Translations under genes and position numbers: made by a program
In this document: in pieces, positions 1-64,000 of the stretch
How positions within the stretch are numbered: the stretch's first letter is position 1
Layout of the letters: each line of letters begins with the position of its first letter
Origin: Tychonema sp. LEGE 06208
Lineage (GTDB): Bacteria; Cyanobacteriota; Cyanobacteriia; Cyanobacteriales; Microcoleaceae
Direction of reading: 5' to 3'
DNA: 64,000 nucleotides
NCBI RefSeq assembly: GCF_015207505.1
Contig: NZ_JADEWT010000018.1
Location: 1-64,000, forward strand
The notes under the pieces: generated by a model
Databases searched by the model: none
What the model saw: the letters and a program-made list of their open reading frames with translations, nothing else
Told to the model about the DNA's origin: nothing

Positions 1-1
1 C

Positions 2-1012
2 CTCTCCCCCTCCCCCACTCTCCCCCTCTCCCTCGATCGACCTTTGCCTTGGGATCACTTAGACACGGGGATCGATAAAAACTGGCTGAAAATTGACTTG
101 CTTCATGCTTTGGAAGCGGCGACGGTTCCTGACTGTTCCTTTGAAGGGTGTTCGCGCTGCGGGGTTTGCGGCACGGATTTCGGACACAATGTGGTAGTTG
201 ATGCGCTGCCAATTCCTGAGTTTGCTGGGGAGTTTGTGCCGAATACAGAACGGAAACAGCGGGTTCGGGTTTGGTTCGGGAAGGTGGGCGATATGGCTTT
301 GGTTGGTCATCTGGATTTGCTGCGATTGTTCGATCGAGTTGTCCGCAGGGCCGATTTGCCGATTTCGTTTACTGGCGGCTTTCACCCGAATCCTCGGATT
401 TCTGTGGCAAACGCTCTGCCTCTGGGTGTCACTAGCACAGGGGAAATTGCGGATTTTGAGCTTTCTCGGCCGATCGATATTGAGGTTTTTCGGGAAAAAA
501 TGGTAGCGACTCTGCCAGAAAATATCCCGATTTACAAGGTGGAACAGATCGACCTCAAAGCTCCTTCTGCTAACCAGTTGTTAGAAGCCGCTGAGTATAT
601 CGTTACTGTGGCAGCAACAGGCCCGCTGGCAGAAAATGGCGATTTTGAAGGTGAAAATTTGGCTGCTGTCTCTGTCGCTGTTAGCCCTAACTGGGAAGCT
701 TGGGTAGGGGCGATCGCCGAAACAGAGGCTTTTTGGCGGGTACACACTACTAAGTCGGGCAAAACTAAGGATGTCAATTTGCGCGATCGGCTGCACAAAC
801 TAGAACTTGTAGAGCAGCTACCAGCAATCCGCGCCTCTGACTGTGGCGGTACATCCGAAGGTAGAGCAGTCTTGCGCTATACCGGCAGTTGTCGCAGCGA
901 TGGCAACTTGCTCAAGCCCGAACATCTTGTGTTCATGCTCGAACAAGTCAGCGGGCAGGAAATTCAGCTTCTGCAAGTTCAGCGCAGTCAGCTAATCCTA
1001 GGTTATTGTTAA
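2..1012 (+). CDS. B12-binding radical SAM protein with DUF2344, C-terminal part (5' end off window)
   Basis: This is the C-terminal third of a radical SAM protein of the TIGR03960/DUF2344 type. The reading frame is open to the left edge, so the B12-binding and radical SAM domains lie outside. A Cys-rich linker (CSFEGCSRCGVCGTDFGH) follows the conserved LPWDHLDTGI segment. The DUF2344 domain starts near VRVWFGKVGDMALVGHLDLL, includes GGFHPNPRISVANALPLG, and runs to the stop. A TTG at 44 could act as a start only if the gene were split, which I doubt. The first 40 bases are a CT-rich low-complexity run translated as Ser/Pro/Leu; the same kind of text recurs in the rnhB gene, so it looks like repeat DNA inserted between domains. 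The family is related to proteins acting near tRNA modification, but the substrate is not established. Family call is firm; function is not. Confidence 0.85.
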   Translation, partial: LSPSPTLPLSLDRPLPWDHLDTGIDKNWLKIDLLHALEAATVPDCSFEGCSRCGVCGTDFGHNVVVDALPIPEFAGEFVPNTERKQRVRVWFGKVGDMALVGHLDLLRLFDRVVRRADLPISFTGGFHPNPRISVANALPLGVTSTGEIADFELSRPIDIEVFREKMVATLPENIPIYKVEQIDLKAPSANQLLEAAEYIVTVAATGPLAENGDFEGENLAAVSVAVSPNWEAWVGAIAETEAFWRVHTTKSGKTKDVNLRDRLHKLELVEQLPAIRASDCGGTSEGRAVLRYTGSCRSDGNLLKPEHLVFMLEQVSGQEIQLLQVQRSQLILGYC

Positions 1013-1020
1013 GATAGGGA

Positions 1021-1048
1021 AGCCCTGGTGAAATATTTCACTAGGGCT
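1021..1048 (+). terminator. Palindromic hairpin after the radical SAM gene
   Basis: Inverted repeat AGCCCTGGTGAAA / TTTCACTAGGGCT with one G-T wobble and a two-base centre, nine bases after the stop codon. It has no U-run, so it may act as a 3' end-stabilising hairpin or a weak bidirectional terminator. Confidence 0.6.
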
Positions 1049-2169
1049 ATCGATCGGGATGTGTCGCTTAAGCTATAATTGTTTGTTATGGAAGCCGCAG
1101 CGGCTCGAGCGCTTTAGTCGCTCGTCGCTAAGAGTCAACCAGCAACGCGGGCTGGGTGAAACTGCTTCTGTTCAAGACTTTAAGCCTTTTTGTACGTTGA
1201 CCGGCTAAATCTAGTGCCAAACCCGCAGGAGCCGGGCCTGAACCAAATTTAGCGATTAATTTCGATCGATCGACTCATGGTCGATTGTCGGCTTACTCAC
1301 AAATCTCACGGTTCAAGCCGCTCTGCTGGTATTCAACAATAGATATTTTTGACCTCGATCGGAAAACAGAGACAAGCTCTCGACAAACGTCGTAAAGAAG
1401 CAAAAATTTGAGATTTTAGATTCTAGCTCCTGCTCCCTGATTCATCTGTGGAGTAAATCTAAAACTTGTACGGCGAAGTCGAAGTATCTCAAACTTCTAC
1501 AGCGAAGTCGAAGTATCTAAAATCGAATCAAGAGGTTTTAGGGTTGGCACAGGCAAAAGTCGCAGTCGAAGAATGTCAAGCTGGGGTAAGTTGACCGCTA
1601 TCCCGCAAGAATTCAACAAAAGTCTACGCGCTTTCAATCCTACTTAACTTTTGCTCAAAACCAGCCCTCAACCACGCAAGCGGAGTTATCAGTTCGTAGT
1701 GTTAAGTTGTGTGTTAAGAAATTGGTACGGAGTCACTGAATTTATTCACGCTCGTTCAAAGGAAGAGTTGGAAGTGTTGAAGATTGAGTGAGAGAGTTTG
1801 CAATTCACCAATCAAAATTCAATATTTATAACTCGGTAAAAACGTCCTTATTTCTATCTTCCAGCTCAGTCTGCGAAGCATAACTCATAACTTGCGATCG
1901 GGTGGATTCAAACACTGTATCTGTAACAGTTAACAGTCAACAGTCAACAGTCAGTAGGGGCGGTGGATGGTGCGGGCCCGCCCTCTTAACTTAACAGTTA
2001 ACAGTTAACAGTTAACAGTCAACAGTCAACAGTTAACAGTCATTCCACCCTGAACCAACTCACAGCTAATAACTCTTCCTGCTACTACTAATAATTACAG
2101 TCAAAGTAAGAGGCACTATGAGCGTGCGTAAGTGTCTCTAATTTGCTGCCATTTTTTTGAGGAAATTGA
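1049..2169 (+). other. Long gene-free leader upstream of rne
   Basis: No credible gene is present in about 1.1 kb. Bases 1090-1330 are rich in short GC hairpins, for example CGAGCG(ctttagt)CGCTCG near 1113-1131. Bases 1478-1515 hold two copies of gcgaagtcgaagtatct. Bases 1925-2043 are tandem heptamers. RNase E of bacteria, including cyanobacteria, is known to regulate its own mRNA through the 5' untranslated region, so part of this may be a regulatory leader. That role is inference. Confidence 0.4.
1925..2043. repeat. STRR heptamer array (AACAGTT/AACAGTC)
   Basis: Two blocks of a seven-base unit, 1925-1955 and 1987-2043, alternate between AACAGTT and AACAGTC. Between them is a GC-rich segment containing GGGCGG and GGGCCCGCCC that can fold back. 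Such short tandemly repeated repetitive sequences are typical of filamentous cyanobacteria. Confidence 0.85.
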
Positions 2170-4539
2170 ATGACAAAGCAGATAGTTATAGCAGAGCAGC
2201 ATCGCATTGCTGCCGTTTTTTCCGAAGATCAAATTCAAGAACTCGTGGTAGCCACAGGCAGCCACCAAGTCAGCGATATTTACTTGGGAATTGTCGAGAA
2301 TGTACTCCCTGGGATAGATGCGGCCTTCGTCAATATTGGCGACCCAGAACGCAACGGGTTCATGCACGTCACAGACCTCGGCCCGCTGCGGCTCAAACGA
2401 TCGGCAGGAGCAATTACAGAACTCCTCACCCCCCAGCAAAAAGTGCTGGTACAGGTGATGAAAGAACCGACGGGCAGTAAAGGCCCCCGGCTGACAGGCA
2501 ATATCACCCTGCCCGGCCGCTATTTGGTACTGATGCCCTACGGCCGGGGAGTCAATCTGTCCCGCCGGATCAAGTCGGAAGCCGAGCGCAACCGCCTCAG
2601 AGCCCTAGCTATTTTGGTGAAACCGGCCGGGATGGGGCTGCTGGTACGCACCGAAGCCGAAGGCATGACCGAAGAAGCCATCATGGAAGATTTGGAAGTG
2701 CTGCAAAAACAGTGGGAATCCGTTCAACTCGAAGGCGGTACTTCCCGAGCGCCAGCACTGCTAAACCGCGACGACGATTTTATCCAGCGGGTACTCCGGG
2801 ATATGTTCAGCGGTGACGTGAATCGGATTGTGGTGGACTCGCAAAATGGCATTAAGCGTGTCAAACAGCAGTTGATGAGCTGGAACGGCGGTAAACTTCC
2901 TGCAGGAGTTTTGATCGACCACCACCGAGAGCGCGCCTCGATTTTAGAATTTTTCCGCGTCAACGCTGCGATTCGAGAAGCCCTCAGACCGAGGGTAGAT
3001 TTGCCTTCGGGCGGTTACGCGATCATCGAGCCGACTGAAGCCCTGACGGTGATTGATGTCAACTCAGGCTCGTTTACTCGATCGGCCACAGCTCGCGAAA
3101 CTGTACTCTGGACAAATTGCGAAGCAGCAACCGAAATTGCCAGACAACTGCGGCTGCGGAATATTGCCGGGGTAATTATTGTTGACTTTATCGACATGGA
3201 ATCCCGCCGCGATCAATTGCAAGTGCTGGAACATTTCAATAAAGCTCTCAAAGCAGACAAATCTCGGCCGCAAATCGCTCAACTGTCGGAATTGGGACTG
3301 GTAGAACTCACTCGCAAGCGCCAAGGTCAAAATATTTACGAGTTATTCGGCCACAGTTGCCCGACTTGCAGCGGGTTGGGGCATTTGGTACACCTCCCCG
3401 GCGAAGACGATATCGCCGGTGCCGTGCGGGAATCGCCCGATCGCACTGTGGGTTCCTCCAACCGCCTTTTGTTGAATTTGCCAGAAGGATTGGAACGCCG
3501 CAGCCTGACACCTACGGCGGCTGCAACTCCTGCACCAGTAAGAGAAGAACGTTCCGTCGAACCAGCTCGGGCTGCTTGGGAACCGTCTAGCGAAAGTTTG
3601 GATTTTGAGACCGGCAGCAACGCCTCGTCTTTGGACTTGCTCAACCATCCCAGCTATCAGGATTTGGGGAACGGAACCAGACGCCGCCGCCGTCGCCGAA
3701 TTGGCGAAGAGCCTTTTGCTGTAGCCGAGGAGGAACCGGTACGCAACAAGTTGCGACTGCCGAATACCAACAGCGCGCCCGTCGTGGAGACGCGCTCTGA
3801 GTATCTCGCACCCCCCGGCATCCGCGCCGCTTCCGAGGGCTTCGGGCTGGTGAATATGGCTGCTGTTGGCAGGCGCGAGGATTTCGATCGCGTGCGTCCA
3901 ACTAAGTCTGAGTTGATGAAGCCGATGGTGGAGCCTCCTGAAATGATTTCGGTGGAAATGACAGCCGAGGAGCAGGATGTTTATGCTCTGATGGGAGTTT
4001 CTCCTTTGGTGATGACGGATCGCGGTGTAAAAAATCCTAAGAATGCGATCGTTTCGGTGACACTCCCCGGAGAGCCGCCGAACAAGTCGTCTTTCGAGCA
4101 GCTCGAATTTGAATTTGAACCCCCCGCGCCAGCAGAGAAGGCTGAGGAAGCCGATTATTATGCAGAAATATCGGCAGTTGAGCCTGTATTTTCTGAGGGT
4201 GATGAGGATGATGAGGACGATCTCGATCTTGATGATGAGGTTGAAATTTACGGTGCAAGTTCGATCGACCTCATGGATGATTTTGCTGGCGACGTGGAGG
4301 AAACCAGCGATGGGATGGACGAATCGAATGAATGGGGAGCATCGGAGCCGTCGATCGAATTCGAGCAGTCGATCGAATTCCATGAGTCAAGCGAGTTGAA
4401 TCAGCCTTTGACATCCAATGACTCAAACGAGTCGAATGAATCAAGTGAATCCAGCGAATCCAGCGAATCCAGCGAACCCGAAGAGCCAGCGATCAACCGC
4501 CGCCGCCGCCGTCGCTCGTCTGCTGTTGTAGATGACTGA
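2170..4539 (+). CDS. rne: Ribonuclease E
   Basis: Endoribonuclease that initiates mRNA decay and rRNA/tRNA processing in the cytoplasm. The S1-like and 5'-sensor region covers roughly residues 1-200. The DNase I-like catalytic part carries the metal-binding aspartates D296 (VIDVNSG) and D339 (IIVDFIDM). The zinc-link CPTC is at 397-400. After about residue 410 the protein becomes a disordered tail, usual for the shorter cyanobacterial enzymes. The extreme C-terminus carries RRRRRRSSA (777-785), the nonapeptide described as recruiting PNPase in cyanobacteria. A second run of seven arginines lies at 504-510. The tail also has an Asp/Glu-rich block near 690 and a Ser-Glu repeat from tandem ccagcgaat-type codons. 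The ATG follows a weak purine stretch (gaggaaattga). Its end overlaps rnhB, matching the known rne-rnhB arrangement in other cyanobacteria. Confidence 0.97.
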   Translation: MTKQIVIAEQHRIAAVFSEDQIQELVVATGSHQVSDIYLGIVENVLPGIDAAFVNIGDPERNGFMHVTDLGPLRLKRSAGAITELLTPQQKVLVQVMKEPTGSKGPRLTGNITLPGRYLVLMPYGRGVNLSRRIKSEAERNRLRALAILVKPAGMGLLVRTEAEGMTEEAIMEDLEVLQKQWESVQLEGGTSRAPALLNRDDDFIQRVLRDMFSGDVNRIVVDSQNGIKRVKQQLMSWNGGKLPAGVLIDHHRERASILEFFRVNAAIREALRPRVDLPSGGYAIIEPTEALTVIDVNSGSFTRSATARETVLWTNCEAATEIARQLRLRNIAGVIIVDFIDMESRRDQLQVLEHFNKALKADKSRPQIAQLSELGLVELTRKRQGQNIYELFGHSCPTCSGLGHLVHLPGEDDIAGAVRESPDRTVGSSNRLLLNLPEGLERRSLTPTAAATPAPVREERSVEPARAAWEPSSESLDFETGSNASSLDLLNHPSYQDLGNGTRRRRRRRIGEEPFAVAEEEPVRNKLRLPNTNSAPVVETRSEYLAPPGIRAASEGFGLVNMAAVGRREDFDRVRPTKSELMKPMVEPPEMISVEMTAEEQDVYALMGVSPLVMTDRGVKNPKNAIVSVTLPGEPPNKSSFEQLEFEFEPPAPAEKAEEADYYAEISAVEPVFSEGDEDDEDDLDLDDEVEIYGASSIDLMDDFAGDVEETSDGMDESNEWGASEPSIEFEQSIEFHESSELNQPLTSNDSNESNESSESSESSESSEPEEPAINRRRRRRSSAVVDD

Positions 4540-5290
4540 TCTCCAGTCAGAGGGAGGAGGAAAGAAGGAAGAAGGAAGAACAAAGAACAAAAAAGTAGAA
4601 ATTTTTACTCTCTTCCCATCTTTCCATCTTTCCCCCTCCCCCAATCTCCCCCTCTCTAGCCTGAGCGAAGCCGAAGGCCAATCCCCCTCTCGGACTCAGA
4701 TAATAGCTGGTGTGGACGAAGTAGGAAGGGGAGCTTTGTTCGGGCCCGTGGTGGCGGCCGCCTGCATTCTGCCCGACGAAGTTATCGATGAATTAGCAAG
4801 TTGCGGGGTGCGCGACAGCAAGCAGTTGAGTGCCGCAGCCCGGAGTCGGTTAGCACTGAAAATCCGGGCTGTGGCTGTTGACTGTCAAATTGGTGTGGCT
4901 TCGGTGCGGGAAATCGATCGCCTCAATATTTTGCAAGCTTCTTTGTTGGCGATGAAGCGGGCGATTTTGAAGTTGAAGGTTACTCCGGATTTGTGTTTGG
5001 TTGACGGGAATCAAAGAATCCCCAATTTGGCGATCGCACAAGAGACGATGATTAAAGGTGATTCGCGATCGATTCAGATAGCCGCTGCTAGTATTGTCGC
5101 CAAAGTTTGGCGCGATGAATTAATCGTGCGCTTGGCTGTTAAGTATCCCGAATATGACTTGACAAATAACAAAGGATATGGAACAGCTAAACATAAATTG
5201 GCTTTGGAACGCTACGGTGCGTCTGTCTTTCACCGCTTATCATTTAGCCCTTGTCAAAAATTTAACAATAACAACGAAAAACCTCTCTAA
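4532..5290 (+). CDS. rnhB: Ribonuclease HII with low-complexity N-terminal extension
   Basis: Endonuclease that cuts RNA in RNA:DNA hybrids and removes misincorporated ribonucleotides. The core begins near IIAGVDEVGRG, with the four catalytic acids at D62, E63, D158 (LVDG) and D177 (KGDSRS), followed by AAASIVAKVWRDE. The ATG overlaps the rne stop by 8 bases (atgactga), so the genes are probably translationally coupled. Residues 5-54 have no counterpart in the enzyme. They translate a purine-rich then CT-rich low-complexity stretch and a gcgaagccgaagg motif, all seen elsewhere as non-coding repeats. A start closer to the core is not available as ATG; the extension is either translated or bypassed through a minor codon. 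Function is certain, start less so. Confidence 0.93.
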   Translation: MTDLQSEGGGKKEEGRTKNKKVEIFTLFPSFHLSPSPNLPLSSLSEAEGQSPSRTQIIAGVDEVGRGALFGPVVAAACILPDEVIDELASCGVRDSKQLSAAARSRLALKIRAVAVDCQIGVASVREIDRLNILQASLLAMKRAILKLKVTPDLCLVDGNQRIPNLAIAQETMIKGDSRSIQIAAASIVAKVWRDELIVRLAVKYPEYDLTNNKGYGTAKHKLALERYGASVFHRLSFSPCQKFNNNNEKPL

Positions 5291-5377
5291 CTCCAGCGCG
5301 ATTATATAAAATTTGAAAAATCAATAATTTCCAATTAATAGTCCTGGGCGCATAAACTCTATTCTAGAGGGTGCGCG

Positions 5378-8300
5378 ATGAGCACCTTATCGCTTCAGCC
5401 TCCGGTAGCATCTATTAAATTTTTATTTAACCTCTTGACCAGGACTGATAATATGTTAAAAATTCCCGGCTATCGCATCAATGAGCAAATCTACAATGGC
5501 TCTAGAACCAAGGTTTATCGAGGACTTTCTGAGTCAAACCAAAAAGTAATTATCAAACTGCTATTGAGCGAGTATCCCACTTTTAGCGAACTCGTGCAGT
5601 TTCGGAATCAGTACACCATTACCAAAAATCTTGACCTTCCGGGAATTGTCAAACCCATTGCACTCTTAAACTACCGCAATGCTTTTGCTCTGGTAATGCA
5701 GGATGTTGGCGGTGTTTCCCTTGCTGAGTATACTGTTAATCCAGAGCAATTAGATAATATCCTATCAAGTAATTCTGAGGTTTCCTGCCCCGATACTTCG
5801 CCCCTACCGCTAGATGAATTTCTGCCGATCGCGATTCAGATTGTCCAAACCATAGAAGGATTATACCACAACCGAATTATTCACAAAGATATCAAGCCCC
5901 AGAATATTATCATTAACCCGGAAACCAAAGAAGTAAAAATAATTGACTTCAGTATTTCCTCTCTTTTACCCAGAGAAAACCAGCAAATCCAAAATCCCAA
6001 CGTCTTAGAAGGAACCCTAGCTTATATGTCTCCCGAACAGACGGGACGAATGAATCGAGGTATCGACTACCGCACTGATTTTTACTCGCTGGGAGTTACA
6101 TTTTACGAGCTACTAACAGGGCAATTACCCTTTTACTCAACTGACCCAATGGAGGTAGTTCACTGTCATATTGCCAAGATGCCAAATCCTCCAATCGAGC
6201 TAGTTCCAGCTATTGGAGTAATGACCAATAAAATCATCATGAAATTGATGGCAAAAACTCCAGAGTTACGCTATCAAAGTGCTGCTGGATTGCGCTACGA
6301 CTTGGAAAAATGCTGGCAGGAATGGCAAGACAACGGGAAAATTAGCGAATTTGATTTGGGAAATAGGGATATTTGCGATCGCTTCACCATTCCCGAAAAA
6401 CTTTACGGTAGAGAAAACGAACTTAAGACGCTATTAGAGGCATTCGATCGCATCAGCGAAGGTACTTCCGAAATCATGCTGGTGGCGGGCTTTTCCGGGA
6501 TTGGCAAAACCGCCGTGGTTAACGAAGTTCACAAACCCATTGTCCGCCAACGGGGTTACTTCATCAAAGGAAAATTTGACCAATTTAAGCGCGATATTCC
6601 CTTCTCGTCGTGGGTGCAGGCATTCCAGAATCTGATGCAGCAATTACTCACCGAAAGTGCTACTGAGGTGCATAAATGGCAAGTCAAAATTTTAGAGGCT
6701 TTGGGCGAAAATAGTCAAGTCATTATTGATGTTATCCCAGAATTAGAACGACTAATTGGCAAGCAGCCAAAAGTGCCAGAACTAGAAGGAACTGCCGCTC
6801 AAAATCGCTTCAATCTATTATTTCAAAAATTCATCCGACTGTTTGCAACAAAAGAACATCCTTTAGTGATTTTCGTAGATGATTTGCAGTGGGCCGACTC
6901 CGCTTCATTGAAGCTAATGCAATTGTTGATGAGTGAAATAGATACCCGCTATCTGTTGTTAATGGGAGCGTATCGCGATAACGAAGTGTTTCCCGCCCAT
7001 CCACTGATGCTGACATTGGATGAGATTCGCAAAGACTCGGCAACACTCAACCAAATTACGTTAGCACCCTTAGACCAACCTTCCCTGAATCGCCTGATTG
7101 CTGATACCCTGATTTGTCCACTAGAAAGGGCAATTCCTCTGACAGAACTGGTTTTCACCAAAACTCAAGGCAATCCTTTCTTTGCTACTCAATTTCTCAA
7201 ATCTCTGTACGCAGATGGGTTAATATCCTTTGATTTTAGCCTCATTCCCTCCCCTTACCAAGGGGGGGGAATGGGGGGGTGGCAATGCGATATTGCTCAA
7301 GTTAAGACCCTAGCTTTTACCAATGATGTGGTCGAGTTTATGGCTATTCAGTTGCAAAAGTTGCCGATAAATACCCAGAATGTTCTGAAACTTGCAGCTT
7401 GTATTGGCAACGAGTTTGACTTAGCAACTCTAGCAATTGTTCACGAAAAATCTCAGAGTGAGACAGCGGCTGATTTGTGGAAAGCTTTGCAAGAAGGGTT
7501 AGTTATACCGATTACTGAAGTTTACAAGTTTTTTCAGGACTCGGAATCTGTTAAAGTTGCACCAGCGTCGGAGTTATCGGTTCCCTACAAGTTTTTACAT
7601 GACCGAGTGCAGCAAGCAGCATATCTTCTGATTCCCGAATCCCAAAAACAGTCCACCCACCTCGAAATTGGACAACTGCTGTTGAGGAAGGGCGGGCACG
7701 GCGGCACCGCTCCTACAGAAGCAGAAAAAGAAGAGAAGATTTTTGATATTGTCAACCAGTTGAATATTGGGATGGAGTTAATTACCCATCAAACAGAACG
7801 GGACGAACTCGCTCAATTAAATTTAAGAGCCGGACATAAAGCTAAAACTTCCACGGCTTACGAGGCTGCTAAAAAGTATTTAAATATTGGTATAGAACTC
7901 CTAGATATTGAGTGTTGGCAGACCCATTACAAGCTGACTTTGCAACTATATGAACAAGCCGCCGAGGCGATGTATTTGAACGGTGATTTTGAGCAAATGG
8001 AGCAATTAGCAGAAATAGTTATCCAAAATTCAAAGACGCTCTTAGATAAAATTAAAATTTATCAAATTCAAATTCAAGCTTTGAAAGCGCAGAACCAAAT
8101 CAAACAATCTTTAAATTTTGGGTTAGACATTCTCGAACTCTTGGGGATATATCTACCTAAAGATCCGGAACCGACAGAAATTCCCCGGGCTTTTGCAGAG
8201 ACGCAATTGGCTTTACAAGGAAAATCTATTCAGGACTTAATTGATTTACCCGACATGAGTGACCCCCAAAAACTGGCAGCAACTCAGATGCTGTTACAAC

Positions 8301-11300
8301 TCTGTCCTGCTGCCTACATGGTGACTCCAGTTTTGTTGCCACTGATTACTTTTAAACAGATTCAGTTAGCCATTGAATATGGTAATGCACCAACTCATAC
8401 TCATGCCTATGCAAATTATGCGCTCATTCTGTGCGGAGTTATGGGAGAGTTAGAAACGGGCTATCAATTTGGAGAACTGGCACTAAATTTGCTCGAAAAA
8501 CTCGATGCTAAGCCTTTTAGAGCTATGACGCTCTTTGTAGTAAATTACTTTACAAAGCATTGGAAACATCATATCAAAACAACATTAAAGCCTCTGTTAT
8601 CTGCTTACTTTAGTGGTTTAGAAACCGGGGATTTAGAACACGCTGGCTATTCCGCACAAAGGTACTGTTACCTTTTGTACTTTAGCGGTTCTGCCGAGCT
8701 ATCAAGCGTGGAACTAGAGCTTGAAACCTACAGTGATGCCTTGGCAAAGATCAATCAGGATAGCATTCTTCAATTACATCAAATTCACCATCAAGCTGTA
8801 TTAAACTTGCTGGGAAAGACAGAAAATCCTTGCCTTTTAATCGGTTCAGCTTGTGATGAATCTCAAATGTTGCCGGTTTACATTGCAAATAATTACAGAA
8901 TAGCGTGTTACTACTTCTATTTAAATAAGTTAATCCTTTGTTATCTTTTTGATGACTACCAACAAGCAATTGAGTATTCTGCTGGAGCCGAAGAGTATTT
9001 AGATGCAGGAGTAGCTTCGATATTAGTACCTATTTTTTATACCTACAATTCTCTTTCTAAGTTGGCTGTGTATCCCGATGTAGAGATTTTTGAACAACAA
9101 CAAATCCTCAAAACTGTAATGACCAATCAGGAGAAAATGAAAATATGGGTACATCATGCCCCCATGAATTATCTACATAAATTTTATCTAGTAGAAGCAG
9201 AAAGACATCGAGTTTTAGCGAAAAAATTAGAGGCGATGGAAATGTACGATCGCGCCATTTCCATCGCCAAAGAAAACGGTTATCTCAACGAAGAAGCCCT
9301 AGCCCACGAACTCGCTGCCAAATTCTATCTCGGCTGGGGAAAAGACAAAATCGCCCAACTATACCTAACAGAAGCCTATTACGCTTACGCGCGGTGGGGA
9401 GCTAAGGCAAAAATTGACGATTTAGAAAAACGCTATCCCCAATTACTTGCTAAGATTCTCAGTCAAAAAATCAGCTTCAACACAAGTGATACAATTTCCC
9501 CAATGATGACTGGAACTGTTGTTACAAATAGCAGTTCAGGTGTTTCCGAAATTCTGGATTTGGCAACAGTAATCAAAGCATCTCAATCACTGTCAGGAGA
9601 AATCAACCTCGATAAGTTGCTCTCCACTTTGATGCAAGTGATGATGGAGAATGCGGGAGCCGAAAAGGGCTCTATGATTTTGATAGAAGGAGATTCATTT
9701 TTCGTCGCTGCTCAATGTGTTAGTGGTAAATTTTGCAACCTAAAATCAACTCACGTTCTTGACTCTAACGAAATTCCGATCGCAATTATTAACTATGTCT
9801 GGCGCACCCAAGAAACCTGCGTAATAAACGATGCGACTACTGAGGCTATATTTGCTGCTGACTATTATATCATCCAGCATCAACCAAAGTCGGTTTTGTG
9901 TCTGCCGATTCAACATCAAGGAAAGCCGATCGCAATTCTGTACCTAGAAAATAACCTGACAACGGGTGCATTTACTCCCGACAGATTAGCCGTCTTAAAA
10001 ATCTTGTCCTCGCAAGCGGCAATTTCCATAGAAAATGCCCAACTCTATGCCAACTTAGAAGCAAAAGTAGCAGAGCGCACCCAAGAACTCCAGCAGTCAG
10101 AAGCTCGCTTTCGACAACTTTACGAACAATCTGCCGATGCTATTTTGCTGTTAGATGGCAACACTTTTATTGACTGCAACCCCGCCACAGTCAAAATGAT
10201 GCGTTGCACGAACAAACAACAGGTTCTTTCTCTGCATCCGGCTCAAATTTCCCCCGAGTTTCAACCTGACGGTAGAAACTCTTTTGAAAAAGCTGAAGCC
10301 ATGACAGCCCTGGCTTTCGATCGAGGAAATCACCGCTTTGAATGGATGCACCGCCGCACTGATGGAGAAGATTTTTGGGTAGAAGTATTGCTGACAGTAA
10401 TTCCTTTAGATGGAAAAGAAATTCTGCACGCGGTGTGCCGAGAAATTGGCGATCGCAAACAGGCAGAATTAGCTCTGCACCAAAAAAATCAGGAACTCAG
10501 CGATACTCTCCAACAACTCAAAGCCACCCAAGAAGGATTGATTCAATCAGAAAAAATGGCAGCTTTAGGACAACTTGTAGCCGGAGTTGCCCACGAAGTT
10601 AATACACCCCTAGGTGCAATTCGTTCCAGTGCGGGCAATGTTTCTAAGTTCTTGGATCGAGCTCTCGAACAATTGCCCGCAGTTTTTCAATCTCTCTCCC
10701 CAGAAGCTGGACAGAATTTTTTAGAATTACTTCAGTATTCTCTCCAACAATCTACAAACTTATCAACCAAAGAAGAACGCAAATTAAAGAGAGCTTTAAG
10801 AAGCCAACTCGAAATATTAGAGATTGAGAGTGCCGATACTGTGGCCGATAGATTAGTCATGATGGGGGTCTACGAGCGAATCGAAACTTTTCTACCACTG
10901 CTGCAAAGACCGGACAGTTTGCATCTTGTAGAAGCTGCATACAAACTGTCAGAATTAAAAAGAGGTATTGCCATTATTAACACAGCCACAGATAGAGCAT
11001 CAAAAGTTGTTTTTGCTTTGAAAACCTATGCCCGCTACGAACAGTCTGGTACCAAGACAAGCGCCAGCATTGCAGAAGGGATAGAAACTATCTTAACTCT
11101 CTATCAAAATCAATTAAAACAAGGTATTGAGGTGGTTAGAAAATATGCCGAAATTCCGCCGATACTGTGCTATCCCGACGAACTGAATCAAGTGTGGACA
11201 AATCTGGTGCACAATGCTTTGCAAGCAATGGATTATCGGGGGACGCTAACTATTGATGTGACAACACAAGACGAGCAGGCTAAGATTAGTGTTAGTGACA

Positions 11301-11497
11301 GCGGTAAGGGCATACCAGAGGAGATAAAAGAGAAAATATTTGACCCATTTTTTACTACTAAGCCTCCGGGAGAAGGCAGCGGTTTGGGACTAGATATTGT
11401 CAAGAAGATTGTTGAAAAACATCAGGGAAAGATTGAAGTGGAATCGATTCCCGGTCAAACTACATTTAATGTTTTTCTACCAATAAGTGGTGTATAG
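5378..11497 (+). CDS. Giant Ser/Thr kinase-AAA ATPase-GAF-PAS-histidine kinase
   Basis: A 2039-residue signalling protein of the cyanobacterial HstK-like architecture. The order is: Ser/Thr kinase (about 30-320; Lys60, HKDIKPQN at 169-176, DFS at 190-192); AAA/STAND-like ATPase with Walker A GFSGIGKT (371-378) and Walker B IFVDD (498-502); a long helical repeat region (about 770-1370); GAF (about 1395-1560); PAS (about 1575-1690); and a histidine kinase with His1739 in AHEVNTP and a C-terminal ATPase with NALQAMD, DSGKGIP and GSGLGLDIV. The kinase loop has HKD in place of HRD. It has no receiver, so phosphate must pass to a separate one; the next two genes supply receivers. An alternative start at 5453 (MLKIPGY) fits family N-termini better; 5378 has the better GAGGG spacing. 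Two repeat-like insertions are read through near residues 625-636 and 770-780. The input signal is unknown. Confidence 0.93.
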
Positions 11498-12053
11498 CCT
11501 TTCAAGCGAAAGATTAGGTGCCGCTGGCCAAACCGGCCAAACCGGCCAAACCGGCCAAACCGGGCATACCTCACGACGCTTGAGAACCGCTGTATAAGGA
11601 GGTAAAGTATGTGGCAAACGATATAACGCAGTAAGTAGGTGGGGTTTTATTTAGTTCCATCCCATCTGCAATCTACCCCATTGGGAGGATGGCAAAAGTT
11701 AAAGCGTTTTGAGAACAATAACTCGGATTCTACCGGGAATCGAGGTAAAATCGCTGTACGGTGCGTTATGCTCGGCTAAGCTGCTACGCATTTAGATTTC
11801 TTGGTTTCGGTGACTGGGGAGGGGAGAGAACTTGGAGATCTGTTGTTTCGTGGCATTTAATTGGCGATCGCACTTAAACCAAGAAACGGGGTTTTGAACT
11901 CTGCCAAGAGGATTGTCAGCAAGTATTTTGGTAAAAAACCAAGGTAACGGTCGCCAGCGCGATCGCCAAGTAGCATCTTAAAATGTGATCGGGCATACTA
12001 ATACACTTTACTACTTTTCCTACTAATAAAAACTTACGAAGTAGAAAAAATAA
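11498..12053. other. Intergenic region with GGCCAAACC tandem repeat
   Basis: No gene seen. Bases 11528-11562 hold four to five copies of the nine-base unit ggccaaacc. This runs into gcatacctcacgacgcttga and gagaaccg, which recur in related form at 46750-46785. The rest is unremarkable, with HIP1 cores at 11863 and near 11960. A promoter for the downstream receiver gene should lie in the last 100 bases, which are AT-rich, but I cannot fix it. Confidence 0.5.
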
Positions 12054-12449
12054 ATGTCTAAACCAGTTATTTTATGCGTTGACGATGAGAGAATGGTGTT
12101 AGATAGTCTCAGTACACAGCTAGCAGCAGAATTTGGGGATACCTACACCTATGAAGGAGCCGAAGATGCTGAAGAGGCGTTAGAGGTTATCGGCGAACTA
12201 TATGACGAAGAAACTAGCGTTATTGTGATTATTTCTGATTGGTTGATGCCTGGTATCAAGGGAGATGAGTTACTGATACGCATTCACAAACAATACCCCC
12301 ATATTATTACAATTATGCTGACCGGTCAAGCTGACGAAGTAGCAGTTGACAGAGTAAAAAAGCAGGCTAATCTCCATCGCTGCTTATCTAAACCTTGGTC
12401 GGAAGCCGATTTACTGGAAACTATAAAATCTGGTTTGTTGAAGTTATGA
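12054..12449 (+). CDS. Stand-alone response regulator receiver (CheY-like)
   Basis: A single REC domain of 131 residues. The acidic pocket is VDDE near residue 10, the phospho-acceptor is D62 in IISDWLMPG, the switch Thr is in IMLTGQAD, and the conserved Lys is in CLSKPW. There is no output domain, so it either passes phosphate on or acts by protein contact. Its last codon overlaps the start of the next gene (ATGA), so both are made together. Its closest visible relative is the receiver of that next protein, with the same ISD..MP..KGDELL pattern, suggesting a local duplication. The histidine kinases on both sides lack receivers and are plausible donors. Partner assignment is inference. Confidence 0.92.
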   Translation: MSKPVILCVDDERMVLDSLSTQLAAEFGDTYTYEGAEDAEEALEVIGELYDEETSVIVIISDWLMPGIKGDELLIRIHKQYPHIITIMLTGQADEVAVDRVKKQANLHRCLSKPWSEADLLETIKSGLLKL

Positions 12450-14218
12450 AACAACAGGTAATAATCTGTGTAGATGATGACAACACTGTACTCAAGAGCC
12501 TCAAAGTAGAACTCCAAGAAACTGTCGGCAATGCTTATCTGGTCGAAATTGCCGAGGGTGGGGAGGAAGCATTAGAGTTGCTTGAAGAATTATTGTTAGA
12601 TGGGTATGAAGTACCGTTAATTATTTCCGATCACATCATGCCTGAGATGAAGGGAGATGAACTATTAAGACAAGTCCACCTACTTTCGCCCCAAACTATC
12701 AAAATTATGCTGACAGGGCAAGCAGATATTGAGGCGGTGGGCAATGCCATCAAAAATGCAAATTTATATCGTTATCTAGCCAAACCCTGGCAACAAGAAG
12801 ACTTGAGTTTGACGGTAAAAGAAGCAGTAAATAGTTATCGGCAAAATCAACTTCTGGCATCACAAAACGCGCAGCTTCAGCAAATGAATCAGGAATTGGC
12901 TGATTTAAACCGCGAGCAATCGCTACTGATTGCGACACTCCACGAGAACGAAAATCGTTTGATGCAGTTTTTGGAAGCAATACCGATCGGCGTAGGAGTG
13001 CTGAATGCTGATGGCCAAGTTTACTATATCAATAAAAAAGCAAAAGAGATATTTAACAAAGGAGTCGTGTCTGAACTCCCAGCCGAAAAACTGTCAGAGG
13101 TTTATCAAGTTTATCCAGCAGGAAGTCTTGAACCTTGCCCTGTGGAAAACTTGCCCGTCATTCGGGCATTGAGGGGCGAAACTTCGATGGCTGACGATTT
13201 AGAAGTCCGGCACGGAAATAAGATTATTCCCCTAGAAATTCATGCTTCCCCGATTTACGAGCAGCAGAACAAAATTGTATATGCTATCAACACTCTTTTA
13301 GATATCACAGAACGCAAAGAAGCTGAGGCTGAGCGCAAAAAGTTCATGGAGGAGCTTTTTGAGGTCAATAGCAGTTTGCAACTTTCACTGGAGGCAGAAT
13401 TAGATATCGTTGAGGCGACAAGTCGTTTTGTACCCAATCAGTTGTTATCTTTTTTGGGATGTGACAGTATTGTTGATGTTAAATTGGGAGATGCGGTGGA
13501 GTTGGAAATGTCGGTGCTGTTTTCTGACATTCGCGATTTCACGACTCTTTCGGAACAGATGACACCAGAAGAAAATTTCAAATTTATCAATTCATATTTG
13601 AGTTATATGGGACCGCTGATTCTAGAAAATCAGGGGTTTATTGATAAATATATTGGCGATGCAATTATGGCTTTGTTTAGTGAGGGTGCGGATGATGCTG
13701 TGAAAGCGGGAATTGCGATGCTGCACAGTCTTGCTGAATACAATCGACAGCGCGCTGCTGCGGACGATGTGGCGATTAAGATTGGGGTGGGAATTAATAC
13801 TGGTTCTTTGATGTTGGGTACTGTTGGCGGAAACAGCCGGATGGACGGTACTGTTATTGGTGATGCGGTTAATTTGGCTTCTAGAATTGAAAGCTTGACG
13901 AAGAATTATGGGGTGTCGCTGTTAATTACTCAACAGACTTTCGATCGCTTGACAAATCCTGCTGATTATGCAATTCGGGTAATTGATAAGGTTCAGGTTA
14001 AGGGGAAGTCTGAATGGGTGACTGTTTATGAAGTTTTTGAGGCGGATTTGCCGGAAGTTAAGGCGGGAAAGTTGGCTAATTTGCGGTTGTTTGCTGAGGC
14101 TTTGTTTTTATACAATATGAATAATTTTAGGGAAGCTGGGGAACTTTTTGCGGATTGTTGGCGACAAAATCCGGGGGATAAGGTGGCTCAAATTTATTGG
14201 GATAGGTGTCTTAGTTAG
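12446..14218 (+). CDS. Receiver-PAS-class III adenylate cyclase
   Basis: Makes cAMP from ATP under control of a phospho-receiver. The start chosen, MKQQVIICVDDD, overlaps the previous stop as ATGA; a longer form from 12395 would read into the previous gene. REC: D62 in IISDHIMPE and IMLTGQAD, then KPW. A coiled linker follows (near 130-165), then PAS (about 170-295), then the cyclase. In the cyclase, metal-binding D361 (FSDIRDF) and D405 (YIGD), adenine-selecting Lys401 and Thr469, and transition-state residues Asn476 and Arg480 (VNLASR) are all present. Thr at 469 in place of Asp is the class IIIb type, common in cyanobacteria and often bicarbonate-responsive. A short TPR-like tail follows (residues about 535-590). 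All catalytic residues are present, so activity is expected. Nucleotide choice (ATP) is inferred from Lys/Thr. Confidence 0.94.
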   Translation: MKQQVIICVDDDNTVLKSLKVELQETVGNAYLVEIAEGGEEALELLEELLLDGYEVPLIISDHIMPEMKGDELLRQVHLLSPQTIKIMLTGQADIEAVGNAIKNANLYRYLAKPWQQEDLSLTVKEAVNSYRQNQLLASQNAQLQQMNQELADLNREQSLLIATLHENENRLMQFLEAIPIGVGVLNADGQVYYINKKAKEIFNKGVVSELPAEKLSEVYQVYPAGSLEPCPVENLPVIRALRGETSMADDLEVRHGNKIIPLEIHASPIYEQQNKIVYAINTLLDITERKEAEAERKKFMEELFEVNSSLQLSLEAELDIVEATSRFVPNQLLSFLGCDSIVDVKLGDAVELEMSVLFSDIRDFTTLSEQMTPEENFKFINSYLSYMGPLILENQGFIDKYIGDAIMALFSEGADDAVKAGIAMLHSLAEYNRQRAAADDVAIKIGVGINTGSLMLGTVGGNSRMDGTVIGDAVNLASRIESLTKNYGVSLLITQQTFDRLTNPADYAIRVIDKVQVKGKSEWVTVYEVFEADLPEVKAGKLANLRLFAEALFLYNMNNFREAGELFADCWRQNPGDKVAQIYWDRCLS

Positions 14219-14281
14219 TTGTTAGTTGTTAGTTGTTAGTTGTTAGTTGTTAGTTGTTAGTTGTTAGTTGTTAGTTGTTAG
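14212..14281. repeat. STRR heptamer array (TTAGTTG)
   Basis: About nine to ten uninterrupted copies of TTAGTTG begin at the stop codon of the cyclase gene. The cyclase stop TAG itself falls within the repeat text (cttagttag). Confidence 0.9.
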
Positions 14282-14388
14282 TAACATACCCCGTTTATGA
14301 TTCGGCGGTTGAAACCGCGCCTTGTCAAACAAAGTCGGCCTGCACCGACTGGTTCATAAAGGATATCCAAAACCCGGATTTGGTATCA

Positions 14389-14434
14389 ATAACCAATAAC
14401 CAATAACCAATAACCAATAACTAATAACTAATAA
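14389..14434. repeat. STRR heptamer array (AATAACC/AATAACT)
   Basis: Six copies of a seven-base unit, the first half ending in C and the second in T. It abuts the 3' end of the facing histidine kinase gene. Confidence 0.85.
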
Positions 14435-17433
14435 CTATTTTGCTCGATCGGCATTTCTATGATAAATTCGGCTCCTTGACCGAGTGCAGACACGCAACTC
14501 AGCGTGCCTCCGTGTTCTCGGACAACTTTATAGGAAATTGACAGGCCCAAACCAGTGCCTTTATCGGCGGGTTTGGTGGTAAAAAAGGCCTCGAATAACT
14601 GCTGGCAAACTTCTTCCGGCATCCCTGGGCCGTTGTCAGAAATCCGAATTACAGCGTTGGAGTTTTGGACTTCTGTCCTAATTTTAATTTTGCTGCGGTT
14701 AGCTTGGGCTTCCTCTACTGAACGCCCTGCGTTGTATTCCTCGATCGCATCGATCGCATTTCCGATCAAATTCATAAATACCTGATTTATTTTACCCGAA
14801 TAGCACTCAACCAAAGGCAAATTTCCATAGTCCTTAATTACTGCAATTTCGGGATAGTTGCCGCGCGCCCTCAACCGGCTTTGCAGGATTAGCAGTGTTC
14901 CTTCAATGCCTTCGTGCAGGTTGACTTTGCTCATTTGAGAATCGTCTTTGCGAGAGAAATTTCTGAGAGAGCGCACGATTTCCCGAATGCGATCGGCCCC
15001 AATCTGCATCGAGGACATCGCTTTTGGCAAATCTTCTAACAGAAACTCTAGCTCGATTTCCTCAATTTTATTTTGAATTGGTGCGGGCGGCTGCGGGCAG
15101 TGCTGCTGGTACATATCGATCAAATTTAGCAAATCTTCGGTGTAGTGGCCGACGTGGACGAGATTGCCGCAGACGCTGCTAACGGGATTGTTGATTTCGT
15201 GAGCGACACCTGCTACCATTTGACCGAGTGTAGACATTTTTTCGGTGTGAATCAATACCGCTTGAGTTTGCTGCAATTCGTGCAAAGTATGTTCTAGCTG
15301 AAGTTTTTGTTGAGTTAACTCTGTTTGCGACTGCAGCAAAGCTTCTTCACTGCGTTTCTGCTCGGAAATATCAGTAATTAACCCTTCTAAAGCTATCAAT
15401 TCTCCAGAGTCGGAATACACTCCCAAACCTTGCTCCCAAACCCATTTTAATTCGCCGTTTTTACAAGTTATTCGATAATTTAGCTGATAGGGGCGATTTT
15501 CTGCCAAGGCTATTTGAATGGCATTCCACAAAATATCGCGATCGTCCGGGTGTGTTAATTCCGATACAGAAATTTGCATGGTGCCGATAAATTCTTCAGG
15601 AGAATAGCCGGATAATTGATAGCAACCTTCGCTGACAAACTCCATACTGCGATCGGCATCATTGCGAAAACGATAGGCCATCCCGGGCAAATTGCTCATC
15701 AGCGTCGCCAGTGCCCGCTGGCTTTCCCGCAGGGCTTCTTCTGCACGTTTGCGATCGGTAATATCCGTCATCACCCCCAGCATACAAAGTTCGCCCTCCA
15801 AATCAATCAACTCTGCTGAGAGCAAACACACCACCACCGATCCCGACTTCACCCGAAATTCGCATTCCTGGTTGCGAACAATATATTTTTCTTGCAATAT
15901 TTTCCTAAAATTAACTCGTTCTTCTGGCTTCACCCAAATATTTAAATCATCTACTGTATGGTAAATAGTTTCTGCTAAACTGTAGCCTGTCATCGCTAAA
16001 AAGCTATCATTAACTTCAATAAAATTGCCTGAGAAAGTAGTAATAGTCATCGGATCTGGACTAGATCGAAAAGCTTTAGAAAATTTTTCCTCCGACAAAC
16101 GCAACTGTTTAATAGCTGCTTCTAACTGACTTGTCCGCTCTTTAACCCGGCATTCCAAAACCTCGTTAGCCCGCTGCAAATTTTCCTGGGCTTGCACCCG
16201 ATAAGTGATATCGCGCACCACAGCTTGCAGCCCAATTTTGCCGCCGATATCCATAGAAGTTAGCAGCACTTCCGCCGGAAACTCGGAACCGTCCAAACGT
16301 CGGTGCAGCCAGTCAAAACGGCAACTTCCTGTGGTGATTGCCGTATTAATTTGCTCTTGAGACAGACTCATAGAATCTTCTCCACTCGGTTGTAAAGGTG
16401 GGCTAAATGCCGAAGGATGCTTGCCGCAAAACTCCGATTCTGTGCTGCAGCCAAACAACTTTAAAGTTGCTGGATTGCAATCCAAAAATCCCTGTTCGTC
16501 TAACAGCATTACCGCATCAGTTGTCGATTCGTAGAGAGTGCGAAACTTCCTTTCCGATTCTTGCAAAGAAGCAATCAACTGCATTTTTTCTTCTGCAGTC
16601 CGCTTTTGCTCGGTAATGTCCTGCATGATTTGAGAAAAGCCTTGCAACTCTCCGCTTTCATCCCGCAAAGGAGTCACAATAATCTTCGCCCAAAATCGAG
16701 AGCCATCTTTGCGGAACCGCCAGCTTTCACTTTCATATCTACCTGCTGCGGTAGCTGTGGCTAATTTTTCTTGCTGTTTGCCAATTTTAATATCTTCAGG
16801 CGTATAAAAGCACTCCGAGTTTTTGCCTACTATTTCGCTGGCTTCATACCCCAAAATTCTTTTAGCGCCGGAATTCCAGCTAGCTACATATCCCTTAGTA
16901 TCTAACATGAATATAGCATAATCTTTAACGCCTTCTATTACCATTCGCAGGCGTTCTTCACTCTCTCGCAGTGCAGTTTCTGCATTTTTGCGCTGAGTAA
17001 CATCTTCGACAAACCCTTCGTAATAAAGCAATTTGCCGTCGGAATCGCGGACTGCTCGCGCATTTTCCGAAATCCAAATTACTGCGCCATCTCGGCGATA
17101 AATCTGCGATTCAAAATCCGATACGATGCCGCGCGCTTGTAAAGCCGAAACAAACTCGCTGCGGCGATCGGGATTGACGTAAAGCTGATCGCTGATATCG
17201 GTCAGGTTCCCCATCAATTCTGCTGGGGAATTGTACCCGTAAATCCGAGCCAAAGCGGGATTAGCGCTGAGGTAACGCCCTTCGGGTGTGGTCTGGAAAA
17301 TGCCGGAAACAGCATTTTCAAACATACTGTAATATTTTGCTTCCATTTGCTGCAGCGCCTCCTGGACATTCAGGCATTCTATTGCTTTATTTTGTAATTG
17401 TTGATTTGCCACTATTGAATCCCCTGCTCTCAT
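14428..17433 (-). CDS. Five-PAS sensor histidine kinase
   Basis: A soluble 1001-residue sensor kinase with no membrane segment. Five PAS domains lie at about 25-150, 155-280, 290-415, 450-570 and 575-700, most ending in a DIT(D/E)(Q/R)KR-type PAC segment. The phospho-acceptor is His745 (VAHEINNP) after EKMSTLGQM. The C-terminal ATPase has LIGNAID, DNGPGMP and GTGLGLSIS boxes. PAS3 (LLDEQGFLDCNPATLKLFGC) resembles the PAS of the giant kinase at 5378 ([20 protein letters not shown]), and both have a DGSEF/DGEDF region, so the sensing modules look related. It has no receiver of its own, faces the cyclase gene tail to tail, and is separated from it only by two repeat arrays. Ligand is unknown; PAS could bind small molecules, haem or flavin, but no Cys or His signature decides this. 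Confidence 0.93.
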   Translation of the reverse strand: MRAGDSIVANQQLQNKAIECLNVQEALQQMEAKYYSMFENAVSGIFQTTPEGRYLSANPALARIYGYNSPAELMGNLTDISDQLYVNPDRRSEFVSALQARGIVSDFESQIYRRDGAVIWISENARAVRDSDGKLLYYEGFVEDVTQRKNAETALRESEERLRMVIEGVKDYAIFMLDTKGYVASWNSGAKRILGYEASEIVGKNSECFYTPEDIKIGKQQEKLATATAAGRYESESWRFRKDGSRFWAKIIVTPLRDESGELQGFSQIMQDITEQKRTAEEKMQLIASLQESERKFRTLYESTTDAVMLLDEQGFLDCNPATLKLFGCSTESEFCGKHPSAFSPPLQPSGEDSMSLSQEQINTAITTGSCRFDWLHRRLDGSEFPAEVLLTSMDIGGKIGLQAVVRDITYRVQAQENLQRANEVLECRVKERTSQLEAAIKQLRLSEEKFSKAFRSSPDPMTITTFSGNFIEVNDSFLAMTGYSLAETIYHTVDDLNIWVKPEERVNFRKILQEKYIVRNQECEFRVKSGSVVVCLLSAELIDLEGELCMLGVMTDITDRKRAEEALRESQRALATLMSNLPGMAYRFRNDADRSMEFVSEGCYQLSGYSPEEFIGTMQISVSELTHPDDRDILWNAIQIALAENRPYQLNYRITCKNGELKWVWEQGLGVYSDSGELIALEGLITDISEQKRSEEALLQSQTELTQQKLQLEHTLHELQQTQAVLIHTEKMSTLGQMVAGVAHEINNPVSSVCGNLVHVGHYTEDLLNLIDMYQQHCPQPPAPIQNKIEEIELEFLLEDLPKAMSSMQIGADRIREIVRSLRNFSRKDDSQMSKVNLHEGIEGTLLILQSRLRARGNYPEIAVIKDYGNLPLVECYSGKINQVFMNLIGNAIDAIEEYNAGRSVEEAQANRSKIKIRTEVQNSNAVIRISDNGPGMPEEVCQQLFEAFFTTKPADKGTGLGLSISYKVVREHGGTLSCVSALGQGAEFIIEMPIEQNSY

Positions 17434-18435
17434 ATTTGAGTTGATTTTTTTTAGGATATTCCTGTTAAGTATGAACCGTTAACTAGGCAGGAGAATACTG
17501 TGCCGTCCGATGGAAAAAAAAAAGCGATCGCCCACACAGCTTGGCGATTGGTTTGTGTCCGGGGCTGCAATTATACAAGTATGTTGATTCATTTCTCCTG
17601 CAGGGCTGTTAGATGTTAGATGTTAGATGTTATTGAGGCAAGTTTAGTTGACTGGGTTTGTCTTTTTTTAAGATTTGGCTGGCCTTCAGACGGGCGAGTT
17701 CCTCGATTACCAACCTGCTCCTTGAAATCTGTCTGAATATATTAGCAGTTAAGTACCCTGAAATAAGTTAGTGGCGATGCTGTTTTACTATAATCAGAGG
17801 CAGCTACTTCTACAACCGCAAGAGTTTATTTTTAAGGTTTGGGTCAAAGTTCGATCGACTCTCTCTCCTGTGACTAACCTGCGGGTATCAACTGAACGGC
17901 TGTGGGTGCTGTGCTGTCGATTGGGAGATTGAAGATTTTGGATCGAATCATTGACTTGCGGCGCAGTGAATCTGTGACTGTCGCTCTGACCTAAAATTTT
18001 GGGGTATCCACAACTTTTGTCGGAAACTTGTATCCGTTGGTGCTCTCGGTTACTGTTAATTATTTTTAGTGAGATATAATACAGCGGACTGCTGGTAGTT
18101 GCACGATCGCGCGTTTCCCTTTAAAGTTGCCATAACAAGAGGGCAATTGTTGTATCAAAAACTTCATATTCGGCTGCTGCGGGCGGACAAATGATGTAAC
18201 GCTGCTAATATCAGGGGCCAAAATCCGATCCCTGGGTGCAAAATAGCGTGAGATTTGGGCAGTTTCCCAAACAAGATGTAATTTTAAGGACGCTCTAAAC
18301 CATTGTGCAGTAAGTCATTGCCAATTCTAAAATCTCCCGCGCAAAAATTGAACATGGTGTAAGTCTGGTAAAATGCCGATCGATTCTCGGTTTGGCCGCT
18401 AAGCTCGATCGGGCTAAATTTGACTAACACGATAA
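17434..18435. other. Gene-free region between the histidine kinase and trpD
   Basis: About 1 kb without a credible gene. Bases 17609-17631 contain three copies of AGATGTT. A TATAAT at 18075-18080 could be a -10 element, but I see no good -35 at the right spacing, and it is 360 bases from trpD. HIP1 and GATCG cores are frequent. Nothing else is recognised. Confidence 0.35.
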
Positions 18436-19551
18436 ATGACAGATTCTCCCGTACTCGCAACACTAGATATAGCCACAGCTTCAACTTTGACAGCGGATTC
18501 TCCTCTGTGGCCAGCCCTGCTACAACAACTGTTAGACAGACAATCTCTCTCGCGCGCCCAAGCCACCGACTTAATGCAGGGATGGCTAGCAGAAGCTATA
18601 CCCCCGGCACTTTCCGGCGCGATTTTAGCAGCTCTCCAAGCTAAAGGCATTTCTGCTCAAGAATTGGCGGGAATGGCTCAGGTATTGCAGTTTGAGTCCC
18701 TCGCAGGCGAGTCAGAAAGTGTTTTCGATCGCCAATCTCGGAGTTCAAATCTTAAATTAATTGATACTTGCGGCACCGGCGGTGATGGCGCTTCCACATT
18801 TAACATTTCCACGGCTGTAGCTTTTGTTGCCGCCGCAGGCCTAGTGCGAGTCGCCAAACACGGAAATCGATCGGCATCGAGCAAAGTCGGTTCTGCTGAC
18901 GTGCTAGAAGCACTCGGAGTCAACCTCAACGCCGATATGGAGAAGGTAAAAGCTGCTTTAGACTCGGTAGGGATCACTTTTTTATTTGCGCCAGGGTGGC
19001 ATCCAGCACTCAAGGCTGTAGCATCGCTCCGGCGCACTTTGAAGGTGCGGACTGTTTTTAACCTTTTAGGGCCTCTCGTCAATCCTCTGCGCCCGGATGG
19101 GCAGGTAATCGGGGTGTTCGATCCCAGGATGGTATCAACTGTGGCGCAAGCTTTGGGCGAGTTGGGGACTGAGTTGGCGATAGTGGTGCACGGCCGAGAA
19201 AAGTTGGATGAGGCGGGTTTGGGTGATGTGACTGATTTGGCGATTTTGTCGGGCGGCAAGGTGGAACTTACTACTTTAAACCCGGAACAGGTAGGATTGA
19301 CACCAAGTGCGATCGGCTCCTTGAAAGGTGGAAATGTTGAGGAAAACGCCGAGATTTTGCGGAATGTTTTGCAAGGCAAAGGTACAGCAGCGCAAATGGA
19401 TGTTGTAGCTTTGAATGCGTCTTTAGCTTTTCAAGTGGGGGGTGCAATTCCTATGGGTTCCCACGCTGCAGGAGTTGATTTGGCTAAGGAGATTTTATCG
19501 AGCGGCGAATCTTGGTTGAAATTGCAGCAGTTAATTGAGTTTTTGCGGTGA
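18436..19551 (+). CDS. trpD: Anthranilate phosphoribosyltransferase
   Basis: Transfers phosphoribose from PRPP to anthranilate, the second committed step of tryptophan synthesis, in the cytoplasm. The PRPP-binding loop is [16 protein letters not shown] near residues 112-127. [21 protein letters not shown] and the [13 protein letters not shown] segment are typical. The N-terminal helical domain includes the Ser-Gly-Ala-Ile anthranilate tunnel region. At 371 residues it is slightly longer than usual because of a short N-terminal extension (about 20 residues) and a small insert near 90-100. There are no other trp genes nearby, which is the normal scattered arrangement in cyanobacteria. The ATG follows aacacgata without a strong Shine-Dalgarno. 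Confidence 0.97.
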
Positions 19552-19751
19552 AGGAAGAAGTTCGGCATCTGATGCAATTGGCTGATTTAACAGATGTTGA
19601 AAAAAGAGGTTAGAGGCCAGAGGAGGGAAGAATGAGATGCACAATTTGCGATCGTCTCTCGCTTCTGGCGATCGAGCAAACTCGAACCATTACGCAGGGA
19701 TCAACTGTTTGCAAAACCCAGCGAACTCTTAAGGTATTCGCACGCTCGGAC

Positions 19752-19813
19752 TAATGACCAATGACTAATGACCAATGACCAATGACCAATGACTAATGAC
19801 TAATGACTAATGA
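19752..19813. repeat. STRR heptamer array (AATGACC/AATGACT)
   Basis: About nine seven-base units between the convergent trpD and aspartyl protease-like genes, ending just before the stop codon of the latter. Confidence 0.88.
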
Positions 19814-19820
19814 CTCCACT

Positions 19821-20474
19821 TTAAGAGCGCGATCGAAATTCAATCACATCTTGCTTAATAGTCACATCTTTATTACCAAAAAAATCGTGACCCAGCAGCC
19901 CGATGTCTAGTGCGGGCGATATCGGTACAACTACATTTGTAATCGCCAAACCGCCAGCTTCGATCGAAGTAAGATTGCCCAGAGGAAAAGTAGCCACTCC
20001 GTTGGGAGTTTTGGCTTGCACGCTTCCTTGAGGAACTATCTTCAAAGCAGTAGCCATTGCTGGCGTAATTACTGTGCGGCTTGCTCCAGAATCCACCATC
20101 ATTTCAAACTTTTGCGTGCCGTTAAACGTGACTTCTATCACTGGGATATTAGCTTCTCGGCGTTTAATTTTGACCAGAAATACTCCCGATTTAGTATTAG
20201 CCTTAGTATCAGACGAACCTGCAGGAGCCAATTCTTGGGGCATAAAACCGCAGACAGAGCGGCTCAAGCTAATTGTTTGGCCGCGGTCGTTACGCATGAA
20301 GCATCCCTCGCTCTCTTGAGCAGTCGCTGGCGACGAGTTGACTGCAGTGTCAAGTAAAATTGAACTGCTCAGAGAAATAACTGCTGTTAAAAGCAGTAAA
20401 GGTTTGCGGAGTTTTTCGCTCAGCAGAGGCTTTTTTGAGTTGGAGAGTAAAGGCAAGGGAGATTTGCTGACCAT
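19821..20474 (-). CDS. Secreted retropepsin-like aspartyl protease-fold protein
   Basis: A single-domain clan AA protease-fold protein of the bacterial TIGR02281-like group. The catalytic motif is MMVDSGASRTVITPAMA. The second landmark, PALDIGLLGHDFFGNKDV, matches the flap-to-core end of the family. I chose the internal ATG at 20474 because the residues after it form a plausible signal sequence (basic SKKPLLSEKLRKP then LLLLTAVISLSSSILL, with a cleavage-like region ending ATAQ). The reading frame extends to 20615, but that extension looks unlike protein. One catalytic Asp per chain means activity would need a dimer, as in retropepsins. Likely periplasmic or lumenal. The substrate is unknown. 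It sits between trpD and carA with no functional link. Confidence 0.8.
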   Translation of the reverse strand: MVSKSPLPLLSNSKKPLLSEKLRKPLLLLTAVISLSSSILLDTAVNSSPATAQESEGCFMRNDRGQTISLSRSVCGFMPQELAPAGSSDTKANTKSGVFLVKIKRREANIPVIEVTFNGTQKFEMMVDSGASRTVITPAMATALKIVPQGSVQAKTPNGVATFPLGNLTSIEAGGLAITNVVVPISPALDIGLLGHDFFGNKDVTIKQDVIEFRSRS

Positions 20475-20907
20475 AGTTTGTTTAAACGCTTGTTTGTCGA
20501 TCGTAACAACGACAACCACCTTTGAGTATAGATTTAGCGCTGACAGTTTGGGGATTTCAGCTTGTATTTTTGTCTGATGAGGGCGGTATGTCACAAAATG
20601 CTTGACAAATGACAAACAATTTGTTTCAGTAATTGAGACTGGAAGGTTCCTAAGTCAAAAGTACCAAAGCACGTAATATAAATTTTTACGAGATTGAGCT
20701 ATAAACCGTAAAAAAAAATACAGCAGGAAATTACTGTATGAAAATAAAATGAGATTTTTATGAGACATCTGCCAAAAAGACTGTTTTGAACGTGCAGGAT
20801 GCCTGTTCCACAATCATTGTGGGAGAGGTCTATTTGGTCGATCGGCCAAAAGCCCCCAGTCGGGATAAAAATGAAATGAAACTAAACGTAAAGTAATTAA
20901 GGATGCC

Positions 20908-22059
20908 ATGTCACTTTCAACAGCAAAACCCGCTCTCCTAGTCCTGGCTGACGGTACTGCTTACCGCGGCTGGTCGTTTGGCGCTGACGCCACCGTCGTC
21001 GGCGAGGTAGTTTTCAATACGGGAATGACAGGCTACCAAGAAGTCTTGACCGATCCTAGCTATTGCGGTCAAATTGTCACTTTTACTTATCCAGAATTGG
21101 GTAATACCGGGGTAAATCTCGAAGACGAAGAATCCTCGCGGCCGCAAATTCGAGGTGCGATCGCCCGTAACCTATGCAGCCGCCCCAGCAACTGGCGCTG
21201 CTCGCAATCCCTGCAAGACTACCTAAAACAGCACAATATCCCCGGCCTTTACGGCATCGACACCCGCGCCCTCACCCGCAAAATTCGCACTGTGGGAGCG
21301 ATTAACGGCGGCATCTCGACAGTGATTCTCGACCAGGCAGAGCTGTTGGAGCAAGTCCAAAACGCTCCCAGTATGGCCGGGCTGAATCTGGTTCGGGAAG
21401 TGACCACCCGCAAGGTTTACGAGTGGTCGGAAGCCACGGACTCGGTGTGGGAGTTCAGTCCGACAGTCCAACCGGCCAGCGGCGAAATGTGGACGGTGGT
21501 GGCGATCGATTTTGGGATCAAGCGCAATATTCTGCGGCGTTTGGCGAGTTACGGCTGTCGGGTAATTGTTGTACCCGCTGACACGTCGGCGGAGGAAATT
21601 CTCAAATACAACCCGGACGGCATTTTTCTGTCCAACGGCCCGGGAGATCCCTCGGCGGTAACTGAAGGAATCGCGACGGCTAGAGCTTTGTTGAAGTCAG
21701 ACAAACCCGTGTTCGGCATTTGCATGGGACACCAGGTACTGGGGATTTCCTTGGGTGCGGAAACTTTTAAACTCAAGTTCGGCCACCGGGGCTTGAATCA
21801 TCCTGCGGGTTTAACCCAGCAAGTAGAAATTACTAGCCAAAATCACGGTTTTGCGATCGACCCGGATTCCCTAGTCCCGGAAGTAGAAATTACTCATCTC
21901 AATTTGAACGATCGCACCGTAGCCGGATTGAAGCACAAAACCTTGCCGATGTTCTCAGTCCAGTACCACCCGGAAGCCAGTCCGGGCCCGCACGACGCTG
22001 ACTATTTGTTCGATCGATTCGTGCAGTCCATGCGAGACCATCAGAAAATCACAGCTTAG
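20908..22059 (+). CDS. carA: Carbamoyl-phosphate synthase small subunit
   Basis: Glutaminase subunit that feeds ammonia to CarB for carbamoyl phosphate, used in arginine and pyrimidine synthesis. The N-terminal CPSase domain (about 1-150) includes [20 protein letters not shown]. The class I glutamine amidotransferase domain has the nucleophile C272 ([11 protein letters not shown]) and His354/Glu356 (QYHPEAS). Length 383 matches the family. The start is supported by taagga seven bases upstream. carB is not adjacent, as is usual in cyanobacteria. A palindromic ccacaatcattgtgg motif at 20810-20824 in the upstream region belongs to a dispersed repeat rather than to a known operator. Confidence 0.97.
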
Positions 22060-22071
22060 CCATCTTTGGGG

Positions 22072-22158
22072 AGTCATTAGTCATTAGTCATTAGTCATTA
22101 GTCATTAGTCATTAGTCATTAGTCATTAGTCATTAGTCATTAGTCATTAGTCATTAGT
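22072..22158. repeat. STRR heptamer array (GTCATTA)
   Basis: Twelve perfect copies of GTCATTA start 12 bases after the carA stop. This is one of the longest uninterrupted arrays in the window. Confidence 0.92.
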
Positions 22159-22418
22159 GCTGTCCCCCCTGGCTTTCGGTTATTGGTCATCAGTCCGCAG
22201 TCATCGGGCTGGAATTGCCTCAGTTGTTTTGAGCGAATTTTCCAGCAGGCGGGACGGCGAACCCTACTCCCCACAAGAAAAAATCATTTTTGTGGGACGA
22301 TCCTCCTCGCCCGTCATAGCTATTTTTGCAATTGCTCGTCTCTCAAAGGCTCTTGGTGTAGAGAGCCTCTGACTAATGACTAACGACTCCTGACCGATCG
22401 CTGACCACCAAAAAACTG
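22159..22418. other. Intergenic region with two hairpins
   Basis: No gene seen. CCCCACAA...TTGTGGG (22270-22297) is a foldback resembling others near 20810 and 51211. AGGCTCT(tggtgtag)AGAGCCT (22348-22369) is a terminator-like hairpin without a U-run that could end carA transcripts. Confidence 0.45.
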
Positions 22419-22447
22419 TAGACAAAAAACCAAAAAACTCCTATAAT
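22419..22447 (+). promoter_or_regulatory. Sigma-70-type promoter for the STAS gene
   Basis: TAGACA (22419-22424) and TATAAT (22442-22447) are separated by exactly 17 bases, pointing at the STAS gene. This is the best promoter match I found in the window. Confidence 0.65.
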
Positions 22448-22499
22448 GAAGCCTCGACTTTTAGTCATATTTAGCTAGGAGGGTGTCATTTCTGAGCCA

Positions 22500-22856
22500 T
22501 TGACCCTGACCGTTAGCCTCAGAGGCACTCGCGAAGTCAAGAATAACTATCAGTTATTTCGCCTGACTGGCCTGCTCGACGCTTTTTCTGAGGCCACTTT
22601 TCGGAAGGTAATAAGCAAATGTATAGACGATGGCCCAAAACACGTAATTTTGGACTTGTCTAAAATAGACTTTGTGGACAGTTCCGGCTTGGGCGCACTT
22701 GTACAACTTGTCAAGAAAGCCCAAACCTTGGAAGGAACATTGCAAATTGTCTCAAATCCCCGTGTAACTCAGACTGTTAAACTGGTTCGCTTAGAGAAAT
22801 TTTTGTCTTTGCAGCCAACGGTTGATGATGCGGTAAAAAACGTCAAGGATACTTGA
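22500..22856 (+). CDS. STAS-domain anti-anti-sigma-type protein
   Basis: A small single-domain STAS protein of the SpoIIAA/RsbV kind, which in partner switching binds an anti-sigma kinase when unphosphorylated. The phosphorylatable serine lies in FVDSSGLGALV, preceded by HVILDLSKID. The N-terminal SLRGTREVKNNYQLFRLTGL is characteristic of a conserved cyanobacterial form. The start is uncertain. In frame there is TTG at 22500, but the strong AGGAGG-like site at 22477-22484 is much better placed for an ATT codon at 22488, and there is no in-frame ATG or GTG upstream before a stop. A good promoter and a downstream terminator make it a single-gene transcript. Partner and target sigma factor are unknown. 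Confidence 0.88.
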   Translation: MTLTVSLRGTREVKNNYQLFRLTGLLDAFSEATFRKVISKCIDDGPKHVILDLSKIDFVDSSGLGALVQLVKKAQTLEGTLQIVSNPRVTQTVKLVRLEKFLSLQPTVDDAVKNVKDT

Positions 22857-22876
22857 TGCAAAGGTGGATTTAATTA

Positions 22877-22917
22877 GCTATCCGGTTCTCAACGCTGGAT
22901 AGCAAATTTTTATAGTT
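22877..22917 (+). terminator. Rho-independent terminator after the STAS gene
   Basis: GCTATCC(ggttctcaacgct)GGATAGC followed by aaatttttat. It lies 20 bases after the stop codon. Confidence 0.75.
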
Positions 22918-23237
22918 TTACGGGCAAAAAAATACTAATTTTCCGAGAAGCTGCGACACGCGCAAGCTGCAAATTCCCCTGATACTTTGAGATCCGGTGG
23001 AGGAACAGCAAAATATGTGTGGCAAACAGACAGAAAAATGGTATAAGAAGGGGAGCGTTGCGATAAGTGTAAAAAGTGTTTTTGAGTCGGTGCGATCGCG
23101 ATCGGCAAATTAGAGAGCTTTTTCGCGATCGAGATGCTCGCAATCCTGTGAAAGCTATAATTGCCTAGCGCGATCGAAGACAAAAATGTCAAAGGACTAG
23201 AACAACCAAGCTGTGCGGAAGTTTTATTTAAAAAAGT
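22918..23237. other. Intergenic region upstream of Mini-RNase III
   Basis: No gene supported. It contains three GATCG/HIP1 cores (23093-23178). The first 100 bases are AT-rich. No clear promoter identified. Confidence 0.35.
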
Positions 23238-23693
23238 ATGTCGCCTACCGCAGATGATGGACTCAAATTGAGCCTGACTGATATCAGTTTAAATCGACAG
23301 TATGCGGAGAGGGCGACACCAGCAGAAATAGAAAGGATATCGCCCTCCGCCTGGGCATATTTGGGAGATGCAGTATACGAACTCTACATTAGGAGCTCGT
23401 ACTTAGTACCGCCGAAAAGATTGCAAGCTTATCACGAATTGGTGGTGGGACAAGTACGAGCCGAAACTCAAGCGCGTCACTTGCGATCGATCTCTCCTTA
23501 TTTGAACAGTACAGAATTAGCAATTGTCAAGCGCGGGCGCAATGCCGTATCCGGCCGTTCCAAGCGAGCCGATCCAGAGATTTACCAACAAGCCAGCAGC
23601 TTAGAAACTTTGGTCGGATATTTGTACCTCACCGATTCCGAAAGATTGACGGAAATTTTGGGACTTTTAGAGCTAGAAACTGAAAGTATCTAG
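23238..23693 (+). CDS. mrnC: Mini-ribonuclease III
   Basis: A 151-residue RNase III catalytic domain without the double-stranded RNA-binding domain, acting in 23S rRNA maturation in Bacillus and in cyanobacteria. Key landmarks are AWAYLGDAVYELYIRSSYL (catalytic Asp in GDAVYE), a basic stretch KRGRNAVSGRSKRADPEIYQ and the C-terminal SLETLVGYLYLTD, where the second catalytic Glu lies. A short N-terminal extension of about 35 residues precedes the domain. It is probably a single-gene unit; the ATG follows tttaaaaaagt with no strong Shine-Dalgarno. The neighbour downstream is another ribosomal RNA enzyme, RlmB, so both act on 23S rRNA. Confidence 0.93.
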   Translation: MSPTADDGLKLSLTDISLNRQYAERATPAEIERISPSAWAYLGDAVYELYIRSSYLVPPKRLQAYHELVVGQVRAETQARHLRSISPYLNSTELAIVKRGRNAVSGRSKRADPEIYQQASSLETLVGYLYLTDSERLTEILGLLELETESI

Positions 23694-24227
23694 CAGTTAA
23701 TAGTTGCGAAGGACAGCGGATTAATCATTAATTCCACCGCAAACCTACCTAAAAAAGCCCAAAAATCGATGGCGCAAACAGGATCGACCGGCGATCGATA
23801 CGTAGCGACAGTTTCAGGGATTACGATCGAGCGGGGGCTAGAAACCCGGTTGTCGAGAAAATTTAGTGGCGCTTGACAATAAATATCGGAAGAAACCGGG
23901 TGTCTGAGGTCACGAATCGGCTTAGGACTTGCGTTTTGTGACTACCACCTAAAAACTGTCGCTACCGATGGAGTGATTAGACTTCAGTTGCACTGTGCAT
24001 CCCAGACTCCAATGAATTATCTGCGTCCCTCTGTGTGTATCCGCTTGCAATCTGCGCTTAACAGATCGATCGAAATTTATGTATGCAGATCAAACTTATC
24101 AACTAGCAACTTTCACCAGAAAAATCTTTGATCCCAAACCTGCCAATCTCAAATCCCAAATTCCTAAGATTGGTTTCTCAAGCCAAAATCTCAAATCTCA
24201 AATCGCTCTAACTGCAATCATAAACCC
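23694..24227. other. Intergenic region carrying a 164-base inverted-repeat element
   Basis: No gene seen. gtagcgacagttt (23802-23814) and its exact complement aaactgtcgctac (23953-23965) flank a segment that also contains two copies of the dispersed GAAACCGGGT motif. The tail (24128-24210) is low-complexity text built from aatctcaaat and caaatccc units. Confidence 0.6.
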
Positions 24228-25757
24228 ATGAGAAAATTTACCAAACCAAACTCCTCGCGATCGAATTCCGACAGCAAGCCATTCAGAAGCGAAGGCCGCC
24301 GTCAAGACTCGCAATCCTCCTCTCCCCGCTTTGAACGCAAGCCCTCTCCCGACACTCGCGGAGTAGAAGCGCCTCAAAAGCGATCGACTTTCTCTCCCCA
24401 ATCCCGAGAAATGCCCGTGCGAGCAATTTTCAAACGGAATGTCGATGGCGACGGCCAACCCTCCGCGCGCCGACAGTTCAAAGACAGAGACGCAGACAGC
24501 AGCCCGCAGGAATCCCGCGGCAATTTTTACAGAGACAGGGACAGAGACAGAGACGGAGAGAGAGACGGATACAGCAGCCCGCAGCCAGCCCGCAATAATT
24601 TCCGAGACAGAGACAGCAGCCCGCAGCCAGCCCGCAATAATTTCCGAGACAGAGACAGCAGCCCGCAGCCAGCCCGCAACAATTTCCGAGACAGAGACAG
24701 AGACGGATACAGCAGCCCGCAGCCAGCCCGCAACAATTTCCGAGACAGAGACAGAGACAGCAGCCCGCAGCCAGCCCGCAACAATTTCCGAGACAGAGAC
24801 AGAGACAAAAACAGAGACAGCAGCCCGCAGGATTCCCGGGGCAATTTTTACAAAGACAGAGACAAAGACAAAAACAGAGACGGAGATAGCAGCCCGCGGG
24901 AATTCCGGGGCTATCATTTCAGAGACAGAGACAAAGAGACAGACACTCGCCCTGTGGACACTGCCTCAAATACCGTCGTGCAACCAGACGCAAACACAGA
25001 CGACATGATTTACGGCCGCCATGCAGTGCAAGCGGCTTTAGAAAGCAACCAAGTGCTCAACCGGATCTGGGTTGTCCCGCACCTGCGCTACGATCCGCGC
25101 TTTCACAGCTTGCTAACCGAAGCCAAGGCCAACGGCAGCATCATCGATGAAGTTGATGATTTGCGCCTCGACTACATCACGCGGAAGGCAAACCATCAAG
25201 GTGTAGCCGCCCAAGTGTCAGCTTACGAATACTTGGATTTGACTGACCTGATCGCCAATGCTAAGGCCGCTTGCCAAGATCCAGTGATTGTGGTAGCAGA
25301 AGGACTTAACGATCCCCACAATTTAGGGGCGATCGTTCGCACCGCAGAAGCGTTAGGAACTCAGGGCATTGTGATTCCGCAGCGGCGGGCCGTCGGGATT
25401 ACCTCGGCAGTGAGAAAAGTCGCAGCAGGGGCATTGGAAAACCTGCCAGTGGCGAGGGTTGTCAATCTTAACCGGGCGCTGGAAGAATTGAAAGAGGCTG
25501 GATTCTGGATTTACGGCACTGCAGCAGGGGTTGGTGACTCGGTAGAGACAATCAAGTTCTCCGGGCCGACTGTTTTAGTTGTGGGCGGTGAAGCTGATGG
25601 TTTGAGCCTTTTGATACAGCGCGGCTGCGACGGATTAGTTTCAATTCCTTTAAGGGGAAAGACTCCTAGCCTGAATGTGTCGGTAGCAACGGGGATGGCT
25701 TTATACGAAATTTACCGCCAGCGGGGGCCCAAAAAGTTTCACGTACACGGATCTTGA
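24228..25757 (+). CDS. rlmB: 23S rRNA 2'-O-ribose methyltransferase RlmB with repeat-rich tail
   Basis: SPOUT methyltransferase of the TrmH/RlmB group that methylates a guanosine ribose in 23S rRNA. The catalytic module starts near residue 260 with [14 protein letters not shown] (substrate-binding domain). It then shows the three SPOUT motifs: [27 protein letters not shown] and [20 protein letters not shown], which form the knotted SAM site. The first 250 residues are disordered and extremely rich in Arg, Asp, Ser and Gln. They are built from tandem copies of an approximately 11-14 residue unit ([14 protein letters not shown]). The DNA repeats are nearly identical, so the tail has expanded recently. 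Cyanobacterial RlmB proteins often have a basic N-terminal tail, but this one is unusually long. The enzyme assignment is firm; the exact position modified is by homology. Confidence 0.94.
24480..24945 (+). repeat. In-frame tandem repeat in the rlmB tail
   Basis: Units of about 33-48 bases containing cagcagcccgcagccagccc and aatttccgagacagagacag are repeated five times or more, with shorter agacag hexamers expanding between them. The repeat length stays a multiple of three. Confidence 0.9.
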
Positions 25758-26235
25758 AGGTCGTTGAAAAAAAGTGTACAACAGAGTAATTGATGTAAGC
25801 AGCTCAATCCGGGCGATCGGTCTCTGTAGCTACTTACACATTACTAGGACAATGCCGGTACAATGTCATCTGGGAAAACACCATGTCGGGAATTGAATTA
25901 GAATTCAAGCTGAATAAACAACAGATAAATCTGATTACAACCCACTTTTGTTGTTCCCAGTCGATCGGCAGTTAAGGCGATAAAATAATAGGTGAATGCA
26001 GCCCCTCATTTTGGGGCTGCATTCCCTGAACAAGTAAGGATAGCAGATCGGCTTTCGTTAGTTGTTCCGGCGAAAGTAGAAGGGGCCTTTCCCCTACGTG
26101 CAAATCTATTTAGATATCGGCTTTAAATAGGTTTAAATGAGTTTTTAGTAGGAGTGGCACAGCCGAGTAAATAACAAAAGCGCAGGTGTTGCCCGCAGCA
26201 CCGTGAAAACACCGTCAAATAAATTAAAAAAGCAG
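25758..26235. other. Intergenic region between rlmB and the DUF1816 gene
   Basis: No gene supported apart from a possible N-terminal extension of the downstream protein from a GTG at 26203. It contains a strong terminator (25994-26024). A second weaker foldback, CTTTCG...CGAAAG, followed by GGGGcctttCCCC, lies near 26052-26096. These structured segments could belong to a small RNA, but I cannot name one. Confidence 0.4.
25994..26024 (+). terminator. Strong hairpin terminator candidate
   Basis: Perfect 12-bp stem GAATGCAGCCCC / GGGGCTGCATTC with a seven-base loop. There is no U-run after it. It is 236 bases downstream of rlmB, so it may end a separate short transcript. Confidence 0.6.
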
Positions 26236-26514
26236 ATGAAAGAATTCTTGATTAGCTTGCTCAATGTTTTCGGATTGGCTTGGTGGGTTGAAGTTAAAAC
26301 TTCAACGCCGCGGTGCATTTACTATTTTGGCCCCTTCTTGACCGATGGAGAGGCGGAAGCTGCAAAAGCAGGTTATGTAGAAGACATAGAAAATGAAGGT
26401 GCAGAAGGTGTTGGTGTTTCGATTCAACGCTGCAAACCTATTAATTTGACTGTTGCAGATGATTTGGGAAAGTTTGGTGATGGAGGGTTGTTACCTGCTT
26501 TGATCAGTCAGTAG
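26236..26514 (+). CDS. DUF1816 protein
   Basis: A small conserved cyanobacterial protein of the DUF1816 family, 92 residues from the ATG chosen. Typical features are the N-terminal LAWWVEVKTSTPRCIYYFGP, a GPFLTDGEAEAAKAGYVEDI helix and IQRCKPINLT. I chose the ATG at 26236 because family members start close to this point; a GTG at 26203 would add MKTPSNKLKKQ. No signal peptide or membrane segment. Molecular function is not known. The upstream structured region may be its leader. It has no operon partner in the window. Confidence 0.82.
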   Translation: MKEFLISLLNVFGLAWWVEVKTSTPRCIYYFGPFLTDGEAEAAKAGYVEDIENEGAEGVGVSIQRCKPINLTVADDLGKFGDGGLLPALISQ

Positions 26515-26685
26515 AAGCAGGGAAATTTTGAGTGCGCCAGTTGTAAATTAAGTTCCGGTAACATCGGAATTATACCACAGTACGATTCGGCGATCGCACT
26601 TTTTAATTCGGATGCAAACGCAAACGATAGACATAATATCGTGTCAGATCAAATCCTCTCTTCATCAGAATAGTAAATTCAGGCG

Positions 26686-26725
26686 TTGACTGTTGACTGT
26701 TGACTGTTGACTGTTAACAGTTAAC
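26686..26725. repeat. STRR heptamer array (TGACTGT)
   Basis: About five copies of TGACTGT, the last drifting to TAACAGT. The remaining sequence between 26515 and 26835 shows no gene; a GCGATCGC site is at about 26590. Confidence 0.85.
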
Positions 26726-26835
26726 ATCATGTATGAGTGCAACCGGAATTGATGTCATGTCGATTGACAGCGATAAAATTGGTTAGCAGTGTTTTTGTGA
26801 TGGTAATCGACTGGACATGATATAAGTTCATAACT

Positions 26836-27660
26836 TTAGCTAACTGCTTGGGGGTTACTCTCAATCCAGCGATCGATGTCTGCGATTACCCGATCGGGAA
26901 TTTCCCAAGGAAACAAATGGGCTGTATTCCGATAACACTCCCACTGACAATCGCGGAGGTGGCGGGCTGTTTCTAAACTGGATGCGGAGGTGATGTGTCG
27001 ATCGCCCTCAGCAGCCAGCACCAAGCAGGGACATTGAATGTCGCCGAGATGCTGCAGTCGATCGTATCCGGCTCTGAGAGCGGTATTTAAAGCCTTTGTA
27101 GCCGCCCCGGAAGTCTGGAGATAGGCGGGAGTACCTGCCCGTGCCAAGTAGCGGTAAGGCGTGGCTGTATGCTGCTGGATCAAGTAGCGAAAGAGCGATC
27201 GCCTGCCAAAAGTATCAATATTCCACTGCCAACCGGGAATCACCCAATTGATGATTCCGGCTAAACCAGTGTAAAGGTTATCTTGCCAAGATATCGGAGG
27301 GTGACTCCCTCGCGGTTTGGCAGCCGATGCCAGCACAATCAAACCTGTGACTCGCTGGGGATATTTCATAGCTAATTCCAGGGCTAAAATCCCTCCCAAA
27401 GACCATCCGACAACCAAACACCGATCGACTCCCAATCGGTCTAAAAGTGCTTCTAAATCGAGGAGGTGGTCGGTCATTTCAAAGGGATTGGAGGTGCGGC
27501 TGTTGCCGTAGCCGCGCAAGTCTGGGGCGATCGTCCGAAAGCGCTTTGAGAGGTGTTCTGTAAACACTGACATACAATCGCCGGAACCGGGATGTCCGTG
27601 CAAGCAAAGAATAGGAAATCCTTCGCCTTTGACAGAAACACTGAGTTTTTGATGCGGCAT
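26836..27660 (-). CDS. Alpha/beta hydrolase
   Basis: A 274-residue hydrolase of the alpha/beta fold. The oxyanion region is LHGHPGSGD, the nucleophile elbow GWSLGG, and a catalytic His lies in NTAHLFPWE near the end. The acid is probably in AAEGDRHIT. Sequence style is that of small-molecule esterases/BioH-like or haloalkane-type hydrolases, but the substrate cannot be read. The start chosen is MPHQKLSVSV at 27660; the frame continues ten codons further upstream, but those codons are STRR repeat text. No signal peptide, so cytoplasmic. It stands alone. Confidence 0.85.
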   Translation of the reverse strand: MPHQKLSVSVKGEGFPILCLHGHPGSGDCMSVFTEHLSKRFRTIAPDLRGYGNSRTSNPFEMTDHLLDLEALLDRLGVDRCLVVGWSLGGILALELAMKYPQRVTGLIVLASAAKPRGSHPPISWQDNLYTGLAGIINWVIPGWQWNIDTFGRRSLFRYLIQQHTATPYRYLARAGTPAYLQTSGAATKALNTALRAGYDRLQHLGDIQCPCLVLAAEGDRHITSASSLETARHLRDCQWECYRNTAHLFPWEIPDRVIADIDRWIESNPQAVS

Positions 27661-27679
27661 TTTTAAGAGAAGGAAGAAG

Positions 27680-27834
27680 TCATTAGTCATTAGTCATTAG
27701 TCATTAGTCATTAGTCATTAGTCATTAGTCATTAGTTATTAGTCATTAGTCATTAGTCATTAGTCATTAGTCATTAGTCATTAGTTATTAGTCATTAGTC
27801 ATTAGTCATTAGTTATTAGTTATTAGTTATTAGT
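27680..27834. repeat. Long STRR heptamer array (GTCATTA/GTTATTA)
   Basis: About 22 heptamers, mostly GTCATTA with scattered GTTATTA. This is the longest array in the window and begins 20 bases upstream of the hydrolase start. Confidence 0.93.
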
Positions 27835-28131
27835 TTTTTATTTTTTGTTATTTGTTTTTTATTTTTTGTTTTTTGTTGTTGGTAACAACTGACAACTGAC
27901 AACTGCTTTCCCTACAACGTCATTAGTCATCAGTCATCAGTCATGTTTTGCTGTCGCCTCCGAGCTTTCCGTACAACGTCATCAGGAAGAGAGAAGAGGG
28001 AAGAAGGAACTTCTCGATCGTGTTGGCGGTTGCTATAGCAATCAAAAGCAGGATTTGTGGGATGAGCTTTTAGCAGCGTCCAGGATTGATGCTTGAACCA
28101 AATTCGTATTGTGAACCTAGCTCCAGAGTGG
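27835..28131. other. Low-complexity spacer
   Basis: T-rich text (27835-27880, ttttttatt/ttttgtt units), then three ACAACTG units (27887-27906), then CATCAGT units (27921-27943). No gene. Confidence 0.7.
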
Positions 28132-29436
28132 TTAAAAACTGGGATTTTTGCTAATATAATCGGCAATTTTAGAAATAGAGTTGCGGATTTGTAAATCGCC
28201 GCTGCTGCGACTGTCTATCACAGTCATCACGTAGGCTTCGCCGTCAATATTCATCGCTAAAGTTGTGCCTAGCACCAGGGAATTTTCGCCAGTTTTTTCG
28301 CCCAACCACTGAACTTTAGTTCCTTGCAAGGCGGCAAATCCCAAAGCGCGATCGTACTGGCCGTTGAGAGTTTCTACTAATAGTTTAGCACCGGGTGTTT
28401 CGCCGTTGTAAATTTGCACCATCATTTCGGTGAGTTCGTTAGCCGTCAAGCGGTTTGGGCCGGAACCGGGGTTGGCTGGCATAATTTTTTCCCCCATTAA
28501 TTTGAAGTTGACGCGGGTGACTTGGTAGCCGCGATTTTCCAAGAATTGATTGATGTAATCGGAACCGACATAATCGATCAGTTGATTGGTAGCAGTATTG
28601 CTGCTGCGATCGATCATTTCTTCTAACAGTGTCTTCAACGGGTAATTTTTAGCGGACACAATCTTCGTCGATGAGTCTTCGGTGAAGTTGCCCCGATTGA
28701 CGAATACTTCCTGGTTTAGACTAATTTTTTCTTGTTCGACTTTTTGCATCAAGGCGACAGCAATCGGCAGTTTAATTAAGCTGGCCGGGCTGGCAGGAGG
28801 CACATCGCCCCGCAGGTTGACGCACTCTCTCGACAGGTGGCAAATGCCGATCGAAGCTCGATCGGACAAACCGCTTTCGCGAGCCACCTCAGCCAAAAAA
28901 TCTGATTTTGCTTGCCGCACTTGAGAGGTGGCTGCTGTGAAGTTTTCCCGGTATTCTTGAGCTTTTGATGCTTTGAAAGGAGCTAAAAAGGAATTTTGGG
29001 GAACTTCCTGCAAGTTGTTGAGGGCCTGGTGCCACAAAAATTGAGTTTGTTGCGAAGATTCGATCGACTGATTTTGCTGTTTTCCAGTTTCTACGGCTCG
29101 GTTGGCTAAGCGGACTGCTTGCTGCAAATTGTCGTTAGCTCTCTGTTCTACTAATATTTGAACATCTACCGCTTGCAACTGTTGTATCAGTTTTTCTTGG
29201 GGATTGCCGCCGAGGGGAATTAAGCCGGAAAGCAGGGTTGGTTCTGGGGAGGGAGAGGCTGGTTGTTCTAATTCGGTGACGAGCCGATCGCGAATTTTGT
29301 AGAGTTCGTCTAGGGAACGCGGGTTAGATGATTGAGAGAATGAACTGGTGATGGTTAACACCTGAACCAGTCCGATGCCGGCGACTACTGCCGCCATCTT
29401 GTTTGCGATCGACAAAAAACGCCCGATTCCTCGCAT
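28132..29436 (-). CDS. Class A beta-lactamase-fold serine hydrolase, exported
   Basis: A 434-residue protein with an N-terminal hydrophobic segment (MAAVVAGIGLVQVLTITSSF), a helical coiled region rich in Gln (about 45-185) and a C-terminal serine beta-lactamase-like domain (PF13354 type). The active-site motifs are present: SxxK as SLIK, SxN as SSN in IDRSSNTATNQL, and KTG in LGEKTGEN. The deacylating Glu of true class A enzymes is not evident by eye. Cyanobacteria commonly carry such proteins; they may be penicillin-binding-like or esterase-like, not necessarily drug-resistance enzymes. Periplasmic location is expected. Start is the ATG at 29436 before a basic-hydrophobic signal. No operon partner. 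Confidence 0.87.
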   Translation of the reverse strand: MRGIGRFLSIANKMAAVVAGIGLVQVLTITSSFSQSSNPRSLDELYKIRDRLVTELEQPASPSPEPTLLSGLIPLGGNPQEKLIQQLQAVDVQILVEQRANDNLQQAVRLANRAVETGKQQNQSIESSQQTQFLWHQALNNLQEVPQNSFLAPFKASKAQEYRENFTAATSQVRQAKSDFLAEVARESGLSDRASIGICHLSRECVNLRGDVPPASPASLIKLPIAVALMQKVEQEKISLNQEVFVNRGNFTEDSSTKIVSAKNYPLKTLLEEMIDRSSNTATNQLIDYVGSDYINQFLENRGYQVTRVNFKLMGEKIMPANPGSGPNRLTANELTEMMVQIYNGETPGAKLLVETLNGQYDRALGFAALQGTKVQWLGEKTGENSLVLGTTLAMNIDGEAYVMTVIDSRSSGDLQIRNSISKIADYISKNPSF

Positions 29437-29743
29437 ATATTCGACATCCTCAACACAACCAAATTCAATCTAAGCAGCTATTGTTACAAGAGTCAAACGA
29501 TTTTAGATTTTAGATTTGGGATTTGGGATTTTAGCCGTAGGGTGCGGATACATCGACAATCCTCAACAAAGAGCAACAATCGATCGAGCGGCGCACCTGT
29601 TCTTTTGCCCTGTTTGCCCAATTCCCAATGCCTAATGACTAATGACTAATGACTAATGACTGCTGACTAATGACTTCTGCCAAAATAAAGGGAATCGATC
29701 GCACTCAATGGCGATCGACTCCCTCTAAAATATTGCGAACAAT
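29437..29743. other. Intergenic spacer with STRR array
   Basis: Contains attttag/atttggg low-complexity text (29500-29535) and a heptamer array of AATGACT (29630-29673). No gene seen. Confidence 0.7.
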
Positions 29744-30196
29744 CTACTTTTTGCGCCGCCGCCAGTCAACACCCAACCGCTTGAGGTAATCCCAGCCGCG
29801 TTGGGGCCAGACACGATCGATACCGATCTTTTCGGCAATCCAGAGAGCTACTTTAGGCCCTGTCCAGTCTCCGCCATCGGGGGCAGGGCCTTGCAGCGCT
29901 TGTCGCAGTTCTTCTTGCTGTTCTGGACTCAGCAAGGATTTTGCAGGAGGGGGCTTGCGGTCTCCGCTGCGGTTTCTCACAGAGGTAGGCCCTTCTCGGT
30001 TGTAGCGCTGGACAATTTCTTTGGCGTAGTCGTAGTTGAGACCTACGACTTGGGCTGCTTCTTTGATAGTCCAATTTCGGGAAACTAGCAGCAGCAAGTG
30101 CCAGCGGCGGGACTCTGTGGTGTTTTGTGCCTGCCGGTAGCGAAGTTTGAGTTCCTCTGCCGTCAGGTGAGATTCTAGGTGAGCTTTAGGTGGCAT
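29744..30196 (-). CDS. Stand-alone IS630-type winged helix protein
   Basis: A 150-residue protein that matches only the N-terminal DNA-binding part of IS630/Tc1-mariner-type transposases: a first HTH (WTIKEAAQVVGLNYDYAKEIVQRYN) and a second winged-helix section (LSPEQQEELRQAL, DWTGPKVALWIAEKIG, GWDYLKRLGVDW). It ends RRRKK. No DDE catalytic domain follows in any frame, and no terminal inverted repeats are evident. The start MPPKAHLESHL at 30196 is preferred; an upstream ATG at 30229 adds 11 residues. It may be a transposase remnant or a domesticated DNA-binding regulator. The fact that it is an intact, clean frame favours some use. It is divergent from gatA. Confidence 0.75.
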   Translation of the reverse strand: MPPKAHLESHLTAEELKLRYRQAQNTTESRRWHLLLLVSRNWTIKEAAQVVGLNYDYAKEIVQRYNREGPTSVRNRSGDRKPPPAKSLLSPEQQEELRQALQGPAPDGGDWTGPKVALWIAEKIGIDRVWPQRGWDYLKRLGVDWRRRKK

Positions 30197-30414
30197 TCCT
30201 CCAACGGGGCATCGGGAACTTCTTAGCATATATCTCTAGTTTTGGGGACAATTCCGGATGAAATTTTTTTCCTGGGGATCGTGGTGGCAAATAGGTGGCT
30301 GTTTTTGACTGTAGATGCGCGCAGATAGACGCTGTTGAGGAAGGGCTGTAACCAGGTGCAATTGCCAGCTATATTGACTAAGTGGCCGAAAGTAGAAATG
30401 ATAAAGGTACGAGC

Positions 30415-31875
30415 ATGGCATCCATCCGCGAGTTGCACCGACAACTGGTCAATAAAGAACGCTCTGCTGTGGAAATTACTCAAGAAACATTAGACCGAAT
30501 TACCCAGCTAGAGCCGAAGTTGAAAAGCTTTCTGTGCGTGACGGCAGACAGCGCAATGGCCCAGGCCCACAAAGTGGATGCCCAAATCGCCGCCGGTGAG
30601 GAAATTGGGCCCTTGGCCGGCATCCCGATCGCCGTTAAAGACAATATGTGTACCGATGGCGTTCCCACAACCTGCGCCTCTCGGATTTTGGAGAATTTTG
30701 TGCCTCCCTACGATGCAACCGTCGTCTCCAAACTCAAAGCCGCCGGTGCGGTGATTGTGGGTAAGGCGAATATGGACGAGTTTGCAATGGGGAGCTCGAC
30801 GGAAACTTCTGCCTATCAAGTTACCGCGAATCCTTGGGACTTGGAGCGCGTACCCGGAGGGTCTTCTGGCGGTTCTGCCGCAGCGGTAGCCGCCGGAGAA
30901 TGCGTCGCGAGCTTGGGTTCGGATACTGGGGGTTCGATCCGCCAACCTGCTGCTTTTTGTGGCTTGGTGGGGCTGAAACCGACCTATGGGTTGGTTTCTC
31001 GTTACGGTTTGGTGGCCTATGCTTCTTCTCTGGATCAAATCGGGCCCTTTGGTCGGACTGTTGAGGATGCGGCGATTTTGTTGGGGGCCGTCGCTGGTTA
31101 CGATCCGAGAGATTCCACGAGTCTTAATGTCCCAATTCCTGACTACGCTCAAGCTTTAAGACCCAGTTTGCGACCGAAGGGTCAGATTAGAATTGGTGTA
31201 ATTAAAGAAACTTTTGGTGTAGGGCTGGACTCTGGGGTTAAAGACGCTGTTACTAAGGCGATCGAGCAATTTCAACAATTGGGCGCAGAAATTCAAGTCG
31301 TTTCTTGTCCCCGCTTCCGCTACGGTTTACCCACTTACTACATTATTGCTCCCTCGGAAGCTTCGGCAAATTTGGCGCGGTATGATGGAGTAAAATACGG
31401 TTTCCGATCGCCCGATGCCGACAATCTTTTGGATATGTATGCCAAAACTCGCTCTCAAGGGTTCGGTGCGGAAGTTAAACGCCGGATTGCGATCGGCACT
31501 TACGTGCTGTCGGCTGGATATTACGACGCCTATTATCTCAAAGCTCAAAAAGTTCGGACTTTGATTAAAGAAGACTTTGAAAAAGCTTTTTCTCAAGTTG
31601 ATGTTTTGGTCTGTCCCACTGCTCCGACTACGGCCTTTAAGGCCGGGGAAAAATTCAACGATCCCCTGAGTATGTATTTGTCAGATTTGATGACTATTCC
31701 GGTGAATCTGGCTGGTTTGCCAGCTTTGAGTTTGCCCTGCGGATTTGATGATAAAGGACTGCCGGTGGGCATACAACTGATTGGTAATGTTTTGCAAGAA
31801 TCTCGGTTGTTTCAAGTAGCTCATGCTTACGAACAGTCTACGAATTGGCACTTGCACCGCCCTGATTTGGATTAA
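30415..31875 (+). CDS. gatA: Glutamyl-tRNA(Gln)/aspartyl-tRNA(Asn) amidotransferase subunit A
   Basis: Glutaminase subunit of GatCAB, which converts Glu-tRNA(Gln) to Gln-tRNA(Gln). The amidase-signature triad is present: Lys75 (AVKDN), cis-Ser150 ([14 protein letters not shown]) and nucleophile Ser174 ([15 protein letters not shown]). The C-terminal [16 protein letters not shown] is typical. I chose [10 protein letters not shown] at 30415; the frame opens further upstream (GTG at 30382) but those residues are not conserved. The length of 486 residues is normal. gatB and gatC are not adjacent, as usual in cyanobacteria. Confidence 0.97.
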
Positions 31876-31996
31876 TTTTTCAAACTTGGCGGAACTGGAC
31901 GGTGGAAGTTAGTAATCGATCTTGGCTAATTGTTTGAATTAATCATTCGCCCTTAGCTGTTGACCGATCTCTAATTTCCAGCGTGCCCTATTTTCT

Positions 31997-32911
31997 ATGA
32001 ACAATTTTCTGGTATTGCTATTGTCTAAATCGCTAATAACTTTTGGGACAGTTTTGGCGATCGCTTATTCTGCTGTTTGTCTGTTTCTATGGGCCGCGCA
32101 AGGTAAGTTTATCTTTGTTCCAGCGCGGGCGATCGAAACTACGCCAGATGATTGGCAGTTGAAATATCAAGATGTTTTGCTGCCAATTCCTACTAAAACA
32201 GGTGCGGTGGAAACCGTGCACGGGTGGTGGATTCCTGCCTCGAAAAACCCCCGCAAGGTTCGGGGGGAAGTAAGTGAAGCCGCTCGGGTTAACCCATCGG
32301 TAGTTTTGTACCTGCACGGTAACGGTTCAAATGTGGGAGCAAATGTCGAACACGCTAATCGATTTCATCGCTTAGGTTTTTCGGTATTTTTGATAGATTA
32401 TCGCGGTTACGGAAAAAGCCAGGGCGATTTTCCGAGCGAATCTGGGGTGTATGAGGATACTGAATTTGCTTGGGATTATTTGGTGAAACAGCGCGGGATT
32501 CACCCGAATCAAATTTATATCTACGGGCATTCTTTGGGAGGGGCAATTGCGATCGATCTGGCAGTGCGCCACCCGGAGGCGGCGGGGTTAATTGTGGAGA
32601 GCTCTTTTACTTCGGTGCGGGAAATGGTGGATTTCCGACAAGGGCTGTTTTGGATGTTTCCGATCGATTTTTTGCTGACTCAGCGGTTTGATTCTCTATC
32701 AAAAGTCGATCGCCTGCAAATGCCGGTGCTATTTATTCACGGGACTGCCGATACTGTAGTTCCATCCCCAATGAGCAAAAAACTGTTTGATGCAGCACCA
32801 GAGCCCAAACAGCTTTACATGGTTCCTGGTGGAGGTCACAATAATGTTGCAGAAATCGGCGGCGCAGAATATCTGCAAAGATTAAGCCAATTTTGGGATA
32901 TTCCAAAATAG
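31997..32911 (+). CDS. Membrane-anchored alpha/beta hydrolase (BEM46-like)
   Basis: A 304-residue hydrolase with one N-terminal hydrophobic helix (about 10-32, SLITFGTVLAIAYSAVCLFL) that anchors or exports it. The catalytic triad is visible: Ser in GHSLGGA, Asp in HGTADTVVP, His in VPGGGHNN. The oxyanion section is YLHGNGSNVG and the DYRGYGKS motif is typical of the BEM46/YfhR group. The substrate is unknown. It follows gatA by 121 bases on the same strand, possibly co-transcribed, but no functional link is evident. Confidence 0.88.
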   Translation: MNNFLVLLLSKSLITFGTVLAIAYSAVCLFLWAAQGKFIFVPARAIETTPDDWQLKYQDVLLPIPTKTGAVETVHGWWIPASKNPRKVRGEVSEAARVNPSVVLYLHGNGSNVGANVEHANRFHRLGFSVFLIDYRGYGKSQGDFPSESGVYEDTEFAWDYLVKQRGIHPNQIYIYGHSLGGAIAIDLAVRHPEAAGLIVESSFTSVREMVDFRQGLFWMFPIDFLLTQRFDSLSKVDRLQMPVLFIHGTADTVVPSPMSKKLFDAAPEPKQLYMVPGGGHNNVAEIGGAEYLQRLSQFWDIPK

Positions 32912-33126
32912 ATAAAAGTTGTTGGCGCTAACAGTGATTCTAGTTATTGTAGGGTATGCGCGGCGCACCAGTTGAGTTGGTAATAGTTAGCGACGCATGG
33001 GGGGTGAGAAACCGGGTGTCTTATAATTTTAGGTTTGGTAACGAGAAATATAGCAAGAAACCAGGTTGTTAGGTTTTCAAGCGCGATCGCCAATCAGGAA
33101 AAAGGAATATCTAGAGATTCTACCGC
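32912..33126. other. Spacer with two GAAACCGGGT-type repeats
   Basis: Carries gaaaccgggtgtctt (33008-33022) and agaaaccaggttgtt (33056-33070), copies of a dispersed motif. No gene. Confidence 0.6.
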
Positions 33127-33867
33127 TTAATTCAACCTTAAAACATTCAGCCACCAATCCTTGATAGGATAGCAGTAATTACAGTAATTGTTTGTAATAA
33201 TCGGTTGTTGTTGATTAATTTCGCAGCCTTTCCGAGAGGTTTTTCGATTCGGCATCTTTGCGCCGCAAAGATTGGCATCTGTGAGATTAGTTTTGTTCAA
33301 TCTCGCATCAGTTAAATCGGCGGCTCTGAGGTCAGCACCGCTGAGATTTGCACCACTTAAATCGGCTTCTTGGAGGTTGGCACCGCTGAGATTTGCACCA
33401 CTTAAATCAGCATTTCTCAAGTCTGTTCGACTTAGTTTAGCGGCGCTCAAATTACTGCATTTTAAGTTAGCCATCATGAGGGATGCTTCTTGAATAGAAC
33501 TATTGCTAAGGTTGGCATTTTCTAAGCTTGCTCCCCTGATGTCGGCCCTGCTCATGTCGGCTTTGCTGAGGTCAGCGTAGGCCAAAAAGGCATTTCTCAT
33601 GTTGGCGTTGTTTAAATTAGCTTCAATTAAATCAGCCGCAGTTAAGTCGGCATCAACTAAGTCGGCCCTGCTGAGAGTGGCACGGCTCAAGGAAGCGCCG
33701 AACAAATCTGCACGGCTCAAGGAAGCACCAAATAAGTCGCATCCGGGACATCCTCTGGTTGCTAGCAGCCGCTTGACTAAAGACAGATTTTGAGCTTGTA
33801 AGGGAACGGCTGCACAAAATGGAAGTAGTAATATAGCTGCTAGAATTGTCAGTTTGATTTTGGTCAT
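33127..33867 (-). CDS. Exported pentapeptide-repeat protein
   Basis: A 246-residue protein with a signal sequence (MTKIKLTILAAILLLPFCAA, then LQAQN) and about 28 tandem pentapeptides of the A(D/N)LSx type, from GASLSRADLFGAS to NLTDANLCGAK, forming a right-handed beta-helix. A short Cys pair lies before the repeats (ATRGCPGCDL), and a Cys lies in NLCGA and GCEINQ. I chose the ATG at 33867; the frame also has a TTG at 33906. The tail after the repeats is polar, with NNYCNYCYPIKDWW. Such proteins are abundant in cyanobacteria and mostly of unknown function. Expected periplasmic or lumenal. Confidence 0.87.
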   Translation of the reverse strand: MTKIKLTILAAILLLPFCAAVPLQAQNLSLVKRLLATRGCPGCDLFGASLSRADLFGASLSRATLSRADLVDADLTAADLIEANLNNANMRNAFLAYADLSKADMSRADIRGASLENANLSNSSIQEASLMMANLKCSNLSAAKLSRTDLRNADLSGANLSGANLQEADLSGANLSGADLRAADLTDARLNKTNLTDANLCGAKMPNRKTSRKGCEINQQQPIITNNYCNYCYPIKDWWLNVLRLN

Positions 33868-34747
33868 AAGGTGTAGCGCATTTAAATTGTATATTTCAAT
33901 TCCCAATCAAACGTTGTCAAATCCTTTTTCTTTTTCCCTCTTTCACCTTCTAAGCTGTTGTGCAAATAAACATTGTATATTTCGACGATCGATCAAAAAT
34001 CTTTTCTCCCTATCCCCTTCTCCCCGTCTTTACCCGATCGCGAAGCCGAAGGGAGCCGAAGCAAGCCGAAGCAAGCCCCTCTCTCCCTCAATCACCATAC
34101 ACAATTGGGATGCACAACAGCTCATCTCTTTCTCTCTCGAACATAACAGACTATCTTTGGCTTGGCCCAAGTCTGGTAAGTCTTGGAGATCGCGCGCCGA
34201 GTCGTCTGCTAGAATGACGCGCGGGCTAAAAATAGGGTTTATCGGTTGATTTGGCGCTGTCAAACCCAATATTTCTCACAGAAACCGGGTTGTTGGTGCC
34301 AGTCCTAGTCTAGTGCGCTGACGGTGTAAGATTGGTCGGCGCGATCGCACTTGCGGATATTACCTAGGCTTTTAGGATGAGCTCGCGCACAGCTACACTC
34401 CCTTGCAACTTCCACAGGAGCGTAGCTGTGCGGGCGCTGAATGCGTTGCATTTTTGAGCTGGCGACGGCTGGGACAAATAGCTGGCGGGGGGCATTGCAT
34501 AAATATTGGTACTCGCGGCAGCAAGATTTTGCTCAGGGGGGCGAACTTTCTCCGTACAGGCGATCGGTAAATAAGCCAATTGGCTTAGACTCTTAAGACA
34601 TATTGCTGATGCCTTACGTTCTATAAAAAAGATAGCATTCTGGTGTGAGCGCGAAATAATACCGAGCAAGCAAGTATAAAATACAACAACTTGGCTCACC
34701 CGGTCTGAAAATCGCTAAAAATTAATACTTTTACACAGGGAAAATAA
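33868..34747. other. 880-base gene-free region with repeats and a long hairpin
   Basis: No credible gene on either strand. Bases 34000-34095 are CT-rich with three gccgaag units, the same text seen in the rnhB extension. 34286 carries a GAAACCGGGT copy. A long inverted repeat CGCACAGCTACaCTCC / GGAGcGTAGCTGTGCG spans 34385-34433. HIP1 sites near 34340. The last 60 bases hold the leader of the next gene with an AGGGA Shine-Dalgarno. Confidence 0.5.
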
Positions 34748-35398
34748 ATGTTGAACAACATAGACGAACTGGCCGAAAGTGGCAGAGGCATCAAACTGAT
34801 GTGGCAGATTGCAGACGAGTTAAGCTACACCCGGACTCTCGACGGTCAAAATTGTTTGTCACTCAGCAAAAGTTACGAAGTAGAAGGTCGCAATAAAGAG
34901 CCAAATAAAAAAAATTCTAAAGCTTTAGATGGATTAATGAATTTATTAAATAGATGGGATTGGCAGAATGAAACAGACCAGGAAGCAGAGCTTTACGAAA
35001 CTTCTGTTCAAAACATGAGCCTGCAAGTCAACACAGATGTCAATGCTTTAACTATAGTTATGGATTGGTTTGAGCAATTAAAAGATTTATCGCTACCCAA
35101 TGAAGTTTGGTTCCAGCTTCAGTTAGCTTTAGCTGAAGGTTTTATTAATGCAGTTCGCCACGCTCACAAAAATCTGCCAGTAGAAACTCCCGTTCAACTA
35201 GAAATTACCGTGTTTGACGGACACTTGGAACTCAAAGTTTGGGATTGCGGCCCGAGTTTTGATTTTGATGCTAAGCTCAAGGAAATTATTGCAGCAGATA
35301 GAAAACCAAGCTTGGATTTAGAAGTTTTGAACTATCTTTGCTTGATTCCTAGCAGAGCAAAAAGTTTGGATATGTATCGGCTTTTAATTGCTGGGTAG
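34748..35398 (+). CDS. Anti-sigma-type GHKL ATPase with halves in permuted order
   Basis: 216 residues related to RsbW/SpoIIAB-type Ser/Thr kinases that bind sigma factors or STAS proteins. The order of motifs is unusual. Residues 8-46 (ELAESGRGIKLMWQIADELS, then YTRT, GQNCLSLSKSY) look like the C-terminal half with the G2 lid. A polar linker follows (about 47-88). Then residues 90-192 look like the N-terminal half: LQVNTDVNALTIVMDWFEQL, N-box E130/N134 (LAEGFINAVRHAHK), G1-like DCG at 166-168. The last 24 residues diverge from the family where the G2 half would be expected. The start has AGGGA seven bases upstream and an in-frame TAA immediately before the ATG, so the frame is not a fragment of a longer one. 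It could be a circular permutation or a remnant of two tandem copies. The G1 box is degenerate. Confidence 0.75.
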   Translation: MLNNIDELAESGRGIKLMWQIADELSYTRTLDGQNCLSLSKSYEVEGRNKEPNKKNSKALDGLMNLLNRWDWQNETDQEAELYETSVQNMSLQVNTDVNALTIVMDWFEQLKDLSLPNEVWFQLQLALAEGFINAVRHAHKNLPVETPVQLEITVFDGHLELKVWDCGPSFDFDAKLKEIIAADRKPSLDLEVLNYLCLIPSRAKSLDMYRLLIAG

Positions 35399-36037
35399 TG
35401 GGGTAGAGGGACAATTAAAAGATTGGAACAATTGAAGATGTGTTATGCTAAAAACGGTGTCAGGGGAAGAGTTACGGGTTTTGTCTTCGCGTAGGTGAAG
35501 GGTCTTGAATACTGACGACCTGCTGCAACTTTGGTTTTCAGCTAGGAGCTTGGGTGAGTCTGTAGCAGTTCTAGAGCAACGGGTCGATATGTCAGTATAT
35601 TTTAGATTAAAGAATTGAAGAATGAGAGATTTACTTGCAGCGCCGCGAATCACCAAGTCGGGAACTTGAGTCTAAAATTTGGGAAAATTCACGACCGTCC
35701 TATGCAGCACGGTATCGGTTTTGGGGCTGGTCAAGTTAAAGATGAAAAATTAAAAATTATTGTGAATATTTTTTAATTCGATCGCAATATCTGGCTCATG
35801 ACAAAAAATAATTGATTGAAAGCCTCTCCCTTTTAGGGATAAATTTAAAAAACACTATTGATTGCGACCATTCTCTGCATTCCAGGTAAGTCGCCCTCAT
35901 CTGTCAGATCGTATCCGGTCGATTACCACAATAAAAACGGTTCGTAGTGCGTCATGGTGTCCGCATTACGAACTTTGTTGATTGCGCGACGGTACATGAT
36001 ATAAACTATCAATATTCAACTGAACGAACAATTACTA
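35399..36037. other. Gene-free region
   Basis: No gene seen on either strand that I can support. It carries no STRR array. Composition becomes AT-rich after 35740. A short inverted pair near 35690 (cgaccg...cggtat) is too weak to call. The promoter for the DUF3593 gene should lie in the last 100 bases. Confidence 0.35.
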
Positions 36038-36385
36038 ATGATTTCCAAAGAAACTTTATTTGTACTGTCTCTATTTCCCTACTTGGGATTTCTCTGGTTT
36101 TTGACTCGCTCGGGAAAAACACCTCGCTTAGCTTTGATAGGGTTTTACGGGACTCTGGTTTTTGTGGCTGTGACTATTCCCGCCGCAATTTATGCAAAAG
36201 TTGCCTACAACGAGTCACTAGCAAATGTCGATTGGCTGCACGGTTCTGCGGAATTATTCTTGACACTTGCCAATATTTTACTGGTTTTAGGCTTTCGGGA
36301 AGCGGTGATTAAAGCAAAAGCATCTTCACAGAATGAGAGCGAAAAGCAAGAGTCTATTGTAGAGGGAGAAAATAGTTGCGGTTAA
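36038..36385 (+). CDS. DUF3593 membrane protein
   Basis: A 115-residue membrane protein conserved in cyanobacteria and plastids. Three hydrophobic segments lie at about 5-22 (TLFVLSLFPYLGFLWFLT), 33-52 (IGFYGTLVFVAVTIPAAIYA) and 68-90 (AELFLTLANILLVLGF). The sequence between, NESLANVDWLHG, is strongly conserved in what I remember of the family. A polar Glu/Ser-rich tail follows. As I recall, it is often encoded next to DUF2499; here DUF2499 is 7.2 kb away on the other strand. Function unknown; thylakoid or plasma membrane. The ATG at 36038 fits family starts. Confidence 0.78.
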   Translation: MISKETLFVLSLFPYLGFLWFLTRSGKTPRLALIGFYGTLVFVAVTIPAAIYAKVAYNESLANVDWLHGSAELFLTLANILLVLGFREAVIKAKASSQNESEKQESIVEGENSCG

Positions 36386-36940
36386 TACCATTTTAGATCC
36401 TTCGACTTCGCGATGGTACAATTTTGAGATTGAAGAATTGCGAAGGGCTGATGAATTAAGGGTTAGGAAGTTATTCTGCCGCTGCATTCTTTGGGGAAAC
36501 TTCTATAGCACTTATCACTCTCTCAATTCCTCAATTCCTCAATCTAAAATCTAAAATCTAAAACTTGTTCGCTTGCGAAGTCGAAGAATCTAAAATCTGA
36601 ACCTGTACCTCATCGAGAGTGAAAAAGGCTATATATAGTGCTGTCTCTCAGAGCGAGTTGTACAATACGCGAGCTATTGAGGTGCTCGCTCAAATGCAAA
36701 ACACAGATGTTTGTGTTGGCGATCGGTTTGCCCTGCAAAATTTTAGGAAAGTATTAGAATATATAAAAACTCACCTCAAGCACTTCTAGTCACTGACTCA
36801 ACCTGAGATGCGAGCTAGATTTTGGGTCGATCAACCCGATTAGTCAGGTCCGATTGACTTTAATCTCGCGCCATGAGTTGAAACAGACTACCATATTTGC
36901 TAAGTTTAGCCGTGGTGGGACTCTCCAGGCAGGAAAAAAG
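36386..36940. other. Gene-free region
   Basis: Contains ctaaaat heptamer text (36541-36566) and the gcgaagtcgaag motif (36575-36586) also seen at 1478 and 1505. The last 20 bases provide caggaaaaaag before the kinase start. An alternative longer start for the kinase at 36854 lies within it. Confidence 0.5.
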
Positions 36941-38992
36941 ATGAGCTATTGCCTCAATCCCCATTGCCAGAAGCCGCAAAATCCTGACTCAAGTAAGTTT
37001 TGTCTGGCGTGCGGCTCAAAATTGCTGCTGAAAGAGCGTTACCGCGCCCTTCAACCTATCGGTGAAGGAACATTTGGCAGAACTTTTTTAGCTGTCGATG
37101 AAGATAGGTTAAAAACTCGCTGCGCCATCAAACAATTTTTTCCGCAGGTTCAAGAAAAGGCAGAGTTAGAAAAGGCAACTGCACTGTTTAAACAAGAAGC
37201 TCAGCGGCTGTACGAACTCGGAGAACACCCACAAATTCCAAGTTTGTTGGCTTCTCTTGAACAAGGAACACATCTGTATCTTGTGGAAGAGTTAATTGAG
37301 GGAAATAATTTATTTCAGGAGTTGCAGCAGCGGGGAGCTTTTAGTGAGGAACAGATTTGGGAATTGTTGATTAATTTGTTGCCTGTTTTGCAGTTTGTTC
37401 ACGAGCAGCAGGTGATTCATCGGGATATTAAGCCGGAAAATATTCTGCGGAGAAATCCCCAAAATCTCAGGGCTGCCCGATATTGCAACTCGACTGCAGC
37501 GAAAGGAAAAAAAGGGATAATTATGCCTGAATCTGCTGCTGTACAGGGTGCGGCGAGGGGTGGTCAGTTTGTGCTGGTAGATTTTGGGGTGGCTAAGCAG
37601 ATTAGCGTCATTTCTGAGGCGAAAACTGGTACGATAACTGGAACTGCTGGCTATGCGCCGATCGAACAAATTCGCAGCGGCAAGGCTTATCCGGCGAGCG
37701 ACCTTTACAGTTTGGGCGTTACGTGCATTCACCTGCTGACTGGGGCGGTGCTGAATGATTTGTTTGATGCTTTGGAATGCAAATGGATTTGGCGATCGCA
37801 CTTAGCGCAAAAAGGCATCAAAGTCAGCAAAAAATTAACAAGTATTTTAAACAAATTGCTCAAAGATTCAGTAAGAGAGCGATATCAATCCGCTGCTGAA
37901 GTGCTGCAAGACCTAGTACATTTTGGGCAATATCCCCGCTCTCAAATCGCTTATAATTATCGACCCAAAATAGCTATCAATTCGGCAGTAACTAACTTGC
38001 AGCAAAATAGATCGACCGCTGTCTCTGTCGCGCCGATCCACAAGATTCACGTTGCAACTGCTTCCCCTAGCAACCAGAAATTATTGTCTCGTAACTGGCG
38101 CTGCGCCTGCATTCTTCGCGGTCATTCAGGCTCGGTTAATGCTGTTGTAATTAATCCTCAAGGCAATATTATTGCTAGCGCCAGCGACGATAAAACAATT
38201 AAGCTGTGGAACCTGCACACAGGTGAATTAATTCATACTTTTTTCGGCCATTCTGCAACGGTTGATGCTGTGGCTATCAGCCCGGACGGAAGAATGCTGG
38301 TTAGTGGCAGTTTTGACAGAAAAGTTATTGAGTGGAAGCTGGATAAAAAGGCGATGATTCGCGAGTTTTACAGCGATTACGGTTCGCCCTACAGTCACCG
38401 GTACGGCTCGGTGTATTCGGTGGCTTTTAGCTGTGATGGAGGCGCAATTGCGAGTGCTAGCGGCGACAAGAGTATTAAACTGTGGAACCAGCACAACGGA
38501 GCCTTGGTGCAAAAACTTTCGGGACATTCTGACAAGGTTTTATCTGTGAGTTTCCGCCCTCAAAGTATGATTCTGGCGAGCGGTAGTGCGGACAAAACTA
38601 TTAAGATTTGGCGTGTAGGTATTGCGGAGAGTGTACGGACTTTTGTGGGTCATTCGGATTGGGTTTATGCGATCGCCTTTAGTCAAGATGGCAAGACGAT
38701 TGTCAGCGGTAGTGCGGACGCTACGCTAAAATTGTGGAATGTCGATACAGGGGAATTAATTAATACTTTGAACGGGCATTCTGACGCAATTATTTCGGTG
38801 GCGATTAGTCCCGATCGCTCTATTGTGGCTAGCGGCAGCCGAGATGGTACGGTTAAACTGTGGAACTTGCAAACAGGGGTATGTTTGTGCAGTCTGGTTG
38901 GGTGTAATCCGGTGGCTTTTAGTCCTGACGGTCAAACTTTAGTCACCGGTGGGGATGGCTACGAGGTGTTAGTTTGGCGGGCGTTTGTTTAG
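36941..38992 (+). CDS. Zinc-ribbon Ser/Thr protein kinase with WD40 propeller
   Basis: A eukaryotic-type protein kinase of 683 residues. The N-terminal zinc ribbon has C4/C9 and C21/C24. The kinase domain (about 33-330) has Lys64 (AIKQFF), catalytic loop [11 protein letters not shown] and LVDFGVAK, with a Ser/Thr-rich activation segment ([15 protein letters not shown]). After a linker, seven WD40 blades occupy about 385-683, most ending in the IKLWN type; the last is short. I chose the ATG at 36941 because family members begin MSYCLNP and it has a purine-rich site upstream; 36854 would add 29 residues. Cytoplasmic, no membrane segment. The WD40 part is likely the partner-binding platform. The 3' end overlaps dnaE by 24 bases in opposite orientation, leaving no room for a terminator. 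Confidence 0.93.
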
Positions 38993-41900
38993 TTGGGCGA
39001 GATAGTTGAGATACTGAGAAATGCGATCGGCATCCGCGTCAAGTAAACGACTGGCCCAAGAATGTATGTTAACTTGCGATCGCACTTCTCGAAACACCGC
39101 AGCATCCCCGCGATTGTCGAGAGGAAAAACCCAAGCATCAAATCCCGCAGACTTGAGGCGGCTAACAGCACCACCGCCATCTTGTACCCATAACTTAGGG
39201 TTAATCCGAAGCGGCTGACAGCAATATTTACCCACAACAATTCCGCCCACAGAAGCCCTAGCATCCTCTCGGCGATAGGAAAGTTCTTCCAAAAGAGCTT
39301 TGAGATAATTGAGTTTTTCTGCATCTTGTACTTGCTGCGGTGTAAACTTGACAATCACCATTTCTATAACTTCCACAGGTTTTGTCGATCGGGCAAAGTT
39401 AACCGGTTCCGTCGCCAAATAATTTTGTCTTTCCGGTTGCGCCGCCCAAGAACTTTGTGTTTCCGATTCCCTCGCCCAAGAATTTTGTATTTCCGGTTGG
39501 GCTACCTCGATCTCCTCTGCAACTTGTGAATTTTCTACAGGCTTTGCAGTGTCTACAATTATCTGAATTTCTTCGCCATCTTTCTCTATTTTTCCACCAA
39601 TTAGCAAAATCGCATTATCTACAATGTAAGGTTTCACTTGTTCGTAAGCCTTGGGAAATACAACAGCTTTGATTTGATTAGTCAAATCTTCTAATTGCAA
39701 AATTGCCATCGCATCGCCCTTTTTTGTCACTACAAGTTTGATAGCGTTGATCGTTACAATAACCGAAACTTTCCCTTTTTTCTCCGCCAACTCTGCCAGA
39801 GTCACAACATCTGGATCTTGATTAGATTCAAGCAGAAACTTGAGGGGATGTTCTGATACATAAAAACCCAGCAATTCTTTTTCTAAACGCAATTTTTCCT
39901 GTGTATCAAAATCTTTGACAGTCTTTGATTTTGGTGCAGACTCAAATTTATTCGCCGAGTTCCCAAAGCTATTCCCACCTAACAAGTCAAACAGATTACC
40001 TTGACCACTTTCCCGGTCTTTCTTGCGGTCTTGAGCCCATTTCATCACCCCTTCGAGGTCGTTTACCAATTGCTGGCGGTTGGGATCGATTTTGTCAAAA
40101 GCACCACACTGAATTAAGGCTTCTAGGGCGCGGCGGTTGACAGAATGTAGATTTACGCGATCGCACAAATCCGGCAGCGACTTAAACTTACCCCCTTCTT
40201 GGCGCGCCTCCAAAATATTTTCAATAGCCCCCTCACCCACATTTTTAACCGCCGAAATTCCAAACAAAATTTTATGTCTTTCGGCCTTTGTCATCTCTAT
40301 AGGAAGCGGCGTAAAAATAAGTTCAGAGCTATTAATATCAGGTGGCTCAACGTCAATCTTCAGCTTGAGACAATTAGCAATATATCTCTGTACCTTCTCC
40401 TGATCGCCGCTATTAGCAGTCAGCAGTGCAGCCATGTATTCTACAGGAAAATTTGCCTTTAAATAAGCAGTTTGGTAAGTGATATAGGCATAGGCCATTG
40501 AATGGGATTTATTAAAGCAATATTCTGCGAATTGTAGCATTTGTCCGAACAACTCTTCGGCAACTCTTTGAGTGACACCATTCTTAGTTGCCCCATCAAT
40601 AAATGTTTCCTTTTGCTTCTGCATTTCATCAGCCTTCTTCTTGCCCATTGCGCGGCGCAGCAAGTCAGCTTGACCTAAAGAATAGCCCGCCAAATCTTGA
40701 GCCATCCGCATAATTTGCTCTTGGAAACAAAGCGTTCCATAGGTTTCTTTTAAAATTGGTTCTAACAACGGATGGTCATATTTAACCACCTCTCTACCGT
40801 GTTTGCGATCGATAAATTGTGGAATCAAACCAGCATCCAGCGGGCCGGGACGATAAAGCGCCAGAATAGAAGAAATATCATCCAGACAGGAAGGTTTAAT
40901 TTTTTTTACTACATCCAGCATCCCAGAAGATTCTAGCTGAAAAATACCTTCCAAATCTCCTTTTTCTAATAGTTGATAAGTTTTTGCTACATCACCGGGT
41001 AACTTGTTATTCCTAGTAAATGTCTCTTGAGCTCTGCGTTCTATATCAGAAGGTAAGGCTTCGGCATCGATAGTTATATCTTGCGTTTGCTTAACATACT
41101 CGACTGTTTTTTGGAGAGTTGTTAAATTTTTAAGTCCCAGAAAATCCATCTTCAGCAACCCCAAAAATTCCAAGTCTTCCATGAAATATTGGGTAATCAC
41201 AGCACCATTGTCATTCTTTTGCAACGGTACAATTTCATCAAGGGGTTGGGAAGAAATGACCACACCGGCCGCGTGAACGCCATAGGTTTTGTTAGTTCCT
41301 TCAATGCGAATTGCCATGTCAATCCACTGACGCACTGGAACTTCGGTGCCAGTTTCTGCATTTATGCAAATTGTATTTTCGTAGTTGTCTTTAAAATCCT
41401 GTGCCGGTGTTCCCTCGGAAATCATCACTTTGAGTTTTTCCGGTTTCCCCCGCGACACGGGAATCATTTTTGCCATTTCGTCGGCTTTTTTGTAGGGAAT
41501 TCCTAGCACTCTAGCAACATCTTTCAAGACAGCTTTTGATGTCATTCTGTTGAAAGTAATAATTTGTGCTACGCGGTCTGTACCATATTTTTCCGTAACA
41601 TATTTAATCATATCGTCGCGTCTTTCTATGCAAAAATCGCTATCGATATCTGGCATAGATTTACGTTCGGGATTGAGAAATCTCTCGAACAACAATCCGT
41701 GGTGTACGGGGTCTATGTTGGTAATGTTGAGGACGTAAGCAACTAAAGAACCGGCCGCAGAACCACGTCCTGGCCCGACGGGAATATTGTTGTCTCTAGC
41801 ATATTTCATGTAGTCCCAAACTACTAAAAAATATTCAGAAAAACCCATCTGCTGAATCATTTTTAGCTCATATTCTAGTCTTTGTTTGTAGACTGGGGGG

Positions 41901-42871
41901 ATTTCGTTTCGGGTGCGGCTTTTGAGGCGTTCTAATAGTCCCAGCCAAGATATTTCTTCTACATAGGTATCGGCGGTATGTTCTGGGGGAATTGGAATTG
42001 TGGGAATCCGAGCTTCTCCTGTTAGCTCGTATCTTGATACTTTGTTTGCTACTTCTAGGGTAGTTTCGATCGCCTCTTTGATGGTTTCGTCGTCCAAATG
42101 GTCTCGAAATAGTTGCGCCATTTCGTCAGCGGACTTAAGATATTCAGTACCGCTGTAGCGCATCCGCTTGTCTTCTTCAATCAGTTTGTTGGTGTTGATG
42201 CACAGCAAAGCATCGTGGGCTTCTACGTCGTTGCAAGAAATATAGTGAGAATCGTTAGTGGCGATTATTTTTATATTGAATTCGCGGGCAATTTTGACGA
42301 TTTCCACATTCACCATCCGGTCTTCTTGGGAACCGTGGTCTTGAATTTCTATATAGTAGTCATCCCCAAATACTTCTTTATACCATTTGGCAACTTCGCG
42401 CGCTGTATCTAGCTTGTTTTGGAGAATCATTTGGGGAACTTCGCCACCCAAACAAGCACTGGTGACAATTAAACCTTCGGAGTATTGTTTGAGCAGGTCT
42501 TTGTTGATGCAGGGGCGGGCAAAAATACCTCGTTCTGGCATTCCCTGTAAGTGAGAAATTGTGGTGAGTTTGACGAGGTTTTTATAGCCTTGGGTATTTT
42601 TGGCTAAGACAACTTGATGGTATTTTCTTCTACCTCTAACTTTGACTTCGATGTCGCCGTTGACGACGTACATTTCGTTGCCAATTATGGGCTTGATGTT
42701 TTTATTTCGGCAAACTTTGATGAGTTCGATCGCGCCGTACATCACTCCGTGGTCCGTAAGGGCGATCGCGGGCATCCCCAATTCCACCGCCCGTTCGGCG
42801 AGCTGCTGTAGCTGAGAAGCGCCATCTAGGAGGCTGTAATCGCTGTGAATGTGCAAACCAACGAAGGACAT
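38969..42871 (-). CDS. dnaE: DNA polymerase III alpha subunit, uninterrupted
   Basis: Replicative polymerase catalytic subunit, 1300 residues. Domains in order: PHP (about 1-280; [19 protein letters not shown]); polymerase palm with D408/D410 in MPDIDSDF; fingers and tau-binding parts; helix-hairpin-helix ([15 protein letters not shown]); OB-fold ([12 protein letters not shown], about 1020-1090); and a C-terminal domain. At Y784-C785 ([11 protein letters not shown]), where many cyanobacteria carry the split DnaE intein, the sequence is continuous. Residues about 1120-1160 hold three imperfect repeats around (A/S)QPExQN. The ATG at 42871 ([13 protein letters not shown]) fits the family start. 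The dnaE stop lies inside the end of the WD40 kinase gene on the other strand. Confidence 0.97.
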
Positions 42872-43104
42872 GGCGATTTGAGATTTTAGCTTTTAGTTTT
42901 TAGACTTTCGATTGTACACTATTGCCGTTGAGAAAGATAAATTGATTTTTTATTTTACAGCATCGGCAACGTACAAAAACTGGTTTTTTGAACGAAATAT
43001 ATAGGTTTGAATGCTATATTTTATGTCAAAAAACCGATTTTTACCACAGGTGCAACATCTCACAGAAGAAGTCGGTAATTTAATAGCTAATTCTGTAGAT
43101 TTGC

Positions 43105-43524
43105 TTACAAATTTGCTTGTTTCAAATAATCTTCTAAATCTTTAACGCGCTGCTGTGTAACTTTTGCTCTGCAAGAAATGTATACAGGAGCCGCCAAAGT
43201 ACCGCCTTCAAAGTGTCCGGCTTCATAGCTGCAAGTTTCATCGCGAAACTTGAGCCAACTACGCTGTGCAACCGTCAATCTTTGCTGCTGTTTGCTGTTG
43301 AGTTTAGCCCGAAGTTGCTGATATAATTGATTGAGCTTGGTGTCTGCTGCTTTGAACTCTTGACTAGAACACATATTCATGTCTAGCGTGGTTTGAGGAC
43401 TTTTACAGTTAGGCTGTTGGGCGACTTCCTGGAAATTATTGCTGGCTTTGCTCTCCTGCAATAATCCGCCTGCTAATACGAGGGAAATTGTTGTAAATGT
43501 TGCCCAAAAAGTGCTATTTTTCAT
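43105..43524 (-). CDS. LprI/DUF1311 exported protein
   Basis: A 139-residue exported protein of the lysozyme-inhibitor LprI-like (DUF1311) family. The signal sequence is about residues 5-25 (TFWATFTTISLVLAGGLL). Mature-domain Cys residues pair in typical positions (NCKSPQ, MNMCSSQEF, DETCSYEA, YISCRAK). The core helix contains AQRSWLKFRDETCSYEAG. Some members inhibit lysozyme, but most are uncharacterised; that role is not shown here. It lies 16 bases downstream of DUF2499 on the same strand and is probably co-transcribed. Confidence 0.85.
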   Translation of the reverse strand: MKNSTFWATFTTISLVLAGGLLQESKASNNFQEVAQQPNCKSPQTTLDMNMCSSQEFKAADTKLNQLYQQLRAKLNSKQQQRLTVAQRSWLKFRDETCSYEAGHFEGGTLAAPVYISCRAKVTQQRVKDLEDYLKQANL

Positions 43525-43540
43525 TGACTTGACACCTCTT

Positions 43541-43855
43541 TTAATCTTGAATTTTCTCTACTGGTTGAGCCGATCGCCAAATCCACCAAGCCGCCGCCCA
43601 CAGAGTAAAATTGCCGATGAGAGTCATCGCCGCTTGCAGGGTAACGATCCATTCTAGGGCTGGGGAGTTGTCAAAATAGTGCCAAGTGCAAGCACACATG
43701 GCGCTGACTAGGGCGGGCAGCATTCCGGCGGAAAGGGCCCACCAAGCTCGGTTTTGAGTGACTTCGCCGTAAGTCCAAATTAACCAGATGGCCGCAATCC
43801 ACTCGACGACGCTAGAGATGTGAATAATCCAGGTGGGAATTGACAAAACGTGCAT
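43541..43855 (-). CDS. DUF2499 membrane protein
   Basis: A 104-residue membrane protein of the DUF2499 family, found in cyanobacteria and plastids. Three to four hydrophobic segments (SIPTWIIHISSVVEWIAAIWL, ALSAGMLPALVSAM, a third near IVTLQAAMTLIGNFTLWAAAW). The N-terminal half has the HISSVVEW motif and ACTWHYFDN after the second segment. As I recall it is often encoded beside DUF3593, which here is 7 kb away. It leads a probable two-gene unit with the LprI-like gene. Function is not known. Confidence 0.8.
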   Translation of the reverse strand: MHVLSIPTWIIHISSVVEWIAAIWLIWTYGEVTQNRAWWALSAGMLPALVSAMCACTWHYFDNSPALEWIVTLQAAMTLIGNFTLWAAAWWIWRSAQPVEKIQD

Positions 43856-43914
43856 TTTTTGTATTCTAAAATAACAGAGAACGGGGAAGATAAAATATGT
43901 ATTTATTTGTTTAA

Positions 43915-44021
43915 GACTGTTAACTGTTGACTGCTGACTGTTGACTGTTAACTGTTGACTGTTGACTGTTGACTGTTGACTGCTGACTGTTAACTGTTGA
44001 CTGTTAACTGTTAACTGTTAA
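43915..44021. repeat. STRR heptamer array (TGACTGT/TAACTGT)
   Basis: About fifteen heptamers alternate TGTTGAC, TGTTAAC and TGCTGAC forms in the spacer between divergent DUF2499 and csaB genes. Confidence 0.9.
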
Positions 44022-44094
44022 AATATTTTACGGATCGACCGCAACAATTAGATATTGTAATACTTAGATTCCCCATTATAAACCAAGAGTAGAA

Positions 44095-45141
44095 ATGCGA
44101 GCAATTTTGTGCGGCTATTACGGTAAAGGCAACGGTGGCGACGAGGCGCTGTTGGCATCGCTACTGCAAATGTTACCAGATGGGGTGACGCCGATCGTCC
44201 TGTCTGGCAATCCTGTCGAGACAAATCAGCGGTACGGGGTAGCTGCGCGCGATCGTATGAATGCGTTTCAAGTTCTCGAAGCACTCCGCACCTCCGACGC
44301 GCTAATCTGGGGAGGCGGCAGTTTGATCCAAGACGCTACCAGCATTGTCAGCCCTTTCTATTATGGGGGTTTGATGGGAATAGCGCAACAAATGGGCTTA
44401 AAAACAGTTGCTTGGGCCCAGGGAATTGGGCCTTTAAATCGAGAGATTACCCGCAAATTATCTCAGCGGTGTTTTGCTGGATGCACCGCCGTCAGCGTGC
44501 GGGATAAAGGCTCAGCTACCTTACTTGCAGATTGGCAAATTCCGTTCACTTTAGCGCCCGATCCCGTGTGGGCTTTAGAAAATTCCCCCGTCTCCGGTTT
44601 ATGGAATTTACCAGCGCCCAGAGTTGCAGTTTGTTTGCGCTCCCATCCTACATTAACTCCCGCCAGATTGTCAATTCTAACTCAAGCTTTAGTTGACTTT
44701 CAAAAAGCAACCAGAACCTTAATTTTACTGCTACCTTTTCAAGCATCTCGCGACTTAGAAATTGCCAAGCATTTGCACGAAGCTCTGCCGAAACGAAGTG
44801 AGATACTTAGTTTAGACGATCCGAGAAAATTGAAAGGACTATTCCGGGGAGTCGAAATGGCGATCGGGATGCGCTACCACAGTTTAATTATGGCAGCATC
44901 GGAAGAATGCCGCTGTTTTGCCCTCAGCTACGATCCCAAAGTAACTCAATTGATGGATGAGTTAGAAATGCCGGGATATGTATTATCAGAATTGCCCGAA
45001 GATCCCTATTTAATCAGCAAAACCTGGATCGAACACTACGCCAACGGCGACGCACTATCGCCAGAAAGGATAAAATTTATTGTAGGGCGATCGCTCTTTC
45101 ACCAGCAAGTATTGCAAACCGCACTCCAGCAGTCTCAGTAA
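44095..45141 (+). CDS. csaB: Polysaccharide pyruvyl transferase CsaB
   Basis: Transfers a pyruvyl ketal from phosphoenolpyruvate to a cell-wall or surface polysaccharide. In Gram-positive bacteria the product anchors SLH-domain surface proteins, and cyanobacterial SLH porins are thought to bind pyruvylated wall polymer too. Visible landmarks are ILCGYYGKGNGGDEALLASL at the N-terminus, IWGGGSLIQDATS, WAQGIGPL, and the C-terminal AIGMRYHSLIMAA motif with His and Arg used in substrate binding. Length 348 is normal. It is followed at 13 bases by the Uma2-type gene. There is no signal peptide, so cytoplasmic or membrane-associated. Confidence 0.93.
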   Translation: MRAILCGYYGKGNGGDEALLASLLQMLPDGVTPIVLSGNPVETNQRYGVAARDRMNAFQVLEALRTSDALIWGGGSLIQDATSIVSPFYYGGLMGIAQQMGLKTVAWAQGIGPLNREITRKLSQRCFAGCTAVSVRDKGSATLLADWQIPFTLAPDPVWALENSPVSGLWNLPAPRVAVCLRSHPTLTPARLSILTQALVDFQKATRTLILLLPFQASRDLEIAKHLHEALPKRSEILSLDDPRKLKGLFRGVEMAIGMRYHSLIMAASEECRCFALSYDPKVTQLMDELEMPGYVLSELPEDPYLISKTWIEHYANGDALSPERIKFIVGRSLFHQQVLQTALQQSQ

Positions 45142-45154
45142 GAGGTAAAATACC

Positions 45155-45886
45155 GTGACAGCCAGTACAGCCGACTTAAAAATTACCTGGGAAAAATTGC
45201 CAGAAGACTTCATTTTAGACGAGGAACCTGTGGAAAATATCGACCAACCCTTGCTCGCTGCGGCCTTGCGCGAAATCTTAGAAATCCCAGGGCTAATTGT
45301 AACAGGAATATTAGTTGCCCCCAACATGGGAATTTGTGCGACAGTAGATAGCAAGCTAGTTATCAAAGCTCCAGATTGGTTTTATGCCCGCAACGTACAA
45401 ACGCTTGAGAGTAAAGAAATTCGCCGCAGTTACACTCCCAACTTAGAAGGAGACATTCCGGCGATCGTGATGGAGTTTTTGTCAGCTACTCCCTGGGACG
45501 AATACTCTAGCAAACCAACTTATCCCCCCGGCAAATGGTATTTTTACGAACAAGTATTGCGAGTACCAATCTATGCAATTTTTGAACCTGCTACTGGATT
45601 GCTAGAAATCTACCAGTTGGATTCATCAGGAAAGTATCAAGTACAGCAACCCGATCTAAACAATCATTATTGGATTGCCGGAGTTGGGTTATTTCTAGGT
45701 GTTTGGCAAGGAACAAAAGCCGAAAGAACCGGATATTGGTTGCGGTGGTGGGATGAAAGCGGACAGATGTTATTGTGGGGAGCAGAAATGGTAGAAAGAG
45801 AAAGGCAGGAAAAAGCAAATGTTCAACAGCGGGCCGATCGACTAGCCGCGCAATTAAGAGCAGCAGGAATAGAACCAGAATCATAA
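45155..45886 (+). CDS. Uma2 (DUF820) PD-(D/E)xK-fold protein
   Basis: A 243-residue protein of the Uma2/DUF820 family, greatly expanded in cyanobacteria, with a restriction-endonuclease-like fold. The core shows APDWFYARNV and IVMEFLS, with acidic residues where the nuclease motif is expected, then WYFYEQVLRVPIYAIFEPAT. It ends in a Glu/Arg/Gln-rich coiled region and QRADRLAAQLRAAGIEP, a tail shared by many members. The start is GTG at 45155. It follows csaB by 13 bases and may be co-transcribed. Biological role is unknown for the family; no terminal repeats or mobile genes suggest transfer. Confidence 0.87.
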   Translation: MTASTADLKITWEKLPEDFILDEEPVENIDQPLLAAALREILEIPGLIVTGILVAPNMGICATVDSKLVIKAPDWFYARNVQTLESKEIRRSYTPNLEGDIPAIVMEFLSATPWDEYSSKPTYPPGKWYFYEQVLRVPIYAIFEPATGLLEIYQLDSSGKYQVQQPDLNNHYWIAGVGLFLGVWQGTKAERTGYWLRWWDESGQMLLWGAEMVERERQEKANVQQRADRLAAQLRAAGIEPES

Positions 45887-46008
45887 TACAATAATTTAGA
45901 AATAAAAAATCGTAGTGTTAGGATTTTTTATTTCTAAATTCATCTGCGTTAATCCGCGTTAATCTGCCTCGATCGGCAATTAAAAATCACATTCAGGAGA
46001 CAGCAAAA

Positions 46009-46641
46009 TTGGCAAGAGTTAGAGTTCGGGAACACGTCAATCCCCTATCAATTAGATATCAAGCATCCGCAAGTCCCCCAGATTGGACTAAAATCTATGC
46101 CGACTTAAATTTACCGCTGCATCTAGATATCGGCTGCGGTAGAGGAAGGTTTTTGTGGCATATGGCGCAAATCCAAACAGATTGGAATTTTCTCGGATTA
46201 GAAATTCGGGAACCTCTGGTAGATGAGGCGAATCTGTGGCGCGATGAAAAAGGCTTGACAAATTTGCACTATTTATTTTGCAATGCGAATAGTTCCCTGA
46301 AGCCAATTTTAGAAACTTTGTCCGCTGGTATTTTGCAGCGAGTCAGCATTCAATTTCCCGATCCGTGGTTCAAGAAAAAGCACCACAAACGGCGGGTAGT
46401 ACAGCAGGAATTAGTCAGCGAGTTGGCTACTTATCTGGCTGTTGGCGGTGAAGTGTTTATTCAATCGGATATTGAGGAAGTAGAAGTCGAAATGTGCGAT
46501 CGCTTTTCATCTCATCCCAGTTTTCAGCGTCAAAATAGCGGGGAATGGCTAGCAGAAAATCCCCTACCCGTTGCTACGGAAAGAGAAATTGCTACTCAAA
46601 AACGAGGCGAACCAGTTTATCGAGCACTGTATCAAAAATAA
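46009..46641 (+). CDS. trmB: tRNA (guanine-N7)-methyltransferase
   Basis: Methylates G46 of tRNA with SAM. Class I methyltransferase fold of 210 residues with the SAM loop [27 protein letters not shown], and the TrmB signature [15 protein letters not shown]. The C-terminal [12 protein letters not shown] is typical. Start is TTG at 46009, supported by caggagac 8-12 bases upstream and by the absence of an ATG near the conserved start. Single gene; upstream Uma2 gene ends 120 bases earlier. Confidence 0.94.
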
Positions 46642-46684
46642 TGCTCGCTTTTGCAAACTCACCTTTGTTATATAGACTTTCTCA

Positions 46685-46880
46685 GTAACATGAGGTGCTC
46701 TCCTGGTGATAGGGCATAGGCCAAACCGGGCATAGGCAGGAGTGCAAAAAGGCCGCATACCTCACCAAGCTTGAGAACCGTTATAAATGTTATAACTTAC
46801 ATCTTAGACCTTTGTTAGGAACAGGCTTTCCGGCCTGTTCCACACAACTTAATTTTCTGGTGGAACGGGATATTCGGCCC
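46685..46880. repeat. Dispersed repeat cluster and foldbacks
   Basis: Contains ggccaaaccgggcata (46721-46736) and gcatacctcac...gcttgagaaccg (46753-46780), matching the segment at 11550-11596. A perfect foldback ggaacaggc(tttccg)gcctgttcc follows at 46819-46842, then ggaacgggatattcggcccgttt at 46863-46885. No gene in 46642-46904. Confidence 0.7.
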
Positions 46881-46904
46881 GTTTATAAAGGAATTATTTC
46901 TAAC

Positions 46905-48419
46905 TTAAACCCAAGAACGAAGCCACATCCGAAGATTCCATTCCCACTGCGACAAAGGTAGTCCCAAATAGATAGGCATCCAGAAAATAAAAGCAGCCAA
47001 AACCAGAAAAATAATTGTTACCCCCATCCCTCGGAGTCGAGTTTGAGGGCTGTGCAGCCACCTGTCAACCCACCAAGCAAGTGTTAAGGCTCCAAACACA
47101 GAACAGCCCATATAATGATACAAAAATACGCAGCGACTCACCTTCATCCAAGGCAGCAAATTAGCAGCCCAATTAACTATCAAATATAACACCATCCACA
47201 TTTGGGCCGTCGGCGGAAACAAAATCGGCTGCTGCTGTTCGAGGCTGTCAACAGAAGCCACTTGGCGCGTTTGAAACCACACCACAATCCGGTGAATTAA
47301 AACTCCTGCTACTAATATTAAAGCTAAAGTGGAAAACCACCAAAGGAAAGGATTTCCCATCGCGTGAACGTCAAAAATCGTCTCAGTTGCACCGCTGGGT
47401 AAAGGTGGCAAAACCGGATCTGGTTGTGCATTGTTGCTAGCAGTTTTGTAGAAGTAAACTATGGGGCGGAGCATCAAAGGCCAACTGTACCAAGTGGAAC
47501 AGTAAGGATGCACGCTAGGGCCACTTTTAATGCGTTCGTGATAAGTCAAAATTTCCGTTTGCATCTGCCAGAAATTGGGAGTTGGATTCAGATGCAGGTG
47601 AGGAATCCAGCAGATGCTGTAAACTAAAATAGGAATTACAGCTAGACTCCAGCATACTTCCACAAAAGTTAGCTCTGTCAATTTTTGTACTGGACTTTCG
47701 GGCGGAAGCAGAGCAGAATTTATATCGCGGATTGGTTCTTCATTTCCTCTGTTTCCCTGAATTAAACGCACGGCCCAAGCGCAGATTAAAATGAGATAAG
47801 CCCCAAACAAAAACCACAATCCGTTCCATTTGACAGCGGCAGATGCACCGAATCCTATCCCAGCTAATACTAGCCAAAGCAAGCGCTTTTTGCCTTCAGC
47901 TTCTACGGTTTTGAGCAGAAATAATTGACCAAGTATTCCGAATAAAACTAGATAAATGTTATTGAGTGCGTAGCGAGATTCAACTAAAAATAAACCGTCG
48001 CAGGCGATAAATAAAGCCGCAAGAAAAGCAAAGGTGCGGCGGCGAAGGAGCTGATAGGCGAGGGCTCCGACAACTAAGGGAATAAAGGAACCTGTGAGAG
48101 CATTTAGCCAGCGATAATCCCAAGGGGAAAGCATTGAGCCTGTTAGGCCGTTGACGGCGGTTTTTCCGAAGGGCAGGTGAGTGCCGATCGCAATTCCGAT
48201 CGCAATTATATACTGGCTTAGGGGCGGGTGAGCGTTGAAAAAAGGCGTTCTGGTGAGATAATCGTTGGCAAATTTGGCGTAATAAACCTCGTCAAATACT
48301 AGAGTGTTAAATCGCTCTAATTGCCAAAATCGGAGAGTTAAGGATAGGAGGAATACGGCGAACATTCCTAGGTAAAAAACCCAAGTAGATCTGTTGAATT
48401 GTTTTTTGTGGAGTTTCAT
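46905..48419 (-). CDS. PMT-type (GT39) membrane glycosyltransferase
   Basis: An integral membrane glycosyltransferase of the dolichyl-phosphate-mannose protein mannosyltransferase type, about 504 residues. It has the catalytic N-terminal loop FNTLVFDEVYYAKFANDYL (Asp-Glu pair), FFNAHPPLSQYI, and about ten to eleven hydrophobic segments, ending WVDRWLHSPQ. Bacterial homologues use a lipid-linked sugar to glycosylate exported proteins; in cyanobacteria the acceptor is unknown. The ATG at 48419 is chosen; a GTG at 48428 adds three residues. No neighbours that tell the substrate. Confidence 0.88.
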   Translation of the reverse strand: MKLHKKQFNRSTWVFYLGMFAVFLLSLTLRFWQLERFNTLVFDEVYYAKFANDYLTRTPFFNAHPPLSQYIIAIGIAIGTHLPFGKTAVNGLTGSMLSPWDYRWLNALTGSFIPLVVGALAYQLLRRRTFAFLAALFIACDGLFLVESRYALNNIYLVLFGILGQLFLLKTVEAEGKKRLLWLVLAGIGFGASAAVKWNGLWFLFGAYLILICAWAVRLIQGNRGNEEPIRDINSALLPPESPVQKLTELTFVEVCWSLAVIPILVYSICWIPHLHLNPTPNFWQMQTEILTYHERIKSGPSVHPYCSTWYSWPLMLRPIVYFYKTASNNAQPDPVLPPLPSGATETIFDVHAMGNPFLWWFSTLALILVAGVLIHRIVVWFQTRQVASVDSLEQQQPILFPPTAQMWMVLYLIVNWAANLLPWMKVSRCVFLYHYMGCSVFGALTLAWWVDRWLHSPQTRLRGMGVTIIFLVLAAFIFWMPIYLGLPLSQWEWNLRMWLRSWV

Positions 48420-48693
48420 AAAGTGCACCGGAATATCGTAGATTTGAGAACCTTAATTTTAAAATACTGAGTTAAGAATTGAGAATAGCGTAAAAATTAC
48501 CAAGTTGCTAAAAATATTTTTTTACGTTTCTACTGCCATTCTCTTCATTGCCTTTGAATATCTTCTAGTTCAAAATAGGTGCGTCTTGCGGTACTCGTAT
48601 TACTCACTTTTCATCTCACAATTAACTGCTGCATCAATTTTCTGAGTTGAATTTGAAATGCGATCGCCCATTTAAACTAATTTCACATCATAC
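48420..48693. other. Intergenic region without features
   Basis: AT-rich spacer; it holds the expected promoter for the GT39 gene on the minus strand, which I cannot place. One GCGATCGC at 48660-48667. No gene. Confidence 0.4.
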
Positions 48694-48727
48694 CAAAAAA
48701 AAGCGGCTCCGCTTCCTGCAGAACCGC
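48694..48727 (-). terminator. Rho-independent terminator of acsF
   Basis: On the minus strand, GCGGTTCTGC(aggaa)GCGGAGCCGC with two G-T wobbles is followed by nine T. It lies 27 bases after the acsF stop. This is the clearest intrinsic terminator in the window. Confidence 0.88.
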
Positions 48728-48753
48728 CGTAATAGAGGATGAAAAATCAAAAC

Positions 48754-49827
48754 CTAACGCACTGCACCTTCAACAGAAGGCGATTCGATCGTCTTCATCA
48801 AATACAGTTTCAACAACTGCCAGCCGTTCGACAAATACAGAGGTAATTTTTGGAAGAATTGCAAGAATTTTGGAGTTTCAGAAGCAACAATTGCGGTCAA
48901 CTGCTGATTGTTTTGGAGACAAACATCCAACCGTTCGTAAAACTCAGGATTGTTCACGTCTAGCATGACGGGGAATACGCGGCCTGCTGTTTCGTTGGTT
49001 TTTTTGATCACTTCAATGTCGTATTCGCGAGCATCGAGTCCGAGCGATCGATAAAAACCCGCGCGCTGGATATCATTGAGATACATTGTCGCGAATACCG
49101 ACAGCAAGAAGAAACGGCACCAAAGCTTAGCGCGCCAATCGTTCAGCATTTGAGGCTGAGCTCTCATCACCGCATCGAAGAAATCTCCGTGGCGGTTTTC
49201 ATCCTGGCACCAATTTTCAAAGAATCGGAAAATTGGATAAATCTGGTCTTCAGGATGCGCTTTCAAGTGCTGGTAAATCGTGATGTAGCGCCAATAACCG
49301 ATTTTTTCGGATAAGTAAGTGGCGTAGAAAATAAACTTCGGCTTAAAGAATGTGTAACTGCGGCTCTTTGTCAAGAAACCCAAATCTAGGGACAAACCAA
49401 AGTCCGACAGCGCTTTATTCAAGAATCCGGCGTGCCGCGCTTCATCGCGGGACATCAGCAAGAAACCTTCGGCGAGTACCGGATTTTTGTCTTTGAGCTT
49501 GCGTGCTAATTCTTTGTAGAGCAAGAAGCCAGAAAACTCAGCGGTGCAAGAGCGTTCGAGGAATTCAATGAACAACTTGCGCTTTTCGCCGTCGATGTGT
49601 TCCCAAGATTGATCGAACTCGGCATCCCGCACGAAGTGGGTTTTGTTGTAGTCAACGCGGAACTCTTTGATAATTGCTTCGAGTTCGGCTTCATTTACCG
49701 AGATGTCCATTTTGGCCATCTCGTCAAAGTCTGTTGTGTAAAATCTCGGCGTGAGAATAGTTTCTTTGGCTGGGGTTTTCCCTTCTTGCTGTTGAGCAAA
49801 AGCGGGTTTTTTGAGAGAATCTACCAT
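48754..49827 (-). CDS. acsF: Mg-protoporphyrin IX monomethyl ester oxidative cyclase
   Basis: Oxygen-dependent di-iron enzyme that closes ring E of chlorophyll, giving divinyl protochlorophyllide. 357 residues. Iron-ligand motifs are present: [15 protein letters not shown] (Glu), DEARHAGF (ExxH type) and [14 protein letters not shown] (second ExxH type). The C-terminal hydrophobic [18 protein letters not shown] is typical. The frame extends to 50034, but the natural start is [10 protein letters not shown] at 49827; the upstream codons are not conserved. It needs Ycf54, which is also encoded in this window. A strong terminator follows. Some cyanobacteria have two AcsF copies for different oxygen levels; which one this is cannot be told. 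Confidence 0.96.
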
Positions 49828-50225
49828 ATGTTTATTGGATTTTTTGCTTATAACAACTTGCTTGTTTCGGGTGTCGGGCGGGTGAGGTCGATCGCTCTCG
49901 GTTAGTTTGGCCAGCACCGGTAGCCCGAACCGCGTGGAATCCAACTCAAAGCTGGTGTAATTTCCACGCCCTCCAGTGTACCAAGTTCTCGACCCCGAAA
50001 ATATGTTGTTGGCGTTAAGAATTGCTACGCACAATTACTTATGGGCATGGAGCATGGGGCATGGAGCATGGGGCATGGAGCATGGGGAATTGGTAGTAAA
50101 TAACCCATAACTTCGGACAATGCACAAATATCCGCTGGTGTCAAACTGTTCAAACGCCAGATAGAAAGTACAAAATGTATAAAGGGACTCCAATTATTAG
50201 AATAACCAGACAGGACGGTCATAAA
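49828..50225. other. Divergent spacer between acsF and the TM2 gene
   Basis: Holds the leaders of both genes. Bases 50041-50092 contain a 14-base tandem repeat (gcatggagcatggg), about three and a half copies. No further gene supported. A 5'-leader of about 200 bases for acsF is possible, but no riboswitch is recognised. Confidence 0.5.
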
Positions 50226-50702
50226 ATGAGCAATTTAGGTGTTAGTTACCTGTTATGGGCTGCTTGTTTTTTCGGCCCCTTCGGACTCCACCGTCTCTAC
50301 AACGGCAAGATTGGCACGGGTTTGCTGTGGCTGTGTACCTTTGGCTTGTTTGGGTTCGGGCAATTGTTTGACTTGCTGCTGCTACCGAACATGGTGGACG
50401 AACACAATGCCAGTCTCAGGGGCAAACTCGGCGTATCTCCCCAAGGTATACCGCTATCTTCCACCAGCGGGGCGATCGCCTCGACATACACCAAGCAAAC
50501 CCCCGAACAGTTAGGGATTAAACTCCTGAAGGCAGCTTATACCAAGAACGGCCGATTATCTGTTACCCAAGGCGTGATGGCAACCGGCGCTACTTTTGCC
50601 GAAGTGGAAGAAGCTTTCACCGCCATGCTCAAAACTGGTTATGTCAGCATTGAGAACGACCCAGTTACTGGTGTCGTGCTCTACCACTTTCACGAACTCT
50701 AA
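50226..50702 (+). CDS. TM2-domain membrane protein
   Basis: A 158-residue protein with a TM2 domain at the N-terminus: [19 protein letters not shown] between two membrane helices (about 5-20 and 28-50; [20 protein letters not shown]). The C-terminal soluble half (about 85-155) has ELGIKLL-like text ([19 protein letters not shown]) and looks like a small winged-helix module, with a turn at [18 protein letters not shown] chose ATG at 50226 with the TM2 helix just after; the frame opens at 50175. Cyanobacterial TM2 proteins are common and their function is unknown. Confidence 0.85.
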
Positions 50703-50725
50703 GCAGCAAACAGGCGGAGATTTAA

Positions 50726-50873
50726 ATGTAGGGAGCGTCAGCAGGGGGATTTGGCGTGTTGTTGGAGAAGCTAACGGCTGACGCACCCTACGGGAATTTG
50801 GCTGCTGCGAGTGCGCCAGCCGGGGGATTTGGCGTGTTATTGGAGAAGCTAGCGGCTGACGCACCCTACTAAT
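50726..50873. repeat. Two copies of a palindromic repeat unit
   Basis: Near-identical segments ggggatttggcgtgttgttg...ctaacggctgacgcacccta (50743-50791) and ggggatttggcgtgttattg...ctagcggctgacgcacccta (50823-50869). Each can pair with tagggagcgtcagc at 50730-50743 or tgcgagtgcgccagc before it, giving a terminal stem. It looks like a small non-autonomous element duplicated in tandem. Confidence 0.75.
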
Positions 50874-50965
50874 GAAACATTTGTTCTCACAGAGTCGAGC
50901 AAGCGAGCAAGGCAAAATCGGCTAGAATGTTTGTTTGTCTATACAATCTCAAAGTATTTAGCGTC

Positions 50966-51139
50966 ATGGCAGTCCCTAAGAAGAAAACCTCCAAATCCAA
51001 AAAGAATATGCGTAAGGCCACATGGAAGCGCAAAGCTACTGTGGCAGCTCAGAAAGCTCTGTCCCTAGGCAAATCGGTTCTGACTGGACGTTCCAACAGC
51101 TTCGTGTATCCCGGCAATGAAGAAGAGGAGGAAGAGTAA
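50966..51139 (+). CDS. rpmF: 50S ribosomal protein L32
   Basis: Ribosomal protein of the large subunit, 57 residues. It begins [20 protein letters not shown] and has the basic N-terminal half and [12 protein letters not shown] tail seen in cyanobacterial L32; the four zinc cysteines of other L32 types are absent, which is normal here. The start at 50966 is certain from the family, although the frame opens at 50927. A TAGAAT at 50923-50928 may be its -10 element. No partner such as yceD or plsX follows, in contrast to proteobacteria. Confidence 0.96.
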
Positions 51140-51184
51140 AGCGACTAAAAATTAACAACTGGCATTTCTGATATTTTGCACCAT

Positions 51185-51262
51185 TCTCGGTTAACAGGCC
51201 CGATGGCTGTCCCACAACACATAAATTGGGTTGTGGGGTAGCCGCGGATGGCCCGCCCCTCA
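51185..51262. repeat. Dispersed foldback (CCCACAAC / GGTTGTGGG)
   Basis: cccacaac(acataaattg)ggttgtggg at 51211-51238 preceded by acaggcccgatggctgt. Related text is at 20796-20826 (gcctgttccacaatcattgtggg) and 46819. No gene in 51140-51293. Confidence 0.6.
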
Positions 51263-51293
51263 AGGAAAAGTTGAGAATGGTGCCAGATATAAG

Positions 51294-52424
51294 TTAATCC
51301 TTCTTTGCAGCCGGTAAAATCAGCATGGCATCGCCAAAGGAATAAAAGCGGTACTGATGCTCGATCGCTCTTAGGTACAAATCCAACAGCCGAGGCCTTC
51401 CAATCATCGCGCTTACCATCATCATCAAAGTAGAGCGCGGCAAATGAAAATTGGTAATTATCCCGTCTACAACCCGCCACTTATAGCCCGGATAAATAAA
51501 CAGATTTGTCGGGCCGCAAAAAGGCTGCAACGAAAAATCGCCGCTCGCGGCGGCCGCTCCCTCTAAAGCTCGCACTGCTGTTGTACCTACGGCAAAAATC
51601 CGCCCGCCTCTAGCTTTAGTTTCGCGGATTTTCTCCACAGTAGCGGCGGATACTTCCACCCATTCGTTGTGCATTTGGTGAGTCGTCACGTCTTCCACCT
51701 CCACCGGGCGAAATGTCCCTACCCCGACGTGGAGGGTAACAAAAGTTTTTTCGATGCCCCGCTGCTGCAAGCGGCCAAACAATTCTTCGGTGAAGTGCAA
51801 GCCGGCTGTGGGGGCTGCCACTGCCCCCGGCCGATCGGCATACACAGTCTGATACTGTTCCGGCGCAGCTTGGGAGTTGTCGATGTAGGGCGGCAGGGGT
51901 ACGTAGCCGTATTCGTCAAAAAACTTCGCCAGAGTCGCATCTGTGGGGATGTCAAACTCCAACAGCCGTCCCCCGGTTGCCTCGTCCCTCTCTATAACTG
52001 TCGCAGTCAATCGCCTCGCGAGGTCATCCCCGTGGGGAAGGCAACAACAAGGGCCTGCTGCTGCGGAGTCATTACAATGCGGATCGAACTCAATTTTTGC
52101 TCCCAACTTTAAGCGTTTCCCCGGTTTAACCAAAGCCAGCCAGCAGTTGTGCTGCCGTTCTTCCATCAACAATATCTCCACAGCCGGGCCGTTGGGTTTG
52201 TGCCCGTAGAGCCTCGCCGGCAACACGCGGGTGTTATTGAGTACCAGCAAGTCTCCCGGTTCCAACAAGTCGGGCAAATCCCGGAAAATCCGGTGTTGGT
52301 GGCTGCTGGGAGAATCTACAGCCAGCAAGCGAGAACTATCCCTCGGTACTGCGGGATTTTGGGCAATGTACTCGGGCGGAAGTTCGTAGTCGTAGCCGTC
52401 CAAAGACCAGTCAATCTCTGTCAT
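51294..52424 (-). CDS. queA: S-adenosylmethionine:tRNA ribosyltransferase-isomerase
   Basis: Transfers and isomerises the ribosyl part of SAM to make epoxyqueuosine in tRNA. 376 residues. Typical landmarks are [59 protein letters not shown] and TTAVRALE, ending FGDAMLI. Between KIEFD and [19 protein letters not shown] there is an extra segment of about 20-25 residues (near 119-142), which includes a Cys-rich piece and [11 protein letters not shown]. The corresponding DNA has two palindromes (ccccacgggg and cctcgcgagg), suggesting a repeat inserted in frame. The rest of the enzyme is intact. Confidence 0.95.
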
Positions 52425-52514
52425 CGGGTAAATTCCTGTACGATCGATCTGTCAACTGGGTAACAAATTGGGTAAAAACCCCCATCCAAAGTCGGGTGCT
52501 TTTCCCCTTGTGGT

Positions 52515-52531
52515 CGCGGGTAAAGCCCGCG
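52515..52531. repeat. GC-rich foldback upstream of 52572 gene
   Basis: cgcggg(taaag)cccgcg, 40 bases before the next start. It may be a leader hairpin or part of a dispersed repeat. Confidence 0.5.
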
Positions 52532-52571
52532 AGGATAGAGGTGTAGCATCAGCTTTGCTCGAAGGATAGTT

Positions 52572-52961
52572 ATGGAATACCTCTACTACATCGCCAATAC
52601 TAGCCTCACTCTGAGAGTGGTGGATTACCTGCGCGCGGCTAGTCATCTTCCCTTGCAATTTATCACTGTTATTCACCAAATTGACGGCTGGGTGGTGAAG
52701 GTAAAAATGAGCCAATATCTAACTCCCCAAATGCACGGGGATTTTCGGGCTTTTATGAACGAACTCGGGATTCCTTACGATCCAGAAATTCGGTTGCAAA
52801 TGGCACTGTGGAGTTTGGAAACAGGACAGTCGCCACTAGGCGTGATGCGCCGCTACCAGGTGGCGGTGGTTTGTCACGGCAGCCCCGACCGTAAAGAAAT
52901 TGAAGCGTTTCGCCAGCAATTTGTCAAGGGTCTGGGATATTGCCCGGAGACTCTCGCCTAG
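52572..52961 (+). CDS. Conserved hypothetical protein
   Basis: A 129-residue soluble protein I do not recognise. It has alpha/beta-like alternation: hydrophobic LPLQFITVIHQIDGWVVKVKM looks like two beta strands, then an amphipathic part YDPEIRLQMALWSLETG and a C-terminal RRYQVAVVCHGSPDRKEIE with a beta strand and a helix. One Cys in VVCHGS and one in GYCPET. No signal peptide or membrane segment. The ATG follows gaaggatagtt, a fair Shine-Dalgarno. It is divergent from queA and shares about 147 bases with it. Codon use is like its neighbours, so it is likely a real native gene. Confidence 0.72.
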   Translation: MEYLYYIANTSLTLRVVDYLRAASHLPLQFITVIHQIDGWVVKVKMSQYLTPQMHGDFRAFMNELGIPYDPEIRLQMALWSLETGQSPLGVMRRYQVAVVCHGSPDRKEIEAFRQQFVKGLGYCPETLA

Positions 52962-53293
52962 ACTTCTGTGCCGATCGATATAACCGTGACGAGACAGCCG
53001 GGGGGAGGAGATGGGGAGATGGGGAAAAGATTTAACCCTGTTTCCATGTCCATCAAAGATCGAAATCGAGATGCGTGAAAATAGAGATAAGTTAATAATT
53101 TAAAATTACCAACAGCCCTGAATTTTTAATTTTCAGTGGTAATTTTTAAGTGACTAAAATTGAATAACTTAAACATATCCTACAGTCCTATAAGTGGTGA
53201 GGTAAAAAGAGGCATAGCCTCTGAATCTGTGTTACCAGGCAGAGCATGGTAACAAGCTAATTTTCAATTGTAATGTAATTTTTAAGGATATTT
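52962..53293. other. Intergenic region with two hairpins
   Basis: ggggaga low-complexity text at 53001-53027. Two small hairpins near 53208-53252: GAGGC(at)AGCCTC-like and GTTACCA(ggcagagca)TGGTAAC. These lie downstream of both convergent genes and may act in termination. No gene. Confidence 0.5.
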
Positions 53294-53851
53294 CTAGTTA
53301 CTAAAAGCCGCTCGAATGTATTCTTGTAGGGTGAGCCGGTAGTTTCCTGTAAGGGCGGATTTAGAATTTGCTGCGGTTAATAGTGGTAATTTTTGCTTAA
53401 TATTTTGCCCTGAAGGTTCGCACCTGACGAGGGCGACATCAAAGCGACAAGAATTATTTGCTAAATCTGGACGAGTGCTTAAAAATATTTCGGCGGTTTG
53501 CCAAAGTTTGGCTTGTTTTGCAGCACTAACAGCCAGCATTCCACCGAGATCCCAATTTCCCCGGCGGCGAGTTTTGACCTCGACAAATGCTAATGTTGGG
53601 AATTGGTGATGGGGAATGCCTCGGTTTTGATAGCTGGCTTCATCTCTTCCAAGGGCGATGATGTCAATCTCTCCCCAACGACAGTGATACTGTCGGTGCA
53701 AAATTTCCCAACCTTGCTGCAGCAGCCACTCGGCGACTAAGTTTTCTCCCAATGTGCCCAGATCCCGATAGTTGGGGGATTGGGAAGAATTGGGGTCAGC
53801 AGGCGCGCGCTTTCTGCTAGAATTCAATTGTGAACTGTCATCGCTGCCCAT
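53294..53851 (-). CDS. UPF0102 (YraN-like) nuclease-fold protein
   Basis: A 185-residue protein of the UPF0102/YraN family with a PD-(D/E)xK-like fold. Motifs are [18 protein letters not shown], then [10 protein letters not shown] (Glu and Asp) and [10 protein letters not shown] (Glu-x-Lys), the probable metal site. The C-terminal [11 protein letters not shown] is typical. A short Ser/Pro-rich N-terminal extension (about 30 residues) precedes. Members are thought to act on nucleic acids, with no defined role. It is divergent from the pentapeptide gene with about 14 bases between starts. Confidence 0.9.
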
Positions 53852-53865
53852 TCGCTTTAACTTGT

Positions 53866-54378
53866 ATGACTTCTACAATTCGCCAACATATTTATACTTT
53901 CTTGCTGAGTTTTGTTATTTTAGCAGTAATTGCTGCTGGGGCGATCGCGATCGCGCCCGCACCTGCTTTCGCCTTGGATCGTGACAAAGAAATCCTCATT
54001 GGCGCTGATTTTGCTGGACAAGTTTTGACTAACGACAGTTTTAATAAAGCCAATCTTCGCAACAGCAATTTTACCAACGCAGATTTGCGCGGCGTGAGCT
54101 TTTTTGCCGCCAATCTGGAAGATGCAAATTTAGAAGGTGCTAATTTTAGCGGTGCAACTTTGGATTTGGCTCGCATGATGAACGCAAATTTAACAAATGC
54201 TATCCTTGAGGGTGCTTTTGCTTACAATACCAGACTGGAAGGAGCGATTATTGACGGTGCTGATTTTACTGAGACACTGCTGCGAGACGATACGATCAAA
54301 AAACTTTGTGAAGTTGCAAAAGGTACTAATTCAGTAACGGGTAGAGATACTCGCGAAACTCTGTTTTGCGATTACTAA
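53866..54378 (+). CDS. Lumenal pentapeptide-repeat protein
   Basis: A 170-residue protein with a signal sequence ([19 protein letters not shown]) and an AFA-type cleavage site before LDRDKEI. About 14-16 pentapeptides follow ([20 protein letters not shown] and onward), then a C-terminal capping region, [15 protein letters not shown], with a Cys pair (LC and LFCDY). Plants have similar thylakoid-lumen proteins (TL15/TL17 type), which supports a lumenal location. ATG at 53866 chosen; the frame opens at 53830. Function unknown. Confidence 0.87.
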
Positions 54379-54393
54379 AAAGTTTGTGGTAGA

Positions 54394-54421
54394 AAGGACT
54401 GAAGTCAGAACTTTAGTCCTT
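54394..54421. terminator. Bidirectional hairpin between convergent genes
   Basis: AAGGACTgAAGT(caga)ACTTtAGTCCTT with a G-T wobble, between the pentapeptide stop and the dnaG stop. It fits a shared terminator. Confidence 0.65.
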
Positions 54422-54425
54422 CACC

Positions 54426-56426
54426 TCAAGCCCAAGGTACGGAGGTTAAATCGTAAAAATTAACTTGACGCAGCCTCTCTAATTCTTCTATCCATTCTTG
54501 TTCGGCGCAGAGTTGTTGATAATATTCGATAGCAGCATCGGTTTTTTTCCACATATCTAGTGCAATTTTCCGCCGCTTGATGCTGATAATTTGCTCGATA
54601 CAAGCTATGGTCGATCTAATTACTAAAGGTGCGCGATAAACATTTTTTTCGGAAAACTCGTTTAAGTGAAATAAATGGGAGATTTGATCGAGTTGAGTGG
54701 GATATTCTATCAAAATATCTTGCAATTTCAAAACTAACTCAGACGGCGCTATTTGTAAATAAGCTTTGTGCAATATTTCTGTATTCACAATCTGATGCCA
54801 CAAAAATCTGTGGTGAGAAAGACTAAACTGCACGTCTCTAGCTTCTATTGCTTCTCTGACTTCTTGGCGGTATTCGGGACAGTGCAAATAAATCTGCAAT
54901 AATTGCGCTTCTGCTTCTTCTAACAGACTGCGGGCTGCTGCTGAAAAGCCTGGTTTTGAGCTTTGGTTTTGGTCGGTGGCGCGCTGCTTTTTATATTGTT
55001 TGTTCGGCCTCAGCTTGTTTCTAATCAATAGAGGCATTGTCAAAGATTCGTCTTGATTTTGCCGCTTTGCCCAATCGCTTACTACTTGATTGAGTAAGTT
55101 TTCGGTTAGCATTTTGGTGAGTCGAGAATCTCCTTTACTGAGGATTTCCGCGCCTTTTTGTAAATAATGCGTTAGCTGATTGTCGTCGGTAATATTGGTT
55201 AGTAATTTGATAATTTTTGAGGTAATTTGCTGGTAAGTATCTGCTTGTTTCAAGTCTCGATCTACTAGCATTTGTTGTAGTTGCCAGTCGAGCCATAATG
55301 GTGCATTTTCAAGCAATTCTCGATACTGTTGCGGGGAGTATGTTTTGAGGTATTCGTCGGCATCTTTGCCGTCGGGAATGTTGAGCACTCGCAGTTGTAC
55401 TTCTCCTTGATAGGCGAGTTTTTCTATTTCTCCAATGGCGCGCGCTGCTGCTTGATTTCCTGCTTTGTCTGCGTCGAAGTTGAGGATAATTTGTTTGGAG
55501 TCTGTGTACCGCAATAACTGCCGCACTTGGTTTAAACTCAGGGCGGTGCCGAGGGATGCTACGGCGTTGGAGATGCCTGCTGCGTGCAGTGCGATCGCAT
55601 CAAAGTACCCTTCTACGACGATCGCGCGATCGGCTTTGCTAATGGCTGTTTTGGCTGTATCTAGAGCATATAAGGTTTTGCCTTTGTCGAAAAGTTCTGT
55701 TTCGGGAGAATTGAGGTATTTTGGTTGTTCGTCGCCCAGAGCTCTGCCGCCGAAACCGATGACTCTGCCTTGGGTGTCGCGAATGGGAATCATGATGCGG
55801 TTGCGGAAGCGATCGTAATAGCCGCTACCGCCTGATTTGCGCGGTACAATTAATCCAGCTTGTTCTACTAATTGCGCTGGATAGTTTTTTTGTTCTACTA
55901 AATAACTGTAAAGTGCTTCCCAACCTTGGGGCGCATAACCTAGTTGAAATTGTTGGATAGTTTCTTCACTGAGTTGGCGATCGGATTTGAGATATGCTAA
56001 AGGTTCTTCTCCTTGGGTTTGTCGCAAGGCGTGTTCGTAAAAGTTGGCTGTTAGTGCTGAGATTTCATAGAGTTGTTCGCGCAGGGAAATTTGGCGCTGC
56101 AATTCTTGTCGGTGTTCTGGTTCGACTGTTTTGACTGGTACTTGATAATTTTTAGCAAGTTCTAATACGACTTCGCTGAAGGATCTTTTCTCTAATTCCA
56201 TGAGAAATTTAAAGGCATTTCCTCCTGCGCCACAGCCGAAACAATAGTACATTTGTTTGGCTTGGTTGACGGTAAAACTGGGAGATTTTTCGTCGTGAAA
56301 GGGACATAATCCGACGAATTCTTTGCCGCGTTTCCGCAGGATGACGCGACCGGAAATAACGTCTACTATGTCGGCTCTTTGTTTGACTTCTTCGATGGTT
56401 TCTGGGTGCAGCCGGGGAATTTGCAT
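54426..56426 (-). CDS. dnaG: DNA primase
   Basis: Synthesises RNA primers at the replication fork. 666 residues. The zinc ribbon has C41, H44, C62 and C65 (GLCPFHDEKSPSF, YYCFGCGAGG). The TOPRIM core holds AIVVEGYFDAIALH and later the DAD-like LNFDADKAGNQAA. The C-terminal helicase-binding domain is less conserved. The ATG at 56426 (MQIPRLHPETIEEVKQRADI) is the family start. No sigma factor gene follows, unlike in E. coli. dnaE is 11 kb away; both are replication genes but not one operon. Confidence 0.97.
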   Translation of the reverse strand: MQIPRLHPETIEEVKQRADIVDVISGRVILRKRGKEFVGLCPFHDEKSPSFTVNQAKQMYYCFGCGAGGNAFKFLMELEKRSFSEVVLELAKNYQVPVKTVEPEHRQELQRQISLREQLYEISALTANFYEHALRQTQGEEPLAYLKSDRQLSEETIQQFQLGYAPQGWEALYSYLVEQKNYPAQLVEQAGLIVPRKSGGSGYYDRFRNRIMIPIRDTQGRVIGFGGRALGDEQPKYLNSPETELFDKGKTLYALDTAKTAISKADRAIVVEGYFDAIALHAAGISNAVASLGTALSLNQVRQLLRYTDSKQIILNFDADKAGNQAAARAIGEIEKLAYQGEVQLRVLNIPDGKDADEYLKTYSPQQYRELLENAPLWLDWQLQQMLVDRDLKQADTYQQITSKIIKLLTNITDDNQLTHYLQKGAEILSKGDSRLTKMLTENLLNQVVSDWAKRQNQDESLTMPLLIRNKLRPNKQYKKQRATDQNQSSKPGFSAAARSLLEEAEAQLLQIYLHCPEYRQEVREAIEARDVQFSLSHHRFLWHQIVNTEILHKAYLQIAPSELVLKLQDILIEYPTQLDQISHLFHLNEFSEKNVYRAPLVIRSTIACIEQIISIKRRKIALDMWKKTDAAIEYYQQLCAEQEWIEELERLRQVNFYDLTSVPWA

Positions 56427-56656
56427 AGGGCTTTTTTAGGGGGTTTCAAAGTATGTTTATTTCGGGGGATCGCACCATCGGAGTTAGTCGCAGGCGCAGC
56501 AACCGGATTTTTCGGGAAAATATAGAGGTGGCGGCCCGGATCTTCGGTTGAAAAACCGGGTTTCTTTGGCTTAGATGCGATCGCGAACTGTTAGTAAAGC
56601 AAGATACTGATTTTATTGTAAAATATTTGAACTAACTGTAAGGAGCATCGGAAATA

Positions 56657-57592
56657 ATGCGAATTTTGATGATGGGCGGTACTCGGTTTATTGGGGTTTA
56701 TCTTACTAAAATTTTAGCAGCACAAGGGCATGAGGTGGTGTTGTTTAACCGGGGCAATAAGCCTGTGCCGGTTGCGGGCGTGCAACAGATTTTGGGCGAT
56801 CGCACAAATCTTGACCAACTTAAAGACAAGTTATCTACAGAGGAGTTTGACGCTGTTTTTGACAACAACGGTCGGGAACTGAGCGATACAAAGCCTTTAG
56901 CTGAGATATTTAAAGGGCGGGTGCAGCACTTTGTTTACATGAGCTCTGCGGGGGTTTATTTGAAGTCGGATCAAATGCCTCACGTGGAAGGGGATGCTAC
57001 CGATCCCAAAAGCCGGCATTTGGGTAAGTGCGAAACGGAAAATTACTTGGCCGAGTCCGGTTTGCCTTGGACTTCGATCCGTCCGACTTACATTTATGGG
57101 CCTCAAAATTATAACGATTTGGAGGCTTGGTTTTTCGATCGCATTGCGCGCGATCGCCCGATTCCGATTCCGGGTAACGGTATGCACTTCACGCAGTTGG
57201 GGCACTGTCAGGATTTGGCGAGGGCGATGGCGGCGGTTTTGGGGAATGAAAGGGCTCGAGGGCAAATTTACAACGTTTCGGGCGATCGATTTGTCACCTT
57301 TGACGGTTTAGCCCGCGCCTGCATTCAGGCGATCGGCAAATCGCCCGATGCTATCAAAATTGTACACTACGATCCGAAACAATTTGACTTCGGTAAAAAG
57401 AAAGCTTTTCCGATGCGGGTGCAGCACTTTTTTGCCTCAGTTAATAAAGCTGTTACCGAGCTTAACTGGCAACCAGAATTTGACTTAGTTTCGGGATTGA
57501 AAGATTCTTTTCAGAATGATTATGTAGTTTCGGGAAGGGACAAAGCCGAGATAGATTTTTCGGTTGATGATGAAATTTTGAAAGCTGTTTAA
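56657..57592 (+). CDS. NAD(P)-binding epimerase-like protein, CSP41 type
   Basis: A 311-residue protein of the short-chain epimerase fold that matches the cyanobacterial and plastid CSP41 (chloroplast stem-loop binding protein) group. The nucleotide loop is MMGGTRFIGVYL, then LFNRGNKP. The catalytic Ser/Tyr region reads YMSSAGVY, followed by GKCETENYL in place of a clear YxxxK. RPTYIYGPQNYND and ARGQIYNVSGDR are typical. Plant CSP41 proteins bind RNA and associate with ribosomes or RNA polymerase, so it may not be a sugar epimerase. ATG follows taaggagc, a good Shine-Dalgarno. Confidence 0.88.
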   Translation: MRILMMGGTRFIGVYLTKILAAQGHEVVLFNRGNKPVPVAGVQQILGDRTNLDQLKDKLSTEEFDAVFDNNGRELSDTKPLAEIFKGRVQHFVYMSSAGVYLKSDQMPHVEGDATDPKSRHLGKCETENYLAESGLPWTSIRPTYIYGPQNYNDLEAWFFDRIARDRPIPIPGNGMHFTQLGHCQDLARAMAAVLGNERARGQIYNVSGDRFVTFDGLARACIQAIGKSPDAIKIVHYDPKQFDFGKKKAFPMRVQHFFASVNKAVTELNWQPEFDLVSGLKDSFQNDYVVSGRDKAEIDFSVDDEILKAV

Positions 57593-57938
57593 GGTAAAAT
57601 CAAACTGGCGCGCGCTGACATCAGAAACCCGGTTTCTTCGTAAATTTATCGTTATTGTTCGTAAAAATCGTAGAAACCGGGTTTCTAGCCCATGGGTCTA
57701 AACCATGTTAAATCAAAGTAAAGTGTACAATCCGCATCCTACGCATCTGAAATGTCACTGCTAACATGATTCGCCGACAATTTTACCGATTGTCGGTAGA
57801 ATCTACTGGTATTTTCACAAGCTTTGTGCCACAAGGGCGATCGCAAATTAGTTAAACTTAATCAAATACAAAACCTTTCCCCCAACCCCTGTTTTACTCC
57901 GAAAGGGGAGAAAGACTCGGAAATATTAGGTAAATTTC
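57593..57938. other. Spacer with dispersed GAAACCGGGTTTC motifs
   Basis: Holds agaaacccggtttcttc (57624-57640) and gtagaaaccgggtttcta (57671-57688). Two opposite-facing copies could pair. No gene in this region; the kinase leader lies in the last 60 bases, without a clear promoter. Confidence 0.6.
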
Positions 57939-60032
57939 ATGCTTGGAATCACACTCAGCACGCGCTACAGCATTATCCGTCACTTGGGAGGCGGCGGATT
58001 TGCTCAAACTTATTTAGCTGAAGATAAACAGCTACCAGGCAATCACCTCTGTGTCGTCAAGCAGCTTAAACCTCAAGCAACCGATCCGGAAACTCTACAG
58101 ATAGCCCGACGTTTGTTCGATACTGAAGCACAGGTTTTGTACAAGTTGGGAAATCACGATCGCATTCCGCAACTTTTTGCTTATTTTGAAGAAAATCAAG
58201 AGTTTTATCTCGTTCAAGAATTTATCGAAGGTCACGATTTAAGTCAAGAAATTACGCCCGCTTCTCCGGGAAATGCCGGAGGCATGAAGGAAGAGCGAGT
58301 TATTTGTATATTGGAGGAAGTTCTCGAAATCTTAGATTTTGTACACCAGCAAAATGTGATTCACCGCGATGTAAATCCTCGCAATATCCTGCGCCGAAAT
58401 CGAGATAATAAGTTAGTGTTAATCGACTTTGGAGCAGTTAAAGAAATCACTACTCAAATTACTAATCCTCAGCCGAAGAATAGCTTAAGTGTGAGCATCG
58501 GAACTCCCGGTTATATGCCCAGCGAACAAGCTCACGGTAATCCGAAACTCAGCAGCGATATTTATGCCGCAGGGGCGATCGCAATTCAGTTTCTCACGGG
58601 CATCAATCCTCATCAAATGACCAAAGATCCGAATACAGAGGAAATTATTTGGCAGGATAAAGCATCGGTGAGTCCTGAATTTGCCAAGATTTTAGATCGG
58701 ATGGTAAAGTACGATTTTCGGCAGCGCTATTCTAGTGCCGGCGAAACACTGGAAGCTATTAAAGAATTGAAAAAATCTTTCAGCGGTACTGTTCCGATAT
58801 TACCTCCGGTTGCTGCTGCGAAAAAGTCGCCTAAACCTGGTCAAAAACTATATTTAAAAATTGGGGCGCTCGCCGGCGTGATTGGCATCACGATTCTCGC
58901 ATCAATTTATGGTGTACATACTTTTAATTCTGCCAATGCAACTGATTTGTACAACCGAGGAAATACCCTTTACAATTTAAGCCGATTTGAAGAAGCTCTG
59001 GCAGCTTACGATCGAGCAATAACTCTCAGGCCAGACTACGCGGAAGTTTGGCAGGAAAAAGCTAAAACTTTATATGAATTGAAAAAATATCGGGAATCGC
59101 AGTTAGCTTACGATCGAGCAATAGAATTAAAGCCGGAATATTTGGAAGCTTGGACGGGACGCGGTTATGCTTTGGATAAGTTGCAACAGTCTCAAGAGGC
59201 GATCGCATCTTTTGACAACGCTTTAAAAATCCAGCCCGACTATGCCGCAGCGTGGGAAGGAAAAGGCGATACCCTGTTAGATTCCCAGCGCTACGAAGAA
59301 GCGATCGCATCCTACGAAAAAGCCGTACAATTTCAGCCAAATTCGTACCGGGCGCGGTACAATATGGGGCAAGCTTACCAAAAATTAAAACAGTACGATC
59401 GCGCCGTAGAATCCTATCAACAAGCAGTTGAAATCAAATTTGACAATTCTGAGGCTTGGTACAATTTAGGCAATGTTTTCCTAGAATTAAACAAAAATCA
59501 AGAAGCTTTGGAAGCCTACGAAAAAGCCGTGCGGTTTCAGCCAAATTTTTATCAAGCCTGGTACAGTAAAGGCATCGCTTTGCTGAAAATGCGGAAGCAT
59601 GAAGAAGCGGTAGAAGCTTACGAAAAAGCGGTTAAATTAAAACCAGATTATTATCAAGCATGGTATAATTTAGGCTGGTCGTACCACGAATTGCGTCGGT
59701 ACGAACAAGCAATTGAGTGTTACAGCAAAGCCTTAGATTTGAATCCGAAAGAATTTCAAGCCTGGTACAATAGAGGCAATGCTCAGTACAATTTGCAGCG
59801 GTACGAAGATGCGATCGCCTCTTACAACGAAGCCGTCTATGTCAAGCCGGACTATTCGGAAGCTTGGTACAGCCGCGGCAATGCGCTGGTAGCGGTAAAA
59901 AGATACGGAGATGCGATCGCCTCCTATGATAAAGCAATTCGCTACAAACCGGATTACGGAGCCGCAATCGAGGCAAAAAAGCGGGCCGAAAGTCAGCTTG
60001 GAAACAATGGGCTACAGCTCAAACAACAATAA
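57939..60032 (+). CDS. Ser/Thr protein kinase with membrane segment and TPR array
   Basis: A 697-residue eukaryotic-type kinase. Kinase domain (about 5-285): glycine loop LGGGGFAQTYLA, Lys41, catalytic loop HRDVNPRN (142-149) and DFG at 163-165. The Lys that usually follows HRD+1 in HRDxKxxN is Asn146. A membrane helix is at about 306-328 (IGALAGVIGITILASIYGV), then about ten TPR units of 34 residues to the end. The TPRs are highly regular (EAW-x-NLGN, YEKAV), probably grown by duplication. Topology predicts the kinase inside the cell and the TPRs outside or lumenal. The partner is not known. No neighbouring kinase-linked genes. Confidence 0.92.
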   Translation: MLGITLSTRYSIIRHLGGGGFAQTYLAEDKQLPGNHLCVVKQLKPQATDPETLQIARRLFDTEAQVLYKLGNHDRIPQLFAYFEENQEFYLVQEFIEGHDLSQEITPASPGNAGGMKEERVICILEEVLEILDFVHQQNVIHRDVNPRNILRRNRDNKLVLIDFGAVKEITTQITNPQPKNSLSVSIGTPGYMPSEQAHGNPKLSSDIYAAGAIAIQFLTGINPHQMTKDPNTEEIIWQDKASVSPEFAKILDRMVKYDFRQRYSSAGETLEAIKELKKSFSGTVPILPPVAAAKKSPKPGQKLYLKIGALAGVIGITILASIYGVHTFNSANATDLYNRGNTLYNLSRFEEALAAYDRAITLRPDYAEVWQEKAKTLYELKKYRESQLAYDRAIELKPEYLEAWTGRGYALDKLQQSQEAIASFDNALKIQPDYAAAWEGKGDTLLDSQRYEEAIASYEKAVQFQPNSYRARYNMGQAYQKLKQYDRAVESYQQAVEIKFDNSEAWYNLGNVFLELNKNQEALEAYEKAVRFQPNFYQAWYSKGIALLKMRKHEEAVEAYEKAVKLKPDYYQAWYNLGWSYHELRRYEQAIECYSKALDLNPKEFQAWYNRGNAQYNLQRYEDAIASYNEAVYVKPDYSEAWYSRGNALVAVKRYGDAIASYDKAIRYKPDYGAAIEAKKRAESQLGNNGLQLKQQ

Positions 60033-60057
60033 TTAATTCTTAACTAAATTTGCTATT

Positions 60058-60192
60058 ACTTCTTAGTCCGCCTTCGCGGACTTTGTGTGATAAAAAGCGA
60101 TTTCAATCGCCGAACGATCGTGGTATTACTCTTAGTCTCGCGTTGCGCGGACTTTGTGCGACAAGAAGCGATTTCAATCGCCGAATGATAAT
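60058..60192. repeat. Two direct copies of a palindromic repeat
   Basis: Two approximately 65-base units, each with cttagtc..cgcggactttgtg followed by aagcgatttcaatcgccgaa. The gtccgccttcgcggac part folds on itself, as does gcgatttcaatcgc. Probably a dispersed element. Confidence 0.75.
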
Positions 60193-60208
60193 GGAGATAG
60201 GTGAACTT

Positions 60209-60946
60209 TCACCTAACAGCAGGACTAATTACCGTAACGCGGCGGCTGTCTACCAACATCGGCCAAAAACCTCGATCGCTCAATGCTTTTACCGCAGCAG
60301 TAGCGGCATTTTGATCCGTGGTATAAGCGACGAATAAAAAAGGACGCTGGCCGTAGGAAGCCAAGCCTACTTGCGTGCCCAATGCTTGCTTGACTTGGGT
60401 GGCTAATTCCGGTTGATTGAAATAATCCACTAACACTGCATAACCGGGGCCTAGGGCTTGGGGATTGAACCCAATATTACCGGTTTGAGGATTGGCGATT
60501 GGTTCAGAACCTGTTGCTGGTTCAGGGTTGTAGACGGGCAAATTTTGAGGAAGTGCCGCTGCGGGCGATCGTACTACATAAGCTTGCAATCCGACAACAT
60601 CTTCGATATATTTAACCCAATCGCTAGCAATTTGCGAGTCGCGAAAGCCACCAACTCGCGTCACCGTATCGTTGATGTACCGACAAACTGTATTGTCAGT
60701 ATTTCCGGGAAAAGAGCGTTTTGCTTTTTCTTGCTGTTCGGGTGTTCGGGTGACAATTAACAGTAGATATTCGTCGGACAGCGGCGGTTCGCAGCTCGAC
60801 TGAGCTTTAACAGAACTCGATAAAATTGTCAAGGTCAAAAGAGCGATCGTCGTAGCAGAAAATAGGGGAAAAAAGACAAAAATATTGTACAATTTTCCCG
60901 TTAATTTTCCTAGCTTAGCTGTAGATTCTTTTGCTAGTTGATTCAT
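60209..60946 (-). CDS. Conserved secreted protein of unknown function
   Basis: A 245-residue protein with an N-terminal signal sequence (FPLFSATTIALLTLTILSS, cleavage near VKAQSS). The mature part has EYLLLIVTRTPEQQEKAKRS, then a Pro/Asn-rich linker and GPGYAVLVDYFNQPELATQV, whose paired strands and helices resemble a SPOR-like fold. I cannot name a family. Its ATG overlaps the ycf54 stop (ATGA), so both are co-translated. The pair suggests a role tied to the same membrane process as Ycf54, but this is inference. Cys residues in SSCEPP and TVCRYI could pair. Confidence 0.75.
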   Translation of the reverse strand: MNQLAKESTAKLGKLTGKLYNIFVFFPLFSATTIALLTLTILSSSVKAQSSCEPPLSDEYLLLIVTRTPEQQEKAKRSFPGNTDNTVCRYINDTVTRVGGFRDSQIASDWVKYIEDVVGLQAYVVRSPAAALPQNLPVYNPEPATGSEPIANPQTGNIGFNPQALGPGYAVLVDYFNQPELATQVKQALGTQVGLASYGQRPFLFVAYTTDQNAATAAVKALSDRGFWPMLVDSRRVTVISPAVR

Positions 60947-61269
60947 GCTGTCTGTAGCGATGCGAGGGCATCGGGAATATTTGCTGACGGTGCTTGAAAC
61001 TCACCTGTCAGTACATATTCTAGTCGAAGTTTCAACCATGTAATGAAAACAGGATCGGTGGAAATAATGGCTGCTGCGGGTTGAGGGCATTTTGCTTTGA
61101 CTTCTGCCATTGTCGCATCTTCTAGAAAAGCTGGCTGTTTGACCAACCAGAAGTCTATTTGTTTTTCTTGTTCGTTGTAATTGCGAATTCTTTCTTTAAA
61201 CACTTCATCAAGGGCTTCTTCTTCTAGCAAAAAGCGTTGGCTGGCTAAAACGTAGTAGTAGGTTTGCAT
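60943..61269 (-). CDS. ycf54: Ycf54-like cyclase accessory protein
   Basis: A 108-residue protein matching the Ycf54 (DUF2488) family, from memory almost position by position: YYYVLASQRFLLEEEALDEV, QIDFWLVKQPAFLE and ISTDPVFITWLKLRLEYVLT. In cyanobacteria Ycf54 is required for assembly and activity of the AcsF Mg-protoporphyrin ester cyclase. AcsF is encoded 11 kb upstream in this window. Its stop overlaps the start of the next gene. The start ATG at 61269 is the conserved family start. Expected at the inner face of thylakoid or plasma membrane. Confidence 0.93.
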   Translation of the reverse strand: MQTYYYVLASQRFLLEEEALDEVFKERIRNYNEQEKQIDFWLVKQPAFLEDATMAEVKAKCPQPAAAIISTDPVFITWLKLRLEYVLTGEFQAPSANIPDALASLQTA

Positions 61270-61972
61270 TTTTGTCGGTTGTTAGGGGTTGACGGTTAGC
61301 GGTTAAAGCCGCCTGTATCTGCCAGTTTTGCTGGTCAGGGGCGGGTTGGCCGAGTTGCGGCAGTTTGAGAGTTCTAAACTCTTGTGCCGTTTACTTTACC
61401 TTATTTGTTGTCATCTTGGGTAGGTGCAGAGCAAGTTGTGTCTGAAAAATCTTTGGTGGTGAGAGTTCGGGGAGTTGTGAGAGTTGCGAGAGTTGCAGGT
61501 TTTTTGGGGATTTGGGCGATGATTTTTCGGGCTGGTGATTTTTGGGAAAATTTAGGTGACAATAGGAAATTAGATGGAATTGCACGTTGAATAATTACCA
61601 ATTATTCAGGAAATCTGGGGGTTGTTCAACCTGATTGGGAGTGGTTTGCATAGGAAAACACTTGAGAGAGTTTTTGATTGCGATCCCTAAAAAAAGGCTT
61701 TCATGGCGAGCAAACTGCTTGCGGGAAAATCAAGGGTTTGTGACTACTACCTAAAAACAGTCCTGACTATTGTATTAAAAATGTAAAATGTGTGGATTGA
61801 TTTGCTCGCGCCGCAGGGCGATCGCCCCGCTGTCACTTCCCCGTTCCCCCAAAAGCGATCGCCCTCAACCCATGCTCAAATAAGCTCAACAAATCAGCTA
61901 AATTTGTTGCCCAGGGAATGCAGCCAAAGGCTAAACTTATCTAAGTTTTACCATAAAATTTTCTCCCCCTTC
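61270..61972. other. Gene-free region between ycf54 and the glycosyltransferase
   Basis: No gene supported. Bases 61738-61764 (gtgactactacctaaaaaca) match the right arm of the inverted-repeat element near 23938-23960. A run of gagagttgcgagagttgc (61478-61496) is low complexity. The reading frame of the glycosyltransferase opens at 61790, but that part is not conserved. Confidence 0.5.
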
Positions 61973-63178
61973 ATGAATATCGCCTATCTAGTCAACCAAT
62001 ATCCCAAAGTCAGCCACAGCTTTGTCCGCAGAGAAATACTCGCAGTGGAAAAATGCGGCATAAAAATCGCACGTTTTTCGGTCCGATCCTGCGAGTCAGA
62101 ACTCGTTGATGAAGCCGACAAACTAGAGCAAGAATTGACTAAAGTAATCTTAGGAGTTGGCGTACAGGGCCTAGCGTGGGGTTTGCTGCGCGTTGCCGCA
62201 ACTAGACCAATTCGATTCCTCCAAGCTGTGCAGTTAATGTTCCAAGTTGGCTGGCACTCGGAACGGGGGATTTTGCTGCATCTAGCTTATTTAGCAGAAG
62301 CTTGCATTCTTTTAAATTGGTTTGCAGAATCCGGTACAGAACACGTTCACGCTCACTTCGGCACAAATTCCACAACAGTTGCCATGCTGTGCCGCGTGCT
62401 GGGCGGCCCGACTTACAGTTTCACAGTTCACGGCCCCGAAGAATTTGATAAAGCTACACTTCTTTCCTTAGACGAAAAAATTAAACGATCGACCTTTGTA
62501 GCAGCAGTCAGTTCCTTCGGTAAAAGTCAGCTTTTTCGGTGGTGCGATCGCACTTATTGGTCAAAAATCCACGTCATACACTGCGGAGTCGATGCAGCAT
62601 TTTTAGTTCACCCGCACGTCCCCATACCCGCAGCACCCCGCCTAGTTTGTGTCGGCAGGCTCAGCGAACAAAAAGGCCATTTGTTATTGCTAGAAGCCGC
62701 CAGCAAGCTAGCAGTTCAAGGCTTGGAGTTTAAATTGGTATTTGTTGGAGACGGGCCGCTGCGAGCTGAAATTGAACAGCAGATTGCACAACTCAATCTG
62801 CAAAACTATATAGAAATTACCGGCTGGGCCAGTGGCGATCGAGTTCAGCAAGAAATTTTAGCTTCCCGCGCCATGGTATTGCCAAGTTTTGCCGAAGGTT
62901 TACCCGTCGTAATTATGGAAGCCCTCGCTCTGAATCGGCCCGTAATTAGCACCTATGTTGCCGGCATCCCGGAACTCGTAGAACCCGGTGTTTGCGGTTG
63001 GTTAGTTCCTCCCGGTTCCGTAGAAGCATTAGCTGTGGCGATGCGCGCGGCCTTGGAAGCACCTTTAGAAAAGCTAGAAGAAATGGGGAAAACAGGAGCA
63101 GAACGGGTAGCTAAACAACACAATATCGATTTAGAAGCAAAAAAATTAGTCGCGCTGTTTGAAAGTTCTATCGAGTGA
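61973..63178 (+). CDS. GT4-family glycosyltransferase
   Basis: A 401-residue glycosyltransferase of the GT4 family (GT-B fold), of the kind found in exopolysaccharide gene clusters. The start MNIAYLVNQYPKVSHSFVRR at 61973 is the family start. The N-terminal fold has HVHAHFGTNSTTVAMLC and FTVHGPEEFD. The C-terminal domain has LVCVGRLSEQKGH and the E-x7-E motif FAEGLPVVIMEALALNRPVI. The substrate is unknown. It is not in a visible polysaccharide cluster; csaB and the GT39 gene are too far to be linked. Cytoplasmic. Confidence 0.93.
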   Translation: MNIAYLVNQYPKVSHSFVRREILAVEKCGIKIARFSVRSCESELVDEADKLEQELTKVILGVGVQGLAWGLLRVAATRPIRFLQAVQLMFQVGWHSERGILLHLAYLAEACILLNWFAESGTEHVHAHFGTNSTTVAMLCRVLGGPTYSFTVHGPEEFDKATLLSLDEKIKRSTFVAAVSSFGKSQLFRWCDRTYWSKIHVIHCGVDAAFLVHPHVPIPAAPRLVCVGRLSEQKGHLLLLEAASKLAVQGLEFKLVFVGDGPLRAEIEQQIAQLNLQNYIEITGWASGDRVQQEILASRAMVLPSFAEGLPVVIMEALALNRPVISTYVAGIPELVEPGVCGWLVPPGSVEALAVAMRAALEAPLEKLEEMGKTGAERVAKQHNIDLEAKKLVALFESSIE

Positions 63179-63189
63179 TTTAAAAAGGC

Positions 63190-63410
63190 AATTGAGGATA
63201 CGGCAATGCCGTTTCCCTACCCAAAATATTTGATATAAAAAGGATACAGCAATGCCGTTTCCCTACCTCAAAACAATCAATTTTTCTCGCGAGAAAACAA
63301 GCAACTGAGGACACGGCAGTGCCGTTTCCCTACCCCAAAATAATCACGAGATCCCCTAAAATGTCACCATCGCCCGATTAATTGTAGGGACACGGCATTG
63401 CCGTGTCCTG
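63190..63410. repeat. Four copies of a GGACACGGCAnTGCCGTGTCC-type repeat
   Basis: Copies at about 63194-63220, 63241-63266, 63309-63336 and 63384-63410. The last is nearly a perfect palindrome (ggacacggcattgccgtgtcc). The first three end gccgtttccctac. They fill the spacer between the glycosyltransferase and the MoxR gene. Confidence 0.8.
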
Positions 63411-63439
63411 ACTGTGGATAATATTAATCTCAATGCTTT

Positions 63440-64000
63440 TTAAGGAATAGGAACAGATTTCAACAACTTATCAACAATCGTCTTAGCCCTCCTTCCCCCC
63501 GCCGGAATCAACCGGTGAGAAAGTACGTGCGGCGCCACATACTTAACATCATCATCAGTAGCAAAATCCCGGCCCTCCATAAATGCCAAAGCCTGGGACG
63601 CCCGGTGTAAAGCCACCGCACCCCGGGGACTCACTCCCAGAGTAATCTCTTCATCCTCGCGGGTCGATCGCACCAAATCAACAATATACTGCTTCAAAGA
63701 GCCTTCTACCTTCACCGCAGCACACAAGCGGCGCAATTCCTGCACCTCAGATAAAGAAATACAAGGCTGCAAATCCTCAACTGCAAAAGTATCAGACAGC
63801 CGTTCCAACATTTGCAACTCTTCCAACGCAGCGGGATAGCCCAAAGTCAAAGACAAAGTAAACCGATCCATCTGCGCTTCCGGTAGCGGAAAAGTGCCTT
63901 GATATTCGATCGGGTTTTGAGTCGCAATCACAAAAAACGGTGCCGGAACACTCCGAGAAATTCCGTCTACCGTCACCTGCTTTTCTTCCATCACTTCCAG
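63440..64000 (-). CDS. MoxR-family AAA ATPase, C-terminal part (5' end off window)
   Basis: The C-terminal part of a MoxR-type AAA+ ATPase; the frame is open to the right edge, so the Walker A and B parts are outside. Visible parts are MEEKQVTVDG, the sensor-1 region PFFVIATQNPIEYQGTFPLP, the arginine-finger-like EAQMDRFTL and the sensor-2 GVSPRGAVALHRASQA. MoxR proteins usually act as chaperones, often beside a DUF58 and a von Willebrand A protein. Those neighbours would be downstream; none is present here on the left side, and the gene ends 261 bases after the glycosyltransferase. No function can be fixed. Confidence 0.92.
   Translation of the reverse strand: MEVMEEKQVTVDGISRSVPAPFFVIATQNPIEYQGTFPLPEAQMDRFTLSLTLGYPAALEELQMLERLSDTFAVEDLQPCISLSEVQELRRLCAAVKVEGSLKQYIVDLVRSTREDEEITLGVSPRGAVALHRASQALAFMEGRDFATDDDVKYVAPHVLSHRLIPAGGRRAKTIVDKLLKSVPIP

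Follow-up and report, generated by a model that had tools for sequence, protein, structure and literature searches.

The window, that is, the whole 64,000-nucleotide stretch of DNA from Tychonema sp. LEGE 06208 that was analysed, carries a gene whose product (P0001) contains one complete RsbW/SpoIIAB-type ATPase domain with its G2 half placed ahead of its N-box/G1 half. The gene and its parts are as follows.

34748–35398, + strand: gene of the predicted permuted RsbW/SpoIIAB-type ATPase (P0001), 216 aa plus stop, ATG start
34737–34741, + strand: putative Shine-Dalgarno sequence AGGGA, 6 nt 5' of the ATG, from sequence reading
34769–34885, + strand: G2 half, residues 8–46, a helix with the GRG motif and a beta hairpin, Pfam HATPase_c_2 profile positions 92–127
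34886–35008, + strand: linker, residues 47–87, joining the ancestral C- to N-terminus, predicted helix at 58–69
35009–35287, + strand: N half, residues 88–180, N box LAEGFINAVRHAHK, G1 box DCGPSFDFD, HATPase_c_2 profile positions 5–83
35288–35395, + strand: C-terminal tail, residues 181–216, dN/dS 0.96, pLDDT below 50 from residue 187

Reading of the sequence also places an in-frame TAA (34745–34747) directly against the ATG; an earlier note on this DNA had observed this stop and a Shine-Dalgarno sequence of the gene's own. In terms of Pfam HATPase_c_2, the G2 half corresponds to the C-terminal half of a normal-order domain and the N half to its N-terminal half. The linker measures 34–44 residues (median 41) in 58 unique frames of the G2-N order. 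At the position of the P0001 tail, normal proteins run on through the ATP lid into G2. The tail is variable in clade A, the group formed by 27 sequences of the genus and L028, apart from a shared -AG end: at the position of window 35390–35395, 27 of the 28 clade-A frames terminate in AG, mostly LIAG, despite a dN/dS of about 1 in the tail that precedes it. This conserved end is possibly a terminal signal or a degron.

The swapped order was detected by several profile comparisons. Pfam HATPase_c_2 matched whole P0001 with an E-value of 2.2e-18 in two stretches of reverse order. When the two ends were searched separately, the first 50 residues matched profile positions 92–127 (E 2.5e-4; 21.5 bits, short of the cut-off at 27.4 bits) and the last 135 residues matched positions 5–83 (E 3.6e-13). 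A profile of 37 permuted sequences aligned with Bacillus subtilis RsbW (6m36) at E 3.3e-12, again in two pieces with the order reversed: profile positions 123–179 fell on RsbW 38–93 (36.7 bits), and positions 3–26 on RsbW 101–124 (10.9 bits, weak on its own). The N box, G1 and G2 motifs were all found in P0001, and the N-box half does not precede the G2 half. The order proposed in the earlier note is borne out by the separate Pfam half searches and the two-piece RsbW alignment, and the profile match of the first 50 residues identifies them as the G2 half which that note had recognized. The full motif set and the single domain's worth of sequence agree with its view that the halves rebuild roughly one domain and, together with conservation in many species, support the circular permutation of a GHKL ATPase which it had considered. 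As in natural permutants, the halves are homologous to those of a normal member, they are swapped, and the chain is broken in a loop, namely the ATP lid between G1 and G2. Searches of all six frames with half-profiles gave no N-half match upstream (33907–34747) and no second G2 half downstream (35399–36037), the best G2-half match in these flanks having E 42 at Z=1000. The half-profiles, which also served for the ordering of loci, the Hormoscilla genes and the men loci, derive from the permuted alignment A2, and Pfam provides the independent check.

By sequence and fold, the best solved relatives of P0001 are RsbW and SpoIIAB (PF13581), with which it has the N box, G1, G2 and the predicted alpha/beta elements in common. 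It differs from them in the swapped halves, chain termini located in the ATP lid, a linker of some 41 residues, and the lack of a conserved sigma or STAS neighbour in clade A. It also lies far under the cut-offs of the NCBIfam RsbW equivalog models (35.5 bits against 145 for PRK04069 and 31.7 against 155.05 for TIGR01924), as do the normal-order paralogues. The genome that encodes P0001 also has normal-order paralogues, on contigs C224, C177 and C121, and two of the 11 HATPase_c_2 matches over the cut-off in this genome are permuted proteins.

The distribution of the permuted family was investigated at the level of genus, order and class with lineage-specific profiles. Among the matches listed for 59 genomes of relatives, a full-length permuted relative was found in 27 of the 29 that belong to the same genus, the exceptions being G003 (74% complete) and G005 (92% complete), and a full-length match to P0001 was also found in G054, which belongs to another family. 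A second, shorter group of permuted paralogues, clade B, is represented in the own genome at G000:C88:62323–62871. Among the matches listed for 388 genomes of the order, full-span matches of at least 209.7 bits occurred in 36 genomes from six genera, one of these genomes being the G2-N-G2 case, and the next ones were partial, with at most 164.6 bits. The match lists of both surveys are truncated at their weak end. A full-span match in G132 with seven internal stops reads in normal order as locus L195 and was excluded from this count. The best 80 contig loci comprised 36 G2-N, one G2-N-G2 and 43 N-G2 arrangements, in counts to which a single genome may contribute two loci (L064 and L085; L100 and L193). 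In a class-wide draw of 388 genomes, the permuted form was found at E 1e-40 in four genomes, from genera g1 and g32 only. Two unusual members were observed besides: a tandem of two clade-B permuted genes at L056 5893–7411 (G020), the first lacking one residue in the N box (AIHHHK) and the second with N134 replaced by H, and a normal-order member at L074 4719–5465 (G042) whose G2 hairpin contains about 16 inserted residues.

A possible path to the swapped order is preserved in Oscillatoria sp. SIO1A7, where G2-N-G2 is found in one frame of 255 codons; judged by its sequence, this gene appears to be the intermediate expected for permutation via a redundant copy. Three forms of the gene occur next to menE, G2-N in three genomes of genus g27, G2-N-G2 in SIO1A7 and N-G2 in G167. 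In each case the gene stands 3'-to-3' with menE and beside menC, menH and menA, and the other flank holds a small ORF and/or a 4HBT-type thioesterase. The men-locus genes were named from NCBIfam and Pfam, with menE under the cut-off in G167 and SIO1A7 and over it in g27. A menE match was obtained in 63 of 68 genomes, five of which have the ATPase gene; 40 of the 58 others were hand-picked, and in none of these 40 was such a gene found beside menE within the 2.2–3.9 kb read beyond it, while the thioesterase was present in that stretch in 26 of them. As the gene is missing from all 40 of these men loci, g27, SIO1A7 and G167 share a derived site.

Phylogenetic analysis of the N halves with IQ-TREE (60 of 124 rows, hand-chosen) separated 29 permuted or intermediate rows plus three normal-order rows, namely G167 and two from Hormoscilla, from 28 other normal-order rows (99/97); in a FastTree analysis of all 124 rows, these three sit with the other normal ones, weakly (0.753). 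The permuted rows need three changes on the N-half tree, and their grouping in a single clade was not rejected (AU p 0.342). In Hormoscilla GM7CHS1pb, where the gene is located away from the men locus, a complete normal gene is preceded in frame by a start resembling G2 and by a linker helix, and in a second genome of this genus that frame is broken near an A run. The G2-like stretch (E 0.0013 at Z=1000) is weak alone, yet it is placed where a G2-N-G2 ancestor requires it. At L197 7935–8024 and L198 3929–4462, an AGGAGG is followed by MML(Q/H)IAE(Q/R)LSYRR, a G2-like remnant before the normal gene.

In two g27 proteins, the tail can be aligned with the lid and G2 encoded by the G167 gene (score 37, reached in 1 and 0 of 2000 shuffles; 4.5% and 3.5% in a control taking the best of all targets) and has the look of a second G2 that has decayed. 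For the remaining g27 protein, L028, whose tail is cut, the figure is 185 of 2000 shuffles. Shuffle tests on the tail of P0001 gave no decayed second G2, and a search ahead of the normal-order gene of G167 gave no G2 remnant. Taken together, the sequences fit a G2-N-G2 ancestor from which one or the other G2 was lost. Of the fusion left by duplication and deletion which the earlier note had favoured, the history fits, in view of SIO1A7 and the two g27 tails, and the wrecked state does not, in view of the purifying selection and the 27 of 29 genomes with an intact gene; the degenerate C-terminus on which that preference was based shows no decayed G2 in P0001.

The source of the leading G2 was assessed against two sets of normal-order paralogues, X (38 rows) and Y (23 rows), which leave aside L034 and the three rows placed with the permuted ones, four of the 65 normal-order rows in all; in a leave-one-out control on G2, 38/38 X and 22/23 Y rows were sorted correctly. 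The leading G2 fitted X-type over Y-type in 59/59 rows, with a median difference of +25.1 bits. The trailing G2 of SIO1A7 is Y-like, with Y-type nearest matches, and as a match for the first G2 of that protein it ranks 32nd among the normal-order and second G2 halves. These results suggest that the leading G2 came from a different paralogue, i.e., that two paralogues were fused. A 42-column G2 tree (the leading-G2 tree comprises 61 of 125 rows, hand-chosen) agrees with such a fusion, and the AU test rejected neither self-duplication (p 0.208) nor a Y-type source (p 0.137). A clear two-parent hybrid, with G2 from X and the N half from Y, does not hold throughout: the N half belongs to neither set, being better fitted by Y in 28/59 rows with a median difference of 0.2 bits, in a comparison whose control sorts 38/38 X and 23/23 Y rows, and it groups apart in IQ-TREE. 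The leading G2 of permuted proteins finds one of its closest normal-order counterparts in an X-type normal domain, which lies inside an 803-codon frame at L212 292–2700 (G288).

The proposed origin would read as follows: an X-like G2 half was fused before a normal gene to give G2-N-G2, after which the permuted lineages shed the trailing G2, and in others, such as Hormoscilla, it was the leading G2 that decayed. Alternatively, the gene itself may have been duplicated, rather than fused with the end of another paralogue. Duplication is the textbook route in the available part of PMC3320104, the two G2 halves of SIO1A7 are identical at 20 of 34 positions and their pairing has an AU p of 0.208, and the trailing G2 of Hormoscilla is also X-like. 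The uniform X-type character of the leading G2 and the low rank of the second SIO1A7 G2, itself nearest to Y-type, argue against it, so that self-duplication is regarded as the less likely origin, albeit one with a real chance.

The fold of P0001 was predicted by AF2 with 37 sequences (mean pLDDT 68.9, pTM 0.64). The G2 half was modelled as a helix (13–21) and two strands (24–29 and 35–42), with mean pLDDT of 79, 91 and 91 for the blocks within 11–40, and the N half as a strand (88–95), two helices (98–114 and 118–139), two strands (148–156 and 159–166) and a helix (173–185). The half-domain blocks have mean pLDDT of 79–94, and the linker (48–83) and the tail from residue 187 lie below 50. With VIA-align, residues 86–181 of the model matched residues 1–97 of SpoIIAB (1tid_A) over 95 residues with Z 9.6 and rmsd 2.2; a match confined to 86–181 is what sequential aligners would be expected to give on a permutant. 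Structural matches extending over both halves came from fold-IV aminotransferase/lyase entries with Z 5.0–7.4, within the chance range. Foldseek gave no match at E ≤0.001, and SpoIIAB/RsbW chains top its list. The predicted elements and the half-domain pLDDT fit the parent fold, the pTM of only 0.64 speaks against it, and the halves of P0001 are expected to close into one Bergerat fold.

Based on these analyses, P0001 is probably a natural circular permutant of a HATPase_c_2/GHKL ATPase that acts as a working, ATP-binding partner-switching kinase, the closure of the fold and the activity being predicted. The chain would begin inside the ATP lid, pass the G2 helix and hairpin, cross the linker of about 41 residues from the old C- to the old N-terminus, and go on via the N box to the G1 box, to end in the lid again. 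Closure of the two halves would yield a single ATP-binding Bergerat fold, whose lid consists of two free ends and not of one loop. P0001 may phosphorylate or capture STAS-domain or sigma-type partners, the partner presumably being one of the STAS proteins of the genome. The halves may also pair between chains, in a domain-swapped dimer whose subunits exchange their G2 halves, each N half being completed by that of the other chain, and share the active site. RsbW/SpoIIAB proteins are dimers, and the long linker of low pLDDT would permit either arrangement; the high pLDDT of both halves in a single-chain model, obtained in the absence of a partner, speaks weakly against it, as just one chain was modelled. 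The swapped dimer is considered improbable beside the single-chain permutant.

The conservation of the protein bears on whether the permutant still functions. The N box contains E130 and N134, G1 contains D166 and G168, and the G2 glycines are residues 12 and 14; we take E130 and N134 to be the counterparts of the catalytic base and the Mg-binding residue of SpoIIAB. In the 58 unique G2-N frames, these residues are kept in 57 (E130), 57 (N134), 58 (D166), 58 (G168), 57 (G12) and 58 (G14) cases, and in the clade-A relative L006 E130 is replaced by A. Median dN/dS in clade A (28 sequences) is 0.23 for the G2 half, 0.34 for the N half, 0.47 for the linker and 0.96 for the tail, with 0.43 for the whole protein; in clade B (23 frames) it is 0.35, 0.32 and 0.85 for the G2 half, the N half and the linker, respectively. 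These medians exclude saturated pairs and pairs with dS below 0.05 or above 2. Both halves of P0001 are under purifying selection. A recent pseudogene is ruled out by the dN/dS values together with the near-invariant ATP-site residues.

A degenerate remnant which has lost its ATPase function and is retained for binding or regulation would account for the relaxed tail, the whole-protein value of 0.43 and the conserved neighbours of clade A, which include no partner genes. The near-invariance of the ATP-site residues, a selection that is strongest in the two half-domains and a frame intact in 27 of the 29 genus genomes make this reading unlikely, slightly more so than the swapped dimer. Nothing was observed in favour of an artefact of assembly or frameshift, or of a fragment from the centre of a disrupted tandem of two normal genes, and either has practically no chance, since the order is kept in relatives and recurs in independent assemblies, including the one-contig genomes G018 and G020 and the six-contig G011, and the flanks lack the missing halves; the artefact which the earlier note had wished to see excluded by orthologues is thereby refuted.

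Redundant intermediates are an established path to circular permutation, e.g., in DNA methyltransferases (PMC3320104), which likewise combine a permuted order with a surviving intermediate in which one half is doubled. The methyltransferases have another fold; here, moreover, the leading half is apparently derived from a paralogue, which is not settled, and three forms occur at one site. A permuted kinase of the GHKL, Bergerat, RsbW or anti-sigma type did not come up in the literature searched, mostly outside subscription journals, and appears to be unreported there; PMC3710099, PMC7824862 and PMC3517971, in their available excerpts, concern other proteins. Permutation is seldom caught together with its intermediate, and the presence of normal, redundant and permuted forms at one chromosomal site makes the model testable step by step. 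In the accessible text of a modelling paper on SypA-SypE (PMC10120452), the ATP lid is a flexible loop that likely contacts the STAS partner. Because the cut falls in this lid, the moving part of GHKL enzymes, P0001 would be a natural lid-opening experiment; if so, the split lid would alter nucleotide release or partner gating relative to RsbW. The complete account, in which a still-functional permuted GHKL kinase, cut through its ATP lid, arose by fusion with the tail of a paralogue and has its path kept at one locus, has in our judgement about an even chance of being correct.

The candidate partners were considered from the genomic neighbourhood. In clade A, several of the window neighbours (GatA, an alpha/beta hydrolase, a pentapeptide-repeat gene, DUF3593 and DnaE) are kept in 18 of 19 loci, L069 having none of them, and this synteny is absent from seven loci of other genera. 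When the window neighbours were compared, no sigma, STAS, SpoIIE-type or phosphatase gene was found among those conserved in clade A. In 16 of 22 loci, the clade-B gene is directly followed by one for an OmpR-type response regulator, which is full-length and in one piece in six of them, and in 12 of the 22 an ECF sigma/anti-sigma pair lies within a few kb, some loci being truncated at a contig end. At L038 5181–5912 and other clade-B loci, this downstream regulator is in pieces or partial (10 of the 16) next to an intact permuted gene. The own genome contains eight STAS and five SpoIIE-type matches, some of them near normal-order paralogues (C224, C177, C121 and C209), from which partner switching is expected for the family. 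Slr1861 and PmgA are cyanobacterial RsbW-like kinases with kinase activity verified in vitro (PMC11863333, available text); the normal-order paralogues of this genome would be likelier counterparts of these two than P0001. The ATP binding, kinase activity and partners of P0001 are predictions.

Several other genes were observed. A cluster at C209:18094–21771 of the own genome holds three HATPase_c_2, two STAS and one SpoIIE-type match. In the window, a single-domain STAS gene of SpoIIAA/RsbV-like type with a VDSSGLG motif, a candidate partner, lies at 22500–22856 on the + strand, 12 kb upstream of P0001 and after the gene of the carbamoyl-phosphate synthase small subunit. The neighbouring DnaE gene (window 38969–42871, – strand) is in one piece here; in L060, L063, L064, L091 and L092 its match breaks after about 787 residues and resumes beyond a gap of about 1.2 kb, as with an insert or intein.
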